From Lachnospiraceae bacterium (GTDB lineage: Bacteria; Bacillota; Clostridia; Lachnospirales; Lachnospiraceae): a DNA stretch of 37,015 nt. The notes under the pieces were generated by a model, which was not told the origin of the DNA, ran no database searches, and worked only from the letters and a program-made list of their open reading frames with translations. Below are positions 1 to 37,015 of the stretch, piece after piece. The translations under genes and the position numbers were made by a program. Location of the stretch: assembly GCA_017416465.1 (NCBI GenBank), contig JAFQCK010000016.1:1-37015 (forward strand), read 5' to 3'. Within the stretch, counting starts at the first letter, position 1. Every line of letters starts with the position of its first letter.

Positions 1-30
1 AGTGACCCCTAAATTTAGAAAGCAATTGAA

Positions 31-98
31 AAAGGAACATTCTCCGGAAAAATAATCATACTTAAAAAGTATTGATTTTAGGAGAATGTTCCTTTTTT
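31..98 (-). terminator. Intrinsic terminator after the ATPase-like gene
   Basis: A 15-bp perfect stem (AAAGGAACATTCTCC at 31-45 with its complement at 81-95) encloses a 35-base loop. It ends the minus-strand operon whose last stop is at 111. A T-run follows on the plus side (90s), so it may work in both directions. Confidence 0.8.
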
Positions 99-110
99 GT
101 TATTCAGGAG

Positions 111-1343
111 TTAAAAATCGGTATTTACCGACAACTCCATACATTTTTCAAAACGATATCTCTCTGCTCTTTTAAAAACCTCTTCAATAGCCCCAGGTAA
201 TAAACGATATCTACCGGCCAATTGCTCATAATCCAAGCTTTCCTCTACTAAATATTTTTTTCCAATACACTTCCACAAAGAAAGACTTTCTTTTAAACTT
301 ATTTTTTTAAAAGAAATTTGATGTGCAGATAGTGCTAACCTATGAACAATTGTACTTTTAGGATCAACACCAATAAATACTAATGTATATTCAGATAAAA
401 TTTCTCTTACATATCTTGTAACGTCAGAGCTTTCCTCTGTACAATTATGTAAATTCAGATATAATAGACATCCATTAACCATACACTTAAAATGAATCTC
501 TTGTAAAATATCCTCTAACTCCTTATACGATTTCTCTAATAGAATTGATATATTAATTTCACATAACCTATACCCTAATCTTTTAGATACTTCTCTACAA
601 AAAAATTTTTTCCCTGCTCCTATACGACCTTTCAATTCAAATATTAGCTGATTTTCTATTTTTTCTTCTAATTGACGTCGTGCTACTGTAAGGCACCAAT
701 CTAACTCCTCACTACGAATTACTGATTGCTCTTTAACACCTGAATGTATATTCATAATTCCTTTTTTATACAACTTTATATCGTCTTGTTGACATAACCA
801 TAAATATACATATTCTCTTAAACAAAACTGACTATCATATAGATTTTCAAATAATTCATTCTTTATTCTGCTATCTGTAATTAATTGAGTCACATCATAT
901 TCTATCCCTATATAATGAGCTAATGCACAAATCAAAAATGCATCCGGTTTACTTCTCTTTGTATCTCCCTGCAATATTAGAAAACTTTTTTCATATTTAG
1001 GAGCACAACGATATGCATATGTTATAACAATACTAAAAATCCATAATTCATTTAATTCATACAAATAACATAATTGTGTCATTCTTGATGAATCTGTATC
1101 AACCTCATTTGTTTTTATTACTTCTAACAGGCTTTTCCACATATTTTTCAAAGTTGAAGTTGATTGAGCATAATTTAATCCTTCAGTCATCGAAAAAATC
1201 AATTCTTCTTCCATAACCGGAAGTCCCGGCAAGTAAAATAATTCTTTAAAATCACATCTTTTATCTAAAACTTCTTTCAATAAAAGATTCACAAATTCAC
1301 ATACACCATTCAATATTGAATGATTATCATCTTTTTTATTCAT
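111..1343 (-). CDS. Truncated AAA ATPase-like protein, eCIS (Afp15/Pvc15) type
   Basis: About 410 aa. The N-terminal half (roughly residues 90-150) has the pattern L-x-x-F-x-I near a YEKSFLILQGD...KPD block. This resembles the N-domain of the AAA ATPases of extracellular contractile injection systems (Afp15/Pvc15). An AAA-like core follows, with a P-loop-like GRIGAGKK at 239-246 (Thr/Ser replaced by Lys) and a Walker B-like strand CLLYLNLHN without the Asp-Glu pair. The C-terminal winged part ends soon after, where family members normally continue with a second, active AAA domain. It is therefore probably a non-hydrolysing or adaptor form. The ATG at 1343 is preferred over an upstream GTG (1358) because GGGAG lies 8 bases before it. 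It is last in the operon, 41 bases after the YbjN gene. The family call is my reading and unconfirmed. Confidence 0.6.
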   Translation of the reverse strand: MNKKDDNHSILNGVCEFVNLLLKEVLDKRCDFKELFYLPGLPVMEEELIFSMTEGLNYAQSTSTLKNMWKSLLEVIKTNEVDTDSSRMTQLCYLYELNELWIFSIVITYAYRCAPKYEKSFLILQGDTKRSKPDAFLICALAHYIGIEYDVTQLITDSRIKNELFENLYDSQFCLREYVYLWLCQQDDIKLYKKGIMNIHSGVKEQSVIRSEELDWCLTVARRQLEEKIENQLIFELKGRIGAGKKFFCREVSKRLGYRLCEINISILLEKSYKELEDILQEIHFKCMVNGCLLYLNLHNCTEESSDVTRYVREILSEYTLVFIGVDPKSTIVHRLALSAHQISFKKISLKESLSLWKCIGKKYLVEESLDYEQLAGRYRLLPGAIEEVFKRAERYRFEKCMELSVNTDF

Positions 1344-1384
1344 TGCAAATTCTCCCACATATTTTATTAATGTTTATATTCAAG

Positions 1385-1792
1385 CTAACCTTCTATCGCC
1401 AACTTCATCATATCTCTAAAATATGCATCTGTTACTTTCATTGCAAGCATAATTAACTCCTTCATCCATATTTCACTCTCTTCTCCTAATGAAATCTTTT
1501 GAGATAATCGAAAATTAATCTGCCCATCTTCCATATCCATATAAAAAGCTCCCATCTTAAGCTTACTTGTGATATTTCCTAACGCAACAACCGCCTTTGT
1601 TCGCATTCTTTCCGGCACTTGAAAAGGATATGCCGTAACTATAAACAGTATCTGCTCTTCTTCCATTACACTCACTCTTGCATACCAGCTTCCATTATCT
1701 CCATTTACTGAAAAAACAATACCTTCCTCTTCTCTTTTTATTTCTATTTTTTCTTCATTAGCCCATTTTAAAACATAATCTAACAATTCCAT
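1385..1792 (-). CDS. YbjN-family (type III secretion chaperone fold) protein
   Basis: 135 aa. The order of features matches YbjN: a short N-terminal helix, a W-x-A-x-V strand (SWYARVSV), a central E-x-x-I-L-F-I-V-T-A-Y strand, P-x-x-V-P-E-R-M-R, then an N-x-x-x-K-x-G-x-F-x-M-D strand and a long C-terminal helix. YbjN proteins share the alpha/beta fold of type III secretion chaperones and usually act as small cytoplasmic binding partners. The gene starts 15 bases after the 1461-aa protein ends and has an AGGAGG site 5 bases before its ATG. A plausible role is chaperone for that large protein; this is inference from position. Confidence 0.75.
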   Translation of the reverse strand: MELLDYVLKWANEEKIEIKREEEGIVFSVNGDNGSWYARVSVMEEEQILFIVTAYPFQVPERMRTKAVVALGNITSKLKMGAFYMDMEDGQINFRLSQKISLGEESEIWMKELIMLAMKVTDAYFRDMMKLAIEG

Positions 1793-1807
1793 AAATTCCT
1801 CCTGAAC

Positions 1808-4800
1808 TTATATATTTCTTGCACCTTTCGGCAAAAAATTCGATTTTATATTTTGTGTATTTGATTCTTCCAATAAATCATCATACTTTTTGAACTGATT
1901 ACTGTTTCCAACCCAACTAATAACTTTTTTAATATTTTCATTTTTTATAATATCAGTATTAGATTTCATTTTATCTACATATTCTTTTGAATAAATATCA
2001 ACAACATTTTTTGCCGCATTTGAATTAAAATCTTTATCCTTTAGAGCAATTTTACTCTCTTGTTGTAAAAGAATCAATTTTCTACTATATTCTCCTTTTT
2101 TTTCATTTATAGTATTAAAAGATTTTTGTACAGCTTTTAACATATTTTCAGCATTTTTAACTTTCATATCGGATTTTAAAAGTTTTTCTTCAATCTGATC
2201 CATTTCATCAAAAATATTAATGACACTTTCACCTTTTACAACATCTTCTAAAGAGCCCGAAAAAATTTCCTTAAATTTCTCTCCTGTAGCAACAGCTAAA
2301 GAATTTCTAATAATATTAGCAGCACTAATTTTTTCTTCATTAAAAATCCTATCATCAAGTGTAATTTTTTCAGCAAAACCAAAAGATTTATATAGCAATT
2401 CCAGTTTTTCTTCAGGTGTTGCATTAATTTTTGTACCATCCGGGGCCTCATCTTTTAACACACACTTTAATAAATCTTTCATTTTGATTCTAGGATTATT
2501 CTCTACAATAAATCTAAAACGTTTTGGAAAATCTCTTATAGTTCTTTTAAACTTTACCCCTTCTCTATCATAACTATTTCTAAACTCCCTACGTTCAAAT
2601 ATTGCTTTCTCATTCAAAACTGAATAAAAAGAAGACTGGCTCTCATATAAAGATAAACCGGTATGAACAAACTTCGTATCAAAACAATACTGATATCTCT
2701 TATCTTCTTCACTAAAAGTATCAAATAAAAGATTAGCAAAAATAGGATTTCCATTTTTCGTTTTATAATCATATTCTTCTCGAATCCTCTTCAAATTTTC
2801 ATCAGATACTTCCCCAAGTATTCTTGCTATCATTAAATCAACTGCTGCTTTTTTGTCAATTTCTTTATTTTCCTTGCTAATCGATTTTATTAATTCTTCT
2901 CTTTTTTTCAAATCGTTTTCATACTTTTTTTGAGCTTCCTTTTGCATTTTTTTATTTTCAATATTTGTATCATCAAGATATTTATAATCATTTCTATTTA
3001 ATTCTTTAGGCATTTCCTTTTTTTCATATTTTTCTTTTTTGAATCCTCCCCACTCAGCTTTTTCTAAAACATCTTTTGATACACCTGATTTTTTTTCATA
3101 TTGCTTTTTTTGATTATTAAATTCCTCTAACATTTTCTGTGCTGATTTTCTATCTTCATCTAGTGCTTTTTGGCTGTCTGTAAGCAAAGATATATACAAT
3201 TGCACTTTATCTATCACTTCTTTAGTCACAGTTTCAATTTGAACATCCAAAGCTTCTTTATCATCCTTATTTAATATAATTAAAGTATTATCCCTCTTTT
3301 CTTTTAATTCACATAAAACAGCCCACGCATCCTCTGTTTCTTTTTCACTATTTTCTACTAACTTTTTAAGTTCCTCACTTGAATTCGAATTTACTTTCTC
3401 CGATTGATTGTTTTTATATTTCTTTCCAATTTCTTTCGAAAACCAACTTGCACTAAACTCTCCACTCTTTATGTTCCATCCTTTTGTCAAACCTTTTTGG
3501 TTATGGTCTTTACTTCCGGCACCATTAAATTCTAACTTTCCAAGTTCTTTTTTTAGCAATTCAAAACTAAATAACTGTTTATTCCAAAATAAAAACTTCA
3601 CATTACTACTTAAATTCAATGCACCTTCTAAATTACCCCCTAACTTTCCTTCAAATTCAAAATCGTCTGACTGTCTGAGCTTTCCATCTTTTTCTTCGTA
3701 CTTAAATTTTGTTTCTCCGCTCAAACCTCCTTCTATTTTTGTACCTAATTCTCCTCCTACTTTAAAATCCACATTAGCCAACACCGGAACGCCTAATTCA
3801 ACTCCGGCTTCAGCAGCAATTGATGCTTTTCCTTCTGTCTTTACCTCTCCACCAAGCTTTAATTCATCCTGGTCTTCCCATTTTTCATCAAAACTCTTTC
3901 CACGTTCTACCGAAAATCCAATTTCACCTGCGATACTTGCTGATGGTTTAAAACCAAACTTCACTTGTACGCCCGGAATACCGGTAGGAATATATATATT
4001 CTCAGAAATATTCTGATCCATTAATTGAAAAAATGAACCCTCAGGATTTTCTGTTTCTACTTCTTTTTTTGCCGAAACTTCGATTTTCCCAGCTGGATAA
4101 TCTATTTCTCCACCTAGGAATCCCATAAAATCCTCTACTTTATATTTTCCAAAAGTAGTTTTTTTCATTTTAGCTTGAATTCCTGTTAAATCTATCTTTG
4201 CCTCTTCACTTTTTGTCGCTACAGTTCCTGACATTTTACAGTTGAAAATCTTTAATAATTTATCATCCATTGAAAGTGTATTTTTTGCTTTATCAGGAAA
4301 GCTTTTTTCATCTTCATCATTTTTTTCAAAACCTTCCTGTTCAACCTTAAAACCTCTGTCCATTCTTAACGAGCCTGCATTTAAGTATCCATCATCAATA
4401 GAAAGATCCTCCATTGTAAATGTTCTTATAATACTCTCAGATTCATTTTCTTTCCCACCGATATTATTCAAATTCAAAGTAACCTCTGCATCAGACTCAA
4501 ATTCAGCACTAAGATTTCCTATATTATCAATATTAAATTTCACTTTTTCAACTGCATCTTTTCCATACGCCTCACCTTTAACCGTCGTATCATCCTTCAT
4601 AACTAAGTTATATGGAATTTTCAAAAACTTTACTTTACCTTCCCCTTTTATGTGAGCGTTCTCATTCTCTTCTTTTATAAATTCAAATTCTGCATCTTCT
4701 AATTTTGCAAAACCATCACGTGTAAATATTGACTCTTCAAACACGCTTGACTCTCTTGTAATTCCTTGTACTGCATCAGTAACTTCCAATTTTTTTGACG

Positions 4801-6193
4801 CTCCAATATTTTGGCTTCTTACATTTTGTTGAAATCCTTCTTTCATATAACCGCTTGAACCCAAATAAAAATCCACAAACTCTTTAGAAACATCTTGACT
4901 TTTATCAGATTTTTCTGAATTTTCACCAAAATTAAGTTGTGTCTTTACAGTTGCCGATTCATATAGTGCACCCCATTCCCTATCGAATTTATAATTATTC
5001 ATAATAGTTGTAAAACCTTCAATTTCAGTTTCTGCTGTCTTTGCATTCAATACACCACTTTTATTATCTTCAACTTTTACATTCGACATTTTAACATCAT
5101 TATCATTCAAATAAGCTTTTCCATTTTTTGCTTCAATATAATCTTGTTCTTTAACAGTGATATCTTCCAACTCTATAGAAAAACCATAAAAATTAGCGGT
5201 AGCAGACTTAGCATGTAAAATACCTTCTTTGCGCTCAGGTGCTTTTAAATAAAATGAAGTTGAACCAATATCAACAACATAATATGTTTTCAACCACTCT
5301 CCTGTATTTTTAAAATCAAACTCAGCTTTAAGTGCTTCATCATCCAAAACAGTGCTTGAATATTGTTCCACAACATCTTTTAATTCTCTTTTATTAGAAG
5401 GTTTAAGAATACCTTCACTATCCATCTCTACTTCTATTTTATCCACTAGGATATTTTGATTATATTTTATTTTAGTATCCCAAAACTTTAAAGACCCTTT
5501 TTCTGAATACGAACATTTTGTATATTCTCCTTGATTTAATTCCACCTCATAACCAGGCTGAGGATTGAACACAACCGGTTCTCTTAAATATGCACTAATT
5601 TCTATATCACTGTTATTTTTATTAGCATCCTGAATACTAATAAAATGCAACATAGCCAATTCAGCTTCTTTCTCTTCATTCACACCCATATTAGATGGTT
5701 TTAATAACATCTTACCTCCAGGCGAAAAGAAAACAACTGAATTACCACCATCCGGTTCTCCCTTTTTTGATACCATTCCACCCATTGTCAATGGATTTAC
5801 GAAAACTCCTGTTTCCAGTTCTATATTTCCCTTATCAAATCTATAATTTGCTGTTGAAATAGTTTCCTGATTTTCAATTTCCGAAGCATTAAACTCAGTT
5901 TGAGGTAATAATATACTGTCAACTTGTTCTTCTGTATTAGGCAAAGTTATCTTGTCATATTTAGAACCACTATCTACAGGTAAAGTATATGGTTGCACCT
6001 GTGGTACAATTTCATACATATATTCTAATTTTACTTGCTGATTATGTATTCTTAGAAGTCGTTCTTTCCATTCCATATCAGACACTACTTCTTCTCTTCT
6101 AACAAAATCATCAACAACTTCACTCTTATTGGAAGTTTTTTTGACTTTTTCAGTTTTTGCTTTGCCTGTTTTTCCCACTACTTTCTTTGGCAT
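1808..6193 (-). CDS. Giant beta-repeat/coiled-coil protein, candidate injected cargo
   Basis: 1461 aa with no recognised domain. The start is Lys/Thr-rich. Residues about 60-700 are beta-rich, with degenerate repeats of the form G-x-L-x-A-x-x-A-x-x-x-x-x-G-F followed by charged segments. Residues about 735-900 form a glycine-rich amphipathic-strand region (for example AGEIGFSVERG, KVGGELGTKIEGGL). From about 930 to 1120 there is strongly charged Lys/Glu coiled coil, then a helical domain with DFPKRFRF near 1218. No signal peptide, membrane segment or sorting motif is visible, so it is not a classical secreted protein. It is the first gene of an operon with a YbjN protein and an eCIS-type ATPase relative, so cargo of a contractile or other injection machine is a reasonable guess. 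The ribosome binding site (AGAGAG) is weak. A structural scaffold role is equally possible. Confidence 0.6.
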   Translation of the reverse strand: MPKKVVGKTGKAKTEKVKKTSNKSEVVDDFVRREEVVSDMEWKERLLRIHNQQVKLEYMYEIVPQVQPYTLPVDSGSKYDKITLPNTEEQVDSILLPQTEFNASEIENQETISTANYRFDKGNIELETGVFVNPLTMGGMVSKKGEPDGGNSVVFFSPGGKMLLKPSNMGVNEEKEAELAMLHFISIQDANKNNSDIEISAYLREPVVFNPQPGYEVELNQGEYTKCSYSEKGSLKFWDTKIKYNQNILVDKIEVEMDSEGILKPSNKRELKDVVEQYSSTVLDDEALKAEFDFKNTGEWLKTYYVVDIGSTSFYLKAPERKEGILHAKSATANFYGFSIELEDITVKEQDYIEAKNGKAYLNDNDVKMSNVKVEDNKSGVLNAKTAETEIEGFTTIMNNYKFDREWGALYESATVKTQLNFGENSEKSDKSQDVSKEFVDFYLGSSGYMKEGFQQNVRSQNIGASKKLEVTDAVQGITRESSVFEESIFTRDGFAKLEDAEFEFIKEENENAHIKGEGKVKFLKIPYNLVMKDDTTVKGEAYGKDAVEKVKFNIDNIGNLSAEFESDAEVTLNLNNIGGKENESESIIRTFTMEDLSIDDGYLNAGSLRMDRGFKVEQEGFEKNDEDEKSFPDKAKNTLSMDDKLLKIFNCKMSGTVATKSEEAKIDLTGIQAKMKKTTFGKYKVEDFMGFLGGEIDYPAGKIEVSAKKEVETENPEGSFFQLMDQNISENIYIPTGIPGVQVKFGFKPSASIAGEIGFSVERGKSFDEKWEDQDELKLGGEVKTEGKASIAAEAGVELGVPVLANVDFKVGGELGTKIEGGLSGETKFKYEEKDGKLRQSDDFEFEGKLGGNLEGALNLSSNVKFLFWNKQLFSFELLKKELGKLEFNGAGSKDHNQKGLTKGWNIKSGEFSASWFSKEIGKKYKNNQSEKVNSNSSEELKKLVENSEKETEDAWAVLCELKEKRDNTLIILNKDDKEALDVQIETVTKEVIDKVQLYISLLTDSQKALDEDRKSAQKMLEEFNNQKKQYEKKSGVSKDVLEKAEWGGFKKEKYEKKEMPKELNRNDYKYLDDTNIENKKMQKEAQKKYENDLKKREELIKSISKENKEIDKKAAVDLMIARILGEVSDENLKRIREEYDYKTKNGNPIFANLLFDTFSEEDKRYQYCFDTKFVHTGLSLYESQSSFYSVLNEKAIFERREFRNSYDREGVKFKRTIRDFPKRFRFIVENNPRIKMKDLLKCVLKDEAPDGTKINATPEEKLELLYKSFGFAEKITLDDRIFNEEKISAANIIRNSLAVATGEKFKEIFSGSLEDVVKGESVINIFDEMDQIEEKLLKSDMKVKNAENMLKAVQKSFNTINEKKGEYSRKLILLQQESKIALKDKDFNSNAAKNVVDIYSKEYVDKMKSNTDIIKNENIKKVISWVGNSNQFKKYDDLLEESNTQNIKSNFLPKGARNI

Positions 6194-6290
6194 ATATTTT
6201 TTCTCTCTTTCTACATCAGTCCTAAAAGCTTACATTTTTATAAAAATACAATACTAAATAACATCTTTTTACGCTCATAATTTACTTTTC

Positions 6291-6320
6291 ATTTTATCAT
6301 TCTATTATTATTTATTTCAA
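6291..6320 (-). promoter_or_regulatory. Promoter of the 1461-aa protein operon
   Basis: Read on the minus strand: -35 TTGAAA (6315-6320), 18-base spacer, -10 TAAAAT (6291-6296). It lies about 100 bases before the start codon at 6193, so the 5' leader is fairly long. Confidence 0.55.
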
Positions 6321-6325
6321 AAATG

Positions 6326-6355
6326 GAGTGAAAAGTCATTTTAGCAGAGTGAATG
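6326..6355. promoter_or_regulatory. LytTR-type direct repeat between divergent promoters
   Basis: GAGTGAA occurs at 6326-6332 and again at 6347-6353, a 21-bp period. LytTR regulators such as AgrA typically bind two direct half-sites one to two helical turns apart. The repeat ends 15 bases before the rightward -35 (6369) and begins 5 bases beyond the leftward -35 (6320). A bound regulator could therefore act on both operons. Confidence 0.55.
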
Positions 6356-6368
6356 GTAATGTAAAAAA

Positions 6369-6397
6369 TTGAATATTTTTTTATGTCGTGATATACT
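6369..6397 (+). promoter_or_regulatory. Promoter of the LytTR two-component operon
   Basis: -35 TTGAAT (6369-6374), 17-base spacer, -10 TATACT (6392-6397). It sits 32 bases before the response regulator ATG, with an AGGAGG site between. Confidence 0.7.
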
Positions 6398-6429
6398 ATT
6401 TATTCATAGAAATTTGAAGGAGGTTACTT

Positions 6430-7152
6430 ATGTTAAGAATCGCGATTTGTGATGATGAAATATCGTTTTTATCACAGATACAATCTATAATATCTGCATG
6501 GCACAATAATGCCTCCATAATTATTGATACTTTTAATAATGGAGATAGTTTATTACAATCACATTCAAATTCTCCTTATGATATAATTTTACTTGATATT
6601 GTTATGCCAATATTTAATGGAATTGAAGTTGCAAAAGAACTACGCGAATATGACAAATCAGTAAAAATTGTCTTTCTTACTTCATCAAAAGAATATGCTG
6701 TAGATTCATATACAGTAAAAGCAAACAATTATCTGTTAAAGCCTATCAACACCACTAAACTGTATACGTGTTTAGATGAGCTTTACATTGAAATAAAAAA
6801 CAATCAAAAAAAAATCCTTATCAAATGTGCTAATGCAATACATAAGGTTTCTCTGTGCGATATTGAATTTATTGAAGCTCAAAACAAACACACATTGTTC
6901 ACTTTAAGCAACAAACAAACATTAGAATCTATTGAATCACTTTACATTCATTCAGATAAACTTGTATTAGCAGATGGTTTTTTCAAGTGTCATCGTAGCT
7001 ATATTGTTAATATTAACCACATTGATACCTATACCTCAAAAGAAATCCGCATGTACTCGGGTTATCGTATTCCAATATCAAGGAATTGTCAGTCAGATTT
7101 TGAGAATGCATACTTTTCTTATACCTTCAAAAAGGCAGGTGAATTTATTTGA
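6430..7152 (+). CDS. AgrA-like LytTR response regulator
   Basis: 240 aa. The receiver domain (1-120) has the acidic pair in CDDE (8-10), phospho-acceptor Asp56 in LLDIVMP, Thr84 and Lys104 in LKP. The LytTR DNA-binding domain (about 130-235) carries the family signature FFKCHRSYIVNI and a final basic PISRN segment. It would be phosphorylated by the kinase encoded next, whose TTG start overlaps this stop codon. The direct repeat at 6326-6355 is the likely target, giving autoregulation and control of the divergent 1461-aa protein operon (inference). The start has AGGAGG 6-7 bases upstream. Confidence 0.9.
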   Translation: MLRIAICDDEISFLSQIQSIISAWHNNASIIIDTFNNGDSLLQSHSNSPYDIILLDIVMPIFNGIEVAKELREYDKSVKIVFLTSSKEYAVDSYTVKANNYLLKPINTTKLYTCLDELYIEIKNNQKKILIKCANAIHKVSLCDIEFIEAQNKHTLFTLSNKQTLESIESLYIHSDKLVLADGFFKCHRSYIVNINHIDTYTSKEIRMYSGYRIPISRNCQSDFENAYFSYTFKKAGEFI

Positions 7153-8411
7153 CAGAAAATATTTTTTCCATAATTGAACTCATTATTGTATTTTTTTTCG
7201 GAATATATTTATCTGGTGCATTTTGCGGAATATCCTTTACAAAAAAGAATGTTTTTATATTTTTTACTTTCTCTGTCATTTGTAACGTAATGATATTAAT
7301 TATTAATACTTTTCTAAATCTGATATTAGGTTGGAGAATTTTACCATTAATTGTACATCTTCCAAATTTTTTATTATTATTTTATTATTATCACAAACGT
7401 ATCTCTACCTGTCTTTCTTCCATATGCACCTCATACCTGCTATGTCAACCTCCCAGGTGGATATATTTAATACTTGAACAATTTATTAATAATATAATAA
7501 TCAAACTTTGTCTTTTTATAGTACTATATATTATTGCATTCTTGCTTGGCTATTATGTATCTCAACCAATCTCTAAACTCTATAATAAAGATAATAAAAG
7601 TATATATATCTTTGGAAGTGTACCTATTGTCTATTATATTGTAAATTATTATTTAGAAACCTATACTAATTTTTGGTCCAATAGCAATCCTATAATTACG
7701 GAATTTTTTCGATTTTTTTTGTGTATTGTTTTTCTGTTATTCAGCGTTGTTTATTATAAAGAATATGAGAGCAAAGCAGACTTAGAACTTCAAGAACAAT
7801 TTATAAAAATTTCTTTTGAACAACAAAAAAAAGAACTTGAAAGTATTAAAGAAAAAGAAAATGAAATCCGAATTATAAAACATGATATGCGTTTATTTTT
7901 AAATACGCTTATTATGCATATAAATCAAGATGATAAAGAGGCAGCTCTAAATTTAGCAACAACACTTGCTTCGAATATAGAAGCTACTAATATCAGGCGC
8001 TATTGTGATAATGATATAGTGAATTATATTGTTTCTGATTATGCCGCTAAATGTGAAAAGTCTTGTGTTTATTTTCATGCAACAATAGAAATTCAAGAAC
8101 TTGATATAGATGAAATTATTTTTTCCTCTATTCTTTCAAATGCATTAGACAATGCATTAAATGCAACATCTAAACTTTCAGAGAAAGAACGTAATATTAA
8201 ATTCTTATTAAAAACAACAAACGGAAAACTCTTATTATCCATAAGAAATCCATTCAGTGGTAACATTGTTTTTTCAGACGGACTTCCTGTCTCAAAAATA
8301 TCCGGACATGGATACGGTACACAAAGTATACGATATATGACCAAACGTTTAGGTGGTAATTGTCAGTTTACAATTGAAGAAAATGAATTTATCTTAAGAG
8401 TGGTAATTTAG
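7149..8411 (+). CDS. AgrC-like membrane histidine kinase (GHKL)
   Basis: 420 aa. Six hydrophobic segments occupy residues 1-205, followed by a linker helix. The dimerisation/phosphoacceptor motif is IIKHDMRLFLNTL (His245). The ATPase domain has N-box LSNALDNALNA (Asn331, Asn335) and a G-box SGHGYGTQSIR. This layout is that of AgrC/ComD-type kinases that sense peptides. It starts at TTG, which shares bases with the TGA of the response regulator (TTGA), with AGGTGA about 7 bases upstream, so translation is probably coupled. No AgrB/AgrD-type signal genes lie next to it, so its ligand is unknown. Confidence 0.88.
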   Translation: MTENIFSIIELIIVFFFGIYLSGAFCGISFTKKNVFIFFTFSVICNVMILIINTFLNLILGWRILPLIVHLPNFLLLFYYYHKRISTCLSSICTSYLLCQPPRWIYLILEQFINNIIIKLCLFIVLYIIAFLLGYYVSQPISKLYNKDNKSIYIFGSVPIVYYIVNYYLETYTNFWSNSNPIITEFFRFFLCIVFLLFSVVYYKEYESKADLELQEQFIKISFEQQKKELESIKEKENEIRIIKHDMRLFLNTLIMHINQDDKEAALNLATTLASNIEATNIRRYCDNDIVNYIVSDYAAKCEKSCVYFHATIEIQELDIDEIIFSSILSNALDNALNATSKLSEKERNIKFLLKTTNGKLLLSIRNPFSGNIVFSDGLPVSKISGHGYGTQSIRYMTKRLGGNCQFTIEENEFILRVVI

Positions 8412-8434
8412 AATTTTTACAGTTACTTTAAAAC

Positions 8435-8464
8435 AACCCATTTGGTTTCGTAATCAAATGGGTT
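8435..8464 (+). terminator. Stem-loop terminator after the kinase gene
   Basis: Perfect 10-bp stem AACCCATTTG / CAAATGGGTT with a 10-base loop, 23 bases after the kinase stop. The following sequence is A/T-rich without a clean T-run, so termination may be modest. It lies between convergent genes. Confidence 0.6.
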
Positions 8465-8543
8465 ATGAAGTTACTTAATATTATATTTTTATACCTAAAT
8501 TAATCTACTCATTAATTTATATATTGTTGTATCTCCTTTCTCC

Positions 8544-8843
8544 TTACAACTCCAAACTATTCTCCTTCAAAAGGAAATCATAGATACTCATAGTTGTAAT
8601 TCCATCCTCATCTCTTGTAACATTAACTACATCCTTAACAATAATAATCTTCTTAAAAGAATCATTTACATTTACAAGTGACGCTTTCTCCTGTAATCTT
8701 TTCTCTTCCGTCGGCATACTAAATGCTGATTGAATGTAATAACGTTTACTTCCAAGATTTGCTATAAAATCAATAACTTTAATCATCCCGTTATGCATTC
8801 TATTTATTAAGTCATTCAAATACTTATCTCTTTTAATATCCAT
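8544..8843 (-). pseudogene. Internally deleted DUF4143-type AAA ATPase remnant
   Basis: The 99-aa frame has two halves. Residues 1-24 match the usual start of DUF4143 ATPases (IKRDKYLNDLI-RMHNGMIKVI, normally followed at once by the P-loop TGIRRCGKS). Residues about 25-99 match the C-terminal end (KRYYIQSAF...EKRLQEKASL...DSFKKIIIV...DEDGI...IYDFLL). The roughly 300 residues between, including all ATPase motifs, are gone in frame. The ribosome binding site and start survive, so a small peptide might still be made. I treat it as a deletion remnant. Confidence 0.7.
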
Positions 8844-8910
8844 TAAAGCTCTCCTTTATTGATTATTTTTGACATATTTGTCATTTTTATTCACAATCAA
8901 AACCTGCAAA

Positions 8911-8981
8911 AAAACGATTCAAAACATTTACGTTGGACTCCTCGTTATCATATAATCTTAGAGTTGTTTTTGAATCGTTTT
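8911..8981. repeat. Inverted repeat, AAAACGATTCAAAAC arms
   Basis: The left arm at 8911-8925 pairs with the right arm at 8966-8981 (one extra T), leaving about 40 bases between. It lies in a 231-base gene-free stretch between an ATPase remnant and the Fic gene. It could be a terminator, an operator or the edge of an inserted segment. A further 8-bp palindrome (GGATTAAC/GTTAATCC) overlaps the Fic stop codon at 9067-9083. Confidence 0.4.
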
Positions 8982-9074
8982 AGTTACCATGTAAAGTTTT
9001 CTTTGCTTTGGGTAAACGAGGGGTAAATTTTTACTATTATCCCCTAAAATACCAATAATTATAAGGATTAACAG

Positions 9075-9968
9075 TTAATCCTGTAACATATCTAAATACA
9101 TATCTAATCGGGCATTAATGTATCCTGCAAACAGATTTTCCATTGCCGAAAGATTGTGCTTTACATGATATTCATCGAAGGCATTATAATAGGCAATTCT
9201 ATCTGTAAACTTAATATCAATAGGTGGGAATCCGGCTTTCATCAACTCAAGATTTACAAGCAGTCTTCCGGTTCTGCCATTACCGTCAATGAAAGGATGA
9301 ATGCCCTCAAACTCAATGTGAAAACGAGCCAATTTTGTCACGATATGCTCTGTGCTTGCAGCAAAATCATATAGCAACTGTTCCATCTTCGTCTCAATAA
9401 GATATGGCTGCACGGGTTCATGCTGTGCACCCATAATACGAACCGGAACTCTACGGTAGACACCACGGTCTTCTTTCTTATCCGCAAGAACGAGATAGTG
9501 AATCTGTTTGATGATGCTCTCACTAATCGGAACATTATCTTTTACCAGTTCACTCACAAAATCAAATGCTTCTTTATGACCGACTGCCTCCATATGGTCT
9601 TTCAGCGGTTTCTGGTCAATCGTAAGACCACGAAGAACTAAATCCGTTTCTCGCAGTGTAAGTGTATTTCCTTCGATGGCATTGGAGTTGTATGTGTACT
9701 CTACGATAAATTCTTCGTTGAGCCTTGCAACCTCACCCGCAGTTAAAGGTCTTCTGCTGTCCAGTTCTACCTTCTTGCGGTCAATTTGTGCCAAGAGGCT
9801 TTCCTTTGACTTATAACGACCATCGGCAGGTTTCTTTGCATCCACAGGAATTTTCCATCCACGCCCTTCCTGGTATGCACCCGGAATTTTCCCATCCGAA
9901 CAAAGAACTCTGATTCTTCTATCAGAAATGCCCCATTTTTCAGAAGCCTGTTTTACTGTCATAAACAT
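9075..9968 (-). CDS. HTH-Fic family AMPylase with self-inhibition motif
   Basis: 297 aa. Residues 1-45 form a MerR/excisionase-like helix-turn-helix (VKQASEKWGISDRRIRVLC, then a GRGWKIP turn). The Fic core follows, with the complete catalytic motif HPFIDGNGRTGR (224-235, His224), so transfer of AMP from ATP to a protein hydroxyl is expected. The inhibitory motif S-N-A-I-E-G (95-100, matching S/T-x-x-x-E-G/N) precedes the core, marking a class II, self-restrained Fic protein. The gene is visibly richer in G+C than its neighbours, suggesting separate acquisition. ATG at 9968 has GGAGGG upstream. A promoter with three operator-like repeats precedes it, so the HTH may repress its own gene (inference). 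The target protein is unknown. Confidence 0.88.
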   Translation of the reverse strand: MFMTVKQASEKWGISDRRIRVLCSDGKIPGAYQEGRGWKIPVDAKKPADGRYKSKESLLAQIDRKKVELDSRRPLTAGEVARLNEEFIVEYTYNSNAIEGNTLTLRETDLVLRGLTIDQKPLKDHMEAVGHKEAFDFVSELVKDNVPISESIIKQIHYLVLADKKEDRGVYRRVPVRIMGAQHEPVQPYLIETKMEQLLYDFAASTEHIVTKLARFHIEFEGIHPFIDGNGRTGRLLVNLELMKAGFPPIDIKFTDRIAYYNAFDEYHVKHNLSAMENLFAGYINARLDMYLDMLQD

Positions 9969-9993
9969 AGATTATCCCTCCAATCTAAGATAT

Positions 9994-10022
9994 AGTATAC
10001 CACCTTAACGGAACAATATCAA
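9994..10022 (-). promoter_or_regulatory. Promoter of the fic gene
   Basis: Minus strand: -35 TTGATA (10017-10022), exact 17-base spacer, -10 TATACT (9994-9999), 26 bases before the start codon. One copy of the repeat described at 10006-10061 fills the spacer. Confidence 0.75.
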
Positions 10023-10061
10023 TAATATCGGAATAACATTTACTCAAATAACGGAACAATA
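10006..10061 (-). promoter_or_regulatory. Three operator-like direct repeats before fic
   Basis: TATTGTTCCGTTA (minus strand) occurs exactly at 10006-10018 and 10049-10061, with a looser copy, TGTTATTCCGATA, at 10026-10038. The innermost copy overlaps the -10/-35 spacer, as expected for a repressor site. The HTH domain of the Fic protein is the obvious candidate binder. Confidence 0.55.
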
Positions 10062-10081
10062 CATCTGCGATTATTCTAAAA

Positions 10082-10110
10082 AAGGCACCTGCATAGTTGC
10101 ATGGTGCCTT
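10082..10110 (-). terminator. Intrinsic terminator after the DUF4272 gene
   Basis: The stem AAGGCACC / GGTGCCTT has further pairing (GCA/TGC) in the loop and is followed on the minus strand by a run of T. It separates the DUF4272 gene from the fic promoter. Confidence 0.85.
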
Positions 10111-10195
10111 CTACTACTCCCGAAAAGTGGATTTGTACATATATATTTTTCATTTGCCGAACCGTAGAAAAACCATACCAACGTTTTATCTTACT

Positions 10196-11413
10196 TTATG
10201 TATGAGTCTGAACATCATCCCACTGCGTCACTCCATAAGCACCAACAAGCCAGTTTAGGGCATAATGCCATTCATAGATAATTCCCTCATTCAATTGTGA
10301 TATTTCTTTTCGATTAATTCTTGCATCTACACAGGCCCAGTTATAACGCAACACCAAATCCTGCATATCCAACAACTCATCCTTACTGCGCAATACTGCC
10401 TTTTCCATAAGACTTTCAAAATCATTATTACATATTATATTTCCAAGTTCCGCTGCATCACAGATTTCTGTAGGTTCTTTTAAATCTATTAATGATAACG
10501 CCCACAAGATAACACTGCAGCATTCATATCTCCATCCAAAATTATTTAATCTTACAGTATCAGGATACGGATCATCAATAAATTCTTTTTCTTCCGGTGA
10601 TAACCACTCTTTTATATTGTATTGTTCATTTAATAAATCATACTGCTCCTTAGCTTTCTCTGACGGATTTTCATATCTCCCACAAGTATATACTTCTGAA
10701 CGAACACATGTAGAAAATATACATATCAGACGATGTACTATCTCTGCTTTATCAGGTATTTTACAATCGCTTTCAGGTACAGATGCCCTCAGATGTTTTA
10801 CATATGGGATATTTTTCTCTTCCAAAATAGCAATAGATCGTTCTTTTCGTGCAATATCTTCCTGTGATTCTTCTTTCTCATCTTTTAAAATATGTGTACT
10901 TGGATAAAATTCCTCAAAATCAGTTTTGCCATCAATCGATATCAATAATTTTCCATCTGCACGAAACAAATGCATATTGGGATGAAGCACAAATGCCCCC
11001 ATTTCCTTTGCCATATTATATATCTGCATGATGATATACTGAGTTCTGGTTGCTTCTTCATTCACTCCAAATGATACTCCAACAATACAATTAAACAACA
11101 GTATCTGCTGAATCGCAGCATCCTTCACTTTCTCATTTTCCAGCGGTGCCTGCGCAAAATAATTTGCCATACCATTTGACTGAATGGCATTTTCCTGTGT
11201 ATTCGCCATTACCGAAAACTTAATGCTACTTCCATCAGGAAGTGACACTACAAATAGCTTTTCGTCATCTTCCACAACTTCCTGTGGCTTTGTCTCAAAC
11301 AGCTTCTCCAATATTTCAGGTAATATCTGCATATCCGGTCGACTGGCATATAATGTCAGAGACGCCTCCTGCATTTGCGTATTCTTTTTGTGTTCTTTTT
11401 TTAATAGTCCCAT
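10196..11413 (-). CDS. DUF4272 domain protein
   Basis: 405 aa, cytoplasmic. The N-terminal part (1-190) is an alpha/beta region without a clear family. Residues about 195-390 match DUF4272: RKERSIAILEEKNIPYVKHL, then RLICIFSTCVRSEVY, LSPEEKEFIDDPYP and FGWRYECCSVILWALSLID with a CDA turn. The function of DUF4272 is unknown; such proteins often sit among toxin-immunity and mobile genes. ATG at 11413 has AAAGGAG nearby. It lies 1 base from the stop of the ATPase remnant upstream, so the two are unlikely to be related but may share transcription. Confidence 0.75.
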   Translation of the reverse strand: MGLLKKEHKKNTQMQEASLTLYASRPDMQILPEILEKLFETKPQEVVEDDEKLFVVSLPDGSSIKFSVMANTQENAIQSNGMANYFAQAPLENEKVKDAAIQQILLFNCIVGVSFGVNEEATRTQYIIMQIYNMAKEMGAFVLHPNMHLFRADGKLLISIDGKTDFEEFYPSTHILKDEKEESQEDIARKERSIAILEEKNIPYVKHLRASVPESDCKIPDKAEIVHRLICIFSTCVRSEVYTCGRYENPSEKAKEQYDLLNEQYNIKEWLSPEEKEFIDDPYPDTVRLNNFGWRYECCSVILWALSLIDLKEPTEICDAAELGNIICNNDFESLMEKAVLRSKDELLDMQDLVLRYNWACVDARINRKEISQLNEGIIYEWHYALNWLVGAYGVTQWDDVQTHT

Positions 11414-11414
11414 T

Positions 11415-11881
11415 TTAGTCTCCTTTATTTTTTAATCTTAATATGAATACTACTCTTGAAAGATTTAAAAATGCACATGCAACATCCATTTTACTTGCCT
11501 CACCATCCAATATACTTGTAAGATATTTCTTATCATATGAACTTACTCTATCACTAACAAGTAACTCATTATGTCTCTCAATTTCATTTCTTAATATCTT
11601 ATAGCAAAGATCATATGCCGATTCCCAATCTTCATATTTTACATCCTTAAAAATTACATAAATTACAGGATACTTTCCTTGATACTCTTGATATTCCTTG
11701 CCATATGCCCAAATCTTCTTATCTTTAAAGTAAATAGTTGTATCATCTTCTGACTTTTCAAAAAACACACGTAACATATTAACAACGTCTTATCAACATA
11801 ATAATATTCGCTAGACGCCTTACGATAATCAGAGATTCCAATTGGCAACGGAAGCTTGTTATCACTCTTAGCCTCAACCAT
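11415..11881 (-). pseudogene. AAA-ATPase-like/PD-(D/E)XK family gene, broken by internal deletion
   Basis: Two frames together give one family. The upstream frame (from 11881) reads PIGISDYRKASSEYYYVDKTLLI, the usual N-terminus of AAA-ATPase_like (DUF1703-linked) proteins. The downstream frame (from 11777) reads MLRVFFEKSEDD...YFKDKKIW...YQGKYPVIYVIFKDVK, which normally follows the P-loop. The part between them (FTRPRRFGKT-type Walker A) is missing and the junction is out of frame. The 3' part stops after LNLSRVVF, so most of the ATPase and the nuclease domain are also gone. Confidence 0.75.
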
Positions 11882-11911
11882 TTATTTCTCATTTTAACAA
11901 AAATCCTTAAA

Positions 11912-12439
11912 CTATCTTACAAAATATACATAATTCTCTTTTCTTGGCACAGGAGCCTTTAACTCTGCTGCTGCATATCCCAATGCACAATGTCCAATAC
12001 CTTCATAGTCACCTTCAATACCAAGGTCCGCTAATATCCTCTTTCCAAAATCAGACTCAAATTCTTCTTTCGCTCTGTGAATCCAAATACTATTTACACC
12101 AACGCTCTCTGCTGCGTTCATAAGATTTCCCATAACCAAAGAACCATCATACTGATAAGTACGAATATTTTTATCTGCTAATACGATTAAAATTACCGGC
12201 GCACCATAAAATGGATCAAAGCCTTCATCCCAACCACCAATCTTACGGTTTTCTTCAGAAATTTTATCTCTAAGTTCCTTATTTGTTACAGCAATGATGA
12301 TAGGTGCCTGCTTATTCATACCTGTTGCAGCATATGTACCCGCCTTAAGAATGGCATCAAGTTTTTCCTGCTCAACCATATCCGGCTTAAAATTTCTACA
12401 ACTACGTCTAGTTTCTAATACTTTTAATGTCTCATTCAT
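11912..12439 (-). CDS. Nitroreductase family FMN oxidoreductase
   Basis: About 175 aa, the usual length. It begins with a helix carrying RRSCRNF, the phosphate-binding FMN motif, then AGTYAATGMNKQAPIIIAV and a central NLMNAAESVGVNSIWIHRA segment, with a C-terminal GHCALGYAA strand. Such enzymes reduce nitro compounds, quinones or flavins with NAD(P)H in the cytoplasm; the substrate cannot be told. The ATG at 12439 is preferred over the frame's first ATG because GGAGGAG lies just before it. It follows the NUDIX gene by 42 bases, in the same direction. Confidence 0.88.
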   Translation of the reverse strand: MNETLKVLETRRSCRNFKPDMVEQEKLDAILKAGTYAATGMNKQAPIIIAVTNKELRDKISEENRKIGGWDEGFDPFYGAPVILIVLADKNIRTYQYDGSLVMGNLMNAAESVGVNSIWIHRAKEEFESDFGKRILADLGIEGDYEGIGHCALGYAAAELKAPVPRKENYVYFVR

Positions 12440-12481
12440 TTTAATCTCCTCCATAATCATATTTAATATTCAAATTTATTC

Positions 12482-13048
12482 TTATTCATTTATAGGATGA
12501 TACTGATTTAAATAATCCCTTGCAATCTCCAGACCTTTCAAAGGGACACAAAATTTCTGGTTATGTGCCCTACATTCATTGTAAGTATAATCCAAATCAA
12601 ACCACTCTACACATTCCAATTCTTCCTCTTGAACTATTACCTTTTCAATATCTACTTTTCCTAAATACAGATAAACAAATGCAATCTCATTATCTTTAAA
12701 TAATTTATTATGAAATTCTTTCTCATATTGTACTCGAAATGTGCCTGCAAATTCCAATTGTTCATAAGTTGTAACAATGCCAAGTTCTTCTTCCATTTCT
12801 CTTATTGCCGATTCTAATGGTTCATCTCCGGCCTGTATATGTCCGGCTGACGAAGTATCATATCTTCCCGGAAAAGAATCCTTCGTTATCGCACGTTTTT
12901 GTAAAAGAACCTGCCACTTTCCCATAACATTTCTTGCAATCCAAACATGTGCAGTTCTATGTCTTACACCAATTTCATGTGCAACTTTACGTTCTACTAT
13001 TTCACCTGTAGGATTTCCATTCTCATCAACAATATCAAATATCTCCAT
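12482..13048 (-). CDS. NUDIX hydrolase, IPP isomerase/YfcD-like
   Basis: 188 aa. An N-terminal beta segment (FDIVDENGNPTGE, HRTAHVWIAR) is typical of the Idi/YfcD branch. The NUDIX box lies at about 69-91 (AGHIQAGDEPLES, then REMEEELGI) and keeps the metal-binding REMEEELG glutamates, while the first box glutamate is Asp. The C-terminus is WFDLD followed by a helix. Members hydrolyse nucleoside diphosphate-linked compounds or isomerise isopentenyl diphosphate; here the substrate is uncertain. The start is 19 bases after the lipoprotein stop. Confidence 0.85.
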   Translation of the reverse strand: MEIFDIVDENGNPTGEIVERKVAHEIGVRHRTAHVWIARNVMGKWQVLLQKRAITKDSFPGRYDTSSAGHIQAGDEPLESAIREMEEELGIVTTYEQLEFAGTFRVQYEKEFHNKLFKDNEIAFVYLYLGKVDIEKVIVQEEELECVEWFDLDYTYNECRAHNQKFCVPLKGLEIARDYLNQYHPINE

Positions 13049-13067
13049 TTAAATATTCCTTTCTTAA

Positions 13068-14102
13068 TCATGATTTATATTCAACATGTACCTTAACACT
13101 TTCTTCTCCATATTGAAATTCAAAATTCGCCCCACGATTGGTACTTCTTATATATTCGTCAACTTTATTAATTATCGTATCTATATTAACTGTATCACTA
13201 GTTCTAAGAAAAATATAATCTCCTGAATTCGTCATCCGGGATACACACTTTAAATCCTCAGCTGTGTTGATTCGATACACTCCCTTATATCCCATCTTAT
13301 AATATGGATAATCATTATATTCATTAGAATTTCCGTATGAAGCAGGCATATCGCCTATATATTCTTCTGCTTTATAATTTCTACTTATAAAATTTTTTGT
13401 ACAAAGGAAATATGTATATGAAATATTATCTCCATTAGGATAATCATTGGTTTTGATTCCTGCAGCATTAGATATTATAGGGTCATCCCAAGTTAAGTCA
13501 ATAAAATACCATTCTCCATCTATCTTAACAGCATTCCACGCATGATTTTCTCCTGCATACCCTGATATTAATGAACAAGGTATATCAATCTCATTCATAA
13601 ATATGTAAAATGCTACTGCATAACCCTGACACACTGCTCTGTTTTCATTTAAAATATTATACAGATGATTATGAGAATTATCCTTTTGGTAATATGTTTT
13701 GTCATAAGTAGTTCTTTTTATAAGATAATCATGCACAGTCTTTATTTTTTCTATTGTACTCATATCTGTATATAATATACTTTCGATAATACTTCTTACA
13801 GTATAAATATCCATTTCTGTTACATTACTGTATCCTTTACGAAGCTCAGGGTACGTGTTTACTGGTTTTGTAACTACAACCGGTGTTCTTTTAGTCTTAT
13901 CTGTTGTAAGATTCTCTACCGGTTGTGTCGGTTGTGGCTCTGTTTGCTTAATTTCCTGATTAGTTGAGGTAATTTTTTCTGTAGTTGTGGTTTCAAAATA
14001 ATCATTAATATTGAACGAAAGATTTCCACATCCAACTAAAGTAATTATCATAATAATAGCAAATATTGTTGCCAAAATTCTCCCATTATCCAAACTACGC
14101 AT
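13068..14102 (-). CDS. Transglutaminase-like lipoprotein
   Basis: 344 aa. A signal peptide with lipobox LVGC (Cys25) predicts anchoring to the outer face of the membrane. A Thr/Pro-rich linker (36-85) follows. The transglutaminase-like core has all three catalytic residues: Cys158 in RAVCQGYA, His187 in ENHAWN and Asp202 in YFIDLTWDDP. A short beta domain ends the protein. Clostridial relatives act as cysteine proteases or peptide-modifying enzymes of the cell surface. The ATG at 14102 is preceded by a purine-rich AGGTGGTAGGTGA. Confidence 0.88.
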   Translation of the reverse strand: MRSLDNGRILATIFAIIMIITLVGCGNLSFNINDYFETTTTEKITSTNQEIKQTEPQPTQPVENLTTDKTKRTPVVVTKPVNTYPELRKGYSNVTEMDIYTVRSIIESILYTDMSTIEKIKTVHDYLIKRTTYDKTYYQKDNSHNHLYNILNENRAVCQGYAVAFYIFMNEIDIPCSLISGYAGENHAWNAVKIDGEWYFIDLTWDDPIISNAAGIKTNDYPNGDNISYTYFLCTKNFISRNYKAEEYIGDMPASYGNSNEYNDYPYYKMGYKGVYRINTAEDLKCVSRMTNSGDYIFLRTSDTVNIDTIINKVDEYIRSTNRGANFEFQYGEESVKVHVEYKS

Positions 14103-14172
14103 TCACCTACCACCTTTCCTTTCTCATGATACTATCAGTGTTTTTTCATATCCCTAGAATCGATTCTTAATT

Positions 14173-15513
14173 TTATAAGTATTTTGACAACTTCTCCCCT
14201 AAATAACCAACTCTTTTATAGCTAACAATTTTACATAACAAATCTGAAAATCCCCCCCATTTACGATAGAAGAAGTTAAATACCAAATATGGTAAAATCT
14301 GTTCCTTAGCCTTAGGAATTCTTTTAATAATATTCTTAAAACTATATACTTCACGATAAATCCACAAATATCCCTTATATAACTCCTCTTTTGTCATATT
14401 CTTTGGTTCAAATACCACATTTGCAGTATTGTACAATCCCAAATCATCTGTCAATATACGTCCTTCGGCTTTCATTCTATCATAAAGAACAGTCCCCGGA
14501 TATGGTGTCATAATATGGGAGGTTACAGTTTCAATTCTATTACGCACAATAAAATCCCTTGTATACTTAAATGTTTCTTTAGTATCGCAATCCAAGCCAA
14601 ATACAAAACTTGCATTAATCATAATACCATGATTGTGAATCATTTGTATGGCATCCTCATATTTTGTTACATCATTCTGCACCTTATGTACATTATTTAT
14701 AGAATCCGGGTGCACACTTTCAAAACCAATAAAAAGACTGCCACATCCACTTTCTTTCATTTCATGTAAAATCCCCGGAATATTCACCACGTTAATAGAC
14801 ACTGCTGCATTCCAAATAATATTTAACTTCTTTAATTCTTTTAAAAATGCTCTTGTCCATGAAATATCACCAATAAAGTTATCATCTATAAACATAACAT
14901 GTCTTGAGCGAACTTTTTTAATATCCTCTATTACATCTTCAATAGGCCTGTTAACATAATAGCGCTCAGGTGCACTGTTATAACAAAAATCACAACGAAA
15001 CGGACAACCACGACTGGTATGAACAATATTACAATACAAATACTCTGATTTATCCACCATATCATATGCAGGAGACACAATTTTATCACCCAATAATTTA
15101 TTCTCACAGTAATAAATATATTTTAGTTGTTTTTTTTCATAATCTTCCACAATTTGAGGCCATGTATTCTCTGCAGGTCCAATACAAAGTACATCAAAAA
15201 GTCCCTCAGGTATGGTTTGATGTGCTGTAGTAATATGAATACCACCCACAACTACTATTGACCCTCTTTTTCGATATTCCATGGCAATTTGTACTGCACG
15301 AGGAAATGCATCCACTGTAACTGTTATTCCCACAATATCCGGATTATCATCAAAATCTATGTCCTTTATATTTTCATTTGCGATTACTACCCTATGTTCA
15401 TTCCTAAACATATTTGCAATGGTTAAAAGCCCCAACGGTGGTGACATACGAATTTTGAGTCCGGTATCCATAGGACGTTTTTTCATTTTGGGCTGAATGA
15501 GTTTGATATACAT
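14173..15513 (-). CDS. B12-binding-type radical SAM protein
   Basis: 446 aa. Residues 1-150 form a Rossmann-like cobalamin-binding-type domain (PPLGLLTIANMF, VVVGGIHIT, CIGPAENTWPQIV). The radical SAM centre is C-x3-C-x2-C at Cys170, Cys174 and Cys177 (SRGCPFRCDFCYN), followed by FIDDNF and GFESVHPDSI. The C-terminus is a helical DUF4070-like part. Such enzymes carry out methylations or other radical reactions, and the substrate is not evident. GGAGG lies 8-10 bases before the ATG. A terminator at 15594-15630 separates it from the FlxA operon, so it probably has its own promoter. Confidence 0.85.
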   Translation of the reverse strand: MYIKLIQPKMKKRPMDTGLKIRMSPPLGLLTIANMFRNEHRVVIANENIKDIDFDDNPDIVGITVTVDAFPRAVQIAMEYRKRGSIVVVGGIHITTAHQTIPEGLFDVLCIGPAENTWPQIVEDYEKKQLKYIYYCENKLLGDKIVSPAYDMVDKSEYLYCNIVHTSRGCPFRCDFCYNSAPERYYVNRPIEDVIEDIKKVRSRHVMFIDDNFIGDISWTRAFLKELKKLNIIWNAAVSINVVNIPGILHEMKESGCGSLFIGFESVHPDSINNVHKVQNDVTKYEDAIQMIHNHGIMINASFVFGLDCDTKETFKYTRDFIVRNRIETVTSHIMTPYPGTVLYDRMKAEGRILTDDLGLYNTANVVFEPKNMTKEELYKGYLWIYREVYSFKNIIKRIPKAKEQILPYLVFNFFYRKWGGFSDLLCKIVSYKRVGYLGEKLSKYL

Positions 15514-15593
15514 TCGTTATTTCCTCCTTGCTGTCATTTAATCCTCTCTAGTTACAGCTTCTCCACCATAGTAAATTCCTGTTCCTTTACAAA

Positions 15594-15630
15594 AAATGTG
15601 GTATAGCTTTATTCATACTATACCACATTT
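15594..15630 (-). terminator. Intrinsic terminator of the DUF6033/FlxA/36-aa operon
   Basis: Stem AAATGTGGTATAG / CTATACCACATTT followed on the minus strand by six T. It begins 35 bases after the stop of the 36-aa ORF. Confidence 0.88.
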
Positions 15631-15664
15631 CTTTAATATTTTCTTCATCTAATATATCTTTTCT

Positions 15665-15775
15665 CTATACTTCTTTATCCATCTTACAAGACGCAATCTC
15701 CGATAAAGCATTATTATATTTACCATTACTCTTATATGTTCCGCTTGACCTTGCAGCCGCATTTATTCCTGACAT
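15665..15775 (-). CDS. Small 36-aa ORF ending the FlxA operon
   Basis: It reads MSGINAAARSSGTYKSNG... and ends SCKMDKEV. It is supported by a perfect GGAGGA site 5 bases before the ATG and by lying between the FlxA-like gene and a strong terminator. It has one Cys and is Ser/Ala/Asn-rich with no hydrophobic leader. No family is recognised. A 160-base stretch of consecutive stem-loops (15803-15942) separates it from the FlxA-like stop. It could be a small structural or signal peptide; coding status rests on the start signal and position only. Confidence 0.5.
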   Translation of the reverse strand: MSGINAAARSSGTYKSNGKYNNALSEIASCKMDKEV

Positions 15776-15802
15776 AGTAATCCTCCATTCCGAAGCGTCA
15801 AG

Positions 15803-15942
15803 CGTAGGAATTGCTCAAAGAAATTCGCATAGGCGATTTCTTTGTAGCATCATAGGCTATTTGTGAGGCTTCAGCACAAATAGCTACGAACTTAATGTTC
15901 GTTGTGAAACAATAAGGTCATCAGACTTATTTTTTACACTAA
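15803..15942 (-). repeat. Modular multi-hairpin element, copy B
   Basis: Four stems in a row: AATAAG/CTTATT (15911-15931), ACGAAC/GTTCGT (15886-15902), a perfect 10-bp GCTATTTGTG/CACAAATAGC (15856-15884), and AAAGAAAT-CGC with its partner (15817-15843). On the minus strand it begins TTAGTGT 8 bases after the FlxA stop and ends just before the Shine-Dalgarno site of the 36-aa ORF. Loops and linkers match the element at 31084-31202, while the stem sequences differ. Confidence 0.65.
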
Positions 15943-15949
15943 GCACCTC

Positions 15950-16726
15950 CTATAAACGCATATCAACATGATTATATTTACTTGTTTCAAGCCCTAATAT
16001 ATCAACTGTTTCCGAAATATCTGTTGTAACTTCTTTTGTTACCAACTCAACATTCTCATCTTGATTTCCATTAGTAACATTATTCTTCTCATCTGATTTT
16101 TTATCTTTATTATCTGTTTTTTCAGTCTGTTTTTCTTCTTTAGCAGCTGCTTCAAGTTCCTTATTAGCATCAGCTAATGTATTCAGCTGTGCTGATTGTG
16201 CTTCGACAGCTTTACTCTGAACCTCTGCAAGTTCCTCTTGCTTTTCCTCTACATTACCTCCACGAGCAGCATCTACTTTAATTTCAGATTCTAATATTCC
16301 TGCTCTGCCTTCCATTTTTGTAGCAACACTACCCTGTACCTGTGCCTGAAGCATTGCAGAATCTGCTGACATTATAGCCTTCATGCTTGCCTGTGATAAA
16401 CCAACTCCCTTATTTCCTTCTTTAGTAGCTATTCTCTTACTACCAGCAAGCATCTCATCCATAGATGAACCCTTTGATTGCATTTTTTCTTTTCTTTGTT
16501 CCATTTGATGCTGTCGTAACTGATTATTCAAATCATTAATTTGTTGCTGAATTTCCTGTCTCTTTTTCATCTTTTCTTCAATGCTCATATCCTTGTTTTC
16601 AGAAAGTTTCTGCAACTCTTTCTGTGCATTGGCAATCTGATTCTGAATATTCTTGCTTACAGAATCAGTTGTCTGCATCATATTTATTCCGCCAGTATTT
16701 GCTCCATTTAATCCATTAATTCTCAT
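15950..16726 (-). CDS. FlxA-like family protein
   Basis: 258 aa. An N-terminal Asn/Gly-rich stretch leads into a coiled-coil region (about 22-85: IQNQIANAQKELQKLSENK, then QQQINDLNNQLRQHQ), the FlxA-like signature. The middle is Ala/Ser/Gln-rich helix, the following part (190-225) is Lys/Asp/Glu/Asn-rich, and the end is ETSKYNHVDMRL. There is no signal peptide. FlxA-like proteins were first noted in flagellar regulons, but their function is unknown. It follows the DUF6033 gene by 19 bases with GGAGG, so the two are cotranscribed. The operon has a LytTR-type site upstream at 17944-17975. Confidence 0.75.
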   Translation of the reverse strand: MRINGLNGANTGGINMMQTTDSVSKNIQNQIANAQKELQKLSENKDMSIEEKMKKRQEIQQQINDLNNQLRQHQMEQRKEKMQSKGSSMDEMLAGSKRIATKEGNKGVGLSQASMKAIMSADSAMLQAQVQGSVATKMEGRAGILESEIKVDAARGGNVEEKQEELAEVQSKAVEAQSAQLNTLADANKELEAAAKEEKQTEKTDNKDKKSDEKNNVTNGNQDENVELVTKEVTTDISETVDILGLETSKYNHVDMRL

Positions 16727-16745
16727 ATCAACAATCCTCCGTTTC

Positions 16746-17789
16746 TTACATTAGTGAAGCCATCGCAAACATATTCTCTTCTTCTGGTGTTGCCTCTCTA
16801 TCTTCCACCTGTCCCATCCTACTCTGTGCCATAGACATTAAAGAATTAACTTTATCCATCTCTGTCTCATCACACCAACCTTTTTCAATGCCTGCTTTAA
16901 CTACCTTCATATCATTTGTTATTTCTGCTAAAACTGCTCTAAGCTGTGTTTTAGTCTTAGCTGCTGCTATCTTTCTGGCAGTCTTACCAACATTCACACC
17001 TACCTTACCTGATACAGTTTCACTCTCTTCCTCAGATATATTTTCTGCTCCTTCTGATTCTGATGTTTCTTCAAGCTTTGTTTCTTCTTCCAACCATTTA
17101 TTATTAAATCCTTTGAAACGCTCTGAAAAGTGTTCTTTTAACTCTTGTTCTATCTTCTTTCGTTCTTCTAATTTTTTTAGCCTTATTTTTTCTGCATTAT
17201 CTGTCATATCTTGCAAAACTGAGCTTTTCTTTAATGGTCTGCTGACTGACCATCCACCCCAATTACCAAATTCATCACAAAACCATCCCTGACTTATAAT
17301 TTCTCTTCCCTGTGCAAGTTGCTGTTCTCTAAATCTCCTAGAAAAATCGTTCAGAAACTTAACATCTTCTTCAAATTGCTCCCTTGTTGCTTCATTTGTT
17401 CCTAGCTTACCTAAAAATTTAGGATTAATAACAAAATTAACATCTGATGAATTACCATAAGTTTGTCCATAACTTACTGTTCCAACAAAAAACTTTGTAC
17501 CACTAAGTCGTTTTTCCATATCACCAATAAACTCAAGTCCTGCCGATACAGAATCTGATATAGTTTTTTCGTAACTTACCCCATCAATATATTCTCTGCT
17601 ATAAGAAACTGTTTTTTGTTTAGATACATTTCCATTATCATCAATATTCCAATGACTAGTTCGTTCAGTTTCCCCTCCAAGCGAATTGTAATATGAACTG
17701 ACAACACTCTCTGCTCTTTGAATATCTTTTAATCTTTGTGAATTCTGATTATTTAATCCACTGTACGTTACATTAGATACAAGTGCCAT
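16746..17789 (-). CDS. DUF6033 family protein
   Basis: About 347 aa, soluble, no signal peptide. The N-terminus (SNVTYSGLNNQNSQRLKDI) leads to a segment YSREYIDGVSYEKTISDSV, then a compact GTVSYGQTYGNSSDVNFVINP region, FLNDFSRRFREQQ, and W-rich SQGWFCDEFGNWGGWS. These match DUF6033 as I know it. The C-terminal half is charged helix. The function is unknown; members usually travel with FlxA-like genes in Lachnospiraceae. The ATG at 17789 is chosen over that at 17795 because AAGGAGG lies 8 bases before it. The leader contains two alternative hairpins next to the ribosome binding site. Confidence 0.75.
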   Translation of the reverse strand: MALVSNVTYSGLNNQNSQRLKDIQRAESVVSSYYNSLGGETERTSHWNIDDNGNVSKQKTVSYSREYIDGVSYEKTISDSVSAGLEFIGDMEKRLSGTKFFVGTVSYGQTYGNSSDVNFVINPKFLGKLGTNEATREQFEEDVKFLNDFSRRFREQQLAQGREIISQGWFCDEFGNWGGWSVSRPLKKSSVLQDMTDNAEKIRLKKLEERKKIEQELKEHFSERFKGFNNKWLEEETKLEETSESEGAENISEEESETVSGKVGVNVGKTARKIAAAKTKTQLRAVLAEITNDMKVVKAGIEKGWCDETEMDKVNSLMSMAQSRMGQVEDREATPEEENMFAMASLM

Positions 17790-17797
17790 TCGCATAA

Positions 17798-17852
17798 CCT
17801 CCTTGTTTTCCGAAGGAAAATGTTCGCCCTAATAGGCAGAGTTTTTTCCTTC
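17798..17852 (-). promoter_or_regulatory. Leader with competing hairpins before DUF6033
   Basis: Hairpin A pairs GAAGGAAAA (17844-17852) with TTTTCCTTC (17812-17820). Hairpin B pairs TTTTCC with GGAAAA inside 17806-17820. They share the same TTTTCC segment, so only one can form at a time. B ends 1-2 bases before AAGGAGG (17798-17804). The sequence ACAAGGAGGT there also resembles a CsrA target. This suggests possible post-transcriptional control. Confidence 0.4.
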
Positions 17853-17943
17853 TTTTTTTTATTAGAAATCCATTTCTAAATATAAATGAACTTTACTTCT
17901 GTTATTTCTTATTTCGGAATTTGAAATTTCATACTAAATAGAC

Positions 17944-17975
17944 TTGTTGCGAAACGACCTTTTTATGTTGTAAAG
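17944..17975 (-). promoter_or_regulatory. LytTR-type site upstream of DUF6033/FlxA operon
   Basis: On the plus strand TTGTTGCGAAA at 17944-17954 and ATGTTGTAAAG at 17965-17975 are direct half-sites with a 21-bp period. The intervening CGACCTTTTT is identical to that in the site at 20187-20218. It lies 9 bases beyond the kinase stop and about 155 bases upstream of the DUF6033 start. Confidence 0.6.
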
Positions 17976-17984
17976 CAAATTTAT

Positions 17985-19349
17985 TCACATCATCAACATA
18001 ACCGTTAATGTAAATTTATTCTCATCCTGACTTATATCTATATCTCCATAATATTTCTGTGCCACTTTGCGAATGTTAACAAGACCAAAACCATGGCTAC
18101 TTTTATCTATCTTTGTTGTTTCCGGCAAACCTGTTTCAGCATCTATTTCTATTCTTTTTTTAATACAATTGACTACTTCCAACATGTATGCATTTTTCTT
18201 TCTATATGCAGATATAAAAACATAAGGATTTTTACACTCCTTTACTCCTTCAAATGCATTTTCAATCGCATTGTTTAAAATCACACTAACATCAAAGGCA
18301 TTGATACTTGTATCAACCGGATAAACAAATTTACACTCAAAATCAATTCCTTTTTCTTCTGCCTCTTTTTGCTTCTGTGTTAAAATCACATCTGTAATAG
18401 GATTTCCGGTCTTAATCCCCTCCACACTTACGCAATAAGTTATTTTCAGCTCAGCCAGATACTTTTCACATTCATCATTTTCATTCTTTAAAAAAAGATT
18501 TTCTAACACAGAAATATGGTTTCCCATATCATGTTTTAATGCTCGTATATCTTCATATAATTTCTCTACTTCACTGATATGCTGCTTTGTATTCTCTATT
18601 TGTTCCTCAATTAATATATTCACATTTTCCTCACGCTGCTTTTCCTTTATTTTCTGATAAATCACTATCTCAATAAAAATTGCAGCAAAGGAAACAATCT
18701 GATATATCACTCTCAATAATAAATACTCCGGATGAAGAACCCATACATAATTTCCTGTATCCTCCACGTACACATTAGAAAAGAAATTAAAAGAAAAATA
18801 ACCCATCATTACCGTCAACAAAGTTGCAAAAAGTAATAACAATTCTTTCCCTGATATATCTTCTTTTTTATCTATATACACTTTATGAATTAACTTAATT
18901 ACAAGGCACATTATCGTTATGGCAACACTATAATATAATAATTCTACTATGATATATGCAATCAATTGCTTTACAGGTTCCTTATACATATATGATGTAT
19001 TAATAAATAAATCAAACATAATATTCCTAAGTACCAATGCCACACCATAAACAACCCACCTAAGCAAATATATGGAAGTCGCCAAAAATATTTTCTGTTT
19101 GATGTTTCTCCTTTCCAACAAACACATCATAATATATGCCACAAATATCCCCGAAAGATATGGATAAGTAATCTCTTGTGGCACACAGTAAAATACAAGC
19201 ATCACTACCGAATAGCTTAATCCTACATATAAAGTTTTTTGATTCATAAATGGTTTCACAAACCTATACACTAGCCATCCTTCTACCAAAATGTTTATTA
19301 TCACTATTGTTCGGTTTGCCATCTCCCAATATGTTTCGATATTATCCAT
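17985..19349 (-). CDS. AgrC-like membrane histidine kinase (GHKL), second system
   Basis: About 455 aa. Six to seven hydrophobic segments span residues 12-232, then a coiled linker. The phosphoacceptor motif is ALKHDMGNHIS (His273), the N-box VILNNAIENAFEG (Asn360, Asn364), and the G-box HGFGLVNIR near the end. The ATG at 19349 has AAGGG upstream; a GTG at 19355 with AGAGGA is equally possible and would abut the response regulator stop. It is expected to phosphorylate the LytTR regulator encoded just before it. The signal is unknown. Confidence 0.88.
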   Translation of the reverse strand: MDNIETYWEMANRTIVIINILVEGWLVYRFVKPFMNQKTLYVGLSYSVVMLVFYCVPQEITYPYLSGIFVAYIMMCLLERRNIKQKIFLATSIYLLRWVVYGVALVLRNIMFDLFINTSYMYKEPVKQLIAYIIVELLYYSVAITIMCLVIKLIHKVYIDKKEDISGKELLLLFATLLTVMMGYFSFNFFSNVYVEDTGNYVWVLHPEYLLLRVIYQIVSFAAIFIEIVIYQKIKEKQREENVNILIEEQIENTKQHISEVEKLYEDIRALKHDMGNHISVLENLFLKNENDECEKYLAELKITYCVSVEGIKTGNPITDVILTQKQKEAEEKGIDFECKFVYPVDTSINAFDVSVILNNAIENAFEGVKECKNPYVFISAYRKKNAYMLEVVNCIKKRIEIDAETGLPETTKIDKSSHGFGLVNIRKVAQKYYGDIDISQDENKFTLTVMLMM

Positions 19350-19355
19350 AATCAC

Positions 19356-20063
19356 TTACCCTTTCCTCTGAATGTACTTTATATATTTCTTTACAAACTC
19401 AGGATAATTTTTCTTTGCCATAAGAACATTTCCCTTTTCCAGATAAATTGTAGTTGCATCATATTTTTCTACATACTTAAAATTGATAAGATATGCCCTA
19501 TGTGTTCTAAAAAAACTATCCCCTGCTAACGCTTCAAGGTCAGACATTTTTCCGTAATACTCTATTTCATCATTCATCTTATGGATAACAACCTTACGAT
19601 TGAACACCTCTGCATAAACAATTTCATCAAGTATAACTTTCGTATGCACACCACTATTGTTAATTAGCACATATTTCTCTTCCTTCGCTATTGTATCTGT
19701 GTTTCGCGAATTCCATTCATCTATTGCCCTATGAAGTACATCTGCAAACTTGGCTTCATCAATAGGCTTCACAATATAATTGAATGCTCCTACATCAAAT
19801 GCCTGAAATACATATTCTTCAATTGCAGTAACAAAGATAATTATCACTTTTTTATCTTTTTGTCGTAATTCTTTAGCTATTTCCATACCATTTTTGCCAG
19901 GCATCTGAATATCTAAAAATAATATATCTATATTCTTATCTGATAAAAGCAGTTCATCTCCTGATGAAAAGAATACGATTTCTGCTTTAGGATACTGCTT
20001 TTCTACCTTATTTCCTATTAACTCCCTGATATTCTTTTCATCATCACAAATTCCTATTCGCAT
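19356..20063 (-). CDS. AgrA-like LytTR response regulator, second system
   Basis: About 235 aa. The receiver domain has acidic CDDE (6-9), phospho-acceptor Asp51 in FLDIQMPG, and Lys in YIVKPID. The LytTR domain carries SFFRTHRAYLINF and ends with an AKKNYPEF segment. The ATG at 20063 has AAGGA about 10 bases upstream; a GTG at 20072 is the alternative. Its own upstream region (20187-20218) and that of the DUF6033 operon (17944-17975) hold nearly identical direct repeats, so both are probably its targets (inference). Confidence 0.9.
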   Translation of the reverse strand: MRIGICDDEKNIRELIGNKVEKQYPKAEIVFFSSGDELLLSDKNIDILFLDIQMPGKNGMEIAKELRQKDKKVIIIFVTAIEEYVFQAFDVGAFNYIVKPIDEAKFADVLHRAIDEWNSRNTDTIAKEEKYVLINNSGVHTKVILDEIVYAEVFNRKVVIHKMNDEIEYYGKMSDLEALAGDSFFRTHRAYLINFKYVEKYDATTIYLEKGNVLMAKKNYPEFVKKYIKYIQRKG

Positions 20064-20186
20064 ATGATTCACTTCCTTGTATAATTCTTATATTTTACAC
20101 TCACAAATTTGTGCTGTAGCTTGATTCGTATTTCATATCTGTTTCATACTTATTTATCGTAATCTATATAAGGATTCGATAATGTG

Positions 20187-20218
20187 ATGTTGTGAAACGA
20201 CCTTTTTATGTTGTGAAA
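20187..20218 (-). promoter_or_regulatory. LytTR-type site upstream of the second two-component operon
   Basis: ATGTTGTGAAA occurs at 20187-20197 and again at 20208-20218 (plus strand), a perfect 21-bp-period direct repeat separated by CGACCTTTTT. It lies about 125 bases before the response regulator start. A -10-like TATATA follows at about 20164-20169 with no good -35, which suits an activated promoter. Confidence 0.65.
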
Positions 20219-20243
20219 GTTCAAAAAAGTAGTAAATAACAAA

Positions 20244-20278
20244 GGTGGTATGTTACGATTTCCAAGTAACATACCACC
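20244..20278 (-). terminator. Strong stem-loop after the sensor stub
   Basis: Perfect 13-bp stem GGTGGTATGTTAC / GTAACATACCACC with a 9-base loop, 28 bases past the stop of the 182-aa ORF. It isolates that remnant from the second two-component operon. Confidence 0.8.
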
Positions 20279-20305
20279 CAAATATTTTTACACTTTTATA
20301 TATTT

Positions 20306-20854
20306 TTATGCCTTCATATCAAATCCTGATACAGAACTAATTGTAGAACTTAAAGACGACATTTTTGCAATAAAACTATCCGGAACAGTATCATAAATAA
20401 GAGTTGTTATACCATTTTCTACTGTAACAATCATCATTTTTAGTGTTATAGAAATACAGATTGCTACAATACTTGGTAAAATCAAAAATACACTAAAAAA
20501 ATCCATTACATATGTCATCATATTTGTTGCCGCTACAACCTGACTATCCGTTACAATCTCTTTTCCTGCTACAAAACTAAAACATACAAATAGCTGACAG
20601 GATGCTCCCTTACTAAAAAACATCCATTGCATACCTGCAAGCAATAATAAGTTTATAACATCACCTAACATATTGTTAAACTGATAATAGTTTTGTATCA
20701 CATCAAATATAACTAACTGGGCTATAAAATAAACAAAACTCCATAAAATAATCGTAATCTTTTTATTTCGCTTACTCTTAAGAAATCTGCTTGTAAATAA
20801 TCCACTGAAAATACTGTTAATTATATATATCAATGTGGATGACAAATTAAACAT
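20306..20854 (-). CDS. Membrane protein, truncated sensor-like stub
   Basis: 182 aa with about five hydrophobic segments. The first 100 residues resemble in layout the N-terminus of the kinase at 17985-19349 (short loop, R-F-x-K, then paired membrane helices). No kinase core follows; the C-terminus is DSFIAKMSSLSSTISSVSG. Its ATG overlaps the stop of the LytTR fragment upstream, the same regulator-kinase arrangement as in the intact system. I read it as the remnant or a rearranged form of a kinase, but a distinct small membrane protein cannot be excluded. Confidence 0.5.
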   Translation of the reverse strand: MFNLSSTLIYIINSIFSGLFTSRFLKSKRNKKITIILWSFVYFIAQLVIFDVIQNYYQFNNMLGDVINLLLLAGMQWMFFSKGASCQLFVCFSFVAGKEIVTDSQVVAATNMMTYVMDFFSVFLILPSIVAICISITLKMMIVTVENGITTLIYDTVPDSFIAKMSSLSSTISSVSGFDMKA

Positions 20855-21050
20855 TTACGATTCCTCCATTCTTTGCATATCTCATATATGCCTTGATAAA
20901 ATCTGCATACTTCTTCTGTGCAAGAATAATTGAATCTCCATTAATAATATCTATAGTATCCACATTATAAGCTGAAATTTTCTCCAAATTAACAAGATAC
21001 CCTCTGTGGCAGCGATAAAAAGAGTTTCCTAATTCACTTTCCGAAGCACC
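20847..21050 (-). pseudogene. LytTR domain fragment of a lost response regulator
   Basis: The frame reads ASESELGNSFYRCHRGYLVNL, then EKISAY, DIINGDSIILAQKKYADFIK and a stop. This is the C-terminal two thirds of a LytTR domain with no start and no receiver domain. Its 5' end runs into recombinase coding sequence in another frame. It would have been the partner of the sensor stub that follows. Confidence 0.8.
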
Positions 21051-21228
21051 TTTTCATCCACTTCTATAGGCTTTCTACCAGTGTACTTTCCTTTCTTCTT
21101 AGCCTGTTCAATTCCATCTCTTCTATTAGCTGCATGTTCACGTCTTGTAATCATTCTTTGAGTTACCACAATCTGAACCATTGTCACTCTTGTCATCGTA
21201 TCAACTAATACTTGACCATTTTGACTGA
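21029..21228 (-). pseudogene. Serine recombinase (resolvase) fragment
   Basis: Reads NGQVLVDTMTRVTMVQIVVTQ followed shortly by TRREHAANRRDGIEQAKKKG and KYTGRKPIEVDEKV. This is the E-R-x-x-x-x-x-R-x-x-x-G-I-x-x-A-K-x-x-G-x-Y-x-G-R-K-P block of resolvase/invertase proteins. The catalytic serine region is missing. It marks a past mobile-element event and is joined directly to the LytTR fragment. Confidence 0.75.
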
Positions 21229-21312
21229 TGATATTTCATTTATTCAATCTCCATTCCTTTATTCCAAACTATTTTCCATAATTATTTTTACCATGTCCTA
21301 TCCAATTAACGC

Positions 21313-22038
21313 TTATAGATTTAATTTTATTAATTCTTCAAATATTCTCATATTTGTACGGTTAAATTTAAGCGGCGTCACAGAAATATATCCGGATAAG
21401 GTCGCATTGATATCAATACTATTATCATCAGAATTTATTGGAACTTCTTTGTATGTTGGAAGATACATATCATTGCCTTGCGGAAGAAATTCGTCCACAT
21501 AAAATCGCTCCCCCATACGTGTAATACATATTCCTTTATGCTCAAGTGGAATATTTATATTATACAAGCTATTTTTTTTCATCAAATCATGGCAGATAAA
21601 GAAATCTTTGATTTCTTCCAATGCTTCTATAGCTTCGTCAAATCCACCCACTTTGGTTGAAAGGGCTATTGCCGGAATTCCAAAAGTAGCAGCCTCAAAC
21701 ATAGCACCTAAAGTACCTGAGTATAGCACATCAATTCCAAGATTTAAGCCTCGGTTAATGCCAGATATAACAAAATCGAATGTGCTATGCATGCCTTCCA
21801 ATGCAAAACGAACGCAATCTGCCGGAGAAGAATCTACCGTATAGGCTTTAATATCCGGATCATCAAAAGGAACCTGTTTTACTTCAAAGGCTTTCCGGAT
21901 TTCAATACAGTGACTTTTGCCGCTTTGTTCAAATTTTGGAACAACTACGGTCACCTCGCCGAATTGTTTTGCCCACTTAGCCAAAGGCAAAAGTACCTCA
22001 GAAGAAATGCTGTCATCATTGGTAATTAAGATTTTCAT
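21313..22038 (-). CDS. surE: 5'/3'-nucleotidase SurE
   Basis: 241 aa, normal length. The SurE metal site is complete: Asp8 and Asp9 in ITNDDS, Ser39 in EQSGKSH and Asn94 in SGINRGLNLG, with YSGTLGAMFEAA following. The enzyme removes phosphate from nucleoside monophosphates in the cytoplasm. ATG at 22038 has AGGAGG 6 bases upstream and starts 18 bases after the LUD gene, so it is probably the last gene of the ArsR operon. No clear terminator is visible after it. Confidence 0.93.
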   Translation of the reverse strand: MKILITNDDSISSEVLLPLAKWAKQFGEVTVVVPKFEQSGKSHCIEIRKAFEVKQVPFDDPDIKAYTVDSSPADCVRFALEGMHSTFDFVISGINRGLNLGIDVLYSGTLGAMFEAATFGIPAIALSTKVGGFDEAIEALEEIKDFFICHDLMKKNSLYNINIPLEHKGICITRMGERFYVDEFLPQGNDMYLPTYKEVPINSDDNSIDINATLSGYISVTPLKFNRTNMRIFEELIKLNL

Positions 22039-22056
22039 TGTACACCTCCTAGTTTT

Positions 22057-22671
22057 TTAATATCCTAACTCTTCGTGAATAAATATTACTTCATACTCTG
22101 CACCAGTTGGTTTGTCCCATAATACTGAAAGATTTCTGCAAATTCGCTCAGGACTTTTACAGTCATAGCATTTATCACCTTTGATAGCACAAGGCGTTTT
22201 TTTCTTTAATCGCATTGCATTGAGAGGTGCCGCAACATTACGTGCCCGATAAATGGCATCTTCAAGATTCTCAGTAACTTTATTAGTTCCTACAACCAAG
22301 TATATCTTAGCAGGACCATATGATATTGCAGCAACACGATTACCAGTATTATCAATATTTACGATTTCTCCTGTTTCAGCTATCGCATTGACCGAACTAA
22401 TGTATATTTCAGCACGTGATGCTGCGGTTCTAGTTTCCATTACAGACATATCACTTGGCCTTTCATCGTGCCAATAAACTATATTATGCTCTGAAAGACT
22501 ATCAAATAAATTCATTTGATAAAGAGTAACAGAACCGCCTAATCCCACTGTTTTTCCATCTATTTTCATATTCATATAAGCGGATGCTAACTCTTTGTTT
22601 TCAAACTCACTCACAATATATCCTTTTTGCTCCAAAACATCTTTTAGCTTTGTAAAATCATACTTTATCAT
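22057..22671 (-). CDS. LUD domain protein (LutC/YkgG-like)
   Basis: 204 aa. The LUD signature is present: VGLGGSVTLYQMNLFDSL, a GEIVNIDNTGNRVAAI strand-turn and IYLVVGTNKV. The C-terminus has a Cys cluster (CAIKGDKCYDC, PERICR) typical of the standalone DUF1121 branch, which may bind a metal or cluster. LUD proteins are linked to lactate oxidation (LutC), but standalone clostridial forms are uncharacterised. It follows the C_GCAxxG_C_C gene by 27 bases. A redox role inside an arsenic-responsive operon is possible but unproven. Confidence 0.8.
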   Translation of the reverse strand: MIKYDFTKLKDVLEQKGYIVSEFENKELASAYMNMKIDGKTVGLGGSVTLYQMNLFDSLSEHNIVYWHDERPSDMSVMETRTAASRAEIYISSVNAIAETGEIVNIDNTGNRVAAISYGPAKIYLVVGTNKVTENLEDAIYRARNVAAPLNAMRLKKKTPCAIKGDKCYDCKSPERICRNLSVLWDKPTGAEYEVIFIHEELGY

Positions 22672-22698
22672 ATTCTATTCTCACCGCCAAAATCATAA

Positions 22699-23142
22699 TT
22701 ACTGTATGCCCATCAATATATTTTCTGCAATTCTTGTCGCCGACTCAACCATTTTAGGACAAAACTCTGTAAATAATTTCTTTTCTAATGCCTCTTTAAT
22801 TCCTTCTTCAGTAGATAAATCACATCCCAACAATTCTTTACACATATACGAACCGTTTTCTTTTTTAAATTCCTCCATAAATCTATCTGTCACTTCATTA
22901 GTTTTTAAACGACTGTCATTATCTTGTTCTAAAGCCTGACCATACTTTAATCCTAAAGCCATAAGTGCTCCTGTGCACGCACCACAAACCTCACCTTTTC
23001 TCATTCCACTTCCAAAACAAGCTCCAATCTTTAGTGCTTGTTCTTCTGTTAAGCCCAGCTCTTCTGAAAATGCTGCAAACACCGCCTGTGAACAGTGAAA
23101 TTTTCTACCAAATAAATCATTTGCTTTTTCTATATGCGTCAA
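22699..23142 (-). CDS. C_GCAxxG_C_C family redox-type protein
   Basis: 147 aa. The family pattern is CSQAVFAAFSEELGL near the start, then GACFGSGMRKGEVCGACTG in the middle, with C-terminal CKELLGCD and FCPKMVE. The conserved Cys residues suggest disulfide or metal redox chemistry; the family has no firm biochemical role. The start is TTG at 23142, which shares bases with the previous stop (TTGA) and has AGAGGA 7 bases upstream, so translation is coupled to the DUF5714-ArsC gene. The Cys richness fits an operon handling thiophilic metalloids. Confidence 0.85.
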   Translation of the reverse strand: MTHIEKANDLFGRKFHCSQAVFAAFSEELGLTEEQALKIGACFGSGMRKGEVCGACTGALMALGLKYGQALEQDNDSRLKTNEVTDRFMEEFKKENGSYMCKELLGCDLSTEEGIKEALEKKLFTEFCPKMVESATRIAENILMGIQ

Positions 23143-24089
23143 TACATTATCCTCTCTTTCTCTTTTAATTGTAAAATCCTACTTTCAATTTCTTTTATAA
23201 TAATCTTAAATTCTTCATCAGACTTTCCTGTAGGGTCTTCCAATTCCCAATTATCATCAAATGCTCTACCTATAAAAGGACATCCAACATTACATCCCAT
23301 TGAAATTACAATATCAGGATTTGGAATATCAGAAATCAACTTTGAATACTGTGTCTGTTCCATATCTATATCATATAACTCTTTCATAATACGAACTGCA
23401 TCCTGATTAATTTGTGGTTTCGTTTCTGTACCGGCAGAATAAAATTCAAACACATCTGATGCAAAATGCTTTCCTAATGCCTCTGCAATCTGGCTACGAC
23501 ATGAATTATGTACACAAATAAATGCTATCTTTTTCTTTTTATTCTTGAAAAAAGGACATCTCTCGTTGATACACTGCTCATTCTTTTCACTAAAACAACA
23601 TTCAATTTTGCCACATTCCAATTCCACATCATAATTTGCATTTACATACTCTATTGCTTTTTGAAAACTTAAATAAGCATCTCTTTTACAACATCTAGGT
23701 CCACCTACTTGCGATAAACTGTATAACGCAGAAGATGTAAACTCCATGTGCTTTCCCCATGAAGCATCTGTGCTTAACGGACCTGTTCCGTCAATAATAG
23801 ATAGTGATGCTCCCATAGAACTTACAGCACCGCAAACACCCCACATTCCACAAGTTGCTCCGGGCATTTGTAATCCTCTTTTAAAAAGTTCATTCAAACT
23901 CTTTTGTAATTCAATCTTACCACCTGCATTATAAAAAGCAGTTAAAATTGATGCTCCATCTAATACATGATGTTCCGGTCCATGTATTCTGACAAAATTC
24001 TTATTTGCTATATTATTAAAAATCTCTATTGGATTCTTACTTTTTTCCTGTAGACAAGCTTCTACTATTTTTCTTGCTCTTTCTTCCAT
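23139..24089 (-). CDS. DUF5714-arsenate reductase (LMW phosphatase type) fusion
   Basis: About 316 aa. Residues 1-180 are DUF5714 (HGPEHHVLDGASILTAFYNA, CGMWGVCGAVSS, GGPRCCKRDAYL), with ten Cys including pairs at 133-134 and 164-165. Residues 187-316 are a low-molecular-weight-phosphatase arsenate reductase: P-loop CVHNSCRSQ (Cys192, Cys197, Arg198), EFYSAGTE, then MGCNVGCPF (Cys266, Cys270) and WELEDPTGKSDEEF. The Cys trio matches thioredoxin-coupled ArsC, which reduces arsenate to arsenite. ATG at 24089 is preferred over 24095 because GAGGTG lies 8 bases before it. The gene overlaps or abuts the arsR stop. The DUF5714 function is unknown. Confidence 0.88.
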   Translation of the reverse strand: MEERARKIVEACLQEKSKNPIEIFNNIANKNFVRIHGPEHHVLDGASILTAFYNAGGKIELQKSLNELFKRGLQMPGATCGMWGVCGAVSSMGASLSIIDGTGPLSTDASWGKHMEFTSSALYSLSQVGGPRCCKRDAYLSFQKAIEYVNANYDVELECGKIECCFSEKNEQCINERCPFFKNKKKKIAFICVHNSCRSQIAEALGKHFASDVFEFYSAGTETKPQINQDAVRIMKELYDIDMEQTQYSKLISDIPNPDIVISMGCNVGCPFIGRAFDDNWELEDPTGKSDEEFKIIIKEIESRILQLKEKERIMY

Positions 24090-24091
24090 AA

Positions 24092-24367
24092 TCATTTCAC
24101 CTCACCAATCTGTCTTATAAAATCACTAAATTTATTCCATACATCTGTATCTATAGAATAGTGATGCCATTTACCTTCTTTTCTGTCACTAACCAATCCA
24201 CAATCACACATGATTTTCATATGGTGTGATAAAGTGGGTTGTGTAATATCAAAAGCTTCCAGCAATTTACAACCACACTTTTCTCCATTAGATAACATTT
24301 GGATTATTTGCAAACGATTATTATCTCCAAGAGCTTTACAAATAACGGCTACATCAATTGTATTCAT
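24092..24367 (-). CDS. arsR: ArsR family metalloid-sensing repressor
   Basis: 91 aa winged helix. The metal site KCGCKLLE (Cys31, Cys33) sits at the recognition-helix entrance as in arsenite-sensing ArsR, and Cys54 and Cys56 (IMCDCG) may supply more thiols. The HTH is ITQPTLSHHMKIM. It would release DNA on binding arsenite or antimonite. The ATG at 24367 (GAGGTG upstream) is preferred over a GTG at 24382. It is the first gene of a five-gene operon and is flanked upstream by two matching dyads around a strong promoter. Confidence 0.9.
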   Translation of the reverse strand: MNTIDVAVICKALGDNNRLQIIQMLSNGEKCGCKLLEAFDITQPTLSHHMKIMCDCGLVSDRKEGKWHHYSIDTDVWNKFSDFIRQIGEVK

Positions 24368-24380
24368 CTTCAAGCACCTC

Positions 24381-24437
24381 ACATTGATATCTATCTATGT
24401 GTTGTATTTTATCAAATACATAGATATTTGTCAATGT
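24381..24437 (-). promoter_or_regulatory. Promoter and ArsR operators of the ars operon
   Basis: Minus strand: -35 TTGACA (24429-24434), 17-base spacer, -10 TAAAAT (24406-24411). Two 20-bp boxes, at 24381-24400 and 24418-24437, match each other in inverted orientation at about 16 of 20 positions. Each is itself a dyad of the form ACATTGATA-TATCTATGT. One covers the -35 and spacer and the other the region just after the -10, a good arrangement for repression. Confidence 0.75.
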
Positions 24438-24459
24438 ATTTAGTAATTAAACACATGCA

Positions 24460-24489
24460 AATAGACAGACCATTTTCGGCCTGTCTATT
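24460..24489 (-). terminator. Terminator of the metalloprotease gene
   Basis: Stem AATAGACAGACC / GGCCTGTCTATT (one G-U pair) with a 6-base loop, 55 bases past the metalloprotease stop and just before the ars promoter. Confidence 0.75.
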
Positions 24490-24544
24490 AAATCAATTAT
24501 TCAGTTTAAATAAAATTCATATTATAATTACAGTTATTTTTTTA

Positions 24545-27500
24545 TTACCACTTAAATTGACGCTTACGTTTCAAACCTCCAACAATGATACTACCCGAAG
24601 CAATCATTAACAGACACATCTTTGCTAGTTGACTTTCATCTCCGGTATTTACGGAAGTGTTATTATCTGTGTTATCTCCTGATGGTTTATCAGGTTTTTG
24701 TGTCTGTTCCGGAGTTGGTGCCGGTTTTAGCTCCGGCTTTTGTTCCGGCTTTGGCTCCGGTGTTATCTCTGGCTTTTGTTCCGGCTTTGGCTCTGGTGTT
24801 ATCTCTGGATTTGGCTCTGGTGTTATCTCCGGAGTTTCAACCATAATTGGTTCCGTAATTGCCACTCTGTATCCCCATGTTGTTATATCATACCATTTTA
24901 CAATGCATCTTGTACCCATATGAGTTGCATCGCACAAAGTATTTGGTAATTCCATATAGTAAATCAGCTCGAATTCATCATTAATTAAATAGATGTTATA
25001 TGGTTGTTCCGGAGTAGAGTTGTACAAACTATATCCCCAGCTTGTCTTTTCCATCTTCCAACCGGCTACATTCTTCCAGTCCTTGTATCTGCTGATTTCG
25101 TATGTTCCAAGATGTGTTCCATCCATATCGAACTTACTAACCATTATAGCATATTCTTCACTTTCCAAATAACAAGTGTGTGTGACAACCAAATGTTCAT
25201 CTACTTTAAGTACAGTAAAAATACTATCATTTATATATGCTGAAAAATCTATAGTTCCAATCTGTTCATCTTTATGATTAAAGATGCTCGCACTATATTC
25301 TCCACCTAAATCTTGAATTACCACATAAGATTCATCATCTAAAGCATATATATTACTTATATATTTATGCATATTAATCAAACGAGAAGTTATTTCATTT
25401 TCAAAATCTATTGTGTATATTTCCAGTTTATATTTATCCTCAATATTTGGTGAACCAACTGCACCACCACCCTCTAATGTTCCTTTAAGAACATTTCCAA
25501 CCGGAATAATTGCCAGTCTTTCTATCGTACAAAATGGTCCGGCTAGCAAATTTCCACTTTGATCAAGCTTATAAAAGCAGGAAATTGTAGTATAATCAAC
25601 CGGGTCCCCCGAACGAATTTGCAATACAATCGAACCATCAGCTAAACTTAAACCTGATATATCCATTATTTCTGTATATATTTCAGGCATTGGAATGTGA
25701 ATCTCGATTACTTTTACCTCTTCTGTCCCTTCAAAAACGTGCAACTCTGCCAGCCACTCATTTTCTGTACTATCAACTATTTGTATGAATCCTGTTTTTG
25801 TATCATCCAAAACAAATAACTGTGTTACATTGTAAGGCTCATATGTATAATCTGCTACTATTTTTGGAAACACACCGGTCTTTACTGTAAATCTGCATTC
25901 TTCTGAATATACATCTCTATCGATTTGAAACATTCCTTCCGGAATTACAAGTGTATACTCTGTTTCTGATTTCAGTGAATTAGCAATGCATAAATACGAT
26001 ACCTTAATCTGTCGTGACCCGTCTTCAAAAGACATATTGAGTGGATATTGATTTCCTTCACTATCTTCCAGATACGCATTTTGGTAAGACAAAGCATCCA
26101 TAAGTGGTTTATTACTTACTAAAGTTAATGTAGCCATATTAGACGCTAAATCTTCAATTATCTCAAATTCCAATTTACCATCTACTACTTCTTTTTCTCT
26201 AAAAGAAACATTAAATGATGGTAAATCACCTGTCTTAAAATCTGTAATTTCTATTCCTGTGAAACCAAAAATTTCTCCGCCATAGAATTCACTGGATTCA
26301 TTTGTATCAGGAGTTAAAAAATCTCCTTCTTTATAAAAATAACGTTTCTCGCCATACTCTCCTTCTACAATAGAAACTGATTGAATCAAAAGTTTCTCAT
26401 TCATATAGACATTATTGTATTTAAAATCAGTTCCTTCATCATTTAATTGAGCATTCACATGATATACACGATATGCCGGACTTTCCAATTCAAATATAGA
26501 CTGATTTCCAATATATTCATCATACTGTACGATAAAATATTCAGAATAAATAGAAGTATCTTCCGGTGCAATAACTGCGATTAACTTATCATTTCCAAGC
26601 GTTTCACCTGAGATAGGTGCCAACGCCACTTCTGTATCACCTAAGTCTCTGTTTATTCTTAAAATATTATCTTCTTCAATCCAACCAAGAAGCCATTTTG
26701 AAAATCCATTATGATCACCGCTATTATTATTCATCATATCAGTTGTTCCAATACCATCTGAATTTTGGCTATAATAGTCCGGAAGACCAAGCAAATGCCC
26801 TGTTTCATGAATCAGAGTCTGTGTACCATAACTGTCATCTTCTGTATATGTCTCAAGGAAAATATAACCACCAGGTGTAACTCCATCAAATGTTATACTA
26901 CTATCAAGAAAATCATATTTATGACTCCACCAGGTACTTCCCCATCCGGTATTCTCTCCTGCAAAATTAATACAAATACCATCTAACTGCCCATCATCAT
27001 TTGCATCATAATCAGCAAAGTCTACTGTATCATCCAACATTTCCATAACCTCTTTAATGAGGTCCTGTTCTCCAAAATCTTCCCACTCATACTCATATCT
27101 ATTCTTAGATAATGTACAACTGTAGACTTTATCAGAAATGATATTCAGTTTATTATAAGATGAACGTTTATAATAAGCATTAAGTGATTCATATGGAAAA
27201 TCATCTCCTTTATCTCCATTTCCCATAATCATCCCATAAAAGTCTTCTTCCGAATAAATCTTTGAATCTTCAAATTTTACATCTGCGAATTCAACTCGAA
27301 CTAAAAGCATCTTCGCATCACCTGTGACCTGCATTCCTTTCCACACATCAGGAATATCTTCCCCTGCAACATATGTAGTTACACCATATTCTCTTTGTAT
27401 TGCACGATACAATACTTCCTTTGATGGTGTATCATGATTCAGTTTCTTCGCATATTTCTGTCTTTTTTCCCATGTTCCATCTTCTTTGTATTCTTGTATC

Positions 27501-27622
27501 TGCGACTCTGACGGATAACAATGAGAAGTCTTCTCCTCCGCTTTTACACTCTTAGTAATCATACAACACATCATAAGTGATGCTAATAATAAAATACTGT
27601 GTTTTGTAAAATTAATTTTCAT
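24545..27622 (-). CDS. M6 family surface metalloprotease
   Basis: About 1025 aa. A signal peptide (MKINFTKHSI..., cleaved near residue 28) leads to a propeptide and the M6 domain, with the zinc motif HETGHLLGLPD (His272, Glu273, His276, Asp282) and a calcium-like DYDANDDGQLDG segment. A long beta-rich region with Ig-like and propeller-like stretches follows. A Pro/Glu/Lys repeat of the form PEITPEPKPEQK spans about 950-985. The end is VNTGDESQ, a hydrophobic helix and KRKRQ, a sortase-like anchor of the NTG-D type. It resembles immune inhibitor A proteases that cut host or matrix proteins. AGGAGG lies 5 bases before the ATG; an upstream GTG is less likely. Confidence 0.9.
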   Translation of the reverse strand: MKINFTKHSILLLASLMMCCMITKSVKAEEKTSHCYPSESQIQEYKEDGTWEKRQKYAKKLNHDTPSKEVLYRAIQREYGVTTYVAGEDIPDVWKGMQVTGDAKMLLVRVEFADVKFEDSKIYSEEDFYGMIMGNGDKGDDFPYESLNAYYKRSSYNKLNIISDKVYSCTLSKNRYEYEWEDFGEQDLIKEVMEMLDDTVDFADYDANDDGQLDGICINFAGENTGWGSTWWSHKYDFLDSSITFDGVTPGGYIFLETYTEDDSYGTQTLIHETGHLLGLPDYYSQNSDGIGTTDMMNNNSGDHNGFSKWLLGWIEEDNILRINRDLGDTEVALAPISGETLGNDKLIAVIAPEDTSIYSEYFIVQYDEYIGNQSIFELESPAYRVYHVNAQLNDEGTDFKYNNVYMNEKLLIQSVSIVEGEYGEKRYFYKEGDFLTPDTNESSEFYGGEIFGFTGIEITDFKTGDLPSFNVSFREKEVVDGKLEFEIIEDLASNMATLTLVSNKPLMDALSYQNAYLEDSEGNQYPLNMSFEDGSRQIKVSYLCIANSLKSETEYTLVIPEGMFQIDRDVYSEECRFTVKTGVFPKIVADYTYEPYNVTQLFVLDDTKTGFIQIVDSTENEWLAELHVFEGTEEVKVIEIHIPMPEIYTEIMDISGLSLADGSIVLQIRSGDPVDYTTISCFYKLDQSGNLLAGPFCTIERLAIIPVGNVLKGTLEGGGAVGSPNIEDKYKLEIYTIDFENEITSRLINMHKYISNIYALDDESYVVIQDLGGEYSASIFNHKDEQIGTIDFSAYINDSIFTVLKVDEHLVVTHTCYLESEEYAIMVSKFDMDGTHLGTYEISRYKDWKNVAGWKMEKTSWGYSLYNSTPEQPYNIYLINDEFELIYYMELPNTLCDATHMGTRCIVKWYDITTWGYRVAITEPIMVETPEITPEPNPEITPEPKPEQKPEITPEPKPEQKPELKPAPTPEQTQKPDKPSGDNTDNNTSVNTGDESQLAKMCLLMIASGSIIVGGLKRKRQFKW

Positions 27623-27720
27623 GTGCACCTCCTGAAATGTATTTTCTATTATTATATAATATTAACCATTTTATATCTATCTTGTTTTTACTATCATAAA
27701 GATAAACAATCTATTTCTCT

Positions 27721-28317
27721 CTATGAAATCGAAAAAATCACAACCCTTTCTCTCAAATCATATCTGCTAAATAAATCAACACAACCAATCTCATCATAAA
27801 ATTCCAACTCTTTGACGGACATCAAATAAGAAATATATTCTTCAGACGGATAATAAAAAAATAAAAATATTTCTCGTGGATTTTTATAATAAGATTCCAT
27901 AATTCTTGCAATAACTTTACGAAGTATTTCCACCGAAAATGGATTAAAAAAATAGCATCTGTTAACCTTAGCCGGTACTTCATATGTTTCTGCTCTCCCT
28001 TGAATAAATTCAACATTTGTTCTCGAAATAACTGTACTCTTATTTTCGAGTGCAGACTGATAAATTCGTTCATCATATTCAATCCCAATGGTATTTGCCC
28101 TTGTTTGATAAGAGAGAAAGAAATCGACACGACCTTTTCCACAGCCATAATCTAAAACAACATCTCTTTTTCCAATAAGTCCACTATTAGCTAAACGTTC
28201 TAACACACAATATGGTGTAGGTTCATATGGATAACTATATTGGTCAGCGTTTGATGCATCTCTACCTGTTGTTTTTATTTTTAGGTGTTTATCCCATGAA
28301 TTTTCATTATTTATCAT
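27721..28317 (-). CDS. Class I SAM-dependent methyltransferase
   Basis: About 198 aa. The SAM-binding loop is VVLDYGCGKGRVDFF, preceded by YEPTPYCVLERL. An acidic IGIEYDERIY (motif II) and FFNPFSVEIL (motif IV-like N-P-F) follow. Relatives methylate small molecules or nucleic acids; the substrate cannot be told. The ATG at 28317 is chosen because AAGGAT lies 8 bases before it, while the earlier ATG at 28326 touches that site. Confidence 0.8.
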   Translation of the reverse strand: MINNENSWDKHLKIKTTGRDASNADQYSYPYEPTPYCVLERLANSGLIGKRDVVLDYGCGKGRVDFFLSYQTRANTIGIEYDERIYQSALENKSTVISRTNVEFIQGRAETYEVPAKVNRCYFFNPFSVEILRKVIARIMESYYKNPREIFLFFYYPSEEYISYLMSVKELEFYDEIGCVDLFSRYDLRERVVIFSIS

Positions 28318-28410
28318 TTTTGTCATCCTTTATACTACATTTCTTAATATCTTTTTCATACTCTCCACATACCACATCTTTTATTCTAAGCTCGTTAAAT
28401 CAAACTGGCA

Positions 28411-30120
28411 TTATCGGCATTTCTTAGTCATATTGTAGAGAATTTCATCAAACATCAAATCACTAAGTGGCTTTGAAAAATAATCATCACATCCGAATTC
28501 TCTAAATTCTTTACTGTTTCTTAAATTTTTATCATCAGATATAAGAATTACAGGTATCTGATATTTTTCCTTAATAATTTGTAAAATTTTCCAACATTCA
28601 TTAAGATTTGATTGAATGTCCATAATAATCAACTCAAAAGTCTGCTCTTTTAACTCATTAAACACTGCTTCTGCAGTAACAGTATTTAAGATATTAACTT
28701 TATAGATACTTTCATCCTGCATAATAGCCTTTACTTGTTGATTACATTCCTTATCTTCACTTATCATTAAAATTCTATAGTTGTTCTTATCAATCTGTCT
28801 CAATCTATATTCTTTATCTTCATCTATTATCTGAAGCATAATGTCTGCAATTTCTGAATCAAATTGTGTTCCTTTTCCCTTTTCTATTTCACTTCTTACA
28901 ACACTTTGTGGCAAACCTTTACGATAACTTCTGTTGCTTGTCATAGCATCATATGAATCAGCTACTGCTAAAATTCTAGCCAATTCCGGTATATTTTCTC
29001 CCGATAAACCATTTGGATATCCTTTTCCATCATATCTTTCATGATGATATTTCGCCGCAATATCCATATCAGAATGTTCCGAAATATCTTTCAAGATATA
29101 ATACCCTGTAACCGGATGAATTTTAATCAAATCATATTCTTCATCTGTTAATTTCCCTGATTTATTTATAATATCAACAGGAACTTTTATCTTTCCTACA
29201 TCATGCAACAATCCGGCTCGATAAATTATTTCCTGTTCTTTTTCACTTTTTCCCATTCTTTCTGCTATCATTCTTGAGTATTCAGCAACTCTTTTTGAAT
29301 GACCACTTGTATATCTGTCCTTAGCCTCTACAGCTTCACTTAGTGCAGCAATAGTCTGCCAATAGCCTTCATTTATCTTTCTCTGTTGTTCACGTAATTC
29401 AAGTGTCTGTTCCTCTACCTTATTCTTTAACACTCGTTGGAACAGTTCCATTTTAGTAACATATTCTGCTTTTTCCAAACCTGCACTAATAATTTTATAA
29501 ATATTTCTACAAACACCCATAAATGCAATATAAATTAAACATCTTGGAATAACAAAAAACAACATAAGATTAAATACAACATTATCATTCACCTTTGTTA
29601 ATTTAAAATATCCATCCACTAAATAATTATCTAATTTAGTACTTGTAAGCAATGTCATATTTGCGTCACACAATCCATAATAATAACCTGCGTACACTAT
29701 AATAATAGTACTTATTACTGTTAAGCCATACACATACCACACTACTTTTTTGGATGAATATAATACAGCATACAAAATTGGTAATACCGAAATAATTACA
29801 ACATGATATGTAATCGTTACACCTATAAGTGTAAACACTGAAACTATACAAAAAAGTATAAAATATTTCATCTTTGTTGATGATAATGAAAACTTCTTTG
29901 TAACAAGAATCATTATCAAATAAATAAAAACTGATGGAACAAACCCGTTTATCATAATATTTTTATCCACAATAAAAATATCCATTACATTTAATAAAAA
30001 ACCCACACAATACACAAGCATAGATATATTAAAGCAGCGTATAACATATGTATTAGCAATATACTCCTTATCAGCAAGATACTTATCTATATCTTCTTCC
30101 CTATGCATTATATTTATCAT
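28411..30120 (-). CDS. Membrane HD-GYP phosphodiesterase with C-terminal receiver domain
   Basis: 569 aa. Residues 20-215 hold about six membrane segments with a conserved loop (GYYYGLCDANMTLL, about 145-158). After a coiled-coil linker comes the HD-GYP domain (about 250-435): HD at His306-Asp307 in LLHDVGKI, KIHP, and YHHERYDGKGYPNGL with the GYP at 367-369. This predicts hydrolysis of cyclic di-GMP. Residues 448-565 form a receiver domain with Glu455/Asp456, phospho-acceptor Asp501 (IIMDIQ) and Lys550 (SKP). A receiver at the C-terminus of an HD-GYP protein is unusual. The membrane part is closely similar to that of the diguanylate cyclase at 35436-36581. Confidence 0.9.
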   Translation of the reverse strand: MINIMHREEDIDKYLADKEYIANTYVIRCFNISMLVYCVGFLLNVMDIFIVDKNIMINGFVPSVFIYLIMILVTKKFSLSSTKMKYFILFCIVSVFTLIGVTITYHVVIISVLPILYAVLYSSKKVVWYVYGLTVISTIIIVYAGYYYGLCDANMTLLTSTKLDNYLVDGYFKLTKVNDNVVFNLMLFFVIPRCLIYIAFMGVCRNIYKIISAGLEKAEYVTKMELFQRVLKNKVEEQTLELREQQRKINEGYWQTIAALSEAVEAKDRYTSGHSKRVAEYSRMIAERMGKSEKEQEIIYRAGLLHDVGKIKVPVDIINKSGKLTDEEYDLIKIHPVTGYYILKDISEHSDMDIAAKYHHERYDGKGYPNGLSGENIPELARILAVADSYDAMTSNRSYRKGLPQSVVRSEIEKGKGTQFDSEIADIMLQIIDEDKEYRLRQIDKNNYRILMISEDKECNQQVKAIMQDESIYKVNILNTVTAEAVFNELKEQTFELIIMDIQSNLNECWKILQIIKEKYQIPVILISDDKNLRNSKEFREFGCDDYFSKPLSDLMFDEILYNMTKKCR

Positions 30121-30155
30121 AATCTTTCCTCCACATACTTTTTGAAATAACTTTA

Positions 30156-30193
30156 TTTTACTTCAATTTTACTTCAAATTCAACTTCAATATT
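30156..30193 (-). repeat. Short TTGAAGT repeats upstream of the HD-GYP gene
   Basis: Three near-tandem copies of TTGAAGT (minus strand) at an 11-13 base period lie 40-70 bases before the start codon. They may be operator half-sites or provide -35-like TTGAAG elements. There is no other evidence. Confidence 0.3.
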
Positions 30194-30264
30194 ATTTCAA
30201 ACAAATCATAGCTTTTTTAATATTTGCAAAATCTATATATATTTTTTTTAAGTCTTTTACATTC

Positions 30265-30292
30265 AAAAAGACAGACCTTTTAAGTCTGCCTT
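30265..30292 (-). terminator. Intrinsic terminator of the thiamine-precursor transporter operon
   Basis: Minus-strand stem GGCAGAC / GTCTGTC (one G-U pair) with a 7-base loop, followed by five T. It begins 31 bases after the ATPase stop. Confidence 0.8.
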
Positions 30293-30320
30293 ACAAATCA
30301 ATTACTAAATTTTATCTGTT

Positions 30321-31055
30321 CTATAGCATAGAAAGTATCCTTCTCTTATATTCCAAGAACTCTACTGTCAGATTAAAATCTTCTCTATGTTGTCTTGACT
30401 CTTTAATTTCAATTTCTCCTACAATTTCTCCCAGTGAACCGGATAAAATATAAATTCTGTCTGACAAAAAAATCGCCTCATCAATATCATGTGTGACAAA
30501 CAATGTTGAAAGCTTAATTTCCTCCATCACATCCATATACCATTTATGCATTAAAGTCTTAGTTATTGTATCAAGTGCTGAAAACGGTTCATCCAAAAGC
30601 GCAACTTCCCGAGAAAACATATAAGTTCGTAAAAGTGCTGCTCGCTGGCGCATACCCCCTGAAAGTTCAGCAGGATATTTTCTCTCATTTCCTTCCAGAC
30701 CAAACTGCGTAAGCATTGATGAAACATTTGCTCTGGCTTCTTTTTTCTTCATACCTTTTAATACTAAAGGTAATGCAACATTGTCCTGTATTGTCTTATA
30801 TGGTAGCAGTAAATCCTTCTGCAACATATAACTGATATGACCGGGATTATTCGTAATATTTTTTCCGTCTAAAAAAACTTCCCCCGAGTCAGGCTTTAAA
30901 AGTCCTGAAATAACATTAAACAACGTGGTTTTTCCACTACCACTTACACCTAAGAGACTCACTAATTCTCCAGTACCAAGTTCAATGGAAATATCCTTTA
31001 AAACAGGTTTGTCTTCAAAACTTTTATTTATATTTTTAACTTCTAGTTTTTTCAT
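30321..31055 (-). CDS. Thiamine-precursor ABC transporter, ATPase (ThiZ-like)
   Basis: 244 aa, nitrate/taurine/HMP-type ABC ATPase. It has Walker A GVSGSGKT, Q-loop LQKDLLLPY, signature LSGGMRQRAALLR, Walker B VALLDEPFSALD and H-loop VTHDIDEA. It powers the permease and binding protein encoded upstream. The ATG at 31055 is chosen because GAGGA sits 5 bases before it, while the earlier ATG at 31067 overlaps that site. The 206 bases separating it from the binding-protein gene hold a multi-hairpin element. Confidence 0.9.
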   Translation of the reverse strand: MKKLEVKNINKSFEDKPVLKDISIELGTGELVSLLGVSGSGKTTLFNVISGLLKPDSGEVFLDGKNITNNPGHISYMLQKDLLLPYKTIQDNVALPLVLKGMKKKEARANVSSMLTQFGLEGNERKYPAELSGGMRQRAALLRTYMFSREVALLDEPFSALDTITKTLMHKWYMDVMEEIKLSTLFVTHDIDEAIFLSDRIYILSGSLGEIVGEIEIKESRQHREDFNLTVEFLEYKRRILSML

Positions 31056-31083
31056 ATTAATCCTCATTTATAAGCGATTTTAT

Positions 31084-31202
31084 CGCGAAGAACTGCACGA
31101 GAAATCTCGGAGAGTTTCTCGCATCGGATATACTATTTGTTTTCACTCTGAAACAAATAACCATGTGAATAATCAGCACATCAGTGTGATTATTCACACT
31201 AA
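31084..31202 (-). repeat. Modular multi-hairpin element, copy A
   Basis: Three stems: an 11-bp perfect GTGAATAATCA / TGATTATTCAC (31165-31197) with CAC/GTG inside the loop, TATTTGTTT / AAACAAATA (31134-31159), and CGAGAAA / TTTCTCG (31098-31121). On the minus strand it starts TTAGTGT, as does the copy at 15803-15942, and shares the CTGATG loop, the TAT..GATGC linker and the GCA-TTC tail. It lies between two genes of one transporter operon. Confidence 0.65.
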
Positions 31203-31261
31203 TCCTAACTTCTTTATATCATTTTTATTATTTCTAAAAGACATTTATTTAAAAATAAAAT

Positions 31262-32254
31262 TTATTCCGGAAGATATTCATTTGTAAAACCATGCATAGG
31301 GTCTATTTTATCTTCCAATAAATTATTTTCATTTAACCATTCATAAAATGCTGACCAGCGCTTAGCATCAAATTCTCCCCATTTATTAGCATCAGCTATG
31401 TATTCTTTCGAAAGATATTCCTGACTTTTATATACAAGCTCACTATTGGATTTTAATTCAGGTGCTGCATCCATCAAGATATCAGCAGCTTCTTTTGGAT
31501 TCTCACTTGCATAAGTATATCCTTTTGAAATTGCTTCAACAAAAGCTTTAGCAGTTTTTGAATTTTTTTCTAACCATGAATTATTTCCAATAATAACAGG
31601 AGTATAGAAGTCAAATACAGGATTAATATCTGCAAATTCAAAATAATCGGTTTCAACACCTGCTACCTGACAGGCTATTCCGGCCCAACCATAATAAATC
31701 CAAATAGCATCAACACTTTTGCTTTTCAATGCTGACACCTCATCTGTAACCGTTGATGGGATTAACTCTACCAAATCAAAATTACCGCCATCAGCCTCCA
31801 TTACATCTTTAATAGTTGCCTTTTCCACAGGTGCATCCCAGGTAGCATATTTCTTACCCTCAAGTCCTTTTGGTGTATCAATTCCTTCACCTGCCCTTGA
31901 AATGATACCTGAAGTATTATGTTGAAGAATTGCAGAAACTGCAGTAACTGGTATGCTTGAATCTCCTACAAAAGCCGGTGCTAAAGAATCCTGACATGAC
32001 ACACCAAACTGTGCTTTACCTGAAGCCACTAGCATTTCCGCACCACCTTCAGGTGGCTGAACCACTTCCACATTTAGACCTGCTTCTTCAAAATATCCCA
32101 TTTTCTGCGCCACATAAATACCTGTATGATTTGTATTTGGCGTCCAATCCAAAACAATTGTTATCTTATTTTTATCTTTTTTATTTGTCGCATTACAGCC
32201 AACTAAACTTAATACAAGTAATATAGATATCATTATACTAATTAATTTTTTCAT
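31262..32254 (-). CDS. Thiamine-precursor ABC transporter, binding lipoprotein (ThiY-like)
   Basis: 330 aa. A signal peptide with lipobox LSLVGC anchors it outside the membrane. The NMT1/ThiY fold is marked by LDWTPNTNHTGIYVAQKMGYF, GVSCQDSLAPAF (usually GVSYQE in ThiY), GKKYATWDAPVEKA and DAIWIYYGWAGI. ThiY proteins bind formylaminopyrimidine or related HMP precursors of thiamine, which fits TPP riboswitch control. AGGAG precedes the ATG, 8 bases after the permease stop. Confidence 0.9.
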   Translation of the reverse strand: MKKLISIMISILLVLSLVGCNATNKKDKNKITIVLDWTPNTNHTGIYVAQKMGYFEEAGLNVEVVQPPEGGAEMLVASGKAQFGVSCQDSLAPAFVGDSSIPVTAVSAILQHNTSGIISRAGEGIDTPKGLEGKKYATWDAPVEKATIKDVMEADGGNFDLVELIPSTVTDEVSALKSKSVDAIWIYYGWAGIACQVAGVETDYFEFADINPVFDFYTPVIIGNNSWLEKNSKTAKAFVEAISKGYTYASENPKEAADILMDAAPELKSNSELVYKSQEYLSKEYIADANKWGEFDAKRWSAFYEWLNENNLLEDKIDPMHGFTNEYLPE

Positions 32255-32262
32255 ACTTTCTC

Positions 32263-33036
32263 TTACTCCTTTTTATCCAAATGCCTATAAGGCATACATT
32301 TTTTCTCTGCAAATTCTACCAATGCCATAAGTCCCAAAGAAATAGCCGATATTAAAAAAATCACAGCAAACATTTTATCAAAAGCAAACGCTTTTTTTAC
32401 TCTGGTCATATATACACCCAAGCCTCCAAAACCACCAAGCCACTCACTAATCACTGCCCCAACAACACTGTATGATGCAGCAATCCTTAGTCCTGAAAAT
32501 AACTGTGGTAAAGCTTGAGGAAACTTAATGTGATAGAAAATCTGCAACTGATTTGCCCCCATAGAACGAAGTAATCCTATTGCATCTTTATCCGCACTTC
32601 GAAATCCATCCAAAAGTCCTACAGCTACCGGAAAAAATGTTGAAAGAACAATCAAAATAACCTTCGGAGTCATTTCATAACCAAACCACAGCACCAAAAG
32701 TGGTGCTATGGCAACAGATGGTATTGTTTGTGTTATAACCAGCAGTGGATAAAATGCTTTGTATAAAATATCAAAGCTATCCATTAACACTGCTACCAAA
32801 AATCCTACGCTTAATCCAAAAAACAATCCAATAAAAGCCTCCTTAAGCGTAATCAGAGAGTTTTCATACAATAGTGGTAATTCGCTAACGAATGCATGTC
32901 CCACTTCTGTAGGGGACGGCAACATAAATTCGGGTACCACTTCTGCTATACATAGAAATTGCCAGCTAAGTATTAATACAACAACCGCAATAATCGATGG
33001 CATATTACGCTTAAGCATGTTTTTTAATTTTCCCAT
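32263..33036 (-). CDS. Thiamine-precursor ABC transporter, permease (ThiX-like)
   Basis: About 257 aa with six membrane helices. The EAA loop is GANQLQIFYHIKFPQALPQL, followed by AASYSVVGAVISEW, typical of the BPD_transp_1 / SsuC-type permease group. The exact start is uncertain: ATG at 33036 has a GGAGGGAG rather far upstream, and ATG at 33018 (MLKRNM) is the alternative. Either way the gene overlaps the end of the thiamine-binding gene, so translation is coupled. Confidence 0.88.
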   Translation of the reverse strand: MGKLKNMLKRNMPSIIAVVVLILSWQFLCIAEVVPEFMLPSPTEVGHAFVSELPLLYENSLITLKEAFIGLFFGLSVGFLVAVLMDSFDILYKAFYPLLVITQTIPSVAIAPLLVLWFGYEMTPKVILIVLSTFFPVAVGLLDGFRSADKDAIGLLRSMGANQLQIFYHIKFPQALPQLFSGLRIAASYSVVGAVISEWLGGFGGLGVYMTRVKKAFAFDKMFAVIFLISAISLGLMALVEFAEKKCMPYRHLDKKE

Positions 33037-33307
33037 CAATTGTAAGTATTTCTCCCTCCGGGCGATAAACCAACTTAACATATGCAGAAACACTCTCTGC
33101 GCCTGCTTTGATGGCAATATGCTGACACTCTTTAACAATATCCATTAATTGATTATAATCTTCACCTTCAATTGTGGTTTCAAACGGTCCGACATGACAG
33201 TGTAATCCACTACTCTTAATATAGGCGATGACCTCATCTATAATTCGAAGAGTCTCATCTTGGTTAGGTGCTACTGGAAGAACTTGAATTGCAATACTGG
33301 CTTTCAT
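33011..33307 (-). CDS. MTH1187/YkoF-like thiamine-binding protein
   Basis: 98 aa, ferredoxin-like fold family (Thiamine_BP). The signature strands are KASIAIQVLPVA, SSGLHCHVGPFETTIEGED and SVSAYVKLVYR. Members bind thiamine or its pyrimidine part and are often encoded with ThiXYZ-type transporters. The ATG at 33307 is chosen because GGAGG lies 10 bases before it; the open frame extends further but without a site. It is the first gene after two TPP riboswitches. Confidence 0.9.
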   Translation of the reverse strand: MKASIAIQVLPVAPNQDETLRIIDEVIAYIKSSGLHCHVGPFETTIEGEDYNQLMDIVKECQHIAIKAGAESVSAYVKLVYRPEGEILTIDGKIKKHA

Positions 33308-33422
33308 AATTTTTTTACCTCCGTAAATATATTTTTTTATTGCATCAGACATCTTTACCATATAGAAAATTTCTCTTCATTAGCTTTCCCTATACAACAA
33401 AAAATCCAACTTTTCTATAAAG

Positions 33423-33456
33423 TAAAAATGCCTCCATCAAAAATCCTGACGAAGAC
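33423..33456 (-). terminator. Expression platform terminator of the gene-proximal TPP riboswitch
   Basis: The minus strand forms GTCTTCGTCA / TGATGGAGGC, ten pairs with three G-U, with a 7-base loop and ATTTTTAC following. It lies 60 bases after the aptamer and about 115 bases before the first start codon. Confidence 0.7.
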
Positions 33457-33515
33457 ATACTAAACATTTTCATTTATTGCAAATAACTTGTAAAATGAAA
33501 AATGCACAATATTTT

Positions 33516-33602
33516 GCTTCCTACGCCGGCATAACCCGGATCAGGTTCTAGGGTCGAAGTTAGCTTACTTCCTCTCAGCCTGTCGCTACAGGCTCCCCTG
33601 CG
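33516..33602 (-). promoter_or_regulatory. TPP riboswitch, gene-proximal copy
   Basis: The minus strand reads GGGGAGCC, a P3 hairpin, then GGCTGAGAGGAAGT, CGACCCT, AACCTGATCCGGGTTATGCC and GGCGTAGGAAG. CUGAGA and ACCUGAUC...AUGCCGGCGUAGGAA are the conserved thiamine pyrophosphate-binding elements of the THI box. Ligand binding should promote the terminator at 33423-33456. Confidence 0.95.
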
Positions 33603-33655
33603 TTATAAATTGATAAAAAACAAGGCGGACAAGTTTTAAAAACTTTCCCATACAA

Positions 33656-33692
33656 CAAAAAACAGAAGATAACCATCCCGGATATCTCCTGT
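33656..33692 (-). terminator. Expression platform terminator of the upstream TPP riboswitch
   Basis: Stem ACAGGAGATA / TATCTTCTGT (one G-U pair) followed by TTTTTTG, about 20 bases after the aptamer. Each aptamer thus has its own terminator. Confidence 0.8.
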
Positions 33693-33711
33693 AAAAAAAT
33701 CCTTGTGTATG

Positions 33712-33797
33712 ACTTCCTACGCCGGCATTATCCGTATCAGGTTATAGGGTCGAAGTTTGATTACTTCCTCTCAGCCTGCTAACACAAGCTCCCCTGT
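33712..33797 (-). promoter_or_regulatory. TPP riboswitch, upstream copy
   Basis: The minus strand reads CAGGGGAGCTTGTG, GGCTGAGAGGAAGT, CGACCCTAT, AACCTGATACGGATAATGCC and GGCGTAGGAAG. All conserved TPP-contact elements are present. It lies 110 bases upstream of the second aptamer. Confidence 0.95.
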
Positions 33798-33812
33798 TTT
33801 TATTGTGTCGTA

Positions 33813-33841
33813 ATTATACAACCACTTTTTAAAAATTTCAA
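33813..33841 (-). promoter_or_regulatory. Promoter of the TPP-regulated transporter operon
   Basis: Minus strand: -35 TTGAAA (33836-33841), exact 17-base spacer, -10 TATAAT (33813-33818). It is 16 bases upstream of the first aptamer, as expected for a riboswitch transcript. Confidence 0.85.
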
Positions 33842-33879
33842 GTATTTTTTAATTATATATGAAATAAATATTTGAACAA

Positions 33880-34536
33880 TTAATATTTCCATACAAAATT
33901 ATAATTAATGGATTCTCCACCATCTACTAAAATATTCTGGCCTGTACAGAATGTATTTATCATGGTTAAAAAATATGCCCATTCTGCAATTTCCTCAGGA
34001 GTAGCCCATTTCTTCAACGGAGTTTCATTCATAATCTCTTCCCAAAGTTTTTCATCGTTCATTACACATTCATTTAGTGGTGTAATGACTCCACCCGGGT
34101 CTAAACTGTTACAAGTAGCACCGTAAGTTGCAACACGCATCGCAACGTTTTTAGTGTATGCTAAAATTCCACCTTTACTTGCACAATACTCAGGAAACTC
34201 TGCTCCTGTATGTGCACTGGCAGAACCTATATTTAAGATAGAATGAATTTTATCCTGAATACCATATTTCTCAGTAATTCGTATTACTGATTTTAAATTA
34301 ATATCAATATCATCCTCATTCTGTGTACCTGCATTATTGATTAAAACATTGATATCAGATATTTCCGGTAAATTCTCATAATCACGAACATCCATCTGAT
34401 AATGAACATATCCTTCATGCACAATACTTGCCTCTTGTCTGTCGATACCAATAACCTTATGATTTTCTTTTATAAAACGCCTGGCAATTGCTTTTCCAAT
34501 TCCCTGTGATGTTCCTGTAATTAAAATCTTCATCAT
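33880..34536 (-). CDS. Short-chain dehydrogenase/reductase
   Basis: 218 aa. The NAD(P)-binding loop is TGTSQGIG, followed by NVLINNAG. The catalytic residues are Ser in NIGSASAHTG and Tyr-x3-Lys in YCASKGG; GGVITP and the C-terminal DGGES are standard. The substrate is unknown. Its ATG overlaps the stop of the VUT gene (ATGA), and GGAGG lies within that gene's last codons, so the two are translationally coupled. This suggests its substrate relates to what the transporter imports. Confidence 0.9.
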   Translation of the reverse strand: MMKILITGTSQGIGKAIARRFIKENHKVIGIDRQEASIVHEGYVHYQMDVRDYENLPEISDINVLINNAGTQNEDDIDINLKSVIRITEKYGIQDKIHSILNIGSASAHTGAEFPEYCASKGGILAYTKNVAMRVATYGATCNSLDPGGVITPLNECVMNDEKLWEEIMNETPLKKWATPEEIAEWAYFLTMINTFCTGQNILVDGGESINYNFVWKY

Positions 34537-35312
34537 CTTTTTCCTCCGTTTATATATTCAAGATATTCGCTCCCTACATTATGCCTCTTCCATTTCATTA
34601 TTATTTTGTAGCCAAATGGAGAGAACAATACTTCCATAATCAATTCAGCTACTGCTCCGGTTAAAGCACATGCTGTACATTGCCATACTGTCCAGTGAAA
34701 TCCGTCCCAAAATATTGGTGCAAATCCCACAAAAACGATTAACGAAAAAATAAGATTATCCAAAAATTGCCCTATAAAAGTTGAAATATATGACTGTACT
34801 GCGAAAGCAATTTTACTATCCGGATTCTTTGAAAATGCCTTTCCAATTGTCCAGTTCAAAAAATTGTTAATAACTGCAGATATCAAAAACGCAATCGTAC
34901 TTCCTAAAAGAATAAACCATGTTCCTCCTAGTATATCGTCCAAGGCCGAATAATCATTTGCATTTGATGGAATAATACTTGCTATATAAAAAATCGAACA
35001 TGTAAGCACATTTATTGCTGATGCAAGTAGTGCAATCTTATTAGATGCCTTAGGTCCGAAATACTTTGTAATTATATCCATACACATAAATGACAACCAC
35101 GAAATCAGTATTCCACCATCAAGAGCAATATATTTTGTCTGAACCAAGGTTTTATTTGCAAGCAAATTCATACAAATAACACTCACAACAAATAATGAAA
35201 CTGTTGTTGCCGGGATACACATAAGCAATATTTCAGTTTCTTTCTTCTCTCTTTTAATCCACTCCCTTATATGAAAAGAACATTTTTCATTCTGCTTTTT
35301 TATGTTTTCCAT
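34533..35312 (-). CDS. VUT family (YhhQ/DUF165-like) transporter
   Basis: 259 aa with about six membrane helices after a charged N-terminal tail. Family marks include LDGGILISWLSFMCMDIITKYFG, a helix with A-F-L-I-S-A-V-I-N-N-F, and SYISTFIGQFLDNLIFSLIVF. The Gram-negative relative YhhQ imports queuosine precursors; other members are described only as vitamin or metabolite uptake transporters. I saw no preQ1 riboswitch in the 123-base upstream gap. A GGAGG site precedes the ATG. Confidence 0.82.
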   Translation of the reverse strand: MENIKKQNEKCSFHIREWIKREKKETEILLMCIPATTVSLFVVSVICMNLLANKTLVQTKYIALDGGILISWLSFMCMDIITKYFGPKASNKIALLASAINVLTCSIFYIASIIPSNANDYSALDDILGGTWFILLGSTIAFLISAVINNFLNWTIGKAFSKNPDSKIAFAVQSYISTFIGQFLDNLIFSLIVFVGFAPIFWDGFHWTVWQCTACALTGAVAELIMEVLFSPFGYKIIMKWKRHNVGSEYLEYINGGKR

Positions 35313-35435
35313 TTTTCCTCCATTTTAAAAAACACTACACAGTTTTCTCAGATTATCACATAAAACCACCTTCCACCAAAGCATAGTCCTATCGAATTGT
35401 AAAGTCACTATGTCACCAATATTAGATTAGTAGTC

Positions 35436-36581
35436 CTAGTTTGTTTTTTCTCCCTTATCTTCTTTACTATGCCATTCACGCTTATTCTCATACATCATTT
35501 TATCTGCTTTATTTATAACATCAGCTATATTTTCACCTTCGCCAACAGCATATCCCACAGACACATATATAGGAAAATTTAAATCTTTCTTTACTTTAGA
35601 CAGCTCTTCTTCCCATTTACTAATTTTCTTCTTTACACCTTCTTCTCCACACTCACTTATAATCATAACAAACTCATCACCACCAATTCTATACGACATC
35701 CCGTTAGAATCGGTAACATTTTTAATACTAGTTGCTACTGTAGATATCAATTTATCCCCTGTTTCGTGACCTAATGTATCATTAATCTTTTTAAGAGAAT
35801 TAATATCCCAGAAAATAACTCCTACACTCTTTACACTAGTATATTTTCCATTAATCATACTTAGATAGATACTTTTATTATATAATCCGGTCATTCCATC
35901 AATTTCTGCAAGATTTTTCATTTTTTCTGCATAGTTATGATTCAGCATAATAATTTTTGAAATATTCTTGCACACAATAACAAAACTGGCACAAATCATA
36001 CATCTTGGCAAAACAAAATATAATGTTAGAGTCTCAAGTGGATAAATATTGATTTTAGTAAGAAGAAATTCATTATTTTCTCCTATATATTCTGTCAATG
36101 GTTCCCCTGATAACAACACCATATTTGTATCACACAATCCATAACAATATCCATAAAAAACAGTAACAACAATACTAATCATCGTCAAGATATATGTGTA
36201 CGACAATACTTTTTTTGAACAATACATCGAACTACATATAATTGTAAGAAGAGTTGCTAATATTGCATGAAATGTCATTGCTGTTGTCATTATAGTAATT
36301 ATCACTTCCATCCAAAATAAGACATAATATTTTACCCACTTTTTTGACAAATCGGCAAACAACAATACTATTCCACCAAACACATATGATAAAATAGCTG
36401 CAACAAAACATATATTCGTAGTCTTTTTATCCACCACAAAGATATTTAAAACATTAAGAATCCATATAATAAATAGAATAATAATAGCAGTAGTCGCACA
36501 TTTTATAACATATTTGTTTGCAAAGTATTCATTATTATCTTCATGACCAAAAACATTTTCTTTTGTCTGAAAAATTTTCAT
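35436..36581 (-). CDS. Membrane diguanylate cyclase
   Basis: 381 aa. Residues 20-210 form about six membrane segments with the loop GYCYGLCDTNMVLL (144-157). The GGDEF domain spans about 225-370: metal-binding Asp259 in FWDINSLKKINDTLGH, and RIGGDEF (301-304) intact, so synthesis of cyclic di-GMP from GTP is expected. The usual R-x-x-D inhibitory site upstream of GGDEF is absent (SNGMSY there), so product inhibition may be weak. Its membrane domain is collinear with that of the HD-GYP protein at 28411-30120. The ATG has GAAGGGA upstream. Confidence 0.92.
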   Translation of the reverse strand: MKIFQTKENVFGHEDNNEYFANKYVIKCATTAIIILFIIWILNVLNIFVVDKKTTNICFVAAILSYVFGGIVLLFADLSKKWVKYYVLFWMEVIITIMTTAMTFHAILATLLTIICSSMYCSKKVLSYTYILTMISIVVTVFYGYCYGLCDTNMVLLSGEPLTEYIGENNEFLLTKINIYPLETLTLYFVLPRCMICASFVIVCKNISKIIMLNHNYAEKMKNLAEIDGMTGLYNKSIYLSMINGKYTSVKSVGVIFWDINSLKKINDTLGHETGDKLISTVATSIKNVTDSNGMSYRIGGDEFVMIISECGEEGVKKKISKWEEELSKVKKDLNFPIYVSVGYAVGEGENIADVINKADKMMYENKREWHSKEDKGEKTN

Positions 36582-36663
36582 ACTAAATATCCCTTCTTCA
36601 CTTATCTATATATGTACTATCACTTTTAAAGTTAATAGTAATATTTTACCATATATAAAAATA

Positions 36664-36903
36664 TCATGCTACATTCTTCTCTGTTATCTTCTCATAATAT
36701 GCATATACTCTCTTATTATGTAAATCTTGATTATCAAAGTTATTATTAGTCTTAATCTTTTCTCTATTCCCACATATCATTAAATCAATAGGCATCTGAA
36801 ATAATTCACTTAGTGCATATAAATTATTTATCGTTGGCATGCTTTGCCCATTTAACCAATGATATATACTCTGCACACCTGTTATGAAGTGACCTCTTGT
36901 CAA
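36664..36903 (-). pseudogene. XRE-type regulator remnant lacking its N-terminus
   Basis: Contains VQSIYHWLNGQSMPTINNLY followed by ALSELFQMPIDLMICGNRE. This is the recognition helix and following part of a Cro/C1-type repressor, then a short tail (RVYAYYEKI). The first 30-35 residues of the HTH are missing; a TTG start at 36903 gives unrelated residues. The break falls near 36880, where the sequence character changes. It may be cut by an inserted element. Confidence 0.6.
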
Positions 36904-37015
36904 GAGTAAATTTCAAGAAATCACCACATTTCCTTTAATTAAATTTTAACACTGGGCACAGAGGCAGAGCCTCAGATCTAACAGTCCCCGGCCTTGGCCA
37001 CTCTGTTATTCGTGG
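36904..37015. other. Unassigned window end with G+C-richer tail
   Basis: No gene seen. From about 36950 the sequence becomes richer in G+C, with a small imperfect inverted repeat (GGCACAGAGGCAGAGCC). It may be the end of an inserted element or of a neighbouring structured gene cut by the window. Confidence 0.2.

What the first reader, a model, noticed from the sequence alone, without database searches (positions are those of the whole stretch)
111..6193. Stand-alone operon: giant protein, YbjN chaperone-like protein and truncated contractile-injection ATPase relative
The sequence shows a three-gene unit with its own promoter and terminator. eCIS ATPases (Afp15/Pvc15) normally have two AAA parts; this one keeps the N-domain and one degenerate AAA core and then stops. 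Beside it are a type III chaperone-fold protein and a 1461-aa protein without any export signal. The unit may be a portable cargo + chaperone + loading-adaptor module used by an injection machine encoded elsewhere, a combination I do not know as described.
Basis: partly seen in the sequence, partly recalled or inferred. Interest (0 to 1): 0.78.

Follow-up and report, generated by a model that had tools for sequence, protein, structure and literature searches.

The report
Detached cargo-loading cassette for injection machine
Three neighbouring genes in a gut-type Clostridia genome look like a cargo protein, its small chaperone and a motor-less loading adaptor for a phage-tail-like injection machine encoded elsewhere in the same genome, which points to a chaperone-based way of loading such machines.

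Summary
The operon is real: BIG (1461 aa), a YbjN-family protein (135 aa) and a 410-aa protein, all on the minus strand, ending in a strong terminator (z -6.8). The 410-aa protein is the N-domain plus catalytically dead first AAA domain (D1) of extracellular contractile injection system (eCIS) ATPases; it ends where the motor domain D2 should begin, and it is the only intact D2-less version I saw. The same binned genome encodes a complete eCIS on another contig. In another family of the order, relatives of BIG and YbjN are adjacent in six genomes, in four of them directly behind a full ATPase. More widely, small YbjN-like proteins of five groups accompany cargo-sized genes near eCIS ATPases; two groups (five loci) have the window's order, cargo-chaperone-ATPase. 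Best reading: a detached cargo, chaperone and adaptor set serving the eCIS elsewhere in the genome. Homology and gene linkage are shown; binding, loading and injection are inferred. New variant of a known kind.

The parts
29..97 (-). intrinsic terminator closing the operon (17-bp stem, T-rich arms)
   Evidence: MFE -27.9 kcal/mol, z -6.8, 0 of 200 shuffles as good
111..1343 (-). 410-aa D2-less relative of eCIS AAA ATPases: N-domain + degenerate D1 + lid (longer GTG start at 1358 possible)
   Evidence: matches N/D1 of eCIS ATPases, HMM 15-410 of 703; Walker A ends K-K instead of K-T/S, no acidic Walker B; start site
1385..1792 (-). YbjN-family protein, proposed cargo chaperone
   Evidence: PF10722 22.8 bits (cut-off 22); 45 bits (E 6e-13) to the YbjN-like proteins beside BIG relatives in other genomes; RBS
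1808..6193 (-). BIG, 1461 aa, proposed eCIS cargo
   Evidence: no family above cut-off
3389..4051 (-). BIG residues 715-935: contains the domain (739-900) shared with giant proteins next to eCIS ATPases in another family
   Evidence: 26-27% identity; 16.5 bits, none of 2000 locally shuffled BIG proteins exceeds 6.3; found in 7 of 53 chosen genomes
6194..6429 (.). intergenic region between BIG and a divergent LytTR/GHKL two-component pair; operon promoter presumably here
   Evidence: candidate sites only, not above shuffles

Best explanation
The operon is a cargo-loading cassette for an eCIS. BIG is the cargo. The YbjN-like protein is its dedicated chaperone, probably a dimer that keeps part of BIG unfolded or soluble, as class I type III secretion chaperones do. 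The 410-aa protein is an adaptor made of only the N-domain and dead D1 ring domain of the eCIS loading ATPase. It would dock the chaperone-cargo complex onto, or join the ring of, one of the two full-length eCIS ATPases encoded on contig C129, whose D2 supplies the ATP hydrolysis that threads cargo into the tube. Shown here: gene structure, homologies, recurrence of cargo-chaperone-ATPase sets, an eCIS in the same binned genome. Inferred: BIG-YbjN binding, adaptor-ATPase contact, loading, injection.
For: (1) On its own the 410-aa protein matches the first AAA domain of eCIS ATPases (15 of 299 family genomes, own included, E 0.001) and it stops before D2. (2) Same-genome eCIS; tetranucleotide profile of window 6.4-37 kb correlates 0.66-0.93 with nine own C129 pieces, against 0.51-0.81 with 16 loci of other genomes. 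(3) Relatives of BIG and YbjN are adjacent in six genomes of one other family; a full ATPase sits directly upstream in four, and in three of these (L097, L099, L104) Pvc16_N and DUF4280 genes lie in the same cluster. (4) The BIG domain was found in 7 of 53 chosen genomes, and all 7 have the YbjN relative next door. (5) Cargo-chaperone-ATPase order recurs in L098, L103, L118, L100, L101, and ATPase-cargo-chaperone in L032, L041, with cargos showing no BLAST similarity to BIG at E 0.001. (6) The cargos of L100, L101 and L041 are related to each other (E 3e-21 to 7e-5), as are their chaperones (c3-c4 93.5%) and their D1 domains (one clade, support 97): three genes inherited as a set. (7) Profile comparison links the small companions with each other and with generic YbjN proteins; control pairs stay at 1.2% or less. 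(8) Literature: in Pvc15, D1 lacks catalytic residues and D2 is the sole ATPase (PMC11495950); a small chaperone-like protein is needed to load Mif1 into MACs (PMC6748791); YbjN proteins have a class I type III chaperone fold (PMC5398634).
Against: No binding, loading or injection data. In Pvc15 each domain, D2 included, is needed for loading, and D2 alone was enough to stabilise the cargo while deleting N and D1 had no effect on its amount (PMC11495950); so an N-D1 protein may not handle cargo at all and must work through a partner. The nearest YbjN relative (42% identity, L126) is an orphan in a 1.5-Mb genome with no eCIS ATPase or sheath found, and a second orphan exists (L139). BIG homology is limited to about 160 of 1461 residues at 16.5 bits. 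The 410-aa protein does not group with the ATPases beside the BIG relatives (placement support 27%). Several companion links are weak: group pairs c1-c3, c1-c4, c2-c3, c2-c4 and c4-generic at 2.5% or less; L101 alone 4.9%, L103 alone 8.1%. The genome is a bin (89.5% complete, 5.0% contaminated), so linkage to C129 rests on binning, and the composition ranges overlap.
Confidence: 0.58

Rival explanations
1. Decaying cassette: the operon was once a full cargo-chaperone-ATPase set; the ATPase lost D2 and the unit is now a relic without a loading role.
For: Only intact D2-less copy seen. Decay does occur: the ATPase of L032 is interrupted by one in-frame stop, and G578 has a BIG relative in pieces with no ATPase in the fetched 20 kb.
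Against: All three reading frames are open over 1461, 135 and 410 codons; good ribosome sites for two of the genes; the gene ends in a strong terminator right after the lid, with no D2 remnant in 1-110.
Confidence: 0.15
2. Independent cytosolic complex: the YbjN-like protein, BIG and an AAA-derived scaffold act inside the cell (stress or regulation) and no longer serve an eCIS.
For: YbjN proteins elsewhere are described as stress or virulence regulators outside secretion loci (PMC5398634, passages); two orphan YbjN relatives exist; the operon is on a different contig from the eCIS locus.
Against: BIG and YbjN relatives travel together, in four of six genomes directly beside eCIS ATPases; this genome retains an eCIS.
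Confidence: 0.14
3. BIG is not injected cargo but a structural or accessory part of the particle (for example a cap, tape-measure-like or surface protein) that needs the chaperone for assembly.
For: Large, beta-rich middle and helical C-terminal half by inspection of the sequence; no enzymatic domain recognised in BIG or its relative in L128; present in a minority of eCIS genomes.
Against: It is dispensable for most eCIS genomes asked (domain in 7 of 53) and sits with a chaperone-like gene and an ATPase relative, the usual company of cargo.
Confidence: 0.13

Closest known systems
Pvc15/Afp15 eCIS ATPases (Photorhabdus PVC, Serratia Afp)
   Same: N-domain followed by a D1 lacking catalytic residues
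   Different: Pvc15 has D2, its sole active ATPase domain (PMC11495950); the window protein ends before D2. No Pvc15 sequence was compared directly; the comparison is with the ATPases of eCIS loci fetched here
JF50_12605 / Mif1 of Pseudoalteromonas MACs
   Same: a protein not detected in the particle that interacts with itself, binds a large cargo and is needed to load it (PMC6748791)
   Different: no sequence relation tested here; no D2-less ATPase mentioned in the passages read
YbjN family (AmyR, DR1245) and class I type III secretion chaperones
   Same: window protein is a Pfam YbjN member; the solved family fold is the class I chaperone fold (PMC5398634)
   Different: the ybjN genes described there are not next to effectors; here it lies between a cargo-sized gene and an eCIS ATPase relative
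DUF4157 eCIS toxins and proposed chaperone role (PMC11297309)
   Same: idea of a chaperone for eCIS toxins in cis or in trans
   Different: different family; no DUF4157 match in the window operon

Membership tests
eCIS AAA ATPase (Pvc15/Afp15 type) | N-domain of the family | tested here: met
   profile alignment from HMM position 15 and A1 profile hit 1-390, but the window protein is itself a row of both profiles; single-sequence matches begin mostly at D1, in the best cases at residues 80-184
eCIS AAA ATPase (Pvc15/Afp15 type) | degenerate D1 | tested here: met
   single-sequence match to first AAA of own 769-aa ATPase E 3e-6; alignment
eCIS AAA ATPase (Pvc15/Afp15 type) | catalytic D2 (Walker A/B, arginine fingers) | tested here: not met
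   protein ends at HMM 410 of 703; terminator follows
YbjN family | Pfam PF10722 above curated cut-off | tested here: met
   22.8 bits, cut-off 22; NCBIfam gives no match
[quoted passage not shown]
   structure prediction queue full, two jobs interrupted, then switched off; fold known for YbjN relatives from PMC5398634
[quoted passage not shown]
   adjacent to BIG, but BIG is not shown to be an effector
eCIS cargo | found in the tube lumen or loaded by the ATPase | not testable with these tools
   needs particles
giant proteins next to eCIS ATPases (L097/L099/L104 type) | shared domain, BIG residues 739-900 | tested here: met
   16.5 bits, none of 2000 shuffles above 6.3, reverse search best hit L099 at E 0.002
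giant proteins next to eCIS ATPases (L097/L099/L104 type) | full-length homology | tested here: not met
   whole-length profile gives no significant score

The most novel reading that the evidence does not exclude
Clostridial contractile injection systems use cargo-specific loading sets made of a YbjN-superfamily chaperone, its cargo and a dedicated AAA ATPase, and in this genome the set has been reduced to a motor-less N-D1 adaptor that works in trans on another ATPase's D2. YbjN-fold proteins would then be the contractile-injection counterpart of class I type III secretion chaperones.
Probability: 0.4. Interest if true: 0.86.

Novelty: new variant of a known kind. Interest (0 to 1): 0.7.

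Why it matters
How cargo is chosen and loaded into contractile injection systems is largely open. A recurring chaperone next to cargo and ATPase would give a genomic handle for finding unknown cargos, suggest a role for the YbjN fold in these organisms, and provide a natural protein in which docking (N-D1) is separated from the motor (D2).

Tried and rejected
Led nowhere: relatives of BIG by single sequence: own copy only in 299 family genomes; none in plasmids, phages, viral contigs or genome contigs. Viral contigs gave nothing for the other two genes or for alignments A2 and A4. PDB sequence searches with the YbjN and BIG profiles gave no meaningful match; the N/D1 profile matched AAA proteins in general. 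Global alignment of BIG with its relatives (A3) is unreliable outside one domain, and its invariant columns were not used. The ATPase tree did not resolve the window protein. The contig end (window 1-120) has no second copy in the genome.

Considered and rejected: the window ATPase as a frameshift or assembly break of a full ATPase (no D2 remnant before the terminator); the single-AAA proteins of L086, L087, L088, L121, L122 and L143 as further N-D1 proteins (they match D2 only); a 185-aa frame in G591:C387 matching the N-domain as a further short copy (it lies at the end of a 4538-base contig, so it is cut); the own eCIS locus as holder of a second such chaperone (best of 49 small ORFs on the fetched parts of C129 reached 11.9% probability).

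Rows dropped: one of the 53 'N/D1+D2' proteins (L045:1103-3358) is a Clp-like ATPase matched weakly and is not counted, leaving 52; the own two ATPases are not among these 70 loci. In one search, several of the 39 genomes match only through the general AAA likeness of D1 to D2 of other AAA proteins. In one search, 53 genomes were chosen by hand from those with hits; G515, G522, G195, G358, G485, G457, G642, G827, G866, G915 and G983 were left out. In one search duplicates were merged and small ORFs not next to an ORF of 400 aa or more were not scored; the clusters c1-c5 were defined from these same loci, so only cross-cluster matches count as evidence.
Full report
WHAT IS THERE. The operon lies on the minus strand: BIG (1808-6193, 1461 aa), a YbjN-family protein (1385-1792, 135 aa) and a 410-aa protein (111-1343; 415 aa if a GTG at 1358 is used). 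A 17-bp stem at 29-97 with T-rich arms closes it (z -6.8). The promoter is not testable by consensus. Base 1 is the end of contig C84 of a 3.7-Mb binned genome in 172 contigs, 89.5% complete and 5.0% contaminated.

THE 410-AA PROTEIN. On its own it hits the first, degenerate AAA domain of a 769-aa ATPase in the same genome (E 3e-6; E 4e-8 in a small set), and ATPases in 15 of 299 family genomes, own included, at E 0.001. Alignment with 20 such ATPases shows N-domain, D1 and lid, then a stop before D2. Its Walker A reads G-R-I-G-A-G-K-K: the lysine is kept, the usual T/S is K (K in most relatives, R or Y in a few), and no acidic residue stands at Walker B. In 70 loci (969 ORFs) I counted 52 distinct proteins with N/D1 plus D2, after dropping one Clp-like match, and one with N/D1 only; the two own ATPases come on top. 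That one, L032, is a full-length gene with one in-frame stop whose D2 continues in frame 42 codons on. A profile search of 381 genomes across the class listed no other N/D1 match in a short frame; the one short frame there, G642, matches D2 only. A 185-aa N-domain match in G591 is cut by a contig end. So the window protein is the only intact D2-less one I saw.

THE MACHINE. Contig C129 of the same binned genome carries sheath (Phage_sheath_1, E 2e-20), tube (gp19, 3e-32), Pvc16_N (4e-27), DUF4280 (6e-27), spike OB (5e-21), gp25 (5e-18) and baseplate J (3e-9) proteins, two full ATPases (769 and 657 aa), and cargo-like proteins with Ntox11 (2e-24), calpain (1e-19) and weak Fam20C/PI-kinase-like (2e-5, 2e-6) domains. 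The sheath was found in 13 of 15 genomes asked, G000 included. Composition supports the two contigs being from one organism: window 6.4-37 kb correlates 0.66-0.93 with nine C129 pieces, against 0.51-0.81 with 16 loci from other genomes. The ranges overlap, so this is support, not proof.

THE CHAPERONE AND CARGO ELSEWHERE. In another family of the same order (handle f17) the gene order ATPase (693-697 aa), giant protein (1526-1568 aa), small protein (135-147 aa) occurs in G524, G503, G341 and G370. In G577 the contig begins inside the giant gene; in G578 the giant gene is broken and no ATPase is in the fetched 20 kb. In L097, L099 and L104 (G524, G503, G341) Pvc16_N and DUF4280 genes lie within the same 20 kb (E 1e-24 or better), and the sheath is on the same contig 26-33 kb away; in G370 the sheath is on another contig. 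The window YbjN matches the small proteins (45 bits, E 6e-13; 23-27% identity). BIG matches the giant proteins over residues 739-900: 16.5 bits, while none of 2000 locally shuffled BIG proteins exceeds 6.3; E 2.7e-4 among 1076 proteins, first after the family itself; the reverse search gives L099 first (E 0.002) and then, not significantly, a 1973-aa protein beside an eCIS ATPase in L040 (E 0.47). Full-length profiles do not match. The BIG domain was found in 7 of 53 hand-chosen genomes, and all 7 have the YbjN relative adjacent. Conversely 8 of 58 genomes of f17 have the YbjN relative, and two of these (G499 in L139; G570, which by coordinates is L126) have no BIG. L126 holds the closest YbjN relative, 42% identical, and its genome showed no eCIS ATPase or sheath. 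This counts against a role tied to eCIS in every genome.

A WIDER PATTERN. Beside other eCIS ATPases a cargo-sized gene and a small gene recur: 1087-189-ATPase (L100), 915-204-ATPase (L101), 475-174, 476-171 and 553-194 followed by two ATPases (L098, L103, L118), ATPase-1033-170 (L041) and ATPase-745-181 (L032). L110 has a companion (182 aa) between cargo-sized genes, but its ATPase is four genes away. These cargos show no BLAST similarity to BIG at E 0.001; those of L100, L101 and L041 are related to each other, as are those of L098, L103 and L118. For L100, L101 and L041 the chaperones (c3-c4, 93.5%) and the D1 domains (one clade, support 97) are related too, so the three genes appear to be inherited as a set. 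hhalign of group profiles: c1-generic YbjN 98.6%, c5-generic 93.9%, c3-c4 93.5%, c2-c5 81.6%, c4-c5 74.9%, c3-generic 73.5%, c3-c5 68.9%, c1-c5 54.8%, c1-c2 35.5%, c2-generic 23.0%; the other pairs are low (c1-c3 2.4, c1-c4 1.0, c2-c3 2.5, c2-c4 0.2, c4-generic 0.8). Pairs with four control families reach at most 1.2%. Among 71 small ORFs next to large ones in 54 loci with an ATPase-profile hit, the 11 companions and one generic YbjN protein head the list by construction; their best cross-group links range from 4.9% (L101) and 8.1% (L103) to 94.5%, and the best of the other 59 ORFs reached 20.8%. Pfam independently gives sub-threshold YbjN matches for L118 (18.5 bits), L097, L128 and L141, and none for L098, L100, L101, L110 or L032 and L041. 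G501, 99% complete, has the L100 set but no sheath match.

HOW IT MOST LIKELY WORKS. In Pvc15, N, D1 and D2 are all needed for loading, D2 is the only active ATPase domain, and D1 lacks catalytic residues; but D2 alone stabilised the cargo, and deleting N and D1 did not change its amount (PMC11495950, abstract and passages read). A natural N-D1 protein can therefore only act by docking or by joining another ATPase's ring. The MAC protein JF50_12605 shows that a self-interacting protein not detected in the particle can be needed to place a large cargo in a contractile tube (PMC6748791, passages read). YbjN proteins have the class I type III chaperone fold, but the family members described there are not next to effectors (PMC5398634, passages read). 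The window fits the missing case: YbjN between a cargo-sized gene and an eCIS loading-ATPase relative. Binding, loading and injection remain inference.

WHAT IS KNOWN. I searched the held open-access library for YbjN with contractile injection (0 papers), contractile injection system with chaperone, ATPase and cargo loading (1 paper), extracellular contractile injection with Lachnospiraceae (0), contractile injection with AAA ATPase, clostridi and effector (0), eCIS with chaperone and effector (23 papers, 20 listed), class I chaperone or CesT terms (13 papers, 10 listed, none on contractile systems by title) and Pvc15/Afp15/truncated (78 papers, 10 listed). Besides the three papers above I saw passages of PMC11297309, PMC12961389, PMC8213781, PMC11796346 and PMC13277306. 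I found no report of YbjN-type chaperones or of D2-less ATPases in these systems; subscription papers and preprints were not searchable, and most listed papers were not opened. The taxon of the window was not given; named records with the related loci are labelled Lachnospiraceae and Clostridia, so an order close to Lachnospirales is my inference.

VERDICT. Observation confirmed; interpretation supported at the level of homology and gene linkage; function inferred. New variant of a known kind, interest 0.70.

Noticed in passing
L004:9080-9940, L004:11790-12695, L006:10650-11474 (contig C129 of the same genome): Each of three cargo-like genes of the own eCIS is followed by a 274-301 aa protein with a GNAT-like match (Pfam E 0.034, below cut-off, 1e-9 and 2e-13); possibly another kind of cargo partner.
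   Followed up: partly
L100:8397-14238 (G501): A complete cargo-chaperone-ATPase set in a 99% complete genome in which no eCIS sheath was found.
   Followed up: partly
L098:5247-10004, L103:6724-11504, L118:6758-11286: Two ATPase genes in tandem directly after the chaperone-like gene, next to a divergent sheath-tube operon; several genomes here carry two or more such ATPases.
   Followed up: no
L041, L100, L101: Cargo, chaperone and ATPase D1 of these three loci are each related to one another although the gene order differs.
   Followed up: partly
window 6430-8411: Divergent LytTR response regulator and GHKL kinase begin 236 bases upstream of BIG; by inspection, response-regulator-like proteins also sit near eCIS ATPases in L040, L047 and L101. 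A second LytTR/GHKL pair lies at 17985-20072.
   Followed up: no
L140:8632-12465 (G578): A BIG relative in four separate pieces with an intact chaperone gene behind it: decay of the cargo before the chaperone.
   Followed up: partly
L032:10120-12240 (G196): An eCIS ATPase gene interrupted by one in-frame stop between D1 and D2.
   Followed up: partly
L126:7083-7484, L139:7011-7484: Orphan relatives of the window YbjN with no BIG or ATPase beside them; their role is unexplained.
   Followed up: partly
window 9075-9968 and 13068-14102: Fic/DOC-domain protein with a helix-turn-helix, and a transglutaminase-core protein; not linked to the operon by any evidence here.
   Followed up: no
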